Translations under genes and position numbers: made by a program
The notes under the pieces: generated by a model
The model's database searches: none
Told to the model about the DNA's origin: nothing
What the model saw: only the letters and a program-made list of their open reading frames with translations
Assembly (NCBI GenBank): GCA_029570205.1
Contig: JAKQSI010000111.1
Span: 1-64,000, forward strand
DNA length: 64,000 nucleotides
From: Candidatus Omnitrophota bacterium
GTDB taxonomy: Bacteria; Hinthialibacterota; Hinthialibacteria; Hinthialibacterales; JAKPRU01
Direction: 5' to 3'
Shown here: positions 1-64,000 of the stretch, piece after piece
Numbering within the stretch: position 1 is the first letter of the stretch
How the letters are laid out: each line of letters opens with the position of its first letter

Positions 1-137
1 CACAGAGGCCTGTCCCACCGTTTATCTTCTTTCGACAGGCACAGAGGCCTGTCCTACCGTTTATCTTCTTTCGACAGGCACAGAGGCCTGTCCCACCGTT
101 TATCTTCTTTCGACAGGCACAGAGGCCTGTCCTACCA
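1..137. repeat. 39-bp tandem repeat (cacagaggcctgtcccaccgtttatcttctttcgacagg), three full copies plus a partial; each contains the palindrome ACAGGC-ACAGAG-GCCTGT
   Basis: Copies start at 1, 40, 79 and 118 with near-identical sequence; may continue left of the window. Confidence 0.95.
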
Positions 138-169
138 GTAGGCCAGGCGTCCCTGCCTGGCAGCTACCT
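138..169. repeat. Single copy of the 33-bp palindromic repeat agtaggccaggcgtccctgcctggcagctacc
   Basis: Same unit as the array at 59297-59620; GCCAGGC/GCCTGGC inverted arms. Confidence 0.95.
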
Positions 170-268
170 TGCGAAGATTCCTCTGGACTTGTCATTGTCG
201 GACGCTGCGTCTAATCTTCTGAAATACAATATGGATGCAATTTACGGAAGATGAAATAAGAGGTTCTG

Positions 269-1492
269 ATGGTTGAAAAAAGCCTGGATTGTAAATTGGC
301 GGAGATCCATGCCAATCCCAATTCCAAGACATTCATTCTGGCGGATGCGAAGGATGCGGACATGGCGTTCGGGATTCGGTCCGGCGGTGTTTCACCGGAA
401 TCGTATCACGGCGAGCTGCGTTTTCGGAGTATAGCGGAATACCGGGAAATGATGCGTCAGGTGACTCGTCAGGCAGCCGTGGACATTATGCTGATGTCGG
501 CAAGCAGCAACGAGATCCTGACCATCCGGGAACGTCTGTTCGACAATTCCCCTGTGACCCCGGCGGTGCGCACAAACGACACGACAGACATTCATATTGC
601 CCGTCACGGCATTTATGTCAACGAGTTTTCACGCCCGTTTCGAACCACAACCATCGACCACGCGCAATGCGGGAAATACGAGTGCGCTCCCTCGGAACGT
701 GGAATGGGAGCGAACCTCGGCCTGTATTCGGTAACCTTCAATAATCATCATGAGCGGGATTTGGAAACTCTCAAGGCGTTCAAAGCATTTCGCCTCGAAG
801 CGGAAGAAAAGGGATTCCGGTATTTCCTGGAGATTTTCGATCCGAATGTGGATATCGGCCTGTCTCCCGACAAACTTGGAGAGTTTGTCAATGACATGAT
901 TACGAGAAGCCTGGCGGGGGTAACCGAAGCCGGACGTCCGCTGTTTCTCAAAATGGTGTATCACGGCCCGAAAGCGATGGAGGAATTGGTTCATTACGAT
1001 CCTCACCTGATTGTGGGGATTTTGGGCGGCTCGGCGGGAACGACTTATGATGCGTTTAAGTTGATTCACGAGGCCCGGAAGTACGGTGCGCGTGTCGCCC
1101 TGTTCGGCAGGAAAATCAATAATGCGGAGCATCAATTGGCTTTTGTGCGATTCTTGCGCCTGATTGTAGATGGGGCGATCTCACCTGAAGAGGCCGTGCC
1201 GGCCTACCACGCCGTCCTTCAGGGAATGGGAATCAAGCCCCGCCGGTCTTTGGAAGACGATTTGGCGCTGACGTCGGGCATCATGAGCTATGGCGGGTCC
1301 GGGACGGCTATTGTCGATATGAGTCGTCGAGCGGGATCGGTTGGAGAGAAAACGACCTCTGCAAGTCCAGCCACCTCGGACGGAACTCCCTCACGAGCGC
1401 TTTCACCAAGTGCGGAACCGGATTGGAGTCGGATGACCCCACAAGAGAAACTGGCATACAACCAGAGGGAACGGGACCGGATTTTCGGCTGA
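269..1492 (+). CDS. Hypothetical protein, possibly aldolase/TIM-barrel-like
   Basis: Long ORF with regular codon structure; motifs ILADAKDADMAFGI and LIVGILGGSAGTTYDAF; family assignment uncertain. Confidence 0.7.
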   Translation: MVEKSLDCKLAEIHANPNSKTFILADAKDADMAFGIRSGGVSPESYHGELRFRSIAEYREMMRQVTRQAAVDIMLMSASSNEILTIRERLFDNSPVTPAVRTNDTTDIHIARHGIYVNEFSRPFRTTTIDHAQCGKYECAPSERGMGANLGLYSVTFNNHHERDLETLKAFKAFRLEAEEKGFRYFLEIFDPNVDIGLSPDKLGEFVNDMITRSLAGVTEAGRPLFLKMVYHGPKAMEELVHYDPHLIVGILGGSAGTTYDAFKLIHEARKYGARVALFGRKINNAEHQLAFVRFLRLIVDGAISPEEAVPAYHAVLQGMGIKPRRSLEDDLALTSGIMSYGGSGTAIVDMSRRAGSVGEKTTSASPATSDGTPSRALSPSAEPDWSRMTPQEKLAYNQRERDRIFG

Positions 1493-1515
1493 CTTTTCAG
1501 AAGAGACGGACGCAA

Positions 1516-2325
1516 TTAGCCCGACTGGCGTTCCAGGGACTTACCGGAGCCACCGTCCGCCGTTCCGGTTCGGCGCGCGGTCTCTGGGGGCTGACCGGCA
1601 GCCGCGCCTCGTGCCCCGCAATTCTGGCAAACCCACGTATTGTCGATCCGTGTGAACATCCACAATCCCAGCATCACGGTTGGAATCCCGATCACAATTG
1701 AAAGAAAAAATCCCAGGCATCCCAGCAAAATGGTCAAAACCACTCCACAGGCTGTAATGCCGAGAGAAAGAAACGGGTTGAATCGCTGAATCCGCATTTC
1801 CACCACCAGCGCGCCACATTGCGCACAGGGGGGAAGTTCTTCCGAATCCCGCTTGTTCCGGGGTGTGGAAGGCGGGACTCCCTCCTGGCTCTCTCCCGCA
1901 GTGGCTTGATCGACATGCTCCAGTTCATCCGGATTTACCGGTTGGAAGCCGCCGCTGTTTTCCCCACCCCCCTCGATCAGGGCCGACAAATCCGAATTGC
2001 CGGATGTCCCGCTCTCGCCGGCCAAGTCATTCACATGCAATATTTTCTGAAAGGCTTCATCGTCCCGGATAGAATCGAATTCCGGGTCCTCCTTGGCCCA
2101 GTCAATACACTGCTGATCCAGTTTTGCCGCCCGGTCCAGGTATACAATGGCATCATCCCGCTGACCGAGCATGGCATAACAGCAGGCAAGATTGTACAGC
2201 GCTTCTGCATAAGAGGGGTCTTCGAGAACGGCTTCTTTAAACAGTTCGGCGGCCTTATCGGGCTTCTTCTTGTGAAACTGAATCAGCGCGCGATCGAAGA
2301 GTACTTTGGCTTGCAAAGATGGCAC
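1516..2325 (-). CDS. TPR-repeat protein with C-terminal transmembrane segments and CxxC pairs (CAQCGA, CQNCGA)
   Basis: N-terminal TPR-like PDKAAELFKEAVLEDPSYAEALYNLACCYAMLGQRDDAIVYLDRAAKLD; hydrophobic hairpin between two CxxC pairs. Confidence 0.8.
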   Translation of the reverse strand: MPSLQAKVLFDRALIQFHKKKPDKAAELFKEAVLEDPSYAEALYNLACCYAMLGQRDDAIVYLDRAAKLDQQCIDWAKEDPEFDSIRDDEAFQKILHVNDLAGESGTSGNSDLSALIEGGGENSGGFQPVNPDELEHVDQATAGESQEGVPPSTPRNKRDSEELPPCAQCGALVVEMRIQRFNPFLSLGITACGVVLTILLGCLGFFLSIVIGIPTVMLGLWMFTRIDNTWVCQNCGARGAAAGQPPETARRTGTADGGSGKSLERQSG

Positions 2326-2394
2326 GGCTGCACCTCGTACGTCCTCTCATTTCGCCCAAAACATATTATATTGCATTCAATGGATAAAAGATAA

Positions 2395-3441
2395 GTGATT
2401 ATGTGCGATTCAGAACCAATCCAAGCTGTCTTGCGCCGGCTCCACCCCAGGGTTCCTTTCGGTATCTCGCGGGGTGTCAAGACCTTTGTTGAGAATCTCT
2501 TTGTCTCTCTCTCCGATCATATCGGCGAGGCTGCGCCGGTGGCGTATCTCGGCCAAACCGGCGAAGTTCTCCTGAACCGATCGAGAGCAATTCGTGTACC
2601 AGATTTTTACGTTGAGCGCCCGCAAGAGGCTATTCAGGAAATCGGGGCGGTTTTAGCCGATTTTCCGTGCTTACTAGCGGCGATAGATATGGCCATTCAC
2701 AGCGCTTGGGCAGCCGGACAAGGACAGCCGTTGTACCGGCTCTGGGGAATTGAGGCAAAAAACGCCCCTGCAAGCTCATTTACCATCGGGCTGGATACGC
2801 CCGAACGAATGGTTGAACGATTGGAATCCAGCGGTGATTTTCCCATCGTCAAGATCAAATTGGGCGGTCAAAACGATGTGGCCAGACTGAAAGCCATTCG
2901 TCAGGCCACAACCAAAACTCTTCGAGTTGATGCCAATGAGGGATGGGATCGGCAGACCGCCCGATGGTGGATCGAACGCCTTCGGGACTGGAATGTGGAT
3001 TTGGTTGAGCAGCCGCTGCCGCGCGGAGACAGGGAAGGGTTGCTGGAACTGAATCGGATCAACCAGGGACGGATTCCGATCATTCTGGATGAGAGTGTGC
3101 GGACCAGCCGCAATATCCCGGGGATTCTCGGTACGTGCGACGGCATTAATATCAAGTTGGCGAAGTGTGGGGGGCTATTGGAAGCGCGAAAGATGATTTA
3201 TCTGGCTCGCGAGCACAACTTGCGGATTATGGTAGGATGTATGTTGGAGAGTTCGCTGGGGATAACGGCGGCGGCCCATCTTGCACCGTTCGCGGATTTT
3301 GTCGATCTGGACGGTGCGGCGCTTTTGGCAGACGATCCATTTGATGGTGTGTGGTTTGAGAAGGGACAGGTTCGATTCCCGGGTCGTCCGGGTTTGGGCG
3401 TGGTTTTCCGTGGAAACGTGCATGACATATTCGGGGTTTGA
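2395..3441 (+). CDS. Enolase-superfamily dipeptide epimerase (L-Ala-D/L-Glu epimerase-like)
   Basis: Motifs IVKIKLGG, LRVDANEGW, VEQPLPRGD, ILDESV, NIKLAKCGG typical of dipeptide epimerases. Confidence 0.85.
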   Translation: MIMCDSEPIQAVLRRLHPRVPFGISRGVKTFVENLFVSLSDHIGEAAPVAYLGQTGEVLLNRSRAIRVPDFYVERPQEAIQEIGAVLADFPCLLAAIDMAIHSAWAAGQGQPLYRLWGIEAKNAPASSFTIGLDTPERMVERLESSGDFPIVKIKLGGQNDVARLKAIRQATTKTLRVDANEGWDRQTARWWIERLRDWNVDLVEQPLPRGDREGLLELNRINQGRIPIILDESVRTSRNIPGILGTCDGINIKLAKCGGLLEARKMIYLAREHNLRIMVGCMLESSLGITAAAHLAPFADFVDLDGAALLADDPFDGVWFEKGQVRFPGRPGLGVVFRGNVHDIFGV

Positions 3442-3491
3442 GCCGTTGCAGTAACAGTAAAACAAAGATTTTCATATTGGGAGATGGAATC

Positions 3492-4700
3492 ATGCGGATT
3501 CTTTTCTATACCGGGAAAGGCGGTGTCGGGAAAACCAGTATCGCCGCAGCCACGGGTTTGCAGTGCGCATCGAAAGGATACAATACGCTGGTGATGTCGC
3601 TCGACCCAGCGCATTCGCTTGCGGATGCCTTCGATCTGGAGCGTTCTCTTTACGATACCGCGAAGGGGGACCCGGTTGCAGTAGCCGATAACCTCTGGAT
3701 TCAGGAAATCAACATTCAACAGGAATTATCGAAAAACTGGCAGGAGGTCCATGCTTATATCTCCGGCCTGCTGAATGTGTCGGGCCTTGAGGATGTGGTT
3801 GCGGAGGAAGTTGCCATTTTCCCCGGTATGGAGGAGATATCCTGTCTGCTCCATATCAACCGTTATCTCAAACAAAAGCAGTTTGATGTGATGATTCTGG
3901 ATTGCGCGCCGACCGGCGAGTCGGTGCGATTTGTCAGTATGCCCACCACGCTCGAATGGTATATGAAGAAGATTTTCCGGTTACAGCGAAACCTCATCCG
4001 AACCGTGCGTCCCATCCTGAGGGGAGTTTCTTCCGTACCGCTGCCGGAAGATCGCTATTTCCAGAACCTGGAGAGTCTCTTTCAGAAGATGGAAGGAATC
4101 GATCGGGTTTTGTGTAATCCGGAAGTAACCAGTGTTCGCCTGGTTACCAATCCGGAAAAAATGGTTATCAAAGAGACTCAGCGGGCGTTTATGTATTTTG
4201 CGTTGTACGGACTCTGTGTGGACCTGGTGATTGTCAACCGTATCCTGCCCGAGGATGCCGATCTGTCGTATTTTCGTAAATGGCGCGAGAAACAGCAGAA
4301 ATATGTGGAGGAAATCCGGGAACTGTTTACTCCGGTGCCGGCCCTGGAAGTCCCGGCGTTTGAGTCCGAAATCCTGGGTAAAGAAGGATTGGACAGGTTG
4401 GCAAAGCGGCTGTATGATAATAATGATCCGACAAACCGTTTCGTCCGGGAACGGCCGATCCGGTTTTCAAAAAAGGATGGACGGGGGACCGTAATTATCC
4501 GTTTGCCTTTCGCTCTGAAAGGAGAGGTGGACATGGTAACCACGGGGGACGATTTGGTCGTTCAGGTGGGAAATTTCCGAAAACACGTTACCCTTCCCAG
4601 GACGTTCGTCGGATTGACCCCCGAACGAGCAGTCCTGAGGGAGGGGGAACTCAAAGTCGAGATGGGAGGTGTCGGCGATGAACGCGACAAACGAGGATGA
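3492..4700 (+). CDS. ArsA/GET3-family ATPase with C-terminal HSP20-like region
   Basis: P-loop MRILFYTGKGGVGKTSIAAATG, DPAHSLADAF, DCAPTGE; C-terminus FALKGEVDMVTTGDDLVVQVGNFRKHVTLPRTF resembles the ArsA HSP20-like domain; start chosen at MRIL. Confidence 0.88.
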   Translation: MRILFYTGKGGVGKTSIAAATGLQCASKGYNTLVMSLDPAHSLADAFDLERSLYDTAKGDPVAVADNLWIQEINIQQELSKNWQEVHAYISGLLNVSGLEDVVAEEVAIFPGMEEISCLLHINRYLKQKQFDVMILDCAPTGESVRFVSMPTTLEWYMKKIFRLQRNLIRTVRPILRGVSSVPLPEDRYFQNLESLFQKMEGIDRVLCNPEVTSVRLVTNPEKMVIKETQRAFMYFALYGLCVDLVIVNRILPEDADLSYFRKWREKQQKYVEEIRELFTPVPALEVPAFESEILGKEGLDRLAKRLYDNNDPTNRFVRERPIRFSKKDGRGTVIIRLPFALKGEVDMVTTGDDLVVQVGNFRKHVTLPRTFVGLTPERAVLREGELKVEMGGVGDERDKRG

Positions 4701-4917
4701 ATCCCGTTCTGCAGAAGGCTGCCGCTCGCTATCCTGCCCTATCGGTGCGCTGTTCGATCTGATATTTGATCTTCCGGGGGAATCCATCGATCAGTTTCGG
4801 CAGTCGAAGATCTCCTTTCTGCGCGGCCTGCGGGGGATGATCGACCACCGGATCGAGTCTCTCGAAAGCGCCCGTGAACGCAAAGGAAAGCGTGCCCGCA
4901 AAGTAAAAGTCGAGTAG
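4678..4917 (+). CDS. Small hypothetical protein overlapping the ArsA-like gene end
   Basis: ATG overlaps the upstream gene; ends in a basic RKGKRARKVKVE tail; tight spacing to the next gene. Confidence 0.55.
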   Translation: MNATNEDESRSAEGCRSLSCPIGALFDLIFDLPGESIDQFRQSKISFLRGLRGMIDHRIESLESARERKGKRARKVKVE

Positions 4918-4967
4918 GATTTCCGGCCCGAACCGCCCGGAAAATCCCGATTCAACAGGAGGAATCG

Positions 4968-6014
4968 ATGCGTCCGTTTCGATTGGCCCCATGGGTTCTC
5001 TGTGTAGCTTTATTTCCGGTTTCGGTATCGTCACAGGTACTCGAAACGATTGAAGCGAAAGTCAACGGGGAGGTTATTTTTGCTACTGAACTGGATGATG
5101 CCATGCGGGCAATGTGGTTCTATGGGACAAACCGATCCCTGGAATCCATGACCGATGAGGAATATCGGGCATTGCGAGTGCGTGCCTTGAAAGAACGGAT
5201 CAAGGATCTCCTCCTGACCCAGGAATGTCGAAAAATCCTCAAGGAACACGGAGTGGACAGTCGTGTTTCGGAGCGTGAAATCAATTACCTTGCCGATCAG
5301 GAAGTGGAGCGATTTCGCGCCGCTTTCTCTTCGGAAGAGGAAATGCGCGAGAAGATGGAAAAGAGCGGCATCACGGAGGAAAGCCTGAAAGCGCACTGTC
5401 TGTATCTGGCCCGTCGGAAATACTGGCTTCGGGAAATTGCGCCACGGGTTGTTCGGGAAAGAGTTCCTCAGGTTACGGAAAAAGACGTTGAGGCATTCAA
5501 GGCGGAACATCCCGGCCAATGGAAGGAACTCGAGAGTATTCAACTGAGTCATATCCTTCTGAAGGTCCCGGAAAACGCCTCTCCGGAGGAGGAAGCAAAG
5601 ATCAAAGAGAAAGCCGACTTGATCGCATTGCGGGCAAAGGCCGGTGAAGATTTTGCGGCGCTCGCCCGCGAATGCTCGGAACAGGAAGAAACCCGGAAAA
5701 ATGGGGGACGTCTGGGCAGGTTGCGCCGCAGCGAGATTTTCCCCGAATTCGAGGTCTTGTTCGATCTATCGGTCGGGAAACCCAGCGATCCGATCCGTAC
5801 GAATTTGGGATACCACATCGTCCTGGTCCATGATCGGGTTACCATCGCCAATGTGCTGTATCGTGAGAACTTCAATCGAGAGTTCAACCGGTGGATTGAT
5901 GAAATCATCGAACGACCGGAAACGCAGATTTACGCTAAAGGGGAACTGGTGAAAGAAAGCATCACGGAGGCCGGCTCCGAACAAATCGATCTGCCCGATA
6001 CTGCTACCCCGTAG
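4968..6014 (+). CDS. Parvulin-type peptidyl-prolyl cis-trans isomerase (SurA/PpiC-like), exported
   Basis: Signal peptide; QLSHILLKVPENASPEEEAKIKEKADLIALRAKAGEDFAALARECSEQEETRKNGGRLGRLRRSEIFPEFEVLFDLSVGKPSDPIRTNLGYHIVLV is a typical rotamase domain. Confidence 0.92.
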   Translation: MRPFRLAPWVLCVALFPVSVSSQVLETIEAKVNGEVIFATELDDAMRAMWFYGTNRSLESMTDEEYRALRVRALKERIKDLLLTQECRKILKEHGVDSRVSEREINYLADQEVERFRAAFSSEEEMREKMEKSGITEESLKAHCLYLARRKYWLREIAPRVVRERVPQVTEKDVEAFKAEHPGQWKELESIQLSHILLKVPENASPEEEAKIKEKADLIALRAKAGEDFAALARECSEQEETRKNGGRLGRLRRSEIFPEFEVLFDLSVGKPSDPIRTNLGYHIVLVHDRVTIANVLYRENFNREFNRWIDEIIERPETQIYAKGELVKESITEAGSEQIDLPDTATP

Positions 6015-6068
6015 CGGATCCGGTTCGGGCTGCTCCACAGGAACAGGATGCTTTCGCGGATCGGATGA

Positions 6069-9000
6069 TCAGGCCCCCATGTTGATGACGAGACTGATCA
6101 ACTCATCGACGGTTGTGATGAGACGCGCGGAGGCCTGATACCCCTGCTGGAAGCGGATCAGATTGATGGATTCCTCATCGATGGATACGCCGGAAGTCTG
6201 CTCCTTGATTGATTCAAACTCACTGAGCAACCTTCTGTTGACCTCGCTGAACTGGCTGATTTTTGCACCTTCCAGTCCAAGGCGGGAAATCGTGGACCGG
6301 TAGTAGTCACCATGACTCCCCCCTTGCAGAACATCGGAATCGCTCAGTTCTGCAATTGCAAGCGCGGCCTGATTGTCGCCGGTCGCCCCGGATTTTGAGG
6401 TGGCCAGAAGCTGCGCATCGTAAAGAACCCTGTCATTGATCCGAATGCCGGCTGCATCCGAGCCCAGAAAAAAAGTGTTCAATCCGGCGGAGGCCAGGAA
6501 GTGACTGCTATCCTCCAGAAAAGAAATCTCATCCGTTCCGGTAGCAGATAGGACCAACTGATTGTCCTGGTTAATGGAGGCAGAGACAGTCGGTCCGATA
6601 TTGTCGCCGATTTGGGTGACTTGGCTTGCCGCCAGGATGCCATTGTCCCCGGTCGCGTCCAGGACCGGTCCATCCGCAAAACCCAGAGCCGCCAGCAACA
6701 GCGTGTCATCGCTTCGGAATGTGAATTGATGCCCCCGCGTGCCTTCCACTTTCAGGCAATACTGTGTGGGATCGGACGGATTGGGGGCAAGAGACGCGAG
6801 GATTGGAGCGCCAACCTCATTGGCGGCATCGTTGATCGCCTGAACAATGTCCGAAAGGGACATTGCACCTGTGACCGGATCCGCTTCGACATCGACGTTG
6901 AAAATATCGGTCACTTTGCCTCTGGAATCGGCAACAACGACCTCGAAGGTCCCGGACTGAAACGGCAAACTCCCCAATTGCCCGTGCCCGTCAATTTTAC
7001 TGAGACCGAGCGCATCGATTAACCCGGTATTGTCGTTTCGGAAGAAGAAGCGAGAGTCGTTCGTTGCCGTGATCTGCATTTCGCCGTTGGCGGTAACGGT
7101 GACATCGAGGTCCGCCATTGCGTTGATCTGTGCGGCAACACCGTTGATCGTCTCGATTCCCCCGTCGGAAATGGCAATGGTACGGGTTTCCCGGATGTTT
7201 CCCCGCGCATCCACCACAACCACATCAAAGGATCCTTCCCCGATCACGGAAGGAGAATTGCCGGGGAAAACGGCGCTGAAATTCGGGTTCCCGGCGGTGA
7301 TGAAGTCGGTGTTCTGCTGCCCTGCCGCAAATAGACCCTTTGTGCTGGTGGAAACGCCTCCCACCAGGTCAACGGTCGGATCGGTGACAGGGATCATCAT
7401 GGCGCGCATGATCCCGGATGTATCTCCCTGAATGGACAGCGTTTCCCCGGATTTTGTCGTCTGGAGTCGAAAGAGAACACGATTGGGGTCTTTCGGATCG
7501 GGAACAAACGCCACCGCGACTTTTCCTCCGGTTTCGGTGGCGATTCGTCCTGCAATGTCGGACATCGTATCGGTCGAGTTGATGGTAATAACATAGGGAT
7601 CGACAACATTGGGAGTTGTGCTGTCGGCATCGATGTCGTTTCCGGTAGCATCTTTCAGGTGAATCTCCAATTGAAAGGGACCGGCATCGAATCCGACCGG
7701 CGCATCCGGAAACAGAGCAGAGAGAGCCAAAGGCGGCCCGCCGGGCAGCACATCATCCGGGTCGAAATTCAAGACCGATTTTACATCGGCGACATATACA
7801 GGGTCAAACGTGTATACAGAATAGGCTGTGGAAACAACCCCGTCCGCGCGGTCAATGCGTTGCACGATGTCGTACAGGCTGTCATCCGTGGAGACATTCA
7901 CATTGAATGTTCCACGGGTTTCGTTGTTTTGGGTGGCCACGCGGATGGTAAACGCACCGTCTTGGATTTCAAACGGATAATCGGTGATCGGCGCACTGGG
8001 GGAAAGCGCGGGATAATTAAAAAGTTGGTCCAGCGTTTTGGGAGAGGTCGGCGAAGTCGATCCGGATGGAAAGGCGAATTCGCTTGTAAGTTCCTGGTAT
8101 CCGGCGGTTCCGGTGGCCGCGCTGTGAATACGGTTGACTTCCTGAATCAGGCTTCGGGCGAGCGTATCCATGTCCGCAAGGAGCTGCGGAAGGATACGGT
8201 CCCGCGCGTCCACTATTCCCCCCAACTGCCCGTCTTTCAAGTATTTATCCAGCGACTGGAGACCCTGGCGTTCAAAGAATATGTTGTCGGTTTCAACGGG
8301 ACCCCCGCCGCCGGTGCGGGTGACCAACTGGTTAGTTTGCACGCCATCAACAAGTCGCACACCCTGAAGGGTCACGGCGACCTGTCCTTCCCCAATATCC
8401 GTGACCTGGATGGGAACGATCTCTGCAAGACGGTCGAGCCGGCGGTCGCGTTCGTCCCTCAGGTCATTTGCCGAGAACGACTCGCCGACTTCGGCCACGG
8501 AAATCCGGCCGTTGAGATTGGCGATATTGACGGCAAGTTGGTTGATTTCATCGACCAGGTCATGGACCTGATTGTTGAGATCGGTTCGGGCTTGATTCAA
8601 CTGTTTGGCAATCAGATTCAGCGTATCGGTAAGAGTGGCTCCGCTTTCAAGGACAGCGCTGCGGACTTCCGAGGCCTCGGGGGAGTTGGCGAGATCCTGC
8701 CAGGAAGAATAAAACCGAGAAATCAGGTTGTTCAATCCGCCGGAACTTGACTCTTCAAGAGAATCGGAAATCGGATCGAGGGTATCGTTCAGAATAGATT
8801 CAATTCTGAGGAAGATACTCTCCTGTTCCTCGTAAAAAGCCGCTCCACTTTTCGCGCTTCGGACCTGGCCATCCAGGAAAGCATCCCGTATCCGTTCCAC
8901 AGTAACCACGTCCACACCGGACCCGAAAATCCCGTCCGCGGTGCTGATCGGCGCAGAGGAAGTCTGCACTGTTCGTTGGCGTGTATAGCCCTCAGTGGAG

Positions 9001-9095
9001 GCATTGGATATGTTGTTCGCGGTAACATTGATGGCTGCTTGTGAGGCAAACAACCCGCGCGCGCCTATATTGAGGATACCGAATAGGGTTACCAT
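6069..9095 (-). CDS. flgK: Flagellar hook-associated protein FlgK, unusually long (about 1008 aa)
   Basis: N-terminus MVTLFGILNIGARGLFASQAAINVTANNISNASTEGYTRQR and C-terminus GVSIDEESINLIRFQQGYQASARLITTVDELISLVINMG are diagnostic; repeated IN-type modules in the middle. Confidence 0.95.
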   Translation of the reverse strand: MVTLFGILNIGARGLFASQAAINVTANNISNASTEGYTRQRTVQTSSAPISTADGIFGSGVDVVTVERIRDAFLDGQVRSAKSGAAFYEEQESIFLRIESILNDTLDPISDSLEESSSGGLNNLISRFYSSWQDLANSPEASEVRSAVLESGATLTDTLNLIAKQLNQARTDLNNQVHDLVDEINQLAVNIANLNGRISVAEVGESFSANDLRDERDRRLDRLAEIVPIQVTDIGEGQVAVTLQGVRLVDGVQTNQLVTRTGGGGPVETDNIFFERQGLQSLDKYLKDGQLGGIVDARDRILPQLLADMDTLARSLIQEVNRIHSAATGTAGYQELTSEFAFPSGSTSPTSPKTLDQLFNYPALSPSAPITDYPFEIQDGAFTIRVATQNNETRGTFNVNVSTDDSLYDIVQRIDRADGVVSTAYSVYTFDPVYVADVKSVLNFDPDDVLPGGPPLALSALFPDAPVGFDAGPFQLEIHLKDATGNDIDADSTTPNVVDPYVITINSTDTMSDIAGRIATETGGKVAVAFVPDPKDPNRVLFRLQTTKSGETLSIQGDTSGIMRAMMIPVTDPTVDLVGGVSTSTKGLFAAGQQNTDFITAGNPNFSAVFPGNSPSVIGEGSFDVVVVDARGNIRETRTIAISDGGIETINGVAAQINAMADLDVTVTANGEMQITATNDSRFFFRNDNTGLIDALGLSKIDGHGQLGSLPFQSGTFEVVVADSRGKVTDIFNVDVEADPVTGAMSLSDIVQAINDAANEVGAPILASLAPNPSDPTQYCLKVEGTRGHQFTFRSDDTLLLAALGFADGPVLDATGDNGILAASQVTQIGDNIGPTVSASINQDNQLVLSATGTDEISFLEDSSHFLASAGLNTFFLGSDAAGIRINDRVLYDAQLLATSKSGATGDNQAALAIAELSDSDVLQGGSHGDYYRSTISRLGLEGAKISQFSEVNRRLLSEFESIKEQTSGVSIDEESINLIRFQQGYQASARLITTVDELISLVINMGA

Positions 9096-9394
9096 GATTT
9101 TTTTGCCTTCCTCAAATCTTGAAAACCCCTGAATGCAAGAAATCCCCGGCAAATGTTGCCGGTATAACCCTGGAAATACCGGGTCATGTTCAAGAAATGC
9201 AAACCCCATACCAGAGGCATTGACAATCAGAAATCAAATCAGAGACCAGCCGAATCCGCGCGCTTTTCGGCGTGAGCAGGATGCAAAACGAAAGCGTCGG
9301 GAGCCAAGCCTTGAAGGCCGTTGAATGAGTTTGAACGCACCCTGTGAATATGTTAGTCTGACCATTCAACAACAAACTGTTTTGAGACATTGCA

Positions 9395-10597
9395 ATGGAA
9401 CAGCCTGATCTTTCAGAGGAAGTCAAAAATCTCACCCCGGAGCTGGTCCGGCTTCGACGTGATTTCCACCGTCACCCGGAGCCGGCATTTCAGGAAGAGC
9501 GGACGGCGGAAGTTGTTGCGGCGTATCTGCGGGACTTTGGATTGCCTGTGCAGACCGGAATCGCGCGGACCGGAGTTGTCGCTTTGATCGAAGGGAAGAA
9601 ACCGGGGCGAACCCTTCTGCTCCGGGCGGATATGGACGCTCTGCCGATTGAGGAAGCAAACGAAATCGACTATCGCTCTCAGGTTCCGGGAGTTATGCAC
9701 GCCTGCGGGCATGACGGGCATACGGCAATTCTTCTGGGAGCCGCGCGTGTCCTGGCGGAGAAGAAGGATCGACTTACGGGGAATGTGAAACTGGTTTTTC
9801 AACCGGCCGAAGAGAAACCCGGCGGCGCATTGCCGATGATTGAAGAGGGAATCCTGGAGAATCCGAAGGTGGATGCGGCGCTGGCGCTGCACCTGGCGAT
9901 GATGTTACCCATCGGGCAGATCGGCGTTCGACCGGGGCCGGTATTTGCGAGCACGGATGAGTTCCGGATCACCGTTCTGGGGAAAGGCGGTCACGGCGGG
10001 ATGCCCCATGAGACGGTGGACCCCATTGTTTGCGCGGCACGGGTCGTGGAAGCCCTTCAGACACTGGTGAGCCGCGAATGCCATCCCGCGAAAGCGCTGG
10101 TTGTCACCATCGGTCGGATTGCAGGCGGGGAGACATTCAACGTGATCCCGGACAGCGTCGAATTGGGAGGCACGGTTCGCACGTATGATACCGCCTTGCG
10201 GCAGTCTATGGAGGAACGGATCAGGCGAGTAGTCAAAGGAACTACGGAGGCCGCCGGAGCCGACTACCGACTCGATTACCGTTACCTGTATCCGCCTTTA
10301 GTTAACGACACGGATATGAGCCGGTTTGTTCGGACAATCGCTGGGGAGATTGTCGGCGAAACCCAGGCTGTTGCGCACGATCTCGATATGATCGGCGAGG
10401 ATATGGCTTTTATCCTGGAACGTGTACCGGGATGCTACTTCTTCGTCGGCGCGCGAAACGAGGAAAAGGGGTGTATCTACCCACATCATAGTTCACGGTT
10501 CAATTTCGATGAGGACGCCATGTCCATCGCCGTCGAAATGTTTATCCGGTGTGCGGAGCGGTTTCTAACGAATAACAACTTCTGGAGAGCGGAATGA
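9395..10597 (+). CDS. M20-family amidohydrolase (N-acyl amino acid amidohydrolase/hippurate hydrolase-like)
   Basis: LLLRADMDALPIEEANEIDYRSQVPGVMHACGHDGHTAILLGAA; FQPAEEKPGGALPMIEEG; KGGHGGMPHETVDPI. Confidence 0.93.
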   Translation: MEQPDLSEEVKNLTPELVRLRRDFHRHPEPAFQEERTAEVVAAYLRDFGLPVQTGIARTGVVALIEGKKPGRTLLLRADMDALPIEEANEIDYRSQVPGVMHACGHDGHTAILLGAARVLAEKKDRLTGNVKLVFQPAEEKPGGALPMIEEGILENPKVDAALALHLAMMLPIGQIGVRPGPVFASTDEFRITVLGKGGHGGMPHETVDPIVCAARVVEALQTLVSRECHPAKALVVTIGRIAGGETFNVIPDSVELGGTVRTYDTALRQSMEERIRRVVKGTTEAAGADYRLDYRYLYPPLVNDTDMSRFVRTIAGEIVGETQAVAHDLDMIGEDMAFILERVPGCYFFVGARNEEKGCIYPHHSSRFNFDEDAMSIAVEMFIRCAERFLTNNNFWRAE

Positions 10598-13077
10598 AGA
10601 AACATCGAACAGTAGAATATGATCGATGCAGTTTTATTTTGAGCGGGAAACGTGTATTCCTGACTTCCGGATCGATTCACTATTTCCGTGTACCTCATGA
10701 ACTGTGGGCGGATCGACTGGAGAAAGCGAAATCGTTCGGCTTGAATTGCATTCAGTTTTATGTGCCCTGGAATTACCACGAACCTCGTGAGGAAGATTAC
10801 TTTTTTATAGACGATGCCGATTTGGATCGATTCATGTCGCTTTGCGAGAAAATGGGATTTTACCTGATTGCGCGGCCCGGACCCTATATTTGCGCGGAAT
10901 GGGATTTCGGGGGATTCCCGGCATGGTTGCTGACGAAACCGGGCCTTCTTCTTCGCCGATATGAACCGCAATACCTGAAATACGTGGACCGCTGGTTTGA
11001 CCGCCTGATTCCCATCATCGCGAAACATCAATACACGCGCGGGGGCGGCGTGATTCTCGTTCAGATAGAAAATGAATTGGGAAACATCTGCCTGGACGAG
11101 GAAGAATCGGAGGCATATTTGACCCATATCGAGGAACTCGTACATCGGAACGGGATTGATGTCCCGCTCATTACCTGCGCAGGTTCTCACAAGGGGACGC
11201 TGGAATGTATCAACAGCCATTATCCCTCGCTTCAAGTAGAGTCATTCCGGGACAAGCAACCGGATGCCCCCATTTTTTCAACCGAGTTTTATCCGGGCTG
11301 GTACTCCACGTGGCATAATCCGGCAGACTGGAATCCTTACCCGAAAGAAGTTGTGGAGAAAGAAACATGGCGGTTTCTGTATGCCGGTGCGTCGGGATAT
11401 AACTATTACATGTGGCATGGGGGGACTCATTTCGGCTACAATACCATGTATTTGCAGACGACAAGTTACGATTTCGGCGCGCCGTTATCCGAAGCCGGAG
11501 GGGTAACGGATAAGTTCCGTGCCTTGGCGCGACCGGCCCGTCTTGCCTCGGCATTTTCGGAAATCCTGGCCGGATCCGATTTGGAGTATACCGACCTGCT
11601 CATTCCCCCAAGCGCGGACATTCTGGTTCGTCGCCGGCTCAATGGGGAGTCACAATTCCTATTCCTGGAAAACGATGGCGACACAATCGGCAAGCCACCC
11701 CTGCGGGCGGTCGGACTGTCCCGGATTTCTTTGAAGATTCCCCCGCAAACCTTTCGAACCGTTCTCGGCAACATGGATCTCGGCAACCGCGCAACCTTAT
11801 TGGAATGCCGTTTCCCGGTTCTGGGTTTGTTTCAACTCAGGGGGGCAAAAGTATTGGTTCTGGAGGACGCAGACGGTTTCGCACAACTGCAGATCCCACG
11901 TGAAGTTGACATTACGGGTAATTTGCCGGTTACCCGCAGGGGAAACAGGATTGAATTGGAGGGAAAACTCAGGGGAAACAAGTACGCCCGGGCGGATTTC
12001 AAATACGACAATGAACATCTTATTGTGCTACTGGTTTCCCCGGACCTGGATAACCGTGTCTGGCCGGTAGCCGACGGAGTGGTGATCGGGGGGCGGTATG
12101 CGCGACAGGAGAGAAAGCGGGTTGAAGTCCACTTCGGCCCGGATGAAACGGAAGCCTGGCTGATTACCCCGGAAGGCTCCGTAGCGATGACGCCTCAAAA
12201 CAGTAATCTTTTACTTCCGGTTCTCGGCGAGTGGATGTGTGCGGCCCGGGATACGGAACTTTCTCCGAGAATCGACGACAGCGAATGGATGGAAAGTTAC
12301 CGACCGGTTTTGCGCGATCTTGCAGGCAGCCATCACGGCTATGCCTGGTACCGATGCCATGTACAGGAGGATCAGCCGGCTGAGCGAGAGTTGCACCTGA
12401 CGGCGCCGGCGGATCGCGCATTGGTATTCATTAACGGCGAACAGGTGTTGACTACGCTGGAACCGCCCGAGGACCGTCGCGTTCAACCGTCCGCTTCCGT
12501 ACGTGTGCGGTTGCAGAAAGGAGAGAATGTCATCGCCATCCTCTCCGACAATCTGGGACATGTAAAAGGCGATTGGCAATTGAGCGATGTGCGCAAAGAC
12601 GGAATGAAAATGCACGACGATCACAAGGGGTTACTCGGTCCCGTGTATCTCGATTCGAGAGAGCTGCATTTCTGGCGATTTCAACATGGCTTGATCGGCG
12701 AACAGCGGAATTATCCGCAAGGAGAAGGAGATTGGGTACCTCTCTCGGAAAGGCAGGACAAAAGGCTGCAATGGTTCAAGACAGATTTCTCTGTGGAGCA
12801 GAACACTTTGCGCGCCTCCGCTGCATCGCCGTTGCGTATTCGTCTGGAGGGGCTGACCAAAGGTGTCCTGTGGGTTAATGGAAAACACCTGGGGCGCTAT
12901 TGGACTATGAACGGGCATCTCGATTACTACGTCCCGGGGCCGTGGTTGAGCAGACGGAATACGCTGGTGATTTTTGAGGAGGGAGATGGGACGCCGGAAA
13001 GGGCGCATTTTGTCTGGGACCCTACGGGGGCGTGTGCAGTAAATATTCTGGAGATCGGAGATACAACAAGATGTTGA
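10594..13077 (+). CDS. GH35 beta-galactosidase-like glycoside hydrolase
   Basis: SGSIHYFRVPHELWADRLEKAKSFGLNCIQFYVPWNYHEP; RPGPYICAEWDFGGFPAWLL; QIENELGN; STEFYPGW; ATGA overlap with previous ORF. Confidence 0.93.
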   Translation: MKKHRTVEYDRCSFILSGKRVFLTSGSIHYFRVPHELWADRLEKAKSFGLNCIQFYVPWNYHEPREEDYFFIDDADLDRFMSLCEKMGFYLIARPGPYICAEWDFGGFPAWLLTKPGLLLRRYEPQYLKYVDRWFDRLIPIIAKHQYTRGGGVILVQIENELGNICLDEEESEAYLTHIEELVHRNGIDVPLITCAGSHKGTLECINSHYPSLQVESFRDKQPDAPIFSTEFYPGWYSTWHNPADWNPYPKEVVEKETWRFLYAGASGYNYYMWHGGTHFGYNTMYLQTTSYDFGAPLSEAGGVTDKFRALARPARLASAFSEILAGSDLEYTDLLIPPSADILVRRRLNGESQFLFLENDGDTIGKPPLRAVGLSRISLKIPPQTFRTVLGNMDLGNRATLLECRFPVLGLFQLRGAKVLVLEDADGFAQLQIPREVDITGNLPVTRRGNRIELEGKLRGNKYARADFKYDNEHLIVLLVSPDLDNRVWPVADGVVIGGRYARQERKRVEVHFGPDETEAWLITPEGSVAMTPQNSNLLLPVLGEWMCAARDTELSPRIDDSEWMESYRPVLRDLAGSHHGYAWYRCHVQEDQPAERELHLTAPADRALVFINGEQVLTTLEPPEDRRVQPSASVRVRLQKGENVIAILSDNLGHVKGDWQLSDVRKDGMKMHDDHKGLLGPVYLDSRELHFWRFQHGLIGEQRNYPQGEGDWVPLSERQDKRLQWFKTDFSVEQNTLRASAASPLRIRLEGLTKGVLWVNGKHLGRYWTMNGHLDYYVPGPWLSRRNTLVIFEEGDGTPERAHFVWDPTGACAVNILEIGDTTRC

Positions 13078-13796
13078 TGTTGCTCTTGGTCGTTGGCATT
13101 GGTGTTTTCTCCGGCGCATCTTTTTCCGCCGGATTCCCTTACGAAATCGGTCAAATCCGGACTTACGAACATGAGACGGAAATGCCGTTCCCTGAAGAGA
13201 AGGCGACCGGGCATTATGTTCTGACTGTGCTTCGAGAAGAAAAAGTAGCGGATCGGGATTGCCGGGTCATCCAGGAACACTACGATCCGGCCTCCCTCGG
13301 GGCAAAACGCGAATTATTTTTTGATTCCGATTTCAATCGGATACAGGAAATCGTTTCTCAGGGAACATTCGAGGAGCGGATCGAGTTCGATCCTCCGATT
13401 TCGAATCCGTATGCGGAATTAGAGGTTGGAGAGGAAAGGAAAACAAGTCACACACTGATTGTGCGCGGTCTGCCGGGCGGTGAGGAACGGAGCCGCTCGC
13501 CCTTCACCCGTGCGGTCAAACGTCTACCGGATGAGACGGTTGAGGTTCCGGCAGGGATATTTGTGTCTTGCAGAAAAATCATGGAGCGAACAGAGTCCGA
13601 GTCTGTCAATCAAGGGGGGACCTGCAAAATCATCACGATTCGAGAGGCATGGTGGGATCCAAAGCAGGGGCTTGTGAAAGAAATCTACCATAACTGCATT
13701 TGTGGACCTCAAGGTGTTGTGGTCAGGGAATGGACCATGACTAATGCGTTGAAATCCATCACGGGGCGGGAAGAAACCGAGCCGTCTGAAAAATGA
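13071..13796 (+). CDS. Hypothetical secreted protein
   Basis: Signal-peptide N-terminus MLMLLLVVGIGVFSGASFSAG; start overlaps the GH35 stop. Confidence 0.7.
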   Translation: MLMLLLVVGIGVFSGASFSAGFPYEIGQIRTYEHETEMPFPEEKATGHYVLTVLREEKVADRDCRVIQEHYDPASLGAKRELFFDSDFNRIQEIVSQGTFEERIEFDPPISNPYAELEVGEERKTSHTLIVRGLPGGEERSRSPFTRAVKRLPDETVEVPAGIFVSCRKIMERTESESVNQGGTCKIITIREAWWDPKQGLVKEIYHNCICGPQGVVVREWTMTNALKSITGREETEPSEK

Positions 13797-14449
13797 TCTC
13801 AAATCGGAATATCCATTGGGCGATCCGAATGCTTCGTGAGATGGTCGCGGAATGGCGTGAGCCGATTGTCACGCGGATTGCACGTCGCGGGGACCCGTTC
13901 CAGGTTTTGATCTCCTGCCTCTTGAGCCTTCGGACAAAGGATGAGGTCACTCGTACGGCATCCCTTCGCCTTTTCGCGATGGCAGAGACTGCGCAGGAGA
14001 TGCGGAGGATTCCCGCGGAGGAAATCGCGAAGGTTATCTATCCGGTGGGTTTCTACAACACGAAAGCAAAGAATATCCATCTGATATGTCAGGATTTATT
14101 GCAGCGTTTCGGAGGGGAGGTTCCCAGGGAGATTGATGCTCTGCTGACGCTGAACGGGGTTGGGCGAAAAACGGCCAACCTTGTGGTGACCAAGGGGCAT
14201 GGATTGCCTGGAATCTGCGTGGATACCCATGTGCATCGGATTCCCAATCGCTGGGGATATGTGGAAACACGGACGCCGAAAGAGACGGAATTCGCGTTGA
14301 GGTCGAAATTGCCCGAACAATACTGGATTGAGTTCAATGATTTGCTGGTGACATTCGGGCAGAACTTATGTGTCCCGATTTCGCCTCATTGCAGCCGTTG
14401 TCGATTGGCGGATTCGTGTGGCAGGGTGGGAGTTACGCGAAGCCGATGA
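13793..14449 (+). CDS. nth: Endonuclease III
   Basis: LISCLLSLRTKDEVT, LLTLNGVGRKTANLVVTKGHGLPGICVDTHVHRIPNRWG, and C-x6-C-x2-C Fe-S cluster near the C-terminus. Confidence 0.92.
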   Translation: MISNRNIHWAIRMLREMVAEWREPIVTRIARRGDPFQVLISCLLSLRTKDEVTRTASLRLFAMAETAQEMRRIPAEEIAKVIYPVGFYNTKAKNIHLICQDLLQRFGGEVPREIDALLTLNGVGRKTANLVVTKGHGLPGICVDTHVHRIPNRWGYVETRTPKETEFALRSKLPEQYWIEFNDLLVTFGQNLCVPISPHCSRCRLADSCGRVGVTRSR

Positions 14450-14526
14450 GCGGGCAGGTGTCCGGTTGCATTGCCCCGAAGGAAGGCCAACCGTATCATA
14501 AACAGTAGAGGAAATGAGGTTATTCC

Positions 14527-15123
14527 ATGAAGTCATACTTTGATCAAAAATGGCGTTCTACAACGATTGTGGCGGTCCGCCGGAACGGGAAAGTTGTTGT
14601 CGCCGGAGACGGGCAACTCAGCCTCGGCGATACGATCATGAAGAACCATGCGCGGAAAGTGCGCCGTCTCTACGACGACCGTGTTGTGGTTGGATTTGCC
14701 GGTGCAAGCGCGGATGCATTCACCTTATTCGAGAAGTTCGAGGCGAAATTGGATGAGTACCGGGGGAATCTGGTGCGCTCCTCGGTGGAGCTGGCAAAAG
14801 ACTGGCGGATGGACCGTGCCTTGCGTCACCTGGAGGCGCTGTTGATTGTATGCGATGAAGAGAACACCCTCGTGATCTCGGGAAACGGAGATGTGATCGA
14901 GCCGGACGAGGATGTGATTGCCATCGGTTCCGGCGGCCCATTTGCGCAGGCGGCGGCTATGGCGCTTCTGAAATTTACCGATATGGATGCCGCGTCGATT
15001 GCGCGGGAATCTCTTGCCTTGGCCGCAAGGATCTGCGTATTCACCAACCAGGAGTTTGTGCTGGAAGCGCTGCCGAAATTTCCCGAGGAACCCCCATCGA
15101 AAAAACGGAACTCAAAGGACTGA
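14527..15123 (+). CDS. hslV: HslV peptidase subunit of HslUV
   Basis: [58 protein letters not shown]; next to hslU. Confidence 0.96.
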
Positions 15124-15130
15124 ATACACT

Positions 15131-16537
15131 GTGAATCAAGACGTTGTTCGATTTGAATTAGTATCCTCTCATGGCGTTATTGAAGGTCTGACGCCGCGTC
15201 AGATCGTTGCGGAATTGGATAAGTACATCGTCGGGCAGGATGAGGCAAAACGGGCGGTTGCCATTGCGTTGCGGAACCGGGCGCGTCGTCGCGCACTTTC
15301 CCCGGCCGTTCAAGAAGAGATTTATCCCAAGAACATCATTATGATCGGCCCGACAGGGGTCGGAAAGACCGAAATCGCCCGCCGTCTGGCCCGCCTGGAG
15401 GACTCCCCGTTTGTGAAAGTTGAAGCCTCCAAGTTCACCGAGATAGGCTATGTGGGCCGGGATGTGGATTCGATTATCCGGGACCTGGTGGAGATGGCGG
15501 TAACACGGGAACGGACCCGAAGAACCGAGCAGTCCAGGGTGGGGGCCGAACAGGCCACTGAGGAACGTCTGTTGGACCTGCTTATGCCGGGGGGAACGCG
15601 GACCGTGATGGAAGAGGAAGCAGCCGACCTCACCGACATCGGGAAACAGAGACTGCAAGCCAGTCGGGAACGCCTGCGGGAAATGCTCCGGGCAGGGAAA
15701 CTCGACGATCGAATGGTGGATTTTGAGGTAACCGAGAAAGCAGGGAATGTGCTGGTCGGATTCCCCTCCGGCGCGGGACTGGAGGAGTTGGGGATCGACC
15801 TGAAAGAGATGATGGACAAGATGCTGCCGACTCGCAGACGGCGTCAGGCCATGAAGGTTTCAGAGGCTCAATCCATTATTCTGGAAGAGGAAGCAGGGAA
15901 ACTGATCGACATGGAAGCGGCGGTCAAAGAGGCGATTCACAAGGTGGAACAGACCGGCATTGTGTTCCTGGATGAGATCGACAAGATCGTGGGCAGAGAG
16001 GGCGGATCGGGGCCGGATGTTTCCCGGTCGGGGGTTCAGCGGGATATTCTTCCGTTGGTTGAGGGGACGACGGTTTTCACAAAATACGGGATGGTTCAAA
16101 CCGATCACGTCCTGTTCATCGCAGCCGGGGCATTCCACGGCAGCAGCCCGGCGGACCTGATTCCCGAGCTGCAGGGAAGATTTCCTATTCGGGTGGAACT
16201 GGACCCGCTCGAAAAAGAAGACTTCGAACGGATCCTGCGCGAACCGGAAAACTCCCTGATCCGGCAGTACATTGCGCTTGTGGAAACGGATGGCGTAATG
16301 CTGGAGTTTACGGACGATGCCTTGACCACCATGGCCGAAATGGCTTTTGAAATCAATGAGGAAACCGAGAACATCGGCGCACGACGGTTGCACACCATTA
16401 TGGAAAAGGTTCTTGAGGATGTTCTATTCGAGGCCCCCGACATTGAGACCCATCATGTCGTGGTCGATTCGGATTACGTAAAAAGGAAACTGGAAGACAT
16501 TGTGGGCGATACGGACCTGTCGAAGTATATTCTCTGA
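15131..16537 (+). CDS. hslU: HslU ATPase subunit of HslUV
   Basis: LTPRQIVAELDKYIVGQDEAKRAVAIALRNR; MIGPTGVGKTEIARRLA; GIVFLDEIDKI; GTG start at 15131 in frame. Confidence 0.96.
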   Translation: MNQDVVRFELVSSHGVIEGLTPRQIVAELDKYIVGQDEAKRAVAIALRNRARRRALSPAVQEEIYPKNIIMIGPTGVGKTEIARRLARLEDSPFVKVEASKFTEIGYVGRDVDSIIRDLVEMAVTRERTRRTEQSRVGAEQATEERLLDLLMPGGTRTVMEEEAADLTDIGKQRLQASRERLREMLRAGKLDDRMVDFEVTEKAGNVLVGFPSGAGLEELGIDLKEMMDKMLPTRRRRQAMKVSEAQSIILEEEAGKLIDMEAAVKEAIHKVEQTGIVFLDEIDKIVGREGGSGPDVSRSGVQRDILPLVEGTTVFTKYGMVQTDHVLFIAAGAFHGSSPADLIPELQGRFPIRVELDPLEKEDFERILREPENSLIRQYIALVETDGVMLEFTDDALTTMAEMAFEINEETENIGARRLHTIMEKVLEDVLFEAPDIETHHVVVDSDYVKRKLEDIVGDTDLSKYIL

Positions 16538-16650
16538 TGAATGCCGAGCGCAGAAATCCTCAGGCCCGTCCGGTCTCATGCGTATTTCCGCTTCGGCTTA
16601 TCAAACAGGGTCGCCCGGGGTGGAATCCTGAACATCTGGGAAGTTCATAA

Positions 16651-17265
16651 TCAACGCTTTTCCACTTCCTCGTTTCCCCACTGTACCCAGCCATTGCGCG
16701 GATGCCTGGCAAACAGTTCCAGGTACGGACCGGGGGAACACGCCTCAATGATGTCGTACAGTTCATCCGGCTTGCGGGAATGCTCCCGCTTCCGCGCTGT
16801 AAGGATGTTCGTCTGTGTTCTTCCGGCCGTGAGCGTGCGCATACTGCCCCGAATGCCGAAGAGGACCAACTCCGTTACATTGCGAAAGTAGAACCCTACA
16901 CCCCGACCGTCCGGCCCGCCATCTTTGCGCACTTTGTACCAGACCAGGTTCGTCTTATACGTGAATCCCCACCGTTTCATTACCTCAAGCCCTTCCGAGA
17001 TAAGGGCATTGGGGACCCAAAGGTACAGGTGAGCGCGTGCTGCCACGATACGATTGACGGGCAGTTCATATATTTCTTCCATTGTCATGGTGGGATAGCG
17101 CAGAAGCCGCCGATGTTCCGGGGCCATCTTTCCGGTGCGGTTGTCGAATCGCCAGGGGGGATCAGCAAGAATGGTTGAGAATGGCCCCTTGATCCGGCTG
17201 GTCAGATCTTCAGCGGCGGAAATTAGGGGCATGTTCCGTATCTCTGCTGTCGATTCCAAGGACAA
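16651..17265 (-). CDS. MT-A70-family adenine-N6 methyltransferase
   Basis: ILADPPWRFDN (DPPW motif), ARAHLYLWVPNALISEGLEVMKRWGFTYKTNLVW, KREHSRKPDELYDIIEACSPGPYLELFAR. Confidence 0.92.
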   Translation of the reverse strand: MSLESTAEIRNMPLISAAEDLTSRIKGPFSTILADPPWRFDNRTGKMAPEHRRLLRYPTMTMEEIYELPVNRIVAARAHLYLWVPNALISEGLEVMKRWGFTYKTNLVWYKVRKDGGPDGRGVGFYFRNVTELVLFGIRGSMRTLTAGRTQTNILTARKREHSRKPDELYDIIEACSPGPYLELFARHPRNGWVQWGNEEVEKR

Positions 17266-17286
17266 GAGAAGGGCAGAAGGAATGAC

Positions 17287-19041
17287 TCAGTAATCCGCCG
17301 TTTCCATTCGGGTGAGCAGTTCGTTCAGCTCTCCCATGATCTCGCCCATGCGGTCATGATCCTTGGACTCTTTGGCCGTTTTCAGTTCATCCACCACGCG
17401 TCGCGCGCTTTCCGATAGAGCATCATCGTACTCACCGAACATTCGCTCGGCGCGGTAAATCAGGCTTTCGGCTTCATTCACCAGGTTGTCTCTCTGGCGC
17501 ATTTTCGTGATTTCCGCGACCCGCTTTCGGGCCTCGTCGGTCAACCGTTTCACCTCTTCCGGAGAAAGTCGGTTATCGGTGGAGAGGATGGTGACGCTGA
17601 CTTCCTTGTTGGTCGTCAGATCTTTAGCGGTTGCTTCAAGAATCCGATCCTGATTGAGTCGGAATGTCACCTCAATCCGGGGCACACCACGCGGAGCAGG
17701 TGGAATCCCATCAATGCGAAGCATGTCCAGGAACGTGTTGGCCGAAGCGACCGGCTCTTCCCCTTCATAAACCGGGAATGAAATGGCGGTCTGGAAATCG
17801 CGTGTTGTCGTGAAAAGATCACGGGCCTCGGTCGGATAAGTTGAGTTTCGTTCGATCAGAACGCCGTACCGGTCATCCGCTAATCCCACCCCTAATGAGA
17901 ACGGGGTAAGGTGGACAATCACCGGCCCGTCCGTCTGCACGGCATCCGCTGCGGTCAATTCCAACTCCTCGTCCAGCGGAGCCAGAATGGACGCCTGGAT
18001 GGCCGCCCCCAGGGCGACACATTCATCCGGGCTGACATCCTTGCGTGGTTCTTTATTGATGAGGGAACGAACCAGTTGCTGGACATAGGGAATTCGAGTG
18101 GTTCCGCCCACGAGCAGCACGTTGCTGACATCTTCAGGCTGCAACCCCGCATCGGTAATGGCGTCCCGCGAAGGACCAATGGTGCTTTCCAGCAAATCTC
18201 TTGTCAGCGCTTCGAACTTGGCGCGTGTGAGTTCAGTGTCCACCGTGATCGGCCCTTTGGGCGTCATGGCAACGGCCTCGACAAGAATGTGGGTCTTAGT
18301 AATACTGGACAGCTCAATTTTTGCTTCCTGAGCGGCATCGCGAAGACGGAACATCGCTTTGGCGTCTTTGGAAAGATCGACTCCATATTGACGTTTGATT
18401 TCGCCGAGGAGAAACTCCACAATTCGTTCGTCCAGATCGTCGCCACCCAGCTTGTTGTTGCCTTTAATGGACAAGACCTGAAAAACCCCGCCGACCATCT
18501 CGATGATGGACACGTCAAACGTGCCACCGCCGAAATCGTACACCATCAGGATTTGGTCGCTTTCCTTGTCCAAGCCATAGGAGATTGCCGCAGCGGTCGG
18601 CTCGTCGATAATCCGCCGGACCCGGAACCCGGCAATCATCCCAGCATCACGGGTGGCCTGACGTTGAGCATCGGTGAAATAGGCGGGGACGGTGATCACA
18701 GCCTGCTCGATGGATTGTCCCAGGTAGTTCTCTGCATCCGTCTTCAGTTTCTGAAGAATAATGGAAGAAATCTCCTGCGGCGTTCGTTGAATCCCATCGA
18801 TATTCACACGATACTTCGTTCCCATCCGTCTCTTGATGGAGAACACCGTGCGATCCGGGTTCAAGGCCGCTGCCCGTCGGGCCTTTTTCCCAACAAGGAT
18901 GTCTCCGTCCTCGGTAAAGTGGACAACAGAAGGTGTCAGCCGATCCCCCAGATCGTTGGGGATGATGGTGGGCTTGCCATTGTCCATATACGCCATGACA
19001 GAATTTGTCGTACCAAGATCGATTCCCAGGATAATTCCCAT
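17287..19041 (-). CDS. dnaK: Hsp70-family chaperone DnaK (584 aa, short C-terminus)
   Basis: IILGIDLGTTNSVMAYMDNG; DAQRQATRDAGMIAGFRVRRIIDEPTAAAISYGLDKESDQILMVYDFGGGTFDVS; lacks the usual acidic EEVD-like tail. Confidence 0.93.
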   Translation of the reverse strand: MGIILGIDLGTTNSVMAYMDNGKPTIIPNDLGDRLTPSVVHFTEDGDILVGKKARRAAALNPDRTVFSIKRRMGTKYRVNIDGIQRTPQEISSIILQKLKTDAENYLGQSIEQAVITVPAYFTDAQRQATRDAGMIAGFRVRRIIDEPTAAAISYGLDKESDQILMVYDFGGGTFDVSIIEMVGGVFQVLSIKGNNKLGGDDLDERIVEFLLGEIKRQYGVDLSKDAKAMFRLRDAAQEAKIELSSITKTHILVEAVAMTPKGPITVDTELTRAKFEALTRDLLESTIGPSRDAITDAGLQPEDVSNVLLVGGTTRIPYVQQLVRSLINKEPRKDVSPDECVALGAAIQASILAPLDEELELTAADAVQTDGPVIVHLTPFSLGVGLADDRYGVLIERNSTYPTEARDLFTTTRDFQTAISFPVYEGEEPVASANTFLDMLRIDGIPPAPRGVPRIEVTFRLNQDRILEATAKDLTTNKEVSVTILSTDNRLSPEEVKRLTDEARKRVAEITKMRQRDNLVNEAESLIYRAERMFGEYDDALSESARRVVDELKTAKESKDHDRMGEIMGELNELLTRMETADY

Positions 19042-19162
19042 ACGCTACTCCTAAAGCGCATAGCCTATTGCGTCCCATCTATAATTTATCATAAGGAAGG
19101 CATTTCCTCACGCCCAATATGGCGGGCAGGGAAATGCTCCGGGACTGACTGATTGACAGACC

Positions 19163-19684
19163 TTAATCACGTGGAGACCGAGCAACAATGACTTTCGAAT
19201 CACGGAGGATGCGGCCCTTATATTGATATCCTTTTTCCACTTCCTCCACAATGGTGTTGTCTTCCACGGAAGGGTCCTCCCTGACATCCACGACCTCATG
19301 ACGAGTAAGATCCAGCTTCTGTCCGACAGATTTTATCGCGGACAGCCCCTCCCGTTCCAGAGCTAACAGCAAGTGTCGATGAACCGCCTTGATGGCCTTG
19401 AACCAATTGGCAAGAACTTCGTCCTCCTCAAGATTGAGGCTGGAGGAATACTTCAAAATATTATCAAAAGCGTCAAGGATCGGGATCATCCGGCGCATCA
19501 GGTCTTCTTTGGAGTCTTTCCTGCGCTCGACCCGTTTGGGCACTTCGCCCCGCTCCAGCGCTTCAAGGCACGCGGAGAGGACATCCCGTTTGCGGTCGCT
19601 CCGAACCTCCAGGGGCATCTCCTCGATCGGGAAGATTTCCTTAAGGTCGGAACGGTCAGACTTGCCGAGTTTCCAACCGGGCAT
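19163..19684 (-). CDS. grpE: GrpE nucleotide exchange factor
   Basis: MIPILDAFDNILKY, C-terminal HEVVDVREDPSVEDNTIVEEVEKGYQYKGRILRDSKVIVAR; upstream of dnaK on the same strand. Confidence 0.88.
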   Translation of the reverse strand: MPGWKLGKSDRSDLKEIFPIEEMPLEVRSDRKRDVLSACLEALERGEVPKRVERRKDSKEDLMRRMIPILDAFDNILKYSSSLNLEEDEVLANWFKAIKAVHRHLLLALEREGLSAIKSVGQKLDLTRHEVVDVREDPSVEDNTIVEEVEKGYQYKGRILRDSKVIVARSPRD

Positions 19685-19735
19685 TGAGTTTTCCTTGCTC
19701 TATAGGTGTTCGACGATGCGAGTTTTTCGGCTCGA

Positions 19736-21022
19736 TCAACGCAGATTTCCGAGACGTTTCGCCTCTCGGACCCCCTGCTTTGCAGCCTTGTTCCTGGGGT
19801 CGAGCTCCAGGATTTTCTCGTATTCCTTCAACGCAGCGGCGAATTTTCGCATCTCGAAATAGGTTTCCGCAATCAGCAGGCGTACTTCCAGATTTGTCGG
19901 GTCGAAACGAAGCGCGTTTTTGAAGTGCGCCAGGGCCTGCTGGTGGATATTTTGGCTGCGAAGACGTTTTCCAATTGTGATATTTCCCCGGATGATATGG
20001 TCCTTCACCTGGTCCTTGCCGCCGCTGATTTTCAGAGCGCGGTTCCACATGTGAAAGGCCTCGTTAATCCGGTTTGTATTGAGATAGGCCCATCCGAGCT
20101 GGCACAGGAAATCGACATCGTCGCGGTACTCATCGAAGCAGGATTCAAAAGCGCGGACCGCCTGGGCCCAATTGCCCCGCTGCATACAGGCGTATCCCAA
20201 GTCTTTGCCGGATGCGCCCACCAAATCCTCAGAAACGTTCGTGGTTCCGCCCAGAAACCGCCCGCCGCTCTGTTTGTGTGCCGCCAGAATAAGCGCCTTG
20301 TAATATTCATCGTCAGGATGTTGACGGAGAACTCCGTGCCAAGACTCCAGGGCCTTCTTCCACCATTTATCCTGATTTTCCTCATCTCCTATTTTGCCGT
20401 AGGCGATTGCCAGGTTCTGAAACAGTTCCCCGTCGTGCATTTCCTCGGCCAGCGGCAGCCAAATCTTGATGGCTTCCTCCCAGTGTCCGGCCACGGCAAG
20501 GTCGTAGCCTCGTTTCCAGCGCATCGCCCGCCAGTTATGAATGGTTTCCGTATCGTTGGGCCGATAGCGCAGAATTGTCTTGAAGTCTTCTTCCGCCTCT
20601 TCCCACCGTCCATGCTCCGCCAGATAAAGTGAACGCCCCCGCAGGATAGTAATGGCCTTTGCACGTTCCTGGTCAGAGAGTTGATCGAGGTTCCGGTTCC
20701 CCAAAATGGCTGAAAGTTGCTGATTTAATTTGAAATGGGACAACGGCTGTTCCGGGTAATCCGGATAATCGGAATACCGGAGACGCGGGGAAGGCGCAAG
20801 AATGGAGATATCCTCACGTGCTCTGGAAGCGGGATCCCTCAGAATATCGTAGGCAGTACGAACTTCAATGAATTCATCGGGATGATATTCCGGCGAATAC
20901 TTCTTAACTAAAGCGAAATAAGCCGCTTTGATCTCTTCCTCCGTGGCCCGACGGTCCACGCCCAGGACTTTGTATGGGTTTCGAGTAAGTGTGATGTCTG
21001 TGCTGGTTTCGGTCTCGGCCAT
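19736..21022 (-). CDS. J-domain-like TPR protein
   Basis: NPYKVLGVDRRATEEEIKAAYFALVKKYSPEYHPDEFIEVRTAYDILRDP followed by multiple TPRs; first gene of the grpE-dnaK cluster. Confidence 0.88.
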   Translation of the reverse strand: MAETETSTDITLTRNPYKVLGVDRRATEEEIKAAYFALVKKYSPEYHPDEFIEVRTAYDILRDPASRAREDISILAPSPRLRYSDYPDYPEQPLSHFKLNQQLSAILGNRNLDQLSDQERAKAITILRGRSLYLAEHGRWEEAEEDFKTILRYRPNDTETIHNWRAMRWKRGYDLAVAGHWEEAIKIWLPLAEEMHDGELFQNLAIAYGKIGDEENQDKWWKKALESWHGVLRQHPDDEYYKALILAAHKQSGGRFLGGTTNVSEDLVGASGKDLGYACMQRGNWAQAVRAFESCFDEYRDDVDFLCQLGWAYLNTNRINEAFHMWNRALKISGGKDQVKDHIIRGNITIGKRLRSQNIHQQALAHFKNALRFDPTNLEVRLLIAETYFEMRKFAAALKEYEKILELDPRNKAAKQGVREAKRLGNLR

Positions 21023-21169
21023 ACTTCCGCCTGATGACAAACAAAAAGAGTCCCTGCCCTCTTGACAGGTGAAAACGTGCAATCTTAGCGTAAGGAACCG
21101 ACTATTTCAACAGACTTCCCTACTGTAGAATATAATGCAGGTCAATTTGAGCCGATCCGGGAGTGTCCC

Positions 21170-21739
21170 ATGCTTGAACTTTCTCCCCAGAAATGCACGG
21201 AATTGCTCTATTCCCATCCGGTTTTGCTGCTGTCCTCGCGTGTCGGCTTGAAAGCCAATGTCATGCCGGTTTGCTGGTATGTGCCGCTCAGTTCCATGCC
21301 GGCGCTGATCGGGGTTTCGTTGACCCCCAGTTCGTACACATGCCACCTGGTGCAGGAATCCGGGGAGTTTGTTCTCGGGGTGCCGGACGAGACCATGCTG
21401 AAAGAGATTCATTTCTGCGGGGTTCACTGTGGGATGGATGTGGATAAGATTCGCCATTTGAAGTTGGTGACTCACCGTGCCCGCGATGTCAGCGCACTTC
21501 TGATTTCGGATTGCCTCGGTCAGATCGAATGCCGGGTTCGACAGGTGCAATCCACCGGCGACCGGAAGTTTTTCATCTCCGAGGTGATGACAGTGACGGT
21601 TCAGCCGTTTGCCTGGAATAACGGCTGGACCGACGAGATTCGACTGGTGCATTATCTGGGCGGGTTGGACTATCGGATTGGAAACGAGGTTGTGCGAGTT
21701 GAGGGAGTGCATCCGGGATATGTCCCGCTGGAGCGTTAG
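21170..21739 (+). CDS. Flavin reductase-like (flavoredoxin-type) FMN-binding protein
   Basis: VLLLSSRVGLKANVMPVCWYVPLSSMPALIGVSLTPSSYTCHLVQESGEFVLGVP. Confidence 0.82.
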   Translation: MLELSPQKCTELLYSHPVLLLSSRVGLKANVMPVCWYVPLSSMPALIGVSLTPSSYTCHLVQESGEFVLGVPDETMLKEIHFCGVHCGMDVDKIRHLKLVTHRARDVSALLISDCLGQIECRVRQVQSTGDRKFFISEVMTVTVQPFAWNNGWTDEIRLVHYLGGLDYRIGNEVVRVEGVHPGYVPLER

Positions 21740-21746
21740 GAACGAT

Positions 21747-22379
21747 TCACGAACTGCCTGTGCGGGGCGGCCAAATCCCCATACCTTTTTCACCAAAGAC
21801 CTGAGCTTCATAAGTGTAAATCTCCGTCTCCGGGTTTTTCCAGGCATTTCTGGACAAACCGGCTTTTTGGCAGGTCTGTTCCAGAAAGGTCTGACGGTCC
21901 CAGCCCTGGCCTGCGCCGACCTGCGGCAACAAGGTTCCATGCCGTTGACCTCCGAAAGGCGATTTCCCCACGATATACAAACCATGGCGGCCTACCTGGA
22001 TCTCCTCGATATTTTGGACGCGGTGCATCGGTGTCAAGACGGATATCTCGATGTCCAGTTCCGGGATTTCATCAGACGATACCGGCAGAAAACGGCTGTC
22101 ATTAAGCGCCGCCTCTCGTGCCATGACGGCAACCAATTCCAGAAGCGGGATGTCATCGGGTTCAAACCTTCCCAGGCAACCCCGAAGTTCTTCCTGACGG
22201 TGAAGTGTAACAAAAACACCGCATTTTCTGGCCAGATTTCCGAGAGGCTCCGCGAATTCACAGATCGTGCTGCTTACGGCTACCCGGACCGCATCTCGGG
22301 CAACTCTCAGCAACTGCCGCCGCTCCGACTCGGTCAAGAACGAACTTTTCTCCGACATTGCTTTTCTTCCCCCTTTCAA
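21747..22379 (-). CDS. AMMECR1-domain protein (AmmeMemoRadiSam system protein A-like)
   Basis: FVTLHRQEELRGCLGRFEPDDIPLLELVAVMAREAALNDSRF; LDIEISVLTPMHRV. Confidence 0.9.
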   Translation of the reverse strand: MKGGRKAMSEKSSFLTESERRQLLRVARDAVRVAVSSTICEFAEPLGNLARKCGVFVTLHRQEELRGCLGRFEPDDIPLLELVAVMAREAALNDSRFLPVSSDEIPELDIEISVLTPMHRVQNIEEIQVGRHGLYIVGKSPFGGQRHGTLLPQVGAGQGWDRQTFLEQTCQKAGLSRNAWKNPETEIYTYEAQVFGEKGMGIWPPRTGSS

Positions 22380-22385
22380 GAGAGA

Positions 22386-23288
22386 TCATTCTGCCGGCGT
22401 TGAATCTTGCTTCCGCCGTGAGCGATATACGGCCAAAGAACCGTAGCCCACTACCTCATCTCTGGAACCGTAGGTGGAATCCCCGGAATTGCGGTAGGCC
22501 AGGATTTCGGCGCGATCCGCCCCCAGGTTCCCGGCAGCACGCAAAGCCACCAGGACCGCGCCGGCGCCACAAAGAACACAGCGCAAACCCCGTACCGGTT
22601 CACGCGCCAATTCCGCCAGACGCTGTCGAATATGCTCTTCATCCAGAGTGACAAGCGCATGGAGAGCCTGTCGATCAATTCGAACCGCATCTTCGTACGG
22701 CGGGTAGTGAGTCATGTCCGAGGATGCAATCAGGACGGCCTTCTTTTCAGGGTGATTCTGCAGAACGGACGCAATCCCATCCCCGATCCGTTTGCCCAAT
22801 TCCGGGTCTTGCCCGCCGATCAGGATTTCGACGAAACGCGCGCCCGGGAGAGCAGTTTGAATAAATGGAATTTGCATTTCGGCGGAGTTCTCCGGGCGGC
22901 CGAAAGTCCCTGTATGAGCAGCCTGGATGTACGGCAAATCGGGAACGGCCTGCCGCAACTCCGTTACCAGATCGCGGTCGATATCAATTCGCCCCAGGGG
23001 TGTTTCGCAGGCTTCCATGTCCAGGATCGAGGCTTCCGCCGTACCACTATGGCAGACTGCGAGAATAATCGCCGTGTCGATTCCTCTGCCCTGCAAGGCA
23101 CGATACGAATATCCCGCTACTGGCCCGGAAAAGGTATAACCTGCATGAGGCACTAGAACCGCAAGAATCTCATCGGAGGTCTCGGGCGCCTTTGCTTGAT
23201 AAAGATAGGACCGTATTTCGGTTTGCAAAGCCCGTGGATTACCGGGATACCATTGACCCGCAAGAGCGGCCTGTTTGATGGACGGCAT
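22386..23288 (-). CDS. MEMO1-family protein (AmmeMemoRadiSam system protein B-like)
   Basis: AALAGQWYPGNPRALQTEI; VLVPHAGYTFSGPVAGYSYRAL; LIASSDMTHYPPYEDA; adjacent to AMMECR1. Confidence 0.92.
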   Translation of the reverse strand: MPSIKQAALAGQWYPGNPRALQTEIRSYLYQAKAPETSDEILAVLVPHAGYTFSGPVAGYSYRALQGRGIDTAIILAVCHSGTAEASILDMEACETPLGRIDIDRDLVTELRQAVPDLPYIQAAHTGTFGRPENSAEMQIPFIQTALPGARFVEILIGGQDPELGKRIGDGIASVLQNHPEKKAVLIASSDMTHYPPYEDAVRIDRQALHALVTLDEEHIRQRLAELAREPVRGLRCVLCGAGAVLVALRAAGNLGADRAEILAYRNSGDSTYGSRDEVVGYGSLAVYRSRRKQDSTPAE

Positions 23289-23305
23289 GTGTTGTCATCT
23301 CCCTT

Positions 23306-23363
23306 CGGGGGCGAGACACCCCCGCAAAATGTCCAAGCTCCTTTCGGGGGCTAGAGGCCCCCG
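23306..23363. repeat. Two short G/C hairpins (cgggggcgagacacccccg; cgggggctagaggcccccg)
   Basis: Perfect CGGGGG/CCCCCG-type palindromes at 23306-23324 and 23345-23363. Confidence 0.8.
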
Positions 23364-23380
23364 CTCCTGTATTACGATCC

Positions 23381-23405
23381 GTCATTCCGGCGAAAGCCGC
23401 AATCC
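23381..23405. repeat. REP-like element gtcattccggcgaaagccgcaatcc
   Basis: Inverted arms around a GAAA loop; near-identical copy at 58986-59010. Confidence 0.8.
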
Positions 23406-23496
23406 GGGGTATGACGAGCAAAGCGCCATATTGAGCGATCTGCCGTTGTGTATGATACCAGCTGGAAGACCGAAAGAAAGAAGGAGACAACCCGGC

Positions 23497-24195
23497 GTGC
23501 CGTATTCCGTCCGTCTCATCAACAGGGATTATTCATGGTTGCGGGACCTCCCCTGGGAGAACGATCCGGCGGCATGGACATCGGCAGGGGCACAGGTTAT
23601 CAAGAAGTCCAAATCCCGGTTTGTCTTTTTCTGGGAAGGAGAATCGCCGGTTTTTATTAAGCGTTATTTGTCGCGTCGTTGGACAACGCAGTGGTTGTCC
23701 TGGCTGGTAGGGGTCAAATCGGCACGCGAGGCAAGAATCCTTCTAAAACTGCGCGGGTGTGGCATCCCGACGCCGGAACCCTATGGGGTGGTCGCGCCGT
23801 GGTTCCCGCTGGGGCCGGTTTCGAATTACCTGATTCTGGAGCCGTTGCGGGGCCGGAACCTTCATACGGTCATCCGGGAGTCACCGGAGAAGATGGAACC
23901 GGTCGCGCAGAAACTCGGTTCTCTTCTTGCGCAAATGCACGCGGTTGGATTTTTCCACCACGATGCGAACCTGCACAATTTTCTCCTGGATGAATCCGAA
24001 GACACACTGTACGCAATTGATGTGGATGGCGGCTGGTTTCCGCTCCCTCTGCTGATGTATCACCGCCGGAAGAACGTGTATCAAATCTTGCGGTCGGGCC
24101 GGGGATGTTGCACAAACAACGAATGGGAAGCGCGTTTTTGTCGGGCCTATGCGGAATCGGCTGGAGTCCCTCCGGAGGCCATTGCGGCGCTGTAG
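23497..24195 (+). CDS. Lipopolysaccharide kinase (Kdo/WaaP-type) family protein
   Basis: GTG start with AAGGAG upstream; FIKRYLSRRW, HAVGFFHHDANLHNFLLD, YAIDVDGGWF kinase-like motifs. Confidence 0.82.
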   Translation: MPYSVRLINRDYSWLRDLPWENDPAAWTSAGAQVIKKSKSRFVFFWEGESPVFIKRYLSRRWTTQWLSWLVGVKSAREARILLKLRGCGIPTPEPYGVVAPWFPLGPVSNYLILEPLRGRNLHTVIRESPEKMEPVAQKLGSLLAQMHAVGFFHHDANLHNFLLDESEDTLYAIDVDGGWFPLPLLMYHRRKNVYQILRSGRGCCTNNEWEARFCRAYAESAGVPPEAIAAL

Positions 24196-26678
24196 AACTG
24201 CTCGAAGAGATCGGCGATCCGTTCGGGTGTATGTTGCCGTTCCGCCCGCAGCCGTCCGTGCCGCCCCATTTCCCGCAATCGCTCGGGAAATGCAATCAGG
24301 TCAAGAATATCCCGCGCCAGTGCGTCTGGTCGTTCATCACGACAGATCACACCGTTTACTCCATCCTCAATCAGGTCTACCAGAGCGCCGATCGGCGAAA
24401 CCAGGCTGGGTATTCCGACAGCCATTGCCTCCAATACGGTTCGGCAGGCGCCGTCGGAACCGGGACGCAGATAAATCAACAGGTCCATCGCCGCAACATG
24501 CTGGGGGAAATCATCCGTATGATATCCGCCGAAAATGACGGAATCGGTCAGGCCCCGCTCGATCACCAGGCGACGAATTTGCTCCTCATTTTCACCGCGT
24601 CCGATCAGAAGGAGACGCGCATCCGGACGGGTTCGAACCACATGCGCCCAAGCTTCTACAACCAGATCATGGCGACGGTACGGTTGAAACCGGGAAATCA
24701 TCCCGGCCACGGGAGCCTCTGTGGGAATGTTGAATCGGCGGCGCACGGATTCACTGTCCAATCCGGGATGAAACCGTTCGATATCCACAAGACCTGGGAG
24801 AACCCAGCAGGCTTCTTGTCCGATCATCCGCTCATGGATCATTTGGTCGCGTGTCGCCGAGGAGACGCAGAGGACCCCTTTGACACGCCTGTAAATGTAA
24901 TCGGAGAGCGGATCTCTCGGCGGCGGCTGATCTTTAAAGATACTCGCCACAAGAGCCGCGCCTGCCGGGCGGGAGGCACAGGCGAACGCGGCAAGCGCCA
25001 GATCGTGGGGAAAATGGGCGTGGATGATATCCCACTCGCCGCTGCGTACGAATTTGCGTAACGTACGAATATCGGAGAGGTTATCGAACAGGTTCAAATG
25101 CCGATTCAGGCGAATCTGCGGCACAAGAAGCAATCCCTGCTTCTCAGCCAGAGCGCCTAATCCTCGTTGCCCCTGCTTTTCGCGACTGGTGAAAACCGGG
25201 CCTCGACTGGACAAACGAAACCGTGGCGGTCCCACGGGAGAGGCGAATCCGATCTGATGTCCCCGCTTTGCCAATAGCGAACAAACGGTCAGCACCATTC
25301 CGGCGGGACCGGTGTAACGGTCGTTCCCATATAGGTGCAGAATCCTGAGCGGGCGTGAGGGGATGGCAATTCTGGGAGGCGAGACATACGGTTTCTCTTC
25401 CGGGAACAGACGTTGATCGGTCTCAACCAGACGGGGAAAATCCGATTCCGTCCTCAGGCGTTCCAGCATCCCCAGGAACAGCACAAGAGCAGGAGTCACA
25501 TTTCGCGTGAACAGCAGCGTGTCAAAGCAACAGAAAACCGTAAATCCTACGGCAGCCCCGAAAAAGTAAGCGTGTTCTCCATATCGGCCCCACGTGCCGG
25601 AGGGCGAGCGCGGCGGAACAAATCGCACAAAGCGAACAGCCAGCCAAATCAGGGCCAGAAGTCCGGGAGGACCGTAAATCAGCCAGACATGAAAAAAAAG
25701 GTTGTGTGCATGGTTGATTTCCGGGTACGGGGGCCGGTCCGCACGAAAGGATTGCAGGTATGACACACGATCCTTCACCGCATTCCCGCCGCCCCAGCCG
25801 GACGCGGGAAGATGCGGGACAGCATAACGCATCATCTGGTCCCAAATCACCAGGCGGGATTGCGGACGGGAGCCGGAGATATCCAGGAAGGTTTCCTTCA
25901 TCCGCCCCATGGCCGGTCCGACAAAGAAAGGCGCGACAAGTCCCGCGATCAACAGCAGCGGCAAGAGATGCATCAGCGCCCGACGTCCACCCAGCCGCCA
26001 CATACAGATAAGAGAAACAAACAGCCCCAGGTAAGCCGCTCGTGAAAACGTTATCAGAACCGCCAGGAAAATCAGCGCCGCCACACAGAATATGCCCACG
26101 TGAATCCACCACTCTCTCGAAAGACGGGCAATCAGTAGAAGCATCGGCAATCCAAGCAGGGCATAAGCCGCCAGCAGATTGGGATGGCCGAATGTGCCCT
26201 CTGCGCGGAATTGCCCGCTCACAATCCATTCAAACAAAACCACCATCCCCAGGTATAAATTCCCGGCGACAAAAGCGCCTGTAACCCACCGTGTGGCACG
26301 TTCGTGAAACGGAAAATTGACCAGGGCACAATAAAAAGCCATACACAGAATCAATTTCAGCGCATCTTTGAGGGACTCGTAGCCGTATCCCGGCGACACA
26401 CCGGAAAAAAGCGAGACAAGCGCCAGCCCTGCCAATGGAGCAAGGAAAATCCCCGGACGCAGGCGCAAGTCGCTTCCGAGAAACCAGAACACAAACCACG
26501 TTATTAGAAACGGCGTGAAAAGCTTGTAGGCATTCCCGCCAAACGAGACTGACTGCCCGAACAACTCGAAGGCAATTCGCCCGGCGGGTATGGTGAACAG
26601 AATAACTCCCAGCTGAATCCACAAGAGAATCCCCAGCCAGAAGCGGAAGTCATTTCGACGATACCCGGCCATTTGCAT
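24147..26678 (-). CDS. Probable fusion: O-antigen ligase/Wzy-like membrane domain plus GT4 glycosyltransferase
   Basis: About 400 aa of multi-TM sequence with GTFGHPNLLAAYALLGLP and NHAHNLFFHVWLIYGPPGLLAL, then a GT4 domain (ILHLYGNDRYTGPAGMVL..., GMISRFQPYRRHDLVVEAW, EAMAVGIPSLVSPIG) in one ORF. Confidence 0.88.
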   Translation of the reverse strand: MQMAGYRRNDFRFWLGILLWIQLGVILFTIPAGRIAFELFGQSVSFGGNAYKLFTPFLITWFVFWFLGSDLRLRPGIFLAPLAGLALVSLFSGVSPGYGYESLKDALKLILCMAFYCALVNFPFHERATRWVTGAFVAGNLYLGMVVLFEWIVSGQFRAEGTFGHPNLLAAYALLGLPMLLLIARLSREWWIHVGIFCVAALIFLAVLITFSRAAYLGLFVSLICMWRLGGRRALMHLLPLLLIAGLVAPFFVGPAMGRMKETFLDISGSRPQSRLVIWDQMMRYAVPHLPASGWGGGNAVKDRVSYLQSFRADRPPYPEINHAHNLFFHVWLIYGPPGLLALIWLAVRFVRFVPPRSPSGTWGRYGEHAYFFGAAVGFTVFCCFDTLLFTRNVTPALVLFLGMLERLRTESDFPRLVETDQRLFPEEKPYVSPPRIAIPSRPLRILHLYGNDRYTGPAGMVLTVCSLLAKRGHQIGFASPVGPPRFRLSSRGPVFTSREKQGQRGLGALAEKQGLLLVPQIRLNRHLNLFDNLSDIRTLRKFVRSGEWDIIHAHFPHDLALAAFACASRPAGAALVASIFKDQPPPRDPLSDYIYRRVKGVLCVSSATRDQMIHERMIGQEACWVLPGLVDIERFHPGLDSESVRRRFNIPTEAPVAGMISRFQPYRRHDLVVEAWAHVVRTRPDARLLLIGRGENEEQIRRLVIERGLTDSVIFGGYHTDDFPQHVAAMDLLIYLRPGSDGACRTVLEAMAVGIPSLVSPIGALVDLIEDGVNGVICRDERPDALARDILDLIAFPERLREMGRHGRLRAERQHTPERIADLFEQFYSAAMASGGTPADSA

Positions 26679-26792
26679 GGTTTCTATTACCTACCCGGAA
26701 ACGCAGGATCCTCACAGGACAGGGTCTTCTCCTCAGAGCATAAACCGAAATGATACGATCACACAAGCGAAAAAGACTCCAGGGTATTTCCT

Positions 26793-27938
26793 ATGGATTC
26801 AATGCCTCTTCCCATCCTTCAGATCTCAAGCAGCAGCTCCATGACCGGAGAAGCCGGGCATGTTTTCAGCCTGTCCAGGGGGCTGATCGAACGGGGGCAC
26901 CGGGTCCTGATCGGCTGTCGAAGCATCAAGAGAGGGAAGCCGATTGATCGGATGCTGCAAGAGGCGAGAAAGGTGGAAGGCGCGGAGGTTTTCCCGCTCA
27001 ATTTAGTGAAAGGGATTTCGTTGCGATACGACCTGGCAGATCTGGGAACGCTGGACCGCCTGTGCAGAGACAATCCTGAATTGCGCATCATTCACGCTCA
27101 CCGATCCAAGGAACACTGGCTGGCCATGCTGCTCCGGCGACGGTATCCATATCTTCGGGTGGTTCGAACCCGGCATGTCACCACACGTATCCGACCGCAC
27201 ATTCTGAACCGCCGGCTATATCAAAATACCGACGCGGTAATCGCTACCTCAACGGCCATTCGAGATGGACTGGCCGCATCCGGGATTCTTCCGGCGGAGA
27301 GTATTTCCGTACTGCATGGTGGGGTTGACGCGAAACGGTTCCATCCGGGGATATCCGGGGAACCGTTCCGACAAGAACTCGGCGTAGACATGGATGTTCC
27401 GTTGGTAGTGGCCGTCGGGCATCTGGATCGGGTCAAGGGGTATGATGTGCTGGTCCGCGCATTTCGTAAGGTTCACCGGGCATTCCCCGCCGCTCGCCTG
27501 GTCATTGTCGGAGAAGAGCATGAGGTTCGGCGGGAGGATTTGATGAACCTTGCTGCCGAGCTGGACATTGCAGACCGGGCGCTTTTGCCCGGGAGGAGGG
27601 AGGATATCCCGGTAATCATGGCGGCGAGTACGGTGGGGGTGATTTCCTCGGTCGGATCGGAGGGAAACAGCCGTGTAGCTCTGGAGTTCATGGCAACAGG
27701 AAAACCTGTGGTGTCCACTACGGTAGGATGTCTTCCTGATTTGATTCGAGACAATGAGACAGGGATATTGGTCGCTCCTGGGGATTCTGATGCACCGGCA
27801 GAAGGGATACTCAAGATTTTGGAGGCGCCGGAGATGGGGGTGGCATTCGGCAAAGCCGGACGAAAACTTGTCGAAACAACCTATACTGAGGAGATTGCCG
27901 CTGAGAGGGTGGAGGGGATTTACCTGGGGCTTTTTTGA
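26793..27938 (+). CDS. GT4-family glycosyltransferase
   Basis: SSSSMTGEAGHVFSLSRGLIERGH; VAVGHLDRVKGYDVLVRAF; SEGNSRVALEFMATGKPVVSTTVGCLPDLI. Confidence 0.92.
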   Translation: MDSMPLPILQISSSSSMTGEAGHVFSLSRGLIERGHRVLIGCRSIKRGKPIDRMLQEARKVEGAEVFPLNLVKGISLRYDLADLGTLDRLCRDNPELRIIHAHRSKEHWLAMLLRRRYPYLRVVRTRHVTTRIRPHILNRRLYQNTDAVIATSTAIRDGLAASGILPAESISVLHGGVDAKRFHPGISGEPFRQELGVDMDVPLVVAVGHLDRVKGYDVLVRAFRKVHRAFPAARLVIVGEEHEVRREDLMNLAAELDIADRALLPGRREDIPVIMAASTVGVISSVGSEGNSRVALEFMATGKPVVSTTVGCLPDLIRDNETGILVAPGDSDAPAEGILKILEAPEMGVAFGKAGRKLVETTYTEEIAAERVEGIYLGLF

Positions 27939-28058
27939 TACTGGCAAATTGCGAAAAAAGGGCTATATTATATCTGTGTCGGAATAACCGTGCGGACCGG
28001 TTCTTCGTTGAAGAATAAAACAAGTGCGGGTTCCATCCGCCATCGGAGGAAAACAATC

Positions 28059-29516
28059 ATGATCCAATCCGTTCTGATTCTGGTTTTCGCGTTGTTGGCT
28101 CCGATCGGACTGTGGGCATCGGAAGAGCAACCTGATCCGGGGAAAATGTATATGCTGGAAAGTAAACGGCTCCCGGTGCAGGATCGGATCAACCGTGCCC
28201 TCGAAACAATGGAGAGTTCCGAGGAAGAGGCTGTTTTGGCGGAGGCGGTGTGGGATCTGGCTCGTTTCTGTGGAACGCCGGAACGAAGCAAACAGGCGCT
28301 GGAAGCCATTGATCGGTTGATCGAAAAATCTTCCGGCAACTCCACCGTATCTAAACGGGCTACCCTTTCGAGAGCTCGCATTTTCGCACAGATCGGGCAG
28401 AGAGATGAGGCGTACGATATCTTCGCCCGCGCCATTATGGAACAATGGGATGAAAAGGCTTATGAACTCTATTACGAGAGTCTGAAAGACAACGGCGAGT
28501 ATGCCGTCATGGCCATCGACCGATACCAGCGCGTAACCAGCGACCAGGTCAGCGATGAATTCCGGAAATTCTTCAAGTTGGATGGCGATCTGGTTCTGAT
28601 GTTTCGGGAACTCCAACGGATGAAACAGGAAAACAAGGATGCGTTGGCGATGGAAGCGGTATACCCCCAGCTCCAGGAGTCCAAAGGCCGACCGCTTGCG
28701 AAGTGGATTGCAGAGGCATTGTGCCTGACATCGGACAAACGCTACCGGGAGGCTTTGGCTCTAATCAACCGCCTCGATGACCGAATGCGGAACGAGAAAT
28801 TCCCGGAAGCGTGGTACGATGACTCGAAAGATTTTCCGATGTATGCCTCCATCGCGCTTTTCTATGAGGCAGCGGATTTCGACGCGGCAAGAGCCTGTTT
28901 TCGGGAGTTTATGGATCTGAATCAAGACAACCCGGAGCGTGTTTTGACGAAGGCGGTTGAGATCACATACGGGATGGGTCACTCTCCGGAGACAACAAAA
29001 TTGATTGCGGAACTGACCGGATACTTGCTGCAAAGTGAGCTGTATACGGACGAGAATATCCGTACCGGTCTTCCCGAAGAGAAACTGGCATCGCTGATGA
29101 ACATGCATCACATTTCCCTGATTTGGCGCGGGAAACCGGATGAAGCGGCGAGAGTGAGCATGCAAGTAATGGAAAAATACTATCCTCAGACTCTGGCGGG
29201 CGCGGTTGCCGCTCGATCCTTTGCGCAATATCTGGTTCAGGCGTATAACGATCTCGATGGTGCGGAGAAGATTTATCTGGATATCCTGGATCGCGCTCCG
29301 TTCGATGGGGTGCAGCCGACGACCCGAATCGACTTGGCGGGAATTGCCATGATGCGGCAGGATTATGCCAGGGCTGTGGCGTTGCTGGATGAGGTGATTG
29401 CTCATGCCGGCCCTTCACCAAGAGAGCATCTTATTTCATGGGTGCAATCGGCGTACGAGATGCGGGAGATCGCGCTGAGTAAAATGCTGTCTGCTTCGGG
29501 ACCTCCCCGGCCGTAA
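28059..29516 (+). CDS. Secreted TPR-like repeat protein
   Basis: Signal peptide MIQSVLILVFALLAPIGLWASEEQ; helical-repeat sequence; RBS-like cggagga upstream. Confidence 0.8.
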   Translation: MIQSVLILVFALLAPIGLWASEEQPDPGKMYMLESKRLPVQDRINRALETMESSEEEAVLAEAVWDLARFCGTPERSKQALEAIDRLIEKSSGNSTVSKRATLSRARIFAQIGQRDEAYDIFARAIMEQWDEKAYELYYESLKDNGEYAVMAIDRYQRVTSDQVSDEFRKFFKLDGDLVLMFRELQRMKQENKDALAMEAVYPQLQESKGRPLAKWIAEALCLTSDKRYREALALINRLDDRMRNEKFPEAWYDDSKDFPMYASIALFYEAADFDAARACFREFMDLNQDNPERVLTKAVEITYGMGHSPETTKLIAELTGYLLQSELYTDENIRTGLPEEKLASLMNMHHISLIWRGKPDEAARVSMQVMEKYYPQTLAGAVAARSFAQYLVQAYNDLDGAEKIYLDILDRAPFDGVQPTTRIDLAGIAMMRQDYARAVALLDEVIAHAGPSPREHLISWVQSAYEMREIALSKMLSASGPPRP

Positions 29517-29594
29517 CACGTCAGGCAGGTGAAAGAGGATTCCGACAGCGGAGTCCGGCACGGAATTTCCTTACGGATTGATGTGGAATGGCAT

Positions 29595-29635
29595 AAGATG
29601 GTTTAACCTTTTCGGGAAAAGGGTGAAACCATCTT
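29595..29635 (+). terminator. Strong hairpin (aagatggttt...aaaccatctt with inner ccttttcgggaaaagg); terminator-like or 5'-UTR structure
   Basis: 10-bp perfect outer stem plus inner stem; no clear T-run, and it overlaps the annotated next start. Confidence 0.55.
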
Positions 29636-31199
29636 GCATTTGTCTTTCGGTGACATTCTTCTTTTTGCATTCGAAGACATCGTGAATGCGCCGGCGCTTT
29701 ATGCTGTTTTGGCGCCGTGCCTGGTGTCTTTTTCCCGCTCTATTCCATCCCTCGGTGCGGCGATATCGGGTTTGGGGATCGGGCTTCTAGTCGGGTCTCT
29801 CCTGCCGGGAATCGTTGAGAATCGTTGGCCGGCATCGGCAGCGGTTCTTATTTTGTTTGCGCTTTGCCTGAGGCCGGTTCGGGAGTGGATGCGGAGCCGA
29901 AGTCGGCTGACAGAAGTTGATGCCGTGCTCATGGTTGGTTCTGTGCTGGTTCTCATTTTTTCCCTCATCTGCGTTTTTTACAGTTGGACTACGGGACAGG
30001 AGTCCTGGGGAATCCGGCCCGTTGTGGCCGTGATTGTTCTCATGGCCTGCTATCGTCGGCTTCTTCCCGCCTTTCTGCAGGGAAAAGGAAACCGCATCGC
30101 GAAACGCATTGCGTTAGCGGGAGCGGTGATTCTTTGTGCGCGGGGAATGGTCTGGTATGGGCAGTATCACACGCTTTCCTCGGCAAGATCGCCCCGCGCC
30201 GATTTATTTGTAAATATCCACTGTCTGGAGGCAACCCAAAAGGCCTTGGAGCATTTGGGGAACAACAGGATGCCGGAAGCTGTCACTGCGTTGCGCGGCT
30301 GTCTCATCGGCGGGGGGCCGGAAACGGTTTCCGCCCGGGTGGCCGGGTGGTCCGGTCTGGAACCGACAGCGCTGCCTCTCATGCTGGCCTTTGGGGGACA
30401 TGTCCCTGTGCATCGTCGGACTCACGTCTATTCCTCCGGATGGGATGGCGCGCACGGGCGTATTCTGGCGCTGGGTGAGAGAGGGAGACTGTGGGCGTTG
30501 ACCCGGTCCGGAGCGCAAGACCTTGGGGCGCCGCTGAAAGAGGCGATCGCCCTGACTCTCAGCGCGGATGGATCGCAAATCGGCCTGATCTCGGAAAAGG
30601 GGAGAGTGTTCATCACAGACCAACAGGGGAAAGAATTGTGGAAATTATGGCTTCCTGAATCAACCTATCGAGATATAGCAGGAACCGAATCGCCAAACCG
30701 ATTCCTCGCGCTTCGGGCGGACGGCGCGGTTTACAATGTTACTCATCAAGGCTCCAGGCTGCTTGAGGGATATCCCACCTGGAAAGATACTGAACCCGCG
30801 GTGTCGATTGTCTCAACCCCTGACGGAAAAGGTCATTATGTTCTGGATCGATTCGGGGGTGTTCATCCGAGAGGAGAAACCCCCATCCGGTATGAGGACC
30901 TGAAGGGGCAATCGGAAAGCGGTCATTATTGGCCGGAACAAGACACAGCGCGCGCGATCCTTCTGGCCTCGCCGAATGTTCTGATATATGTGGATCGATT
31001 CGGAGGCTTGCACAGTGTTGTCAAAAGTGACGGAACAGTTTCCTATCGGGGGCACGATTATCCGCCACTGAATGAGCCGGTTGTTGTGGATGTTCTCGGT
31101 GGGATTGTTCCCGGTATGTTTCACATTGTTTGCGAGGATGGGCGGATTATGCCCATCCCGGACTATGGGTGGCTGATTCCGAGGGGGGAACATGAGTGA
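29634..31199 (+). CDS. Multi-TM protein with C-terminal beta-propeller-like region
   Basis: Several TM segments in the first 180 aa; then repeated strands such as RILALGERGRLWALTRSG, RFLALRADGAVYNVTHQG, GHYVLDRFGGVHPRGE; start codon uncertain. Confidence 0.7.
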   Translation: MHLSFGDILLFAFEDIVNAPALYAVLAPCLVSFSRSIPSLGAAISGLGIGLLVGSLLPGIVENRWPASAAVLILFALCLRPVREWMRSRSRLTEVDAVLMVGSVLVLIFSLICVFYSWTTGQESWGIRPVVAVIVLMACYRRLLPAFLQGKGNRIAKRIALAGAVILCARGMVWYGQYHTLSSARSPRADLFVNIHCLEATQKALEHLGNNRMPEAVTALRGCLIGGGPETVSARVAGWSGLEPTALPLMLAFGGHVPVHRRTHVYSSGWDGAHGRILALGERGRLWALTRSGAQDLGAPLKEAIALTLSADGSQIGLISEKGRVFITDQQGKELWKLWLPESTYRDIAGTESPNRFLALRADGAVYNVTHQGSRLLEGYPTWKDTEPAVSIVSTPDGKGHYVLDRFGGVHPRGETPIRYEDLKGQSESGHYWPEQDTARAILLASPNVLIYVDRFGGLHSVVKSDGTVSYRGHDYPPLNEPVVVDVLGGIVPGMFHIVCEDGRIMPIPDYGWLIPRGEHE

Positions 31200-32301
31200 A
31201 CAGGCCCCCCTGCGTGTCTGGCATGTGGACTCCGGGAAACGTCATGGAGGCGGACAGGTCCAGATTTCCTATCTGCTGAACGGCCTGGTCAGTCGGGGAG
31301 TTGCCTGCACATTGATTTGTCCGAAAGAATCGCCGATTCCGGGCCTCGGCATTCCACGGGAAGTCGAAGTGATCCACCTGAACGTTCGGTCGGAATGGGA
31401 CGTTCCGTCGATCTGGAAGATGCGGAAGCTGGTAAGGGCTTTCCAGCCGGACATCCTTCATGCGCATGATGCCAAGGCGCACACCGTTTGCCTGCTGGCG
31501 CGAACCGGAAGGCAGAAAGTGATCGTGCATCGACGGGTATCCTTTCCCATCCATCGGCATATCCTGACAAAATGGAAATATGGCGCAGGCGTGGATCAAT
31601 ATATTGCTGTCGCAGAATGTGTTCGGGACCGCCTGATTGGGATCGGAGCGCCGAAAGAGAATGTGACGGTGATCCACAGCGCAGTGGACCTGTCCCGATT
31701 TGGAAGTACCGGGCGGGATACCACCGTGAGGGAAGAATTGGGCTTGACGGAAGACCGGAAGATCATCGGCACGGTTGGGCGACTCACGCGGGAGAAACGG
31801 TATGATTGGCTGCTGGACACCCTGAAGCCGGTTCTGGAAAGCCATCCGACATGTTGCCTGGTCCTCGTGGGGGACGGGCCGGAACGGGGACCGTTGGAGA
31901 GTCGGGCCGAAAGGTTGGGGATTCGGGATCAGGTGATTTTTACGGGCCACCGGAAGGATGTGCCCCGGCTCCTGGCGGCCTTTGATGTCTATGTGCTTTG
32001 TTCGGAATCGGAGGGGTATCCGGTGAGTCTGGCGGAAGCAATGGCGGCAGGGTGTGCCGTAGTGAGCGCCAATGTGGGCGGGGTTTCAGAAATTGTGACG
32101 TCAGGAGAGAACGGAATAGTGGTCCTCCCGAACGATGCAATCTCTCTGAGGGATGCGGTGGGAGATCTGTTGCAAAATAAACAACTGCGAATGGAATTGG
32201 GCCAAGCCGGTCGAGAATCCGCGATAAAAAAAATCGGTACGGAAGCAATAGTCGAAGCGGTTCTGAAGCTGTATAATCAGGTTCATATTATGGGACGGTG
32301 A
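31192..32301 (+). CDS. GT4-family glycosyltransferase
   Basis: WHVDSGKRHGGGQVQISYLLNGL; IGTVGRLTREKRYDWLLDTL; CSESEGYPVSLAEAMAAGCAVVSANVGGVSEIV. Confidence 0.93.
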   Translation: MSEQAPLRVWHVDSGKRHGGGQVQISYLLNGLVSRGVACTLICPKESPIPGLGIPREVEVIHLNVRSEWDVPSIWKMRKLVRAFQPDILHAHDAKAHTVCLLARTGRQKVIVHRRVSFPIHRHILTKWKYGAGVDQYIAVAECVRDRLIGIGAPKENVTVIHSAVDLSRFGSTGRDTTVREELGLTEDRKIIGTVGRLTREKRYDWLLDTLKPVLESHPTCCLVLVGDGPERGPLESRAERLGIRDQVIFTGHRKDVPRLLAAFDVYVLCSESEGYPVSLAEAMAAGCAVVSANVGGVSEIVTSGENGIVVLPNDAISLRDAVGDLLQNKQLRMELGQAGRESAIKKIGTEAIVEAVLKLYNQVHIMGR

Positions 32302-32316
32302 GGCGATTGAATTGCG

Positions 32317-33438
32317 ATGACAAAGCCAAAGCGATTGAAAATCGTGGGGAACTTTTCATCCGTTTTAATAATCCGCCTGAATGACATCGGCGAAGTAGTG
32401 ATGACCCTTCCGTGCCTGGATGCCGTGCGCCATGCGCTTCCGGGGGCACGGATCGGGTACCTGGTGTCTCCCCCGAGCCATGAACTGCTTTTGCACGACA
32501 GCCGAGTCGACCAAATCTTTGTTTTTGAGAAAAAACTCTGGCGGGATCGCCCATCCCTGCAGGGCATCAAGCAGCTGGGGAAACTTCTGCTGGACCTTCA
32601 TCGCGAACGTTTCGACCTCGCTATCGATCTTCATAATAATCCATCCACGCATTGGCTGGCCTATGTGTCCGGCGCGAGATATCGAGTTTCATTGGATTCA
32701 AAATACCGATCTCGTTACCTGATGACCTGGAAGGCCGCTCCGTGCGCAGGCTGGGAACAGATGCACAATATCGAACGGCATTTTCATGTTCTTACATCGG
32801 TAGGAATACCGACCCGAGGCGCGGAATATCGCTTTGCGCTGGATCCCGAATCGAGAATGCGTGTAAAGACCCAGCTGGATCAGGAATTGGAACCGGGGAA
32901 ACCTGTGGTGGTTCTGCAACCGGGGGCCGGTCTGCCGGAACGATGCTGGCCTGTCCAACGGTTCGGGGAACTGGCCGCTCGATTGGTGGAGGAAGCCGGT
33001 GCGCAGATTGTCGTCCATTGCGGTCCGGGCGAAGACCACCTGGGTGAGCGAATCCGTCAGTCGGTACCGCAGCCGGTTTTGATTGCGAAGCGCCTCACAT
33101 TACAGGAGTTGGCGGGGCTGTTGGATCTTTGTGACCTGCTTATCTCGAACGATTCGGGACCGATGCACCTGGCCGCCGCTCTGGGGAAACCGGTGGTCGC
33201 GGTATTCGGGCCGACACATCCGCAGCGTTCGGGTCCCTATCAGGCCCGTTCCGTGGCGGTCAGCAATTACGTGGAATGCTCACCCTGCGGCATTCAGAAT
33301 CTGTCCTGCATTCACCGGAAATGTCTGACCGATATCTCGGCGGATGAGGTCTATGATGCGGCGGTGCGCGTCCTGAGCCGGGAGCGGGACCGGCCACAGG
33401 AGGAATCCTCCGGAATCGCCTCCGCCGGAGCCTCATGA
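32317..33438 (+). CDS. Glycosyltransferase family 9 (LPS heptosyltransferase-like)
   Basis: SVLIIRLNDIGEVVMTLPCLDAVRHALPGARIGYLV; PGAGLPERCWPVQRFGELAARL; LISNDSGPMHLAAALGKPVVAVFGPTHPQRSGPY. Confidence 0.93.
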   Translation: MTKPKRLKIVGNFSSVLIIRLNDIGEVVMTLPCLDAVRHALPGARIGYLVSPPSHELLLHDSRVDQIFVFEKKLWRDRPSLQGIKQLGKLLLDLHRERFDLAIDLHNNPSTHWLAYVSGARYRVSLDSKYRSRYLMTWKAAPCAGWEQMHNIERHFHVLTSVGIPTRGAEYRFALDPESRMRVKTQLDQELEPGKPVVVLQPGAGLPERCWPVQRFGELAARLVEEAGAQIVVHCGPGEDHLGERIRQSVPQPVLIAKRLTLQELAGLLDLCDLLISNDSGPMHLAAALGKPVVAVFGPTHPQRSGPYQARSVAVSNYVECSPCGIQNLSCIHRKCLTDISADEVYDAAVRVLSRERDRPQEESSGIASAGAS

Positions 33439-34541
33439 TTCGCCCCATCCTTCTGATCCATCGCGCCGGCTGGGGAGGAGCCGAGCAGACTCTCCTCGAT
33501 TTGATTGAAGGTCTTCCAACCGATCAATGGCAGGTAACGGCGGCCGTGCCGGATGGACCCTTCTCCGAAAAACTCGCGGGACTCCAAACAAACATTGAGT
33601 CGATCCGGTTTCCTGCATGGCGCAAAATGCGGGACCTGATACGAAATCGGTTGTGCCTTCGCTCAATCACAAGACTGGCGGGGCGGGTTTCTGCACGAGT
33701 GGTAATCGCCGGGGATTTTCGCACCGCGCCTTATGCCGTTCAGGCAGCGGTCAACCGGGGGTGTCCCAGCCTGGTGTTCATACAAGACTCGACTATCCGG
33801 CAACGGCATATCAAAGCCTATCGAGTTCATCGAGCGGACCGGGTGCTTTGCCCCTCCAACCGTCAACTTCAACATGCCATTTTGGCTGGTGTTGATCCGC
33901 CCAGGGCAATTCTTTTGCCGGTCGGAATCGATACAAAGCGATTCAATCCCCATGTTGATGGATCGCGGTTGCGAAATCAGTGGATGCCTTGTCAGGACGC
34001 CGTTCTGGTGGGATGTATCGGGAGCATTTCGCCCCTGAAAGGTCAGGACCTTCTGCTGGAAGCCATGCTGCCCCTGATGCGAGAGGATAAGAGAATCGGG
34101 TTGATTTTCGCCGGATCGGGAAAGAACTCATTTATCGAGAATCTGAAAGGGCGGGCATCGGAGTTTCTCTCCTCGAACAGGATTCGTTTTGTGGATTGGA
34201 TGGAGGATATTGGGGCGGCGTATGCGGCGGTGGATGTGGTAGCGGTTCCCTCCCGCTCGGAGTCGTTTTCGCGTGTGACAGCGGAGGCGATGGCCTGCGG
34301 AAAGGCGGTAGTCGCGACACAAACCGGCGCAGTGGAGGAATTGTTTGACCGGGATCGGTGCGGGATATCTGTTCCCGTCGGCGATATATCGGCGCTGCGG
34401 GAATCGCTAACGCACCTGGTGAACGACGCCGAAATGCGAATGCGACTTAGGCACGCCGCGTCCGAACAGATCGTCCACCATTTTTCTCTGGCGAAATCTC
34501 AACAACAGTTCCGGGAAGTATTACAGAGCGTGTGTGATTGA
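33435..34541 (+). CDS. GT4-family glycosyltransferase
   Basis: GCIGSISPLKGQDLLLEAM; VPSRSESFSRVTAEAMACGKAVVATQTGAVEELF; ATGA overlap with the preceding gene. Confidence 0.92.
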   Translation: MIRPILLIHRAGWGGAEQTLLDLIEGLPTDQWQVTAAVPDGPFSEKLAGLQTNIESIRFPAWRKMRDLIRNRLCLRSITRLAGRVSARVVIAGDFRTAPYAVQAAVNRGCPSLVFIQDSTIRQRHIKAYRVHRADRVLCPSNRQLQHAILAGVDPPRAILLPVGIDTKRFNPHVDGSRLRNQWMPCQDAVLVGCIGSISPLKGQDLLLEAMLPLMREDKRIGLIFAGSGKNSFIENLKGRASEFLSSNRIRFVDWMEDIGAAYAAVDVVAVPSRSESFSRVTAEAMACGKAVVATQTGAVEELFDRDRCGISVPVGDISALRESLTHLVNDAEMRMRLRHAASEQIVHHFSLAKSQQQFREVLQSVCD

Positions 34542-35377
34542 CGGAAATCTCCGAGAGCGACGAAATGGAACGGGATCATTTCAAAACGTTGTCCAGTGTT
34601 CAGAATCCCCTCGTGAAACAGGTCGTGAAGCTGAAAGACCGGAGGCATCGGGATGAACTGGGCCTGATGGTGATCGAGGGATCCCGCGAGATTGCGCGTG
34701 CCCTGGAAAGCGGGATTCGCATCGATCAACTCTTTATTTGCAGGGAACTGACGAAGAATGAACAGGCACAGGGAATCATCCGACAGGCCACACAAACAGG
34801 CGCGGAGATTCTGGAGATCGACACACGGATTCTGGAGAAGATTGCTTACCGGGAGAACCCCGATGGTCTTGTGGCGGTGGCAAGACAACCGGCCTGGTCG
34901 CTTCAGAACTTTCGGTTAGGAGAGTCTCCCCTGGTTGTCATTGCAACAGGTTTGGAAAAACCCGGCAACCTGGGATCGATTCTGAGAAGCGTGGATGCGG
35001 CCGGTGGGGACGGAGTTGTGGTATGTGACGGGATCACAGACCCGGCGAATCCGAATGTCGTTCGTGCCTCAACGGGGGTTTTGTTTACAGTCCAACTGGC
35101 AAAAGCCGATCCTGCGGAAACCTTCTCCTGGCTGAGGGAAAATCGAATTCGCGTTCTGGCCGCATCCCCGGAAGGAAACTGCGAGTTCTGGGACGTGGAC
35201 TGGCGAAAGCCTTGCGCAATCGCAGTCGGCACAGAACATGCCGGTCTGGATAAAAAGTGGCGCGAGAATGCAGATCAAACAGTTCGCATTCCCATGAAAG
35301 GCCGGGCGGATTCGCTGAATGTGGCTGTGACAACAGCGCTGCTGCTTTTTGAGGCGGTACGGCAGCGGCGGGGGTGA
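34538..35377 (+). CDS. TrmH/SpoU-family RNA methyltransferase
   Basis: SSVQNPLVKQVVKLKDRRHRDELGLMVIEGSREI; ATGLEKPGNLGSILRSVDAAGGDGVVV; AVGTEHAGLD; IPMKGRADSLNVAVTTALLLFEAVRQ. Confidence 0.93.
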   Translation: MTEISESDEMERDHFKTLSSVQNPLVKQVVKLKDRRHRDELGLMVIEGSREIARALESGIRIDQLFICRELTKNEQAQGIIRQATQTGAEILEIDTRILEKIAYRENPDGLVAVARQPAWSLQNFRLGESPLVVIATGLEKPGNLGSILRSVDAAGGDGVVVCDGITDPANPNVVRASTGVLFTVQLAKADPAETFSWLRENRIRVLAASPEGNCEFWDVDWRKPCAIAVGTEHAGLDKKWRENADQTVRIPMKGRADSLNVAVTTALLLFEAVRQRRG

Positions 35378-35698
35378 GAACAAGAAGTTCTTTCCACCAT
35401 CCGACGGAGGGGCAGAACCCCGGTGTGGGGTAAACGACCCGGATTGTCCTGTCGGGATGCTGTCGGATCTCGACTTTGCTTCCGGGGGATGACATTTTCA
35501 TTGTGCAAACTCCCTGACATTTTTATTGTGCGGGAACAAAAACAGGGGAACGGAGTCTCGTCATAATCGATCAAGAATGGTATCTTTCTAAAAAGATTGA
35601 GGAACAACAAAACAAGCACCCACTTACCCCAAATGGACCAGCCGAATTCCTCAGGAGGGGATGCTCAAGTTGAGAGACCCATGGAAATCGGGAGTGGA

Positions 35699-36226
35699 AT
35701 GACGGCCACGAAACACGAGTTTCGCGCTGAGTACGTCAATCCGTTCATCCGCAGCGTCAGTAATCTGTTCCAAACTTTGTTCAAATGCAGTGTGGAGAGG
35801 AGGGAAGTGGCATTAAAACGCCGTCTTCCACCGAATTTCGATATTGTGGCGCTGACCGGCTTGAGCGGCGGCGTGCGTGGATTGGTAGCAATGGCATTCC
35901 CGGCACGAACGGCTCTGGCGATAGTAAGCCGGGCCTATAACGAACGAATTATCATAGTGGACGACAGGGTTCTGGACACCGTGGCGGAATGCGTGAACAT
36001 TGTCGCAGGTGGCGCCCTATCCGAGCTGGCTCACGCAGCCGGGACACCGATTGTGCTCAGTTTGCCTGTCGTTATTCGGGGAAGCGATTTCAGTCTGGAG
36101 TATCCCGCATTGCGGAATTGGGTGGAAGTGCCCTTCATAAGCGAGCTCGGTCCGTTTTCGATACGAATCACTATCGCGGCAAACAGGAGCGAGAGTGACG
36201 GCAATGCGAGCATTGATAGCGCTTGA
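35699..36226 (+). CDS. CheX-like chemotaxis phosphatase-family protein
   Basis: EYVNPFIRSVSNLFQTLFKCSVERREV; VAECVNIVAGGALSELAHAAGTPIVLSLPVVIRG; start uncertain. Confidence 0.8.
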   Translation: MTATKHEFRAEYVNPFIRSVSNLFQTLFKCSVERREVALKRRLPPNFDIVALTGLSGGVRGLVAMAFPARTALAIVSRAYNERIIIVDDRVLDTVAECVNIVAGGALSELAHAAGTPIVLSLPVVIRGSDFSLEYPALRNWVEVPFISELGPFSIRITIAANRSESDGNASIDSA

Positions 36227-36377
36227 TCCCGTTCCGGCATGGGCGCTCAAGGAATCGGGAACTCCGGAGATCGATCAGACCGGAGACGGATTTCAGGCGA
36301 TCAAGAGTATTCGGGAGACTACCTGCGATTTGATCCGGGTTCAAAATGGATGAACGTGGAGTACAAGGCAAGAATCG

Positions 36378-37535
36378 ATGAGGCGCTTTCTGGTCAGTGT
36401 GGTCTTATTGAGTATCTCGATCGGCGTGGTGTGGCGAATTGTTACCATGGAGGCTTCGCCAAAGAATGGAATGGCCGGTCGGGGGCAAGTCCCGATCGCG
36501 GTGGAATGCGCGAAAGCGATTCAGGGAGATATTGATGATGTGGCCATCTTCACAGGAACGCTGGCCGGCATTGCCGAAGTGCAGGTTTCTCCCAAGATTG
36601 CCGGGCGAATCGAATCCATCCGAGTGAACTTGGGCGACGAAGTCCGGCAGGGGCAGTTGCTGGCAACACTGGACGACAGCGAAGCCCGTCACGCGGTCAC
36701 AGAGGCGCAGGCGAGGTTGGCTGTCGCACGCGCCAGCCTGGAAGAATGTCAGACAAACCTGGAGACGGCAAGGCGGGAGTTGGAGCGCGTTCGGACATTA
36801 CGGGAACGCAAAGTTGCCGCGGCCTCCGAACTGGAGGCCGCGGAATCGGAGGTCTCCGCTCTGGAAGCCCGCAAGAGATTTGCGGAAGCCAACATCCTTC
36901 AGCAGGAAGCCGCCCTTCGTGTGGAGGAAGCGCGGCTTTCGTACACGCAAATCACGGCGCCGATCTCCGGATTTGTCGGGAAACGGTTTTTCGATGAAGG
37001 AACCATGATCTCCTCCTCGACTCCCATCCTTTCCCTGGCCGACATTCGAACAGTCAAGACAGTTATCCACGTGGTCGAGCAGGATTACGCCAAAATCCGG
37101 CCCGATCTGAAAGCCTACTTGACCGTGGACGCATACCCCGATCGCGAATTCGAGGGGCATGTGTCGCGGATCGCCCCGGTATTGGACCTGGATACCCGTA
37201 CGGCAGAAGTAGAAATCGAGATTCCTAATCCCGACCTGTTGCTGAAACCCGGGATGTTCACACGGGTGCGGATTCACTTCAGTACGCATCAGGGAGTTAC
37301 CCTGATTCCGAATCGGGCTCTGGTGAAACGGGAAGCGAAGCAGGGAGTATTTGTACCCACCGCAAACAACAAACAGGCACATTTTGTTGAAGTGAAAGTG
37401 GGAATATCGGCGAAAGACCTGGCCGAAGTGACCGGCATCCAACCGGGACAAGACATCATCGTGCTCGGCCAACATCTTCTCAATGATGGGGATCCCATCA
37501 TTCTGGGTGCAACCCCGGAAATCGGTTCTTTTTAA
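36378..37535 (+). CDS. RND efflux periplasmic adaptor (membrane fusion protein)
   Basis: VSPKIAGRIESIRVNLGDEVRQGQLLATLDDSE, coiled-coil region, ITAPISGFVGKRFFDEGTMISSSTPILSLADI. Confidence 0.93.
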   Translation: MRRFLVSVVLLSISIGVVWRIVTMEASPKNGMAGRGQVPIAVECAKAIQGDIDDVAIFTGTLAGIAEVQVSPKIAGRIESIRVNLGDEVRQGQLLATLDDSEARHAVTEAQARLAVARASLEECQTNLETARRELERVRTLRERKVAAASELEAAESEVSALEARKRFAEANILQQEAALRVEEARLSYTQITAPISGFVGKRFFDEGTMISSSTPILSLADIRTVKTVIHVVEQDYAKIRPDLKAYLTVDAYPDREFEGHVSRIAPVLDLDTRTAEVEIEIPNPDLLLKPGMFTRVRIHFSTHQGVTLIPNRALVKREAKQGVFVPTANNKQAHFVEVKVGISAKDLAEVTGIQPGQDIIVLGQHLLNDGDPIILGATPEIGSF

Positions 37536-37551
37536 TTAAGGGCGGTCCGCC

Positions 37552-40500
37552 ATGAAGATTTGCAGCCTCGCCATCAATTTTCCGGTCACGACAACCATGT
37601 TTTTCTTAATGGTGATCCTGTTCGGGGCCGTCTCGTTTGTCCGACTGCCGATTGATCTCATGCCGGATGTTACCTATCCCAGTATTACGATTCGCACGGA
37701 TTATGAGCATGTGGGTCCCCAGGAAATTGAGCAGCTCATTACACGTCCCATTGAGGAGACGGTCGGATCGGTTCAGGGGGTGGAGAAAATCCGTTCGACC
37801 TCATCGGAAGGGCAAAGCTCGGTCCGCGTGAGCTTTGTGTGGGGAACCGACCTGGATACCGCGGCCAACGATGTCCGTGATCGTGTGGACCGCATTCGCG
37901 GACGGCTGCCGGAAGAGTCGGAAACACCCGCTATTTATAAATTCGATGTAACCACATTCCCGATTTTATATTTGGGAGTTTCCGGAGCATTAGACCCGGT
38001 GGAAATGCGGGATTTGGTGGAACACCAGATCAAGTACCGGATTGAACGTGCGCCCGGAGTGGCCGCCGTCGATGTTCGCGGCGGGCTGCAGCGGGAAATC
38101 CACGTGGACCTTGACCGGGAAAAGTTGACGGCGCTTGACCTCTCGCTGGACACCGTTTTGGAGGCTCTCCGCTCCAGAAACCTGAATCTGCCTGCGGGAA
38201 CAGTGGAAGACGGGAATCTGGACGTTCTGGTGAGAACAAAAGGGGAATTTGAAACGCTGGATGAGATACGCAATACATTTGTCCATGTTCGCAACGGCGT
38301 TCCGATTCTGGTGAAGGACATCGCAACGGTAGAGGACTCTTACGAGGAAATCACCCATATCGTGCGGCTGAACGGGGTTCCGGGTCTGCGGATGAATATC
38401 AACAAGCAATCCGGAAGCAATACGGTGCAGGTTGTCGATGCCGTGCTGAAAGAGGTTGAGCGGATCAATATCGATCTTCCGCAGGTCAAAGTATTTCCAA
38501 CTATGAATACTTCCGACTATATCAAGCGCGCCATTAAGAATGTGAGCGATTCTACTTTGTATGGCGCCACACTGGCTGCCGTTGTCCTGTACTTTTTTTT
38601 GCATAGTTTGCGCACCACCGTTGTAATCGGCCTCGCGATTCCGATTTCGATCATGGCTACTTTTGGTTTGATGTATTTCTGCGGATACACCTTGAACATC
38701 ATGACCTTCGGCGGGCTGGCATTGGGGGTGGGCATGCTCGTAGACAATGCCATTGTCGTTCTGGAGAACATCTTCCGTTACACGGAAAAAGGTTTATCCC
38801 CACGGGAGGCCTCCGAACTCGGATCGTCGGAAGTCTCCATGGCTATTACGGCCAGTACCCTGACCACGCTGGTTGTATTTCTTCCGGTGGTTTTCATCCG
38901 GGGGATTTCAGCGGTGACATTCAAACAGATGGCCGCGGTTGTGTCGTTTGCGCTCTTCTGTTCGCTGGTTGTGGCTCTTACCCTGATTCCTCTGATGGGA
39001 AGTCGTTTTCTTCGCACGCTGGGTCGTCCGGGAGACAAAACCGGCGGGGGAAAACTGATGGCCTTTGTGGAGCGCGAGTATGGGCTTCTTCTTCGTGCCG
39101 CTCTTCGCGTTCGCAAGTCGGTTCTGTTTGTCGCGCTGGCGCTGTTTGTCGTGAGTCTTTGGCTGATCCGGTACATTGGTGTCGAATTCATGCCTCAAGC
39201 GGATGAAAGTGAAGTTCGTGTCAACGGAGAGATGGCAGTCGGAACCCGCCTGGAAGTGTTGGACGCCACCTTTGCAAAGATCGAGCAGATTGTGCGCGAG
39301 GCGGTTCCGGAAGCGACGGTCATTTACTCCCGAATAGGAGGAGGGGGATCGATGGGCAGCGGAGGACATACCGGGGAGGTCCGAATCACCCTTGTGCCGG
39401 TGTCTCAACGCACCCGATCGAGTTCGGAAGTCGGGCAGGCTCTTCGACCTCTCCTGGCAAAGATTCCCGGCACAATCATTCGAGTGCGGGAAGGTCAGGG
39501 ACTTTTCCTGATGCGGATGGTGTCCGGCGGAGAAGAGGAAGCCGAGGTTCTGGTCAGGGGATATGACCTTGATATTGCCCGCGACCTGGCTTTGCGGGTA
39601 AAACGAGAGATGGAACAAGTCGAGGGAATCACCGATGTATTGATCAGCCGGGAGGAAGGTCAGCCGGAAGAAGTGGTCCGTATTGACCGGGCAAAGGCCT
39701 CCACCCTCGGGCTGTCCGTTTCCAAAATCGCCCGCGATATTGAAACCTGTCTTTCCGGAACCAACGCTACCATGTTCCGGGAAGGCGGAGATGAATACGA
39801 AATCCTCGTTCGACTAAAGGAAACAGACCGGCTTTCGGCACAGGACGTTTTGAACATGACGGTGACGAGCGAAAGCGGCCGGAGCATCGTTTTAAAAAAT
39901 GTCATCCGGCTGGAACGTCGGGAGGGTCCTGTCCGCATTGAGCGAGAGGACCAGCAGCGAATTATCAGTGTGGCCGGCAATATCGCCGGGCGCGACCTGG
40001 TATCTGTGATGAAAGAGGTCCAGGCGCGGGTTGCGAACATACCCAAACCTCAGGACTTCGAGATCATACCCGGGACGGAATATGAGGAACAGCAGAAGTC
40101 TTTTCGGGAGTTGATGTTCGGTTTGTGGTTGGCTATTGTCCTTGTTTATATGGTGATGGCCTCCCAATTCGAATCTCTCGTGGACCCGTTCGTCGTGATG
40201 TTCTCGATTCCATTGGCGATTATCGGCGTTGTTTTGACTCTTTTGCTGACGAATACGATTTTCAGCCTTCAGGCGTTTATCGGCTGCATCATGCTGGCCG
40301 GGATTGTGGTAAATAACGGAATCATTCTGGTAGACTATACGAATCTTTTGCGGAGACGGGATGGAATGCCGTTGGGGGAAGCGATCGAGGAAGCGGGTCG
40401 AAGACGGCTGCGCCCGATTCTGATGACCACTTTGACTACCGTGGTGGGACTGATGCCGCTCGCTCTGGGATTGGGGGAAGGCGGTGAGGTTCAGGCCCCC

Positions 40501-40614
40501 ATGGCCCGTGTGGTAATCGGCGGGCTGACCAGTTCCACGCTGATCACACTGGTAATCATTCCGGTCGTTTACTCGCTGTTTGAAAGGGGTAAGACACCGG
40601 ATGCTACAAATTGA
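37552..40614 (+). CDS. RND-family efflux transporter permease (HAE1/AcrB-like)
   Basis: FPVTTTMFFLMVILFGAVSFVRLPIDLMPDVTYPSITI; GGLALGVGMLVDNAIVVLENIFR; MTTLTTVVGLMPLALGLGEGGE. Confidence 0.95.
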   Translation: MKICSLAINFPVTTTMFFLMVILFGAVSFVRLPIDLMPDVTYPSITIRTDYEHVGPQEIEQLITRPIEETVGSVQGVEKIRSTSSEGQSSVRVSFVWGTDLDTAANDVRDRVDRIRGRLPEESETPAIYKFDVTTFPILYLGVSGALDPVEMRDLVEHQIKYRIERAPGVAAVDVRGGLQREIHVDLDREKLTALDLSLDTVLEALRSRNLNLPAGTVEDGNLDVLVRTKGEFETLDEIRNTFVHVRNGVPILVKDIATVEDSYEEITHIVRLNGVPGLRMNINKQSGSNTVQVVDAVLKEVERINIDLPQVKVFPTMNTSDYIKRAIKNVSDSTLYGATLAAVVLYFFLHSLRTTVVIGLAIPISIMATFGLMYFCGYTLNIMTFGGLALGVGMLVDNAIVVLENIFRYTEKGLSPREASELGSSEVSMAITASTLTTLVVFLPVVFIRGISAVTFKQMAAVVSFALFCSLVVALTLIPLMGSRFLRTLGRPGDKTGGGKLMAFVEREYGLLLRAALRVRKSVLFVALALFVVSLWLIRYIGVEFMPQADESEVRVNGEMAVGTRLEVLDATFAKIEQIVREAVPEATVIYSRIGGGGSMGSGGHTGEVRITLVPVSQRTRSSSEVGQALRPLLAKIPGTIIRVREGQGLFLMRMVSGGEEEAEVLVRGYDLDIARDLALRVKREMEQVEGITDVLISREEGQPEEVVRIDRAKASTLGLSVSKIARDIETCLSGTNATMFREGGDEYEILVRLKETDRLSAQDVLNMTVTSESGRSIVLKNVIRLERREGPVRIEREDQQRIISVAGNIAGRDLVSVMKEVQARVANIPKPQDFEIIPGTEYEEQQKSFRELMFGLWLAIVLVYMVMASQFESLVDPFVVMFSIPLAIIGVVLTLLLTNTIFSLQAFIGCIMLAGIVVNNGIILVDYTNLLRRRDGMPLGEAIEEAGRRRLRPILMTTLTTVVGLMPLALGLGEGGEVQAPMARVVIGGLTSSTLITLVIIPVVYSLFERGKTPDATN

Positions 40615-40635
40615 AAATCGACCGAGGAGCCTGCC

Positions 40636-42168
40636 ATGCGCTTCCTGATCGCGTCCCTTCTTTCCGGCCTTCTTGCCGTTTCTGTACCCTGCGTTGGCGC
40701 ACCGACCGGGGCCGAAATCGCCTCGCCGACCCTGACCCTCACCGTTACAAACAGCATTCTTATGGCTCTTGAAAATAATCGTGCCCTCGCCGTGGAACGG
40801 TACGGACCGGATATCCTGGAATCGTTTGTCCCCGAAGAGGAAGGAAGTTTTGATCCCTCTTTGAATGCGGAGTGGTCTTCATCGGAGACCCACGGACAGC
40901 GAACTTCGGGAGTCGGGGAGTTTACCGCAGTGGAATCGGTCCAGCGAACCTCTACCGTGGGCATCAACAAACGAACCACTCGGGGGTGGGATGTCGGACT
41001 GGAAGCCTCAACGGAATCACGTTCATCGAACGTCTACCGAAGGATGTTTTCTACCCGGCTCGGAGTCACGGTCAATGTTCCGTTGATGGAAGCGGCGGGG
41101 AAAGAGGTTAATCTTGTGGGTGTGAGACAGGCCCGGCAGAATGCCGAGATATCCCGACAGGAACTGAGGGGATTTGTGCTCGAACTGGCTGCGCAAGTAG
41201 AGGACAACTACTGGGACCTTGTGCTGGCCCGCGAGGAACTCACAATTCATTTGACATCGTTGGATCTGGCACGGCAACAGATGCAGGAAACTCAGACCCG
41301 GATCGAAGTGGGGGCTTTGCCGGAAATCGACATCGCCGCGGCAGAGGGAGAAGTGGCCTTGCGCGAGGAAGATGTCATCGACGCGGAAAGCGCCATTGAG
41401 AAGACTACTCTACTCCTGTTGAGATCCCTGAACCCTCCCCTGGAGAATGTCTGGGCCTTGCCGATCGACCTGGTGGACTCCCCCAACCGGGAAGAGCCGA
41501 TTCTTGGCGACATCGACGAGCATATCCGGACTGCCCTTGAGAACCGGCCCGATCTTAACCAGGCGCGTATCGAATTGGAGAAAAATGAGTTAGAGATTGT
41601 TCGAACACGCAATGGTTTGCTGCCCAAACTGGACTTCTTTATCACACTGGGACGAACCGGATACGCGCGGACATTTGACGATTCCGTTCGGGGGCTGGAG
41701 GATCCGAATTTTGAACTGACCGGTGGGATTCTGTTCGAGCATCCCTTTGGAAACCGCGCCGACCTGGCGCGTCATCATCGCGCCGACCTGAGAGTAGAAG
41801 AAAGCAAGGCGGCCCTGCGGAACCTGGAACAGTTGATTGAATTGGATGTTCGCACGGCCTATGTAGAGGTGCAACGCACGAATCGCCAGATCACGGCCAC
41901 CCAGGCCGCCACGCGTCTCCAAGAGGCCAAACATACGGCGGAAGTGGAGAAATTCCGCGTGGGAAAATCTACCAATTTACTGGTCCTTGTCGCTCAGCGC
42001 GATCTGATCCAGTCCAACCTCGACGAAATCCGCGCCCGCATCGAGCAGAAAAAAGCGCTGGTTGATCTTTACCGTTTCGAGGGAATCCTTCTTGACCGAA
42101 GAGACATCGTTATCCCCTCCGAAACAACTCCGGCAACCCCAACTTCTTCGATTTCCAGTCCCCGCTGA
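40636..42168 (+). CDS. TolC-family outer membrane efflux protein
   Basis: Signal peptide; helical repeats, ALENRPDLNQARIELEKNELEIVRTRNGLLPKLDFF; directly after the RND permease. Confidence 0.92.
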   Translation: MRFLIASLLSGLLAVSVPCVGAPTGAEIASPTLTLTVTNSILMALENNRALAVERYGPDILESFVPEEEGSFDPSLNAEWSSSETHGQRTSGVGEFTAVESVQRTSTVGINKRTTRGWDVGLEASTESRSSNVYRRMFSTRLGVTVNVPLMEAAGKEVNLVGVRQARQNAEISRQELRGFVLELAAQVEDNYWDLVLAREELTIHLTSLDLARQQMQETQTRIEVGALPEIDIAAAEGEVALREEDVIDAESAIEKTTLLLLRSLNPPLENVWALPIDLVDSPNREEPILGDIDEHIRTALENRPDLNQARIELEKNELEIVRTRNGLLPKLDFFITLGRTGYARTFDDSVRGLEDPNFELTGGILFEHPFGNRADLARHHRADLRVEESKAALRNLEQLIELDVRTAYVEVQRTNRQITATQAATRLQEAKHTAEVEKFRVGKSTNLLVLVAQRDLIQSNLDEIRARIEQKKALVDLYRFEGILLDRRDIVIPSETTPATPTSSISSPR

Positions 42169-42302
42169 TGTCGAGGACCGATTCGGAGACCGTCCGCCTC
42201 TGATAGTCCTTTCATCTTCTGGTACGTTTCGTCCATTTGAACCGGAGCTGCACCGACGGGCGCAACATTACGAAACATCCGCTTCCGGGGGTTTCTTTCC
42301 GT

Positions 42303-45185
42303 CTATTTGATCGCTTCACCCTTCGTCATGACGGTGATCCGCGCCCGTGCGCTTGCATCGCTCAGACACTTGCAGTCGAACTCGATCTCGTTCTTGCCCG
42401 GCTGGAGATCCGGCAGGTCCCCCTCAGGGTTAACCTCACCAAGTAACTCTCCGTCCCTGCCATACAGTTTACAATCGGCGAGAGAATAGCATTCAAGATA
42501 TTGGCCCGTCTCTAACCTTACGGGAAATGTAATTGTCATCCCGCCGACGGTAATGGACAGATCCTTCAAAGTGATCGGAACTAACGGTAACGCCTTTACC
42601 GGGCCCACGCCGCACTGAATCTCCGCCCCCTGCGGCACATCGTTACAGTAGACAGTGACCCACTTGGTGAATTCCAATTCCACGTTCTCTCGATAGATTG
42701 AATAGTCGGAACCGTATGGCCATGTGTAGTTTGCATAGCGCTCCGATTCCAATTCAACCAATTCGAAGTACCGCCAACCCGTGAAATCGACAATAACATA
42801 ATGTTCACCCATTCCGCGATTAGTGAGATGCTCCGCATTCCGCAGTTGGACATTCAATACTTCCCCTTTGCCGTCGCCGTATATCCACACACCTAACGCA
42901 TCTTTTCCCCGCAGATCGAGAAGGGGATCGAAGGTCTTCCCGGCCATGGCCCAGGCGGCTTTCGCATTCGGCTGCCCGGTATTCTTTACTGAAAGAAGAC
43001 TACAGGTCCGGTTATCTTTCTTTACCCCTCCGCCCGATGTGATATTGAATTCGACGCCGGCAGCCGTCTTCCGCTCAGGAAGCGGTTCCCCTGATGCGAA
43101 ATCAATCAGCATAACCGCATCCGTTGCATCCAATGGCCCGGCGGACATCAATGCCTCGATGCGGATCCTCAACGGCTGCTTTTGATATTTGTTCTCGATT
43201 TGCCAATGAGTGTCGTCATTGTCCACTCCCGTTACTTTATGCTTATGATACTCCATGCGATCGAATCGCCACCGGTCTTGTGACTCTTCCACTAAAGTGA
43301 ACTCATTCCCCGGAACGCGGAGTTGCTCCTTTACCGATTCGCTGAAATAGTTCGCGTGACGGAGATCCTCATACTGTCGCATGATATTTGCCAGCCTCTG
43401 ATAAACCGGTTTATCCCGATTCTGCGGATTAATCCCCATAATCGAGAACCCGATATCATGGCCGATACATTTGGCGCACAAGTATTCAATATCATCCGAA
43501 AATGTCGGTTCGCCCTGAACCCCGGTCCAGGTCTTGATCGCCCACCAGCCGAGATGAGGAGGCAGAAACATCCGCTTGACTTCCTCGTTGGCCTTGCAGT
43601 GAATGTCGATAAAGCGTTTATGGCCTCGGGTCGGATGGTCCCATGCTCCCATGCGCGCGCGAACGTACCACAGATGATGGTGAAAGGTACTCATCTCCAT
43701 GAGGGGAGATTTCTTCAGTCGCTTGCACAATTCAAATACAAATCGTGAGCCGTAATGCCAGGCATACTCCGGGCCGCCGAGGATGCTTTCGCCGTCCAGG
43801 GCATCCAGGTAAATCATATCGAATCCGCAGTCATTAAATGTCTCGGCGGATTTTGCCGCGACCTCCGCCAACAGAGTCGACTCCGCATCCGGTACAAACA
43901 GCCCGAAGCATTCTTTCAGATGGCCGATTCTTGCGCCTGCTTTATGTGGCGCGATACAAGTCCCATAGGCCCCACGGGTGCATTCCGTAAACGCGTACGG
44001 CGGCGATTTCCGAATGTTCGCGTAGTTGATTAACTCATCATCAATTTGTAACGTGACGCTGTTATGTATAAAGAATCCGGTAATCGTAGACATTTGTTCC
44101 GTAGTCTCAATCACCGGAACATCCGTGGCCGTGTCGGTCAGGTCGTCGGCAAGTGTAAAGTAAATGTCTTTCGCCAGTCGCGGGTCCGGAACAGGAGTCA
44201 CCCAAGGGCAGTTTTTGTCGATAAAGAAAGCATACGTGTGAAGCCCGGCGGCAATGCCCGCTTCATGCAAACGGTCGATAACCGCTTTCAGGCTCTCTTT
44301 TCCTTTCGGATAGGTTTTTGGATTCGGAAAACAGTCGCCGAATCGGAACGAGCTGCCGCCGTGAAAGTCGATTTGATTGATTCCTAGCTGCCGTGCCAGC
44401 GCGATCCATTCATCGACGGTATCCTCCGACAGGTCTCCGAAATTGAACAGGTACGAACCCCGATTGATCGGCGCATCCAGCGCCCACGGTCCTCCGATGT
44501 CGGATCGGGGAATCTCCTTTGCCTGGAGAACGACCTCTTTCATGATGGAACGCAACTCCGGGTAAGGGCACAGAATCAGCGCCGCTTCCGCCCCCTCCAT
44601 GCCGAATTTCGGACAGCAAATCGCGCGCAATTGCGTATTGTCCATCGGAATTTCGGGAACATCGGTCTGTAAATTGAGCGCGAGCGAGCAGCCTGTAAAT
44701 CGATCTTCCCGGCGCTTATTCTCAACAAGAGATAGATTAAACAAAGTAAAGCGTTCGACGTCTGTTCCCTTTACATCGGTAACCCGAAAGAGGAAGAAAT
44801 TCTCCTGAATTGTCGGTGTGACCTGGGCGGTAACGCCTGTTTCCCCGAAAGCCAGGTACAGAATGTCGCCGTTCTTTTCCAGATTCGTGATCGGTTGCAC
44901 CCGGTCCTTGATAACGACGAAGGCAAACTCCGGGGTCTTTGCACGGTCCAGGTAGTCTTCCCCCGTGCGAAGGTCAATTACGCTCACGTTCCGGCCGTCT
45001 GTTCCAATTTCCCAGCGGACATGGCGATTCTCGAGAATAATTCCGGGGGCTTTGCAGTAAGCGGAACATTGCGAGACAACAAGAGAGATTACGAAAATGG
45101 CTGCAATCTTGAACAGCCGTGAAGAATTGCAACGATAAGGAGAAGAAAGGGGTGTCCTGTACATCATATTATCTCCGGAGCGCAT
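42303..45185 (-). CDS. Large secreted protein with a TIM-barrel/glycoside-hydrolase-like central region
   Basis: Signal/anchor N-terminus; YLFNFGDLSEDTVDEWIALARQLGINQIDFHGG, RLHEAGIAAGLHTYAFFID, FNDCGFDMIYLDALDGE; C-terminal beta-rich modules. Confidence 0.65.
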   Translation of the reverse strand: MRSGDNMMYRTPLSSPYRCNSSRLFKIAAIFVISLVVSQCSAYCKAPGIILENRHVRWEIGTDGRNVSVIDLRTGEDYLDRAKTPEFAFVVIKDRVQPITNLEKNGDILYLAFGETGVTAQVTPTIQENFFLFRVTDVKGTDVERFTLFNLSLVENKRREDRFTGCSLALNLQTDVPEIPMDNTQLRAICCPKFGMEGAEAALILCPYPELRSIMKEVVLQAKEIPRSDIGGPWALDAPINRGSYLFNFGDLSEDTVDEWIALARQLGINQIDFHGGSSFRFGDCFPNPKTYPKGKESLKAVIDRLHEAGIAAGLHTYAFFIDKNCPWVTPVPDPRLAKDIYFTLADDLTDTATDVPVIETTEQMSTITGFFIHNSVTLQIDDELINYANIRKSPPYAFTECTRGAYGTCIAPHKAGARIGHLKECFGLFVPDAESTLLAEVAAKSAETFNDCGFDMIYLDALDGESILGGPEYAWHYGSRFVFELCKRLKKSPLMEMSTFHHHLWYVRARMGAWDHPTRGHKRFIDIHCKANEEVKRMFLPPHLGWWAIKTWTGVQGEPTFSDDIEYLCAKCIGHDIGFSIMGINPQNRDKPVYQRLANIMRQYEDLRHANYFSESVKEQLRVPGNEFTLVEESQDRWRFDRMEYHKHKVTGVDNDDTHWQIENKYQKQPLRIRIEALMSAGPLDATDAVMLIDFASGEPLPERKTAAGVEFNITSGGGVKKDNRTCSLLSVKNTGQPNAKAAWAMAGKTFDPLLDLRGKDALGVWIYGDGKGEVLNVQLRNAEHLTNRGMGEHYVIVDFTGWRYFELVELESERYANYTWPYGSDYSIYRENVELEFTKWVTVYCNDVPQGAEIQCGVGPVKALPLVPITLKDLSITVGGMTITFPVRLETGQYLECYSLADCKLYGRDGELLGEVNPEGDLPDLQPGKNEIEFDCKCLSDASARARITVMTKGEAIK

Positions 45186-45306
45186 CGGGAAGGGTATTAT
45201 TTCGTAGTTTCATCGGATTGTACTCTCCGCAGGGATTGCTTGAAAAGAATACATTGCGCGGTGTCCCGATGTCTGCATCAGGTTACTGTACTATCTGTGC
45301 GCTTGC

Positions 45307-46413
45307 CTATTTCGCCCCCAGAATAGTCTTAATCGGTATTCGTGTGGCGCGGCATTGGGCGCGGGTTCCGTCATAATGGGTCGGCGGATTGCCCGCCCAG
45401 TAATAGACGATTACCAGGTTGTCGCCCAGGACCACGCCGCTGGGATATCCGAAATCGCCGGACACGGGCTGGGTCAGGCTCAATACGGTCTCGGTCTCCC
45501 AATTTTTACCGCCATCCCGCGAGAGAATGCCTCGAATGTCTTTCTTTTCATCGTCGCGATTTCCGTAGATCATCAGGATGTTATTGTTACCGAGGTCGAT
45601 CAGGTCCGCCGGATGTTGGCCATCTTCTTTGGTTGCCGCAATAAGATAGGTCCAGGTTCGGCCCAGATCGGAACTGCGGTAGATATCCGTGTTCGATTTC
45701 GGTCGGTCGCAGCGAGCAGCGGCCAGGAGGTCCCCATTGTCCAGCGGGAGCAAGCCGGTCTCGTTATGATCTGCGGCGATCCAGGATGGGTCCCCCCATG
45801 TTTGCCCTTCATCCGTGGACCGGATGATATAAGAATAGTCCACGCCCTTTTCCGACTCAGGCATGTTGGGGACTTTCGGCGCGTGCGGGCCGTAGACATT
45901 CTGCAGGTAAGTTCCATCTTTCAGGCGGATGATTCTGCCGTATGGGGAAGTTGATTCCAGTCCTTCATATTTCAGCGGCTTCAGGTCCGACCAGGTCACC
46001 CCACGGTCATCGGAATAGAGTTGAATATCCCGTGCCAGTCCGAGACTGCTTTGATAAGTTCCGTGCCCGTTGTATCCATCCTGGTGATGAATGCCCAAAA
46101 GGAACCGCCCGGAAGGAGTGATGCCGAACGCCGGATTTCGGTCATCCGCCGACGTGTCCACGGCGTTGCGCATCCCGTACCAGAGTAACCCGTCTTTGGA
46201 GAACAGCAGATCCAGGCGACCCCCGATTCCCAAGTGACCCGCGCCTCCCCGGAGAACCACCGCCAGTTCTCCATCGGGAGTTTTATCCATCACGGGGAAA
46301 TAACCCTGACCGTAAATGACAACGCTTGCCTCGACCCCCGGCGTGTGGGTCAAGTCAACAACGTTCGGTGTCTGGGTGAGGAGGATGGCGATAACAAGCG
46401 AAAGGGGAGACAT
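45307..46413 (-). CDS. Sialidase/BNR-repeat (Asp-box) secreted protein
   Basis: Asp-box motifs YSDDRGVTWSD, STDEGQTWGD, SSDLGRTWTY, SRDGGKNWET. Confidence 0.88.
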   Translation of the reverse strand: MSPLSLVIAILLTQTPNVVDLTHTPGVEASVVIYGQGYFPVMDKTPDGELAVVLRGGAGHLGIGGRLDLLFSKDGLLWYGMRNAVDTSADDRNPAFGITPSGRFLLGIHHQDGYNGHGTYQSSLGLARDIQLYSDDRGVTWSDLKPLKYEGLESTSPYGRIIRLKDGTYLQNVYGPHAPKVPNMPESEKGVDYSYIIRSTDEGQTWGDPSWIAADHNETGLLPLDNGDLLAAARCDRPKSNTDIYRSSDLGRTWTYLIAATKEDGQHPADLIDLGNNNILMIYGNRDDEKKDIRGILSRDGGKNWETETVLSLTQPVSGDFGYPSGVVLGDNLVIVYYWAGNPPTHYDGTRAQCRATRIPIKTILGAK

Positions 46414-46479
46414 GGCTGGTTTCCTTTCAATGAGGGAGCATTGAGGCTGCGGATGTTCGAGGCAAATATCAGGTGAAAC

Positions 46480-47823
46480 TTATTTCTGGCTGTAGGCTTC
46501 GGTTCCCGGGAGTGGGGGTAAGACATAAAGGGGATTGATATGTTTGTGGCTGTCCCACACCTCAAAATGCAAATGGGGGCCGGTAGCTCTTCCGGTCGAT
46601 CCTGATTTGGCGATCCGTTGACCCTGCTTCACTCGCTGGCCGGTTTTGACAGACATACTCATAAGATGGGCATAAAGGCTTTTGTACCCGTTTTGGTGGT
46701 CGATAACGACCGTGTTTCCTTTGCCGCCGCTTCGGCGGGCGAAGATCACGATCCCATCGGCTGCCGCGTACACAGATGTGCCCTTTTTGGCCTGGAAGTC
46801 GATCCCGCGATGGAACAACTGTTTTCGCAGAATCGGATGTGTTCGCATCCCGTAGCCGGAGTTGATAACAATCTCTTCCAACGGATAACGGAATGAAAGA
46901 GACGCTCCCGGTAACCGTGGAGTCGGGATGATCAATTCCAGTCCGGGCTTGAGACGGGAGGGATCGCCGATATTGTTGAGAGCGATCAAATCCTCCATTT
47001 TAACTTTATATTTCACACAGATTTGCCAGGGATTTTCTCCCGGTAATACGACGTGACGGACGAAGGCTTCATTCTCGACCGGCGCATCCCCTGCCGTGGT
47101 TTCCGGTGTTTCGGCGGCTTGGCCGGAAGATCCTTTTTTTGGAACTTCATCAACATTCATCAATTCCGGGAGATCCGGAAGGACTTGTGTGTGGCTCAGT
47201 TGTTCGGAGGTTTTGGCGATGTAGGATACACTTTCTTCGGAGGTTGTTCCGGCGAAAGAGTTGGAGGGTTCAAAAGTATAGCTTTCCAAGCTGGGGATAG
47301 GCGGCGTGTCGAAGTCACTCGGAGGGGGTTCGGCGAATACGGCGGATTGAGGATCCTCATATCCGTCATCCTCGCTGATTGTATCCTGCATCCCCGGCGG
47401 AAGGAGCAAGGCTCCTAAGTTATTATCCTCACTCTCCTCACCGGATTGGCCCAGCGGGGGAACGAGAATTCCGATACTAATACACGCGATAAAAACCAGG
47501 GTAGAACTGACTGTCCATGCTTCGAGGCGGTCGGTGATCGGTCGGAAAAAGCGGAATATCAATCCATTCCGATTGGGGAAGCGCCGACCGGACTGGTTTT
47601 CCCGGAAAGAAAGAAATTTTCCCATCAGACCGACAAACAGGCAGCTGAAAATCAGGCAGAATAATTGTTTGAACCAGGAGGCAGCAGTTCTGAGATGAAA
47701 CTCTGAAAAATGTTGTCGAAAAATGTCGCCGGCTTTCGGGTCCTCCAAAAGCTCGTGCTTGCGGGTGGGAATCTCTTTTTTGCGGTCCAGGCGCGCATTT
47801 TTTTCAATCATGGGCCGATTCAC
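46480..47823 (-). CDS. LysM plus M23-family metallopeptidase, membrane-anchored
   Basis: HVVLPGENPWQICVKYKVKMEDLIALNNIGDPSRLKPGLELIIP (LysM); INSGYGMRTHPILRKQLFHRGIDFQAKKGTSVYAAADGIV and GPHLHFEVW (M23). Confidence 0.94.
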   Translation of the reverse strand: MNRPMIEKNARLDRKKEIPTRKHELLEDPKAGDIFRQHFSEFHLRTAASWFKQLFCLIFSCLFVGLMGKFLSFRENQSGRRFPNRNGLIFRFFRPITDRLEAWTVSSTLVFIACISIGILVPPLGQSGEESEDNNLGALLLPPGMQDTISEDDGYEDPQSAVFAEPPPSDFDTPPIPSLESYTFEPSNSFAGTTSEESVSYIAKTSEQLSHTQVLPDLPELMNVDEVPKKGSSGQAAETPETTAGDAPVENEAFVRHVVLPGENPWQICVKYKVKMEDLIALNNIGDPSRLKPGLELIIPTPRLPGASLSFRYPLEEIVINSGYGMRTHPILRKQLFHRGIDFQAKKGTSVYAAADGIVIFARRSGGKGNTVVIDHQNGYKSLYAHLMSMSVKTGQRVKQGQRIAKSGSTGRATGPHLHFEVWDSHKHINPLYVLPPLPGTEAYSQK

Positions 47824-48219
47824 GCTCCTCCACGCTCAACGTGTCGCACCTCAATTTTTTGACAAGCAAATACCAAACCAAAATGCCAGTATTGATTTAA
47901 AGCCAGCAAATCCAAATAGTTGGAAACTCAACCCGATGAACTGCAATTTTGTTGTCTATGCTCCGCAGGCGAAAAATGGAGCAACGCCCATCGCTTAATG
48001 ATGGTGATGATAAACACACAAATTTCCTTATGTCAAGGTGTTTTCAATTTCATTTTCAGGCCAAAAAGGAGGATTAATTTCCATAATTATAGAATAATCA
48101 ACAAGTTATATGATAAATTCGGAATTTTGAAACGGCCTCAAAATTCTTCAGTGAGGCTTCGCCATGAAAATTGTGTGAAATAAGATGCAAGAAGATGCAA
48201 TTTGTGTGGGTGAAAACGC

Positions 48220-48247
48220 TTGACACTTTGCAGTTTTGCACTATAGT
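48220..48247 (+). promoter_or_regulatory. Sigma70-like promoter TTGACA-N16-TATAGT
   Basis: Consensus -35 TTGACA at 48220-48225, 16-bp spacer, TATAGT at 48242-48247, in a 500-bp AT-rich intergenic region upstream of the dockerin-like gene. Confidence 0.65.
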
Positions 48248-48335
48248 TAGAAGGTCTTTGTGCCAGATAGTATTTTTGGGCACTTGAAAAAGAACATATT
48301 CTTTGTCTGATGATTCGTCGAAAGGAGAACTTGGC

Positions 48336-48935
48336 ATGCTTCGGACATCCACGACTCCGCGCGTTGCCCATCTTTTCTGGGTTGGTCTGCTGGTAATAAT
48401 GGTCCCGGTTGCGGTGTATGCGCAATCGGAAACCCCGACGGCAGCACCGGAAACCCCCACCGAAACCCCGACAGTGGTACCGGAGACCCCCACGGAAACG
48501 CCGACGGTCGTACCGGAAACTCCTACCGCTGTCCCGACAAATACTCCGAGACCGACGGAAACGCCGACAGCCAGACCGACGGAAACGCCAACAGCCAGAC
48601 CGACGGAAACGCCGACAGCCACGCCAAAACCGACCGAAAGCCCAACCGCCGTTCCCGAGACTCCCACTTCTACTCCGACGGTGACCCCGCAGCCCGCACG
48701 GCCTGGTGATCTCGATGGAGACGGGGAGCTTTCTTCGGCGGATGCGGATCTCCTTATTGAGTTGATATTGTATGGAACCATAAACGGAGAACCCGCAACC
48801 ACGGAACAGCGCGCTCTCGCCGACCTCACCGGGGACGGAGAGGTGACAGCACAAGATGCGCAAGAAGTCTTCCTGAGACAATCGCTGATGTTATTTTTGA
48901 AGACCATTGACAAAGGACGTATGGCAGAACAGTGA
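48336..48935 (+). CDS. Secreted P/T-rich linker protein with C-terminal dockerin type I-like domain
   Basis: Signal peptide; (P/E)TPT(A/V) repeats; PGDLDGDGELSSADADLLIELILYGTINGEPATTEQRALADLTGDGEVTAQDAQEVFL shows two dockerin Ca-binding repeats. Confidence 0.85.
   Translation: MLRTSTTPRVAHLFWVGLLVIMVPVAVYAQSETPTAAPETPTETPTVVPETPTETPTVVPETPTAVPTNTPRPTETPTARPTETPTARPTETPTATPKPTESPTAVPETPTSTPTVTPQPARPGDLDGDGELSSADADLLIELILYGTINGEPATTEQRALADLTGDGEVTAQDAQEVFLRQSLMLFLKTIDKGRMAEQ
48426..48680 (+). repeat. Degenerate coding tandem repeats encoding ETPT-type linkers, including a 24-bp unit (RPTETPTA)
   Basis: Repeated ccgacggaaacgccgacagccaga-type units. Confidence 0.85.
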
Positions 48936-49109
48936 GCGCCGATTCGGATGGTCAAATGACGTAATCAAGAATAACGCATGTCCCTTCCCAGGGGACGTCC
49001 GTTGTTCTGTTCAATTGGTTTGAAAGATCGATTCGTGATGATGAATACGAAGTACGCAACCAGAAAGGCCAAAACCGGCGGAATGAATGCAAGCGAAAGG
49101 GGATCATCG

Positions 49110-51050
49110 ATGACCTCGACGACCTATTCCATTCCAGTGAGAACGTTCAGGATTGCAGGGATCCTTTTTATCGGGTTCTGTTTTTCGTTAATCACCATGG
49201 GGGTATACGCGCAGGAAACCCCTACGGCGGTCCCGGAGACTCCCACAGAGACTCCAACGGTTATTCCCGAGACTCCCACAGAGACTCCGACGGTCGTTCC
49301 AGAGACCCCGACAGCCATTCCAACGGCGACGCCACGACCGACAGAGTCTCCCACCGCGACTCCACGACCTACAGAATCGCCCACAGCAACGCCGAGGCCG
49401 ACGGAATCTCCTACCGCGACTCCACGACCCACGGAATCGCCTACGGCCACTCCGGTGCCGGTGACTCCCAAGCTGCGTGCGGGGCAGGCGGAAGGCCGAC
49501 CCGGTGATGCCGTTGTTATCGCGATTACCGGTGAAGATATGCCCACGACGGATGCCTTTGGGTTTGATCTGACCTATAACAATCTCCGCTTGAAATTTGC
49601 CGAGATTTTACGTGGTTCACATACTCAGGGGTGGTATGCGGTAAGTGCGGCTGATTTGTCGGGTGTTCTCCGTGTTGTCGGCATTGCGGGAACGGCTCCG
49701 GCAATCTCCGGTAATGGTGAGATCGCTCAAATACGGTTCACGATTCAGTCGAACGCGCCGGAAGGGATTGTCCCGCTTGATTTCAAGGTCATTACGGATG
49801 ATCTGGCTTCGGCGCAAGCGATCTCCGGTTCGATTACTATTCTGCCTGCGGCAGAGACTCCGACAGAGACACCGACGGCGGTTCCGACGGAGACCCCGAC
49901 CTTTACACCGACTCGAACAGCAACACCGGTTCCTACCAGCACACCAACGCTCGGTCCGATAGAAACGCCGACGGCGATTCCAACAGAGACCCCTGTTGGG
50001 ACTCCGACCGTAACGCCTACTATCACGGGCACTCCGATTCCAAGGATGGATCCCGGGCAGTCCATTATAGCTTTGAGCGCGTGGGGCGACATTGCCGCAT
50101 TGGGCAATATCAAGGGCTTCGTGGATGTGGATAACAACGGGTATTTGGATGATCCGTTGCCGCATCCGACCGGACCGTATCCGCCGCGCGTTTCCGGGTA
50201 CACGGCTTTCGACATCGCGAATGTTGTCAACAGTCGGGGGCTTGTTACTCCGGGCTTCCTGGTTATGCTGACCGAACAGGGTAAGACTATCTCGTATCAG
50301 TTTGTGGAAAACCCGTTTGCCGATCAGAAGATTGTCTCGAATGTGTTCCCAGACTTGGCCCGTGATGTCCTTGGCCGAGCCAGCCAGGTACGGTTTGTGG
50401 ATATTGAGATCAATACTGCACTGGACGGATACTTCGCACTAAGCGAGTTGGGCCGTGTGATTTCAGTCAGCGGAACGCCGCGAAATGTGGTGGCGAACGG
50501 TGCGGAAGTAAAACCGTTCCTCGCTTCACCGGAGACAGCAGTTGACTTGGAACTGCTCCCGGGTGGTGGAGTTGCGGGTCAGTTGCAGGGGTACATTCTG
50601 ACCTCCACAGGCCGGATTGTCGCAATCGGCGATGTGCCGCAGCTGATCCCGACCAGAGAACTTCGAAACAAGGGAACGTTCATCGAGATGGACCTTGTGC
50701 TGGGTCAGGCCGGGGAACTTCTTGGAGCGGTCCTGGCGAACGGTGTCGGCGAGTTCTATCTGGCGGCAGTGGAAGGTGCGAATACCTTGCCGCCGGTTGA
50801 TCTGCCGGAAGGCGATTACGCTCGCCTGCTGTTCCCGTTGAGCACACCGCTGGTTCTTCAGGCATTCGAGCTGGTTCCAACCGAAGAAACCTTTGGAATC
50901 ATTGCTCTGGACCGAACCGGCGCGCTCCACACCTTCGGTCGTGCCAGCCGGTATCTGCCGACCCTGGAACAGCTGCAATCGGTGCTTCTCTTGTGGGGAA
51001 CCGCAGGTGTCGATCTCTCCGTTCATCAGTATCCCGGTTTGGGAAAATAA
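49110..51050 (+). CDS. Secreted protein: P/T linker, cohesin-like domain, second P/T linker, beta-propeller-like C-terminus
   Basis: Signal peptide ending VYAQE; PKLRAGQAEGRPGDAVVIAITGEDMPTTDAFGFDLTYNNLRLKFAEI...GEIAQIRFTIQSNAPEGIVPLDFKVITDDLASAQAISGSITI resembles cohesin; C-terminal G-x-LxxxGxV repeats. Confidence 0.8.
   Translation: MTSTTYSIPVRTFRIAGILFIGFCFSLITMGVYAQETPTAVPETPTETPTVIPETPTETPTVVPETPTAIPTATPRPTESPTATPRPTESPTATPRPTESPTATPRPTESPTATPVPVTPKLRAGQAEGRPGDAVVIAITGEDMPTTDAFGFDLTYNNLRLKFAEILRGSHTQGWYAVSAADLSGVLRVVGIAGTAPAISGNGEIAQIRFTIQSNAPEGIVPLDFKVITDDLASAQAISGSITILPAAETPTETPTAVPTETPTFTPTRTATPVPTSTPTLGPIETPTAIPTETPVGTPTVTPTITGTPIPRMDPGQSIIALSAWGDIAALGNIKGFVDVDNNGYLDDPLPHPTGPYPPRVSGYTAFDIANVVNSRGLVTPGFLVMLTEQGKTISYQFVENPFADQKIVSNVFPDLARDVLGRASQVRFVDIEINTALDGYFALSELGRVISVSGTPRNVVANGAEVKPFLASPETAVDLELLPGGGVAGQLQGYILTSTGRIVAIGDVPQLIPTRELRNKGTFIEMDLVLGQAGELLGAVLANGVGEFYLAAVEGANTLPPVDLPEGDYARLLFPLSTPLVLQAFELVPTEETFGIIALDRTGALHTFGRASRYLPTLEQLQSVLLLWGTAGVDLSVHQYPGLGK
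49222..49465 (+). repeat. Coding tandem repeats including a 30-bp unit (ATPRPTESPT)
   Basis: ATPRPTESPT repeated about four times within the linker. Confidence 0.85.
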
Positions 51051-51083
51051 CGGGGGGTGCGACTCTCAATAAGATGATTTATG

Positions 51084-51128
51084 AGGATCAGGAGTCCGGT
51101 TGAAGAAGGCTCCTGATCCTCTTTATTG
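51084..51128 (+). terminator. Rho-independent terminator-like hairpin
   Basis: aggatcaggag / ctcctgatcct perfect 11-bp stem followed by ctttattg, 33 bp after the stop at 51050. Confidence 0.85.
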
Positions 51129-51217
51129 TTCGGGCGGCGTAAACGGAGATCTGTACCCCGAGCGGAACAGACGTGAGGCACAGGCGCGTATTTCTCTGTT
51201 AAGGAGGCAGTAATTTC

Positions 51218-52036
51218 TTGAAATTGCATGGTGGTGTTTTTCTTATTCCGTTTTTCCTGTTTGGAATCGGATTTGTTATGGCCACGTCAAGCGATAGCGG
51301 CGAAAAAACGCTTGTTGTGGACCGTTTTGACCATGCTTGTTCTTCCTCGATTCCGGATGGGTGGACCGAATATCAGTTCAAGCATTCCAAACGAGCAACG
51401 CAGTATCGTGTAGTCCCGGAGGCTGCGGTAGAGGGAGATGCCGCAACAGACTGCTCGGATGGTTGTGTACTCCGTGCCGAGTCCGACTCCGGAGGATCGA
51501 TGATCGCAAAGAAATTTGTTGTCGATCTGAATGAATACCCCGTTCTTCGGTGGCATTGGAAGATAGAAGGAATTATCGAAGGGGCGGATGGCCGAGCAAA
51601 GGAGACCAACGATTTTCCCGCGGGGATTTATGTGGCTGTGCGGCCAAAAGAGGGATTCCATCCCATCCGCTCTCTTGCGCAGGGTATGGCTCGATCTGTG
51701 GCCGGGGTGCCTGTTCCCCAAGCCGCTTTCCATTTTGTCTGGGCGAATTCCGGTGAACCGGGAGAAACGTTCCGCAGCGCATCCTCTCTAGGTACCGCGC
51801 TGAACAATATCGTTGTGGTGGTTGAAAGCGGGAAAACCAATGTGGGGAAATGGGTCGAGGCAAGTGTGAATGTCCTGGAATACTACAACCGCTTTTTTCC
51901 GGGGGGTCCGGCGATGACAGACGGAGTGGGAATTATGACGGACTGCGACAACACCGGATCGAAGGCCGTTGCCTACTACGACGATCTTCGGTTTTGTGCG
52001 GAAAAAACAGACCGTTCCGGCAACGCCGGGGGATGA
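51218..52036 (+). CDS. DUF3047-like secreted protein
   Basis: VVDLNEYPVLRWHWKIEGIIEGADGRAKETNDFPAGIYVAVRP and VGIMTDCDNTGSKAVAYYDDLRF resemble DUF3047. Confidence 0.78.
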   Translation: MKLHGGVFLIPFFLFGIGFVMATSSDSGEKTLVVDRFDHACSSSIPDGWTEYQFKHSKRATQYRVVPEAAVEGDAATDCSDGCVLRAESDSGGSMIAKKFVVDLNEYPVLRWHWKIEGIIEGADGRAKETNDFPAGIYVAVRPKEGFHPIRSLAQGMARSVAGVPVPQAAFHFVWANSGEPGETFRSASSLGTALNNIVVVVESGKTNVGKWVEASVNVLEYYNRFFPGGPAMTDGVGIMTDCDNTGSKAVAYYDDLRFCAEKTDRSGNAGG

Positions 52037-52115
52037 GATACCGGGACACCGTCCGCTCCCTGTTTGCTGCTTGTGTGCTACAATCCCTGACAAATCCGAT
52101 TGAGTAAGGATACCC

Positions 52116-53267
52116 GTGATGCGCATTTTTGTTATTCCGGTCGGACTTATGTTTCTACTCTCCATTTCGGTTTGTGGGGAGGATATAAACACGGATCTGG
52201 AATACTCTTTTGAGATCTGGAAGTCGATTACGAATCATCCGACACCCTCTGCCGTGGCCGATCAGCCACAGGCGGGTAAGAAAGAGCTTGTTGGCCTGGT
52301 GGATGGAATCGAGGCCATGGACTGGGCTTCCCGACGCGCGGATATCGCGAGGACCGTCGGGCAGTTCCTCGGTGAGCCACCTGCCAGGGTTCCCGCTGTG
52401 CAGGGGACGGTGGTGCATTCGGAGCGGTTTTCTGATCACGTTCGCCAGTTGGCGCTTTACACCGGCGAGCCGGGCGAACTGATCCCGGCGTACCTGTTTA
52501 TCCCACTGGGGATCACCTCACCGCGCCCGGCTGTTATTTGCCAGCACCAGACGGTTTATCCGGGGAAAGAGGAGCCTGCCGGAATCTGGGGGAAGCCGGA
52601 GCTGGCTTTTGCTAAAGAACTGGCTCAGCGTGGGTATGTCACGCTGGCTCCCGACAGCATCTGTTTCGGAGATCGAAAAGTGAAAGGTTCAGGCCATTAT
52701 GGTGAGGCTGTGCCGTTTTTCAAACAGCATCCGAACTGGTCGATCATGGGCAAACAGGTGTGGGATATCGGTCGGGCGATTGATTTTCTGGAGACCTTGC
52801 CGTATGTCGATGCCGGTCGAATCGGGAGTATCGGTCATTCGCACGGGGCTTATGGAACGATTTTTTCTCAAGCTTTTGATGATCGCATCCGGGTGGGTGT
52901 CGCCAGTTGCGGATTTACGGCGCTAAGAAGCGATCCCACGCCGGAACGCTGGTCTCATCTGACGGCGCTGATTCCGGAGATCGGTTTCTACAAAGACCAC
53001 GTGAATGATTTGCCGTTCGATTTTCACCATATACTGGCATTGTGCGCGCCAAGGCCGTTGCTGATTACCGTCGCTTTGGACGATGAGATTTTCCCGAACG
53101 GCGATTCAGTGAAAGAGGTGGCAGACCGTGTCCGGGAGGTGTATGCGCGGCTGGATGCGCCGGAGGCGTTTGATGCCTTTTTCTTCCCGGGCGACCACAA
53201 TTTCACTCCCGAAAGCCGTGACCGCGCGATGGCTTGGATCGATCGCTGGATCGGGCCGGCGAAATAG
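52116..53267 (+). CDS. Secreted alpha/beta hydrolase (dienelactone hydrolase/acetyl esterase-like)
   Basis: Signal peptide; nucleophile elbow IGSIGHSHGAYG; CAPRPLLITVALDDEIFP; PGDHNFTPESRDRAMAWIDRW. Confidence 0.85.
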   Translation: MMRIFVIPVGLMFLLSISVCGEDINTDLEYSFEIWKSITNHPTPSAVADQPQAGKKELVGLVDGIEAMDWASRRADIARTVGQFLGEPPARVPAVQGTVVHSERFSDHVRQLALYTGEPGELIPAYLFIPLGITSPRPAVICQHQTVYPGKEEPAGIWGKPELAFAKELAQRGYVTLAPDSICFGDRKVKGSGHYGEAVPFFKQHPNWSIMGKQVWDIGRAIDFLETLPYVDAGRIGSIGHSHGAYGTIFSQAFDDRIRVGVASCGFTALRSDPTPERWSHLTALIPEIGFYKDHVNDLPFDFHHILALCAPRPLLITVALDDEIFPNGDSVKEVADRVREVYARLDAPEAFDAFFFPGDHNFTPESRDRAMAWIDRWIGPAK

Positions 53268-53306
53268 ACCCCGATCGATAATCTGGGTTGAGCATGGAGG
53301 CTGACA

Positions 53307-55841
53307 ATGCGATTTTCATTCTGGTTGCCTGTCTTGGTGGTTCTGGCCGCAGTGGGGTTGGTCGCCTTGCTGCTGTTTCTTCCTTCGACGGATATACCGG
53401 ATCAGACCGGGACAGGAACATCCATTTTAGAGCCGACACGGGTCGAGATATCCGGGACCGGCGAAGTCTCCCAGGGGCCGAGCGCATCGGTCCTTGGGTC
53501 TTCGGAAGAATCCGGTGGTTTCATTACGGCCGCGAGCGTCGAAGAAGGGGTAACACCGCCGACCGGTTCCACACGGAGCGGGGAAGAATTGTCCGTCGCA
53601 TCCGGTACCGACACCGTATCTTCTTCCCAACCGCCCGGGCAAGAGACTTCCGACGCGGCTCATCCGCCGACCGGCGACACAATTTCGGGTGTGGTGTATT
53701 CGGGGAAACGGCTACCGCTGGCCGGTGTTGCCGTTGTTGCCGGGGAATGGAGCGCCACCTCGGATAGCGCAGGGCAGTTTGCACTCAGCGGAATTCGGGA
53801 ACCGAAAGTGGATATCGTATTCTCGCTTGAGGGGTATCAGACAGTTACCAAGAACGCCGTGCCTGTCGGGACAAAGAATCTCAGTGTCATTCTGGTTGAA
53901 GATGGGCACCTGGCAGGTCGGGTTACGGACCAGAATGGGAAACCGGTCAGTTATGCCTCGGTGCGTCTGGAGGCCCAGACCGGGGTGTGGATGCTGTCGC
54001 TGGAGACGGATATCAGCGGGAGTTTCGATACGGAAAATGTGCCGAATGCGCAAATCCGTATCACGGCTACCTGCGAGGGACTGACCGATACCGGCGGCGG
54101 GTCGGTTGTGATTGAGACGCCTTATTCCGAACTTGTGATGCTGTGTTTGCAGCGCCCCAGTCTTTCTATCTCCGGTTCCGTGGTTATGGCGGATACGGGG
54201 CAGGGAGTAGCCGATTTTGCCCTGATTGCGCAAAAACAGGACGGGGCCACCGCCGAACCTCTGCGCACGACTACGTCCTCCGGCGGGTCTTTCCGTTTTG
54301 ATGAACTGGATATCGGAGTGTACCTGATCTCCAGTGATGCGGGTGAAAACCAGGATTTGGGTGTGGCGATTCCCGTAACGGAGGACCACAAGACTGTTCG
54401 AGTATTCGACAAAAACGTAGAGAATGTCGTTTTTCTGGCCGGGCCGGGATTAACCGTGTCCGGTCGTGTCATCGGGCCGGACGGGAACGGAGTTCCCGGC
54501 GCGATGGTGACCCTTGCGAACCAGTCCGGAGGGTACTCTTCCGGGGCAGGAGCGCAAGGGCGATTGAATACGAATTCCGTTTCGGATGGAAGCTATGAAT
54601 TGCGCGGCGTGCCCTCTTCCGGTGGAGCGGGGGCAATGCAGGCGCGGATGTTTGCCTCTCATTCGGAGTACGGTTCCGGCCTGAGCGAACCGTTTACACC
54701 GGATCCGAGTATGCGAGTCATCGAAAACATTAACATCACGCTGACCGGCAGCGCGACGGTTACCGGGCGTGTGCTGATCGGCCAACAGGTTGCCTCCGGG
54801 GCGCGGGTGACATTGATCGACCTTTTTCAGAATACAAGTTCGCAACAGATTACCGACCAGATGGGTGGTTTCACCTTTAATAATGTTTCTGTGGTTTCCC
54901 AGAGGTACTCGACAGTAAACGGGTCGCACACCCTGATTGTGGAGATGGAGGGGTATGCGACCAAACGTCAGGATATCCTGGTCGATTCCACCAATATCGA
55001 GCCGATTATTGTGATATTAGATGAAGGGGGATTTATCCAGGGGCGCGCGCTCGACAACCAGGGACGGGGTATCCCCGGCGTTTTGGTCAGCGCAGTCTCT
55101 ACGGATGGACAGAGGTACTCCGGATCGACTAACGAGGCCGGTGTTTACTACATTTCGGGGCTGAAATCGGGGACCTACGATCTGCTGTTCCGCCTCGAGT
55201 CCAAGCCGCCGCTGTATGGAGCGCTGTATGATGTTCCCACCGGGCAGACCGCTGCCGATGTGGTTCTGCAAAAGCAGGCGTGGACGGTGATGGGAACGGT
55301 AACGGACCGCGATACGGGCAAGCCGATTTCGCGGTATGTCCTTGCGGTCGAAGGACAGTTGAAAGACCCGAGGGCCGGCGCGTTCGTTACCAAACAGAAT
55401 CTTAATACGCCGGATGGAACGTACCAGCTGACATTTCACGAGGCGGGCGTATATTATATCCATTTTTCTTCGGATGGCTACCAGCCGTGGGATGGGGCGG
55501 TTGCAATGACGCCGGAAACACAGGAGATCCAATTTGTGAATGCGGTACTGGAGCCGCTTCAGGCGACCGGCCGGATTGTCGGCGCTCTTGAGGTCCCGGA
55601 GGGGACTGCTTTTGTACTGGTAGAGGTCCTCGGTCACGGGCAGTATCCGCCATCTGCGCCGAATGAATTTGTACTGGAAGAGGTACCGGCGGGGAAACAT
55701 AGTTTAATTTTTTATGTACGCGGTCCGCGTGACGCCGGAGCCGGAGTGTACGGAGTTCTCTCTTCCGTACAGGTTATTCCCGGCCAGACGACCAACCTTG
55801 GATTTCTGACGGGGTCTGCGTTTCATGTGTCGGTGCGGTGA
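53307..55841 (+). CDS. Membrane-anchored protein with multiple carboxypeptidase-regulatory-like (Ig-type) domains
   Basis: N-terminal TM; repeated SGVVYSGKRLPLAGVAVV, AGRVTDQNGKPVSYASVRL, SGRVIGPDGNGVPGAMVTL, QGRALDNQGRGIPGVLVSA. Confidence 0.88.
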   Translation: MRFSFWLPVLVVLAAVGLVALLLFLPSTDIPDQTGTGTSILEPTRVEISGTGEVSQGPSASVLGSSEESGGFITAASVEEGVTPPTGSTRSGEELSVASGTDTVSSSQPPGQETSDAAHPPTGDTISGVVYSGKRLPLAGVAVVAGEWSATSDSAGQFALSGIREPKVDIVFSLEGYQTVTKNAVPVGTKNLSVILVEDGHLAGRVTDQNGKPVSYASVRLEAQTGVWMLSLETDISGSFDTENVPNAQIRITATCEGLTDTGGGSVVIETPYSELVMLCLQRPSLSISGSVVMADTGQGVADFALIAQKQDGATAEPLRTTTSSGGSFRFDELDIGVYLISSDAGENQDLGVAIPVTEDHKTVRVFDKNVENVVFLAGPGLTVSGRVIGPDGNGVPGAMVTLANQSGGYSSGAGAQGRLNTNSVSDGSYELRGVPSSGGAGAMQARMFASHSEYGSGLSEPFTPDPSMRVIENINITLTGSATVTGRVLIGQQVASGARVTLIDLFQNTSSQQITDQMGGFTFNNVSVVSQRYSTVNGSHTLIVEMEGYATKRQDILVDSTNIEPIIVILDEGGFIQGRALDNQGRGIPGVLVSAVSTDGQRYSGSTNEAGVYYISGLKSGTYDLLFRLESKPPLYGALYDVPTGQTAADVVLQKQAWTVMGTVTDRDTGKPISRYVLAVEGQLKDPRAGAFVTKQNLNTPDGTYQLTFHEAGVYYIHFSSDGYQPWDGAVAMTPETQEIQFVNAVLEPLQATGRIVGALEVPEGTAFVLVEVLGHGQYPPSAPNEFVLEEVPAGKHSLIFYVRGPRDAGAGVYGVLSSVQVIPGQTTNLGFLTGSAFHVSVR

Positions 55842-55867
55842 TACGTGAGATGAGAGGATTGCCCTAA

Positions 55868-55912
55868 TTTACAATGAAGGTAATCCGATAACCAGGCAAA
55901 TCATGGCAGACC
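55868..55912. repeat. Degenerate copy of a dispersed repeat (tttacaatgaaggtaatccgataaccaggcaaatcatggcagacc)
   Basis: Aligns with the right half of 57063-57150. Confidence 0.7.
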
Positions 55913-55936
55913 GGGAAATGCGCCCCGGGTTCCCTC

Positions 55937-56911
55937 TCACACATCCCCGATACACTTGTCGTAGAAATCGACAAAGTCATATTTCTGGGGGCCGGAGCGG
56001 GCGGCAATGGCGGCGCGCGGGTGCTGATTCAGCTGGCCGGATATGTTGTACTGCGGAGAGGGTCCCCAGTCGAGTGTCTCGCCCAGTTTGACAAACTGGT
56101 CCTGCAACAGCTGCCAGACCGGTCGAATGCGGAACTTCGGATTGCGCAAGAACCCCATCAGCAATTCCATCGGGCAATTCCCGGCTCCCCGACCGATCCC
56201 CCCCATAGTGGCATCAATGCGATTCACGCCGCGAATGATCGCCTCAATCGTATTGGCGAATGCGAGTTGCTGATTGTTATGCGCATGGATGCCGATTTCT
56301 TTTCCGGTTCCCTCCAATGCCTTTCGGTACATTTCGACGTACATTTTGATCTGTTCGCAGTACAGGGCGCCGAAGCTGTCGACAATGACTACCACCGATG
56401 CGGGAGTCTGCGCGACCACTTCGAGCGCCTGCTGGATTTCCACTTGCTGAGCCGCCGAGATGGCCATGATATTACAGGAAACCTCGTAGCCTTTTTCGTG
56501 AGCATCGTTTATCATGGCAACGGCTTCCGGGATCTGATTCACATAGCAGGCCACGCGGATCATGTCGAGCACACTTTCCTCTTTCGGCAGAATATCGGTC
56601 TGCCAGTCGCTTTTCCCGGCATCCGCCATGGCGGACAATTTCAAAGAAGTATTATTGTCGCCGACAATGCGACGAATATCTTCCTCATCGCAGTGTCGCC
56701 AGGGGCCGAACTTGTCCTTGGGGAAAAGACGTTTCGAGTTCTTATAGCCGATCTCCATATAGTCGATTCCGGCCTCCAGACAGGTTTGGTATACCGCCCT
56801 CACAAAACGGTCATCAAACCGGGAATCATTGATAAGTCCGCCATCGCGGATGGTGCAATCCAGGACTTTGATTTCGGGTCGAAACGTAATCCATGGGGCC
56901 AGATCGGGCAT
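55937..56911 (-). CDS. HMG-CoA lyase-like aldolase (4-hydroxy-2-oxovalerate aldolase-type)
   Basis: VLDCTIRDGGLINDSRFDDRFVRAVYQTCLEAGIDYMEIGY; GIHAHNNQQLAFANTIEAI; RIDATMGGIGRGAGNCPMELLMGFL. Confidence 0.9.
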   Translation of the reverse strand: MPDLAPWITFRPEIKVLDCTIRDGGLINDSRFDDRFVRAVYQTCLEAGIDYMEIGYKNSKRLFPKDKFGPWRHCDEEDIRRIVGDNNTSLKLSAMADAGKSDWQTDILPKEESVLDMIRVACYVNQIPEAVAMINDAHEKGYEVSCNIMAISAAQQVEIQQALEVVAQTPASVVVIVDSFGALYCEQIKMYVEMYRKALEGTGKEIGIHAHNNQQLAFANTIEAIIRGVNRIDATMGGIGRGAGNCPMELLMGFLRNPKFRIRPVWQLLQDQFVKLGETLDWGPSPQYNISGQLNQHPRAAIAARSGPQKYDFVDFYDKCIGDV

Positions 56912-57062
56912 TGATGTTCTCCTTATTGTGTGTTTGTGGGGCCAACGAAACCCTGTGCCATGTATAAATACGGAAGCAGTCCCCCGCTCTATTGTAAAGG
57001 GCGGGGACAGCCGGCCGAATATCCGTCGGAGTGTATCATCAACATATCACGAAGTGATGAAA

Positions 57063-57150
57063 TGCCTGAACCCTGATTCGTCGGATAACAGGATTACCAT
57101 GATTTACAATCAAGGTAATCCTATAATCAAGCGAATCATAGTTCAGACAA
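57063..57150. repeat. Long imperfect inverted repeat (about 40-nt arms)
   Basis: Left arm tgcctgaaccctgattcgtcggataacaggattaccatga pairs with right arm tcaaggtaatcctataatcaagcgaatcatagttcagacaa. Confidence 0.85.
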
Positions 57151-57158
57151 CCGCTAAA

Positions 57159-57977
57159 TCACGGTCCGGTTGCCGGAAGAACTTCTGCCAGAAACGCCGC
57201 AATTCCGTCCATGTATATTTTCCCGGATTCCCTGTAGCCGTTGTTATGATCCCCGGAGATTTGCAGGAACTTTTTCGGTTCGGGCGCAGCCTCGAACAAC
57301 TCTTTTCCGTGATGAAACGGAATAATGTCGTCCTCCGGGCTGTGAATCACCAGCACGGGACACCGCACTTTCGGAATCTTGGAAAGCGAGTCAAACGGCA
57401 TGGTCACCATCCAGGAGACCGGCAGAAACGGGTACAGCTCTTTCCCGATGGCTACTGTGGAGGTGAAACTGCTTTCGACAATCAGCGCGGCGGCATCATC
57501 TACGCGCGTGGCGAGATCCACCGCTACGGCCCCACCCAGTGAACGACCGAACAGGACGATCGGCTCCTTGTGCGTTCGCGCGGCCTGGTACACGCTGAAT
57601 GCATCCGCATAAACTCTTTCCTCGCTGGAACCGTCCTCGCTGCGCCCGTATCCCCGGTAGTCGAAAATCAGTACGCTTAGATTCAGCTCATGGAACAGGC
57701 GGATCGAATCAAGCCGGTGGCTGATATTCCCTGCGTTCCCATGGCAGAACAGCAAAATGGCGATGGGTTTTTCAGCCGGAATGAACCAGCCGTGGACATG
57801 CTGCCCCGGTGTCGGCTCCACGACGAAGTCCTTGTATTCCAGGCCGATATCGCTCGGCTTGGCTTCAAGAATGCGGGATGGGATGAACAGATTGGCCCGT
57901 TCGAAAGCCCGGATGCCCCACCACCCGACCAGAATCAGGACAACAAGACCGAGGAATGTTGTCACGGCGCGCCTCAT
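57159..57977 (-). CDS. Membrane-anchored alpha/beta hydrolase
   Basis: N-terminal TM; FCHGNAGNISHRLDSI; DYRGYGRSEDG; VLFGRSLGGAVAVDLA; HSPEDDIIPFHHG. Confidence 0.9.
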   Translation of the reverse strand: MRRAVTTFLGLVVLILVGWWGIRAFERANLFIPSRILEAKPSDIGLEYKDFVVEPTPGQHVHGWFIPAEKPIAILLFCHGNAGNISHRLDSIRLFHELNLSVLIFDYRGYGRSEDGSSEERVYADAFSVYQAARTHKEPIVLFGRSLGGAVAVDLATRVDDAAALIVESSFTSTVAIGKELYPFLPVSWMVTMPFDSLSKIPKVRCPVLVIHSPEDDIIPFHHGKELFEAAPEPKKFLQISGDHNNGYRESGKIYMDGIAAFLAEVLPATGP

Positions 57978-58885
57978 GCCTCGGCGGCCCGGCTCCACTG
58001 CTCGCGAAGGAACTTGACACATTTCGGCAGTTCCTCCTTCGGATCGCCCAGGATACCGCATTCCAGGCTGCAATAGTCCGCATAGCCGATCTGCTGCAGG
58101 GCGCGGAATCCGGGAATATAGTTCATCTCACCCTGGCCGGGAAGTTTGCGGGTGTTGTCTGCCAGATGGACATGATGCAGCCACGACCCGGCCGCGCGAA
58201 TGGCAGCGGCTTTGTCGGCTTCCTCGATATTCATGTGGAAGAAATCCGCCATGACACAGACGCCTTTGCTGTCCACTTCTTTGCAGATGGCGACCGCATC
58301 CGCAACCCGGTTGAGAAAGGTCGCCTCGTACCGGTTCAGAGGTTCCATCAGCATCCGTGTGCCACAGGAGAGCGCATGTTCTCCGAGCGGCTTCAGCTGC
58401 TCGACGAGCAACGCGCGGGACAGGTCGTATTTCGACTTGTACGGGTTCAGATCCGGCATGGTATATTGCCGGTTGAATGCCGGGACGAAGATCAATCCGG
58501 TCGAACCGAGTTCCCCACATGCCGTGAGAATCGCCTTGATATCGTTTACGGCGGTGGTGCGTTCGGCAACATCCGGCGAAATCAGGCATCCGTCGTAGCC
58601 CGAACAAACCGCGCTGATTTTTGTATTTCGCCCCTTGATTGCCTCCTGGATTTCTTTCACCCGACCTGGAAGCCCGCTGCCGGACAGCTCTACTGCATCA
58701 AATCCGTATTTCTCAAGTAAATCCATTTTCTCGGCGAATGTCGCACCCGGAAGAAGCCCTTCCTGGGTGGAGACTTTCATAGGAGCGATCTCTGCTTTGG
58801 CGGCATGGGCAGTTCTTCCGACAAGCAAAGCGGCTCCGGCGCTGCAGGCCAGATTCCGAATGAAATTGCGGCGTGTGGCGTTCAT
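57974..58885 (-). CDS. Tat-exported sugar phosphate isomerase/epimerase (hydroxypyruvate isomerase-like TIM barrel)
   Basis: Twin-arginine leader MNATRRNFIRNLACSAGAALL; LEKYGFDAVELSG; LMEPLNRYEATFLNRVADAV; HVHLADNTRKLPGQGEMNY. Confidence 0.88.
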   Translation of the reverse strand: MNATRRNFIRNLACSAGAALLVGRTAHAAKAEIAPMKVSTQEGLLPGATFAEKMDLLEKYGFDAVELSGSGLPGRVKEIQEAIKGRNTKISAVCSGYDGCLISPDVAERTTAVNDIKAILTACGELGSTGLIFVPAFNRQYTMPDLNPYKSKYDLSRALLVEQLKPLGEHALSCGTRMLMEPLNRYEATFLNRVADAVAICKEVDSKGVCVMADFFHMNIEEADKAAAIRAAGSWLHHVHLADNTRKLPGQGEMNYIPGFRALQQIGYADYCSLECGILGDPKEELPKCVKFLREQWSRAAEA

Positions 58886-58985
58886 CACTGATTCCTCCAA
58901 GAACGAATAGATTCGGATAAACCTACCAGAGTTCGGGCGGCAAGACTATGCCAAGGCAGCCTCGCCCATCGCCGTCTGCATCCCC

Positions 58986-59010
58986 GTCATTCTGGCGAAA
59001 GCCGGAATCC
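58986..59010. repeat. REP-like element gtcattctggcgaaagccggaatcc
   Basis: ATTCTGGC-GAAA-GCCGGAAT hairpin; near-copy at 23381-23405. Confidence 0.85.
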
Positions 59011-59096
59011 AGCGTTCGGGGCGAGACGCCTGTGCTCCTGAGAAAGCTCCCGCGTGTTTGTCATTGCGAACCATGGGAAAAGCCGGGCGCTTGGAT

Positions 59097-59185
59097 GAGA
59101 TTTCTCCCTTCGGTCGAAATGACAGGGAAGGGGGTCGAAATTACAGGCCTGTTGTCATTCCGAACGAATGCGAGGAATCTCAACA
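59097..59185. repeat. Two opposed copies of a dispersed element (gagatttctcccttcggtcgaaatgaca and tgtcattccgaacgaatgcgaggaatctc)
   Basis: Second copy approximates the reverse complement of the first. Confidence 0.75.
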
Positions 59186-59203
59186 AAGCCTGAGTAGATC
59201 TTT

Positions 59204-59237
59204 GGTGGGTTAGCCCGCAGACGGGCTTGAGCCCACC
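59204..59237. repeat. Palindrome ggtgggttagcccgcagacgggcttgagcccacc
   Basis: GGTGGG...CCCACC and AGCCCG...CGGGCT arms. Confidence 0.85.
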
Positions 59238-59296
59238 TTACAGCGGTTCCTGCAAAGAAATCTTGCCCATCGACAGGCATGGAGGCCTGTCCCACC

Positions 59297-59620
59297 AGTA
59301 GGCCAGGCGTCCCTGCCTGGCAGCTACCCAGTAGGCCAGGCGTCTCTGCCTGGCAGCTACCCGGTAGGCCAGGCGTCCCTGCCTGGCAGCTACCCAGTAG
59401 GCCAGGCGTCCCTGCCTGGCAGCTACCCGGTAGGCCAGGCGTCCCTGCCTGGCAGCTACCCGGTAGGCCAGGCGTCTCTGCCTGGCAGCTACCCGGTAGG
59501 CCAGGCATCCCTGCCTGGCAGCTACCCAGTAGGCCAGGCGTCTCTGCCTGGCAGCTACCCAGTAGGCCAGGCGTCCCTGCCTGGCAGCTACCCGGTAGGG
59601 CAGGCGTCTCTGCCTGGTAA
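59297..59620. repeat. Array of ten 33-bp palindromic tandem repeats (RGTAGGCCAGGCGTCYCTGCCTGGCAGCTACCC), last copy truncated
   Basis: 33-bp periodicity read directly; each unit has GTAG/CTAC and GCCAGGC/GCCTGGC inverted arms; same unit at 138-169. Confidence 0.97.
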
Positions 59621-59672
59621 AGAAAGGCTTTCTTCACCCAATCACCGGCCCTGCTGGAGGGAGGCGCCTGAT

Positions 59673-60311
59673 TCACAAGAATCCGTGTTCCGCGAGAAAT
59701 TCTTTACTCAGTTCTCCCTTAGAATCCGCATGAAGCATTCGCTCCACATAACGGGCCAGCATGTCTACCTCAAGATTAACACGATCCCCCACACGGCGGT
59801 ACTTGAGAACGGTCTGCTCAAACGTGTACGGAATCACAGCGACCGTTAAGCGATTCCCGGACAGCGTCGCTACAGTCAGACTGATTCCATCAATAGAAAT
59901 AGAGCCTTTCTCGGCTATGTAACGGGATAACTCGGCAGGAAACTCTACGGTGAGATCATAGAAGTCGCCGACCTGCCGCAGCTGAGTAATCGTTCCCAGC
60001 CCGTCCACATGCCCGAAAACTAAATGACCGCCGAGTTTATCGCCCAGCCGCAGCGAAGTCTCGATATTCACCGGCGCGCCCGGCTGCAACATGGAAAGAC
60101 TCGAACGGGACAACGTTTCTTTCGAGACATCCACGGTGAATCCATCTCCCGACAGTTCGGTTACAGTGAGACAGACTCCATTCACCGCCACACTGTCGGA
60201 AATCTCTACATCCCGCATGGGTTCGGGACAGGTCACAGCCATCCGAACGCCGGCGGGACGATGCTCGGTCCGCCGGATTCGACCGACCGCTCGAATAATT
60301 CCGGTAAACAT
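59673..60311 (-). CDS. ribE: Riboflavin synthase alpha chain
   Basis: MFTGIIRAVGRI; SDSVAVNGVCLTVTEL; LGGHLVFGHVDGLGTI; GSISIDGISLTVA; two-lobed internal duplication. Confidence 0.95.
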   Translation of the reverse strand: MFTGIIRAVGRIRRTEHRPAGVRMAVTCPEPMRDVEISDSVAVNGVCLTVTELSGDGFTVDVSKETLSRSSLSMLQPGAPVNIETSLRLGDKLGGHLVFGHVDGLGTITQLRQVGDFYDLTVEFPAELSRYIAEKGSISIDGISLTVATLSGNRLTVAVIPYTFEQTVLKYRRVGDRVNLEVDMLARYVERMLHADSKGELSKEFLAEHGFL

Positions 60312-60333
60312 TGTCATCCACCTCCGCTTGCGG

Positions 60334-61470
60334 TCAGGGCAGGTCGGAAAGCCGCCCGCGAACCAGGATATCTTTTTCGACTCTCTCCACGGTCATCTCT
60401 TTGAGTTGCCGTGCATCCTCGATGGAGTCTGCGCCGATGCCTCCAAAGATGGAAGGCGCATCCCTGCCCCCGATCAACATGGGCGCAATGAAAAGGAAAA
60501 CCTCGTCTACCAGTCCCGCTGCCAGGAAAGATGTCGCGATCTCCTGCCCCCCCTCGATCAGCAGAGATTGAATGTCCTGTGTGGCAAAATAGCGCAGGAG
60601 ATCATTCAATGCGGAATCGGTGTTCTCAACAGGCCATCGTGTAATCCTCACCGACGTGTTCTTGTCGATCTTCTTATCAAGAACAAGATCACGACCCACG
60701 ATAATTTCGAGGGGCGCGGCATCGAGGTCTTGAATACAATCCAAATTGGACAGCAGGCGGCCTCGACGGTCCAGGACGATCCGGCGCGGCTGACGGAATT
60801 CGTCGGATGAAAGATCGGTGGGTCGTGCGGTAAGGCGCGGGCGGTCTTTCAACACTGTTCCCGAGCCGACCAGCACGGCATCGACTTCGGCGCGAAGATC
60901 CTGGACGATCTTCCGAGAGGCCTCACAGGAGATCCAGCGGGAATCCCCGGTTCGTGTAGCGATCTTGCCGTCCAGGCTCATCGCCATTTTCAGAATCACC
61001 CACGGGCGGCCCCGTCGATGCACCGAGAAGAAATATCGGTTCCGCTCGCGGCATTGCAGCTCACAAACACCCACGTCCACAATAACCCCCTGATCTCGCA
61101 GGATGGAAATCCCCTTGCCGGAGACCTCCGGAAAAGGGTCCTGTGTTCCGACAACAACCCGCCGGATACCTGCCTGCAAGATGGCATCTACACAGGGTGG
61201 TGTCTTTCCGTGGTGGCAGCAGGGTTCCAGGTTGACGTATAACGTCGCCCCCCGCGCAGCAGGACCGGCATCCCGCAGCGCGAAGAGTTCCGCATGGGGC
61301 CTGCCCGCACACGGGTGAAACCCCTCACCCACAATGGATGGTGTCCCGCTTTGTTCGGCGACAATCACCGCACCGACACGGGGATTGGGCGAGGCAAGAT
61401 ACTTGCCTCGTTCCGCAAGGTCCAATGCGCGAAGCATGAATGATTCATCCGGGGGGTGTGTCGGGTTCAT
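60334..61470 (-). CDS. ribD: Bifunctional riboflavin biosynthesis deaminase/reductase RibD
   Basis: MLRALDLAERGKYLASPNPRVGAVIV; HAELFALRDAGPAARGATLYVNLEPCCHHGKTPPCVDAI; KMAMSLDGKIATRTGDSRWISC; LLIEGGQEI. Confidence 0.96.
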   Translation of the reverse strand: MNPTHPPDESFMLRALDLAERGKYLASPNPRVGAVIVAEQSGTPSIVGEGFHPCAGRPHAELFALRDAGPAARGATLYVNLEPCCHHGKTPPCVDAILQAGIRRVVVGTQDPFPEVSGKGISILRDQGVIVDVGVCELQCRERNRYFFSVHRRGRPWVILKMAMSLDGKIATRTGDSRWISCEASRKIVQDLRAEVDAVLVGSGTVLKDRPRLTARPTDLSSDEFRQPRRIVLDRRGRLLSNLDCIQDLDAAPLEIIVGRDLVLDKKIDKNTSVRITRWPVENTDSALNDLLRYFATQDIQSLLIEGGQEIATSFLAAGLVDEVFLFIAPMLIGGRDAPSIFGGIGADSIEDARQLKEMTVERVEKDILVRGRLSDLP

Positions 61471-61497
61471 GGAAAGGGTCGGAGCGAAATCCGATTC

Positions 61498-62316
61498 TCA
61501 GGAAGACATTTGTTTTACACCGACAAGCCCCATCTCATCGGCGAAACGGTTCAAATCCTCCAAAACAACGCCCAAAGGCCGCTCATCTTTTATTTCAATG
61601 ACAATCGGCCCGTTAAACCCCTCTTCGATCAGCGCCGCAAAAACCTGTTCCCACGGGAGATCGCCCGTTCCGGGGAACAGGTGGCTGTCCGAATGCCCGG
61701 TGTTGTCGCTTGCCTGGACCGCTTTTAGAGAACTCCCGAGATACCGGATGCAGGAGGGTAACTGGCCGTTCACATAGGCATGTCCGAGATCCAGGCTGAT
61801 CCCGACATTCTCGGCACACAGCGCCTCAATGCGTGCTACCAGTTCAACGGGATCATCGCAGAACAACGGTCGCGGGTGATTCTCCAGAGCGATGGACAGA
61901 TCGCGATCGGATGCGTATCGAGAAAGATCCCGCAGGCTCGACATCAAAGCGGGCCAGCGCATGGGCGTTTCCTTGGGACTGCACTCCACTCCACTGGGAT
62001 GAAAGGTCACCAGGCTCACCCCCAATAAGGTCGCCGCGTCCAGAACACGAAAACTGAATTCCAGCGATTCCTTCCTTTGCATTAGATTGGGCGAAGAGAG
62101 GTCGATACCGATTTTTGGAGCATGAAGTGTCACCCGACGAATCCGATTTCTCCGGAGCGCCAGCCCGGCTTCCTGCACCACATCGGGGTTGCGGAGATCC
62201 AGATGGCGCCGGCTCGCAAAGATCTCCAGGGAATCAAATCCCGCTCGCGAAACCGTGTGTATATGTTGCAGAAACGGTTCCTGCAACCACAAATACGATG
62301 AGACAGAAAGATACAC
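61498..62316 (-). CDS. Sugar phosphate isomerase/epimerase-like TIM-barrel protein
   Basis: HTVSRAGFDSLEIFASRRHLDL; SIALENHPRPLFCDDPVELVARI; VGISLDLGHAYVNGQL. Confidence 0.88.
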   Translation of the reverse strand: MYLSVSSYLWLQEPFLQHIHTVSRAGFDSLEIFASRRHLDLRNPDVVQEAGLALRRNRIRRVTLHAPKIGIDLSSPNLMQRKESLEFSFRVLDAATLLGVSLVTFHPSGVECSPKETPMRWPALMSSLRDLSRYASDRDLSIALENHPRPLFCDDPVELVARIEALCAENVGISLDLGHAYVNGQLPSCIRYLGSSLKAVQASDNTGHSDSHLFPGTGDLPWEQVFAALIEEGFNGPIVIEIKDERPLGVVLEDLNRFADEMGLVGVKQMSS

Positions 62317-62558
62317 CTGTTGTCCTCATGTCGTTCTAAACTGTCTTCCCGTCCCCTGAACTCTTTGCTTTCGCAACGAACCATAAAACAGCCGGTCTAC
62401 ACAGTTTATCGGGGCGCAAGTTGTTGTCAAGTTATTGACCGCCAAATCGGGAGAACCTTGCCGGTCCGGTCATGCTTAAAGAACGTTTTGCTTATGCCGA
62501 TACTTGTTACGACGTCACGAACGGCCTGGAGAGCCGCATTGATCGAGGAAGAAGAAAC

Positions 62559-62903
62559 ATGGCCGCGCAAGGTATCGGCATCTGTCGCAAGGTACTCCCA
62601 CTTGAGGAATCCAGGGCAATAACCCGAAAATCCTCCGTCCCATCCGATGAATCATTCGAACAACAGTTGATTCAGGAGGAGAATCGCTTTTCCGCCGAAG
62701 TTATTCCTCTGCCGTTGCCTTCCCGCTCCCAGCACATGGAGTCCGTCCCGCCGGTCCCCTCATTTCCACATAAGCTGGTCAAGGATCAACCGGACTGCGA
62801 AATGGATGAATATCTTGATCGTATCGAAAGCAGGATCAAGGACTTAGAATGCAATATCCTGCTGCTGAACCGTCAGGTTTCTGCCCTCCTCCGCTGTCTA
62901 TAG
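62559..62903 (+). CDS. Small hypothetical protein with C-terminal coiled-coil-like segment
   Basis: gaggaagaa before ATG at 62559; DEYLDRIESRIKDLECNILLLNRQVSALLRCL. Confidence 0.45.
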   Translation: MAAQGIGICRKVLPLEESRAITRKSSVPSDESFEQQLIQEENRFSAEVIPLPLPSRSQHMESVPPVPSFPHKLVKDQPDCEMDEYLDRIESRIKDLECNILLLNRQVSALLRCL

Positions 62904-63601
62904 TCGAACAAAATCCCGCATTTATGACAACTTTTTACAGATCTTTCTCATTTTACATATTGCCAAGGTGTCATAAAATCTGTTAATATACAGAGTCGCT
63001 TCTTCCGAGAGACGCTGTTAATAGTAAGGCTCATCGAGGGAAGGGGCGGTTGTCTGGTGATGTTTTGATTTCCGGCGAGGGTGAAGGATTGGGATGGGGA
63101 GGGTCGCCTGCAGCGAGGAGGTTGATTTTGCAGAGTTGACCGGGGGTAAGCCGGGAGTTTCTGTTGTTGGGGGGGTGGGGGAATCCATTGAGAAGGCCTG
63201 ATTTGTCGTACAATATAATCAGCGATGTAAAACCGTCGATCTGCGTTGTGCGTTTGCCGCGAAGATATCGTCATCGACAATGATGGAGAAAGGGCTGCCG
63301 GGGAGGGATTTTGAGGGACAGCGAAATTGGGGATTGGGATCGGTTTCGGTTTTTTGTAAACTGTTTGGGTAATAACCTGACCGATTCCGATTCGTTTAAA
63401 GTATGACGAGCAAGGATATCATCCGAGGCCGCGCCAACCCGAAAAGTGGAGGCGCGGAACGGATCAACTAACTTCTTAAAGAAAGGAGCAAAGGGGGGCG
63501 CCAGGTATTCTCAACGGTTCATTCAACGATTGAAATGGAGTCGGGAAGACCGATTGAGAAAGGAAAATTGGAAGTCTGTCTCCCTGAAAAGGCAAGTCAT
63601 T

Positions 63602-64000
63602 ATGTCGGCAGTCGCAGCAGTGGCATTCCAGACAACAAAGAAGCGCCACTCCGAGGAAGAAGCGCGGAATCGCGCGGCGGTGAAAGAGGCCCTGATGGAT
63701 CGCTGGTCCGTCAGTGAAGAGATCGCGGAAGGATTCGCGAAGAAACATGCGTTCCTGATGCCGGTGGATGTGATCCGATTTGTAGAGGAATTGGCTCAGC
63801 ATCACCGGAACCTGCATTTGTCTCATCACGGTCACCCGATTGATCCGCCGGTCTTGACGCGCGCTATGGAGCTGTGTTTGCAGCGCCTTTCCAGAACGCG
63901 CAAAGGTCTCTCCGAAAAACAATTGAGCTACTTTTTGCAATTCGCTCGGGATCAGATCGCCAGTCAGGTTACATTGAACGCGGATCCCGGAACCCCCAGC
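63602..64000 (+). CDS. Partial hypothetical protein running off the window end
   Basis: Frame from ATG 63602 is open to 64000: MSAVAAVAFQTTKKRHSEEEARNRAAVKEALMDRWSVSEEIAEGFAKKHAFLMPVDVIRFVEELAQHHRNLHL...; absent from the ORF track because it has no stop; true start may be upstream. Confidence 0.6.
   Translation, partial: MSAVAAVAFQTTKKRHSEEEARNRAAVKEALMDRWSVSEEIAEGFAKKHAFLMPVDVIRFVEELAQHHRNLHLSHHGHPIDPPVLTRAMELCLQRLSRTRKGLSEKQLSYFLQFARDQIASQVTLNADPGTPS

Follow-up and report, generated by a model that had tools for sequence, protein, structure and literature searches.

Type I cohesin and dockerin modules are best known from cellulosomes. Outside of these complexes, cohesins and dockerins are widespread, their purpose being mostly obscure, and for modules encoded by separate paired genes there is one well-characterised case, that of Archaeoglobus fulgidus. 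Two consecutive genes found in the window, i.e. the whole stretch of 64,000 nucleotides analysed here, raise the question of whether a short dockerin protein (P0001, encoded by gene 1) and the cohesin-propeller protein encoded next to it (P0002, gene 2) are partners. The pair lies on a contig labelled C99 in a genome (G000) of 4.39 Mb that is 93% complete, and it is compared here with a congeneric genome (G001) representing a second species of the genus. The locus includes the following features.

48220..48247, plus strand: sigma70-like promoter, with -35 TTGACA, a 16-bp spacer and -10 TATAGT (consensus scan, 11/12 match)
48320..48327, plus strand: ribosome-binding site GAAAGGAG, 8 nt 5' of the gene 1 ATG (read from the sequence)
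48336..48935, plus strand: gene 1 (P0001, 199 aa), with signal peptide, ETPT/RPTE linker and C-terminal dockerin (ORF, Pfam; orthologue in G001)
48336..48422, plus strand: putative signal peptide of gene 1, 29 aa, cut after VYA (hydrophobic stretch and V-x-A site, judged by eye)
48702..48869, plus strand: type I dockerin with loops DLDGDGELSSAD and DLTGDGEVTAQD (PF00404, E 4.7e-10)
49096..49102, plus strand: ribosome-binding site AAAGGGG, 5' of the likely gene 2 start (read from the sequence)
49110..51050, plus strand: gene 2 (P0002, 646 aa), with signal peptide, ETPT linker, cohesin, second PT linker and beta-propeller (ORF, Pfam)
49473..49829, plus strand: cohesin module (PF00963, E 8.3e-7; AlphaFold2 and Foldseek)
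50040..51047, plus strand: six-repeat beta-propeller domain of about 320 aa (homologue model; best PDB matches mostly WD40-type)
51085..51119, plus strand: terminator-like hairpin 3' of gene 2 (-21.1 kcal/mol, z -2.7)

Modules of the two proteins

Beyond its signal peptide, linker and dockerin, P0001 contains almost nothing, and any other domain is absent. Dockerin_1 (PF00404) matches residues 123-178 with 39.9 bits (cut-off 22.9), and the same module is recovered with an E value of 3.5e-10 in a profile search of the whole genome. Dockerins from the PDB align over both calcium loops in a sequence search (best E 0.0011). With a calcium loop defined by D, N or S at positions 1, 3 and 5 and by D at position 12, the first loop follows the calcium-ligand pattern and the second follows it except for a Thr at position 3. 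As judged from these features, the C-terminal module is a true type I dockerin.

For gene 2, the start is most likely at 49110, versus 48978 in the ORF list; the in-frame ATG at 48978 is unsupported because 4 bases are inserted shortly after it in G001. The G001 orthologue of P0002 is 84% identical. Cohesin (PF00963) matches P0002 at residues 122-235 with 29.7 bits against a cut-off of 24.1, and with 33.8 bits in the genome search. In an AlphaFold2 model spanning residues 117-646, the cohesin region is all-beta with a pLDDT mostly of 79-97, dipping to 57-67 at model residues 61-80. Foldseek's best 50 matches in the PDB consist entirely of cohesin entries, among them the A. fulgidus structure 2xdh, with TM scores by target length of at most 0.81. 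As modelled, the module is a true cohesin with the beta-sandwich (jelly-roll) fold. The motifs quoted for both modules in the first-pass annotation are present, and the HMM and fold checks that it proposed gave Pfam matches for the two modules and a fold match for the cohesin.

The C-terminal domain of P0002 has no family match in Pfam or NCBIfam, and a PDB sequence search with a propeller profile returned no useful match. Six repeats and a closing C-terminal strand can be read from its sequence. Because the AlphaFold2 model of P0002 is of modest confidence in this part, the fold assignment relies on an order-level homologue (L067, from genome G007) modelled with a pLDDT of 82 and a pTM of 0.85, and for which WD40-type beta-propellers make up most of the best PDB matches, with TM scores of 0.3-0.5. 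This agrees with the propeller-like third domain anticipated from the first inspection, which had also argued that this part of the protein is no cellulase.

The ETPT-type linker said to be common to both proteins is borne out at the DNA level, the linkers of the two genes being 68% identical over 238 nt (E 2e-21) in what is low-complexity sequence. Another secreted protein of the genus, encoded at L120:2111-3868 (-) in G001 (contig C447), combines the same ETPT linker with a dockerin, and the linker is therefore a common trait of the secretome. Signal peptides were judged by eye to be present on both P0001 and P0002. On inspection, no lipobox, LPXTG motif or Pfam SLH domain was recognisable in either protein.

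The locus and its transcription signals

The nearest named relatives of the source bacterium are Candidatus Omnitrophota. A search for related loci returned four named loci of this group, SURF_12 contig QZKN01000016.1 among them, and the closest named record belongs to isolate USCA_maxbin.089 (contig JAKPYU010000283.1). The pair is flanked by an M23/LysM peptidase on the opposite strand and then, downstream, by DUF3047 and an esterase-like hydrolase. The neighbouring genes on the G001 contig agree with these flanks in position and N-terminal sequence, and the order of the two genes is the same.

The sigma70-like promoter reported before the pair is found again, and G001 shows no change in its -35 and -10 hexamers or in the distance between them. 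A promoter-like site alone is weak evidence since the scan yielded 3 sites with scores of 9/12 or better against an expectation of 2.8. After the pair, a strong terminator had been proposed. The hairpin is found there and recurs in G001, with one compensatory change from A-T to G-C in the alignment as read by eye; its T-run is weak. The hairpin was missed by a consensus terminator scanner because its loop is long. With promoter, gene order and hairpin all recurring in the second species, the earlier proposal of a two-gene transcription unit is sustained, and the two genes are presumably co-transcribed.

Related modules, their distribution and their origin

Cohesin matches are found on five contigs of G000, namely C99, C117, C109, C86 and C20, the last one under the Pfam cut-off. 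Three proteins contain dockerins, one each encoded on C99, C26 and C107, with three copies in the C26 protein. Profiles built from the clade's own modules add two matches, both weak dockerins. The pair had been described as self-contained, a view contradicted by these four further cohesin matches and by the two further dockerin-bearing proteins returned by the genome-wide count that had been suggested along with it.

Several of these proteins have architectures of their own. The C26 protein (L015:9082-12732 (+), 1217 aa) has an NHL propeller at its N-terminus and contains three dockerins, each of them preceded by a cohesin-like stretch, and is a further combination of a propeller with cohesin/dockerin modules. 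No enzyme family is recognised in the C107 dockerin protein. The C86 cohesin match belongs to a 644-aa protein (L013:8190-10121 (-)) in a cluster adjoining genes judged from sequence to be PilM-like and secretin-like, which suggests a possible role in a pilus or in type II secretion. In a relative, G008, an open-ended frame of 668 aa (L074:3-2006 (+), contig C64) holds two dockerins and two Pfam-level cohesins, or four cohesins by a looser search, and is a small scaffoldin-like protein.

Besides G000, 13 relatives from the genus, the order and the class were searched. The propeller gene of the C99 type occurs in 8/9 genomes from the order, the exception being G002, a very fragmented assembly of 1270 contigs, in which the pair was sought on contigs C669 and C984 and found on neither. 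A cohesin is present in three of the eight orthologues (G000, G001 and G008), and the other five have neither the cohesin nor the dockerin gene. The orthologous propeller protein of G008 bears a cohesin with no dockerin gene directly adjoining. The dockerin-only upstream gene, and with it the exact pair, was found in G000 and G001 only, among all the genomes searched.

A paralogous unit of the C117 type is found in seven genomes, where an upstream secreted protein of about 290 aa precedes a cohesin-propeller gene. This upstream protein consists of a cohesin-like domain split by a dockerin-like insert (L011:9958-10824 (-), with equivalents in L057, L058, L060, L063, L064 and L066). The insert is weak by Pfam, passing the cut-off in G006 only. 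In four order-level relatives (L059, L069, L070 and L071), the propeller gene is located a few genes from one encoding a protein with two Ig/Fn3-like stretches, which ends in a C-terminal pair of EF loops, dockerin-like and under the Pfam cut-off.

The propeller tree sets the C99 and C117 types apart (100/100). In the cohesin tree, the P0002 cohesin shares a group (98/96) with the C117-type cohesins from within its genus, and G001_C540 is a member as well. Forcing the three orthologous cohesins together, with that of P0002 beside its G008 orthologue, is rejected (AU p 5e-5), and a clade made up of the P0002 cohesin and the genus's C117-type cohesins alone is neither supported nor rejected (p 0.24). 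Inheritance of the cohesin along with the propeller is ruled out by this rejected grouping and by the five orthologues that have no cohesin. As the tree places the cohesin with a paralogue from the genus instead of with its orthologue, the pair would have been assembled recently by domain shuffling. On this reading, the propeller is the old, conserved, order-wide part, to which the two other modules are likely later, lineage-specific additions. The cohesin probably derives from a paralogue within the genus, or from a relative of that paralogue, and the dockerin was gained as a gene at the genus level. A comparison of the two congeneric copies gives dN/dS values of 0.13 for the dockerin (95% 0.05-0.29), 0.19 for the cohesin (0.11-0.32) and 0.10 for the propeller. 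All three domains are under purifying selection, so that none is a decaying remnant in the genus.

Partnership, rival readings and known systems

The reading given somewhat better than even chances is that one transcription unit encodes a non-cellulosomal cohesin-dockerin pair in which the P0001 dockerin clips onto the P0002 cohesin. Such binding is proposed mainly because of the A. fulgidus precedent, in which the ORF2375 dockerin shows strong and specific binding to the ORF2376 cohesin (PMC9705933). The reading as a whole is supported by both modules exceeding their Pfam cut-offs, by the right cohesin fold and the two calcium loops, by the gene order, promoter hexamers and hairpin kept in G001, by the purifying selection on both modules, and by the paralogous C117 locus, which repeats the same plan. 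With some 5 cohesin genes and 3 dockerin genes across 4.4 Mb, a rough estimate puts chance adjacency at around 1%. Counting against the pairing are the Thr in the second dockerin loop, the G008 cohesin without an adjoining dockerin gene and the five orthologues having neither.

Both proteins would be exported, as indicated by their signal peptides. Once past the inner membrane, P0001 would most likely dock on the P0002 cohesin through its calcium-loaded dockerin. The resulting two-part complex would consist of a flexible Thr/Pro stalk, probably glycosylated on its linkers, and a beta-propeller, the probable binding site of a ligand or of an envelope partner. In this genus, the order-wide propeller protein would have gained a cohesin from a paralogue encoded in the same genome, with a dockerin-only partner gene placed upstream. 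The two genes probably encode a two-part clip serving to hold something outside the cell.

The main rival to an exclusive pair, by itself unlikely, is a wider cohesin-dockerin network in which P0001 docks on the C117 and C109 cohesins and P0002 takes the C26 and C107 dockerins, adjacency reflecting shared regulation. Indeed, the other cohesins of the genome could include the true partner of P0001: G000 encodes several more cohesin and dockerin proteins, relatives carry both modules in a single chain as in the G008 protein, and one dockerin could bind the cohesins of both C117 and P0002, which share a clade and 43% identity. However, a dockerin-only gene is found solely beside the P0002 cohesin gene, and this order is kept in both genomes.

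It is less likely still that the modules do not bind each other at all and are calcium-stabilised or structural domains kept for folding or spacing. Such a role would fit the missing cohesin of five of the eight orthologous propeller proteins and the degenerate dockerin-like loops of the C117-type upstream proteins, mostly under the Pfam cut-off, but the purifying selection on both modules speaks against it, and a protein made of little more than a signal peptide, a linker and a dockerin is hard to account for without a partner. Membership in a cellulosome or another multi-enzyme degradation complex, to which the type I kind of the modules could point, is very improbable and is rejected here because, in a genome of which about 7% is missing, neither a scaffoldin with tandem Pfam-passing cohesins nor a dockerin-bearing enzyme such as a hydrolase was found, the remaining dockerin proteins being the NHL-propeller protein of C26 and that of C107.

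With modules on separate proteins bearing signal peptides, the pair is a further case of the known non-cellulosomal cohesin-dockerin pairs. The closest known system is that of A. fulgidus (ORF2375/ORF2376; O30295 and O30294), where the modules are likewise distributed over two proteins whose ORF numbers are consecutive, and whose cohesin matches that of P0002 with a sequence E value of 0.005 and a fold TM of 0.78 by target length. Binding is verified in that system (PMC9705933), whereas here it is predicted. The A. fulgidus dockerin occupies residues 432-506 of a larger protein, whereas P0001 has no other domain, and P0002, unlike ORF2376, bears a beta-propeller.

Other systems are more distant. 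In the 'Planctosome' proposed for freshwater Planctomycetes (Nemodlikiaceae), peptidases are held via anchoring and adaptor proteins (PMC6461901); the secreted modules are unlinked to cellulose in both cases, whereas a dockerin-bearing peptidase was not found here. ANME archaea, which are also non-cellulolytic, possess extracellular non-cellulosomal modules too, but the multi-cohesin scaffoldin-like proteins and the dockerins on ABC-transporter binding proteins are features of their own (PMC9012536). A giant Omnitrophota ORF, sharing the NCBI phylum label of the relatives found here, includes nine dockerin domains proposed to act as adhesins; it is a single ORF, and paired small dockerin and cohesin genes are not described there (PMC10066038). 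The Clostridial cellulosome has the two module families and the cohesin fold in common with the pair, but no scaffoldin, dockerin-bearing hydrolase or carbohydrate-binding module was found here.

More tentatively, and with rather less than even confidence, the pair may be a dedicated two-protein clip in which the dockerin-only stalk is a detachable handle for a propeller family absent from Pfam and NCBIfam, cohesins being exchanged among the propeller paralogues of a genome and surface assemblies rewired from genus to genus. The unit of a short dockerin protein and a cohesin-propeller protein offers a tractable bacterial case made of two small proteins. If binding is confirmed, engineering would gain a new orthogonal clip, and the propeller family unnamed in both databases would have its first partner. 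The apparent move of the cohesin from a paralogue, while the propeller stayed in place, would show a route by which such assemblies evolve.
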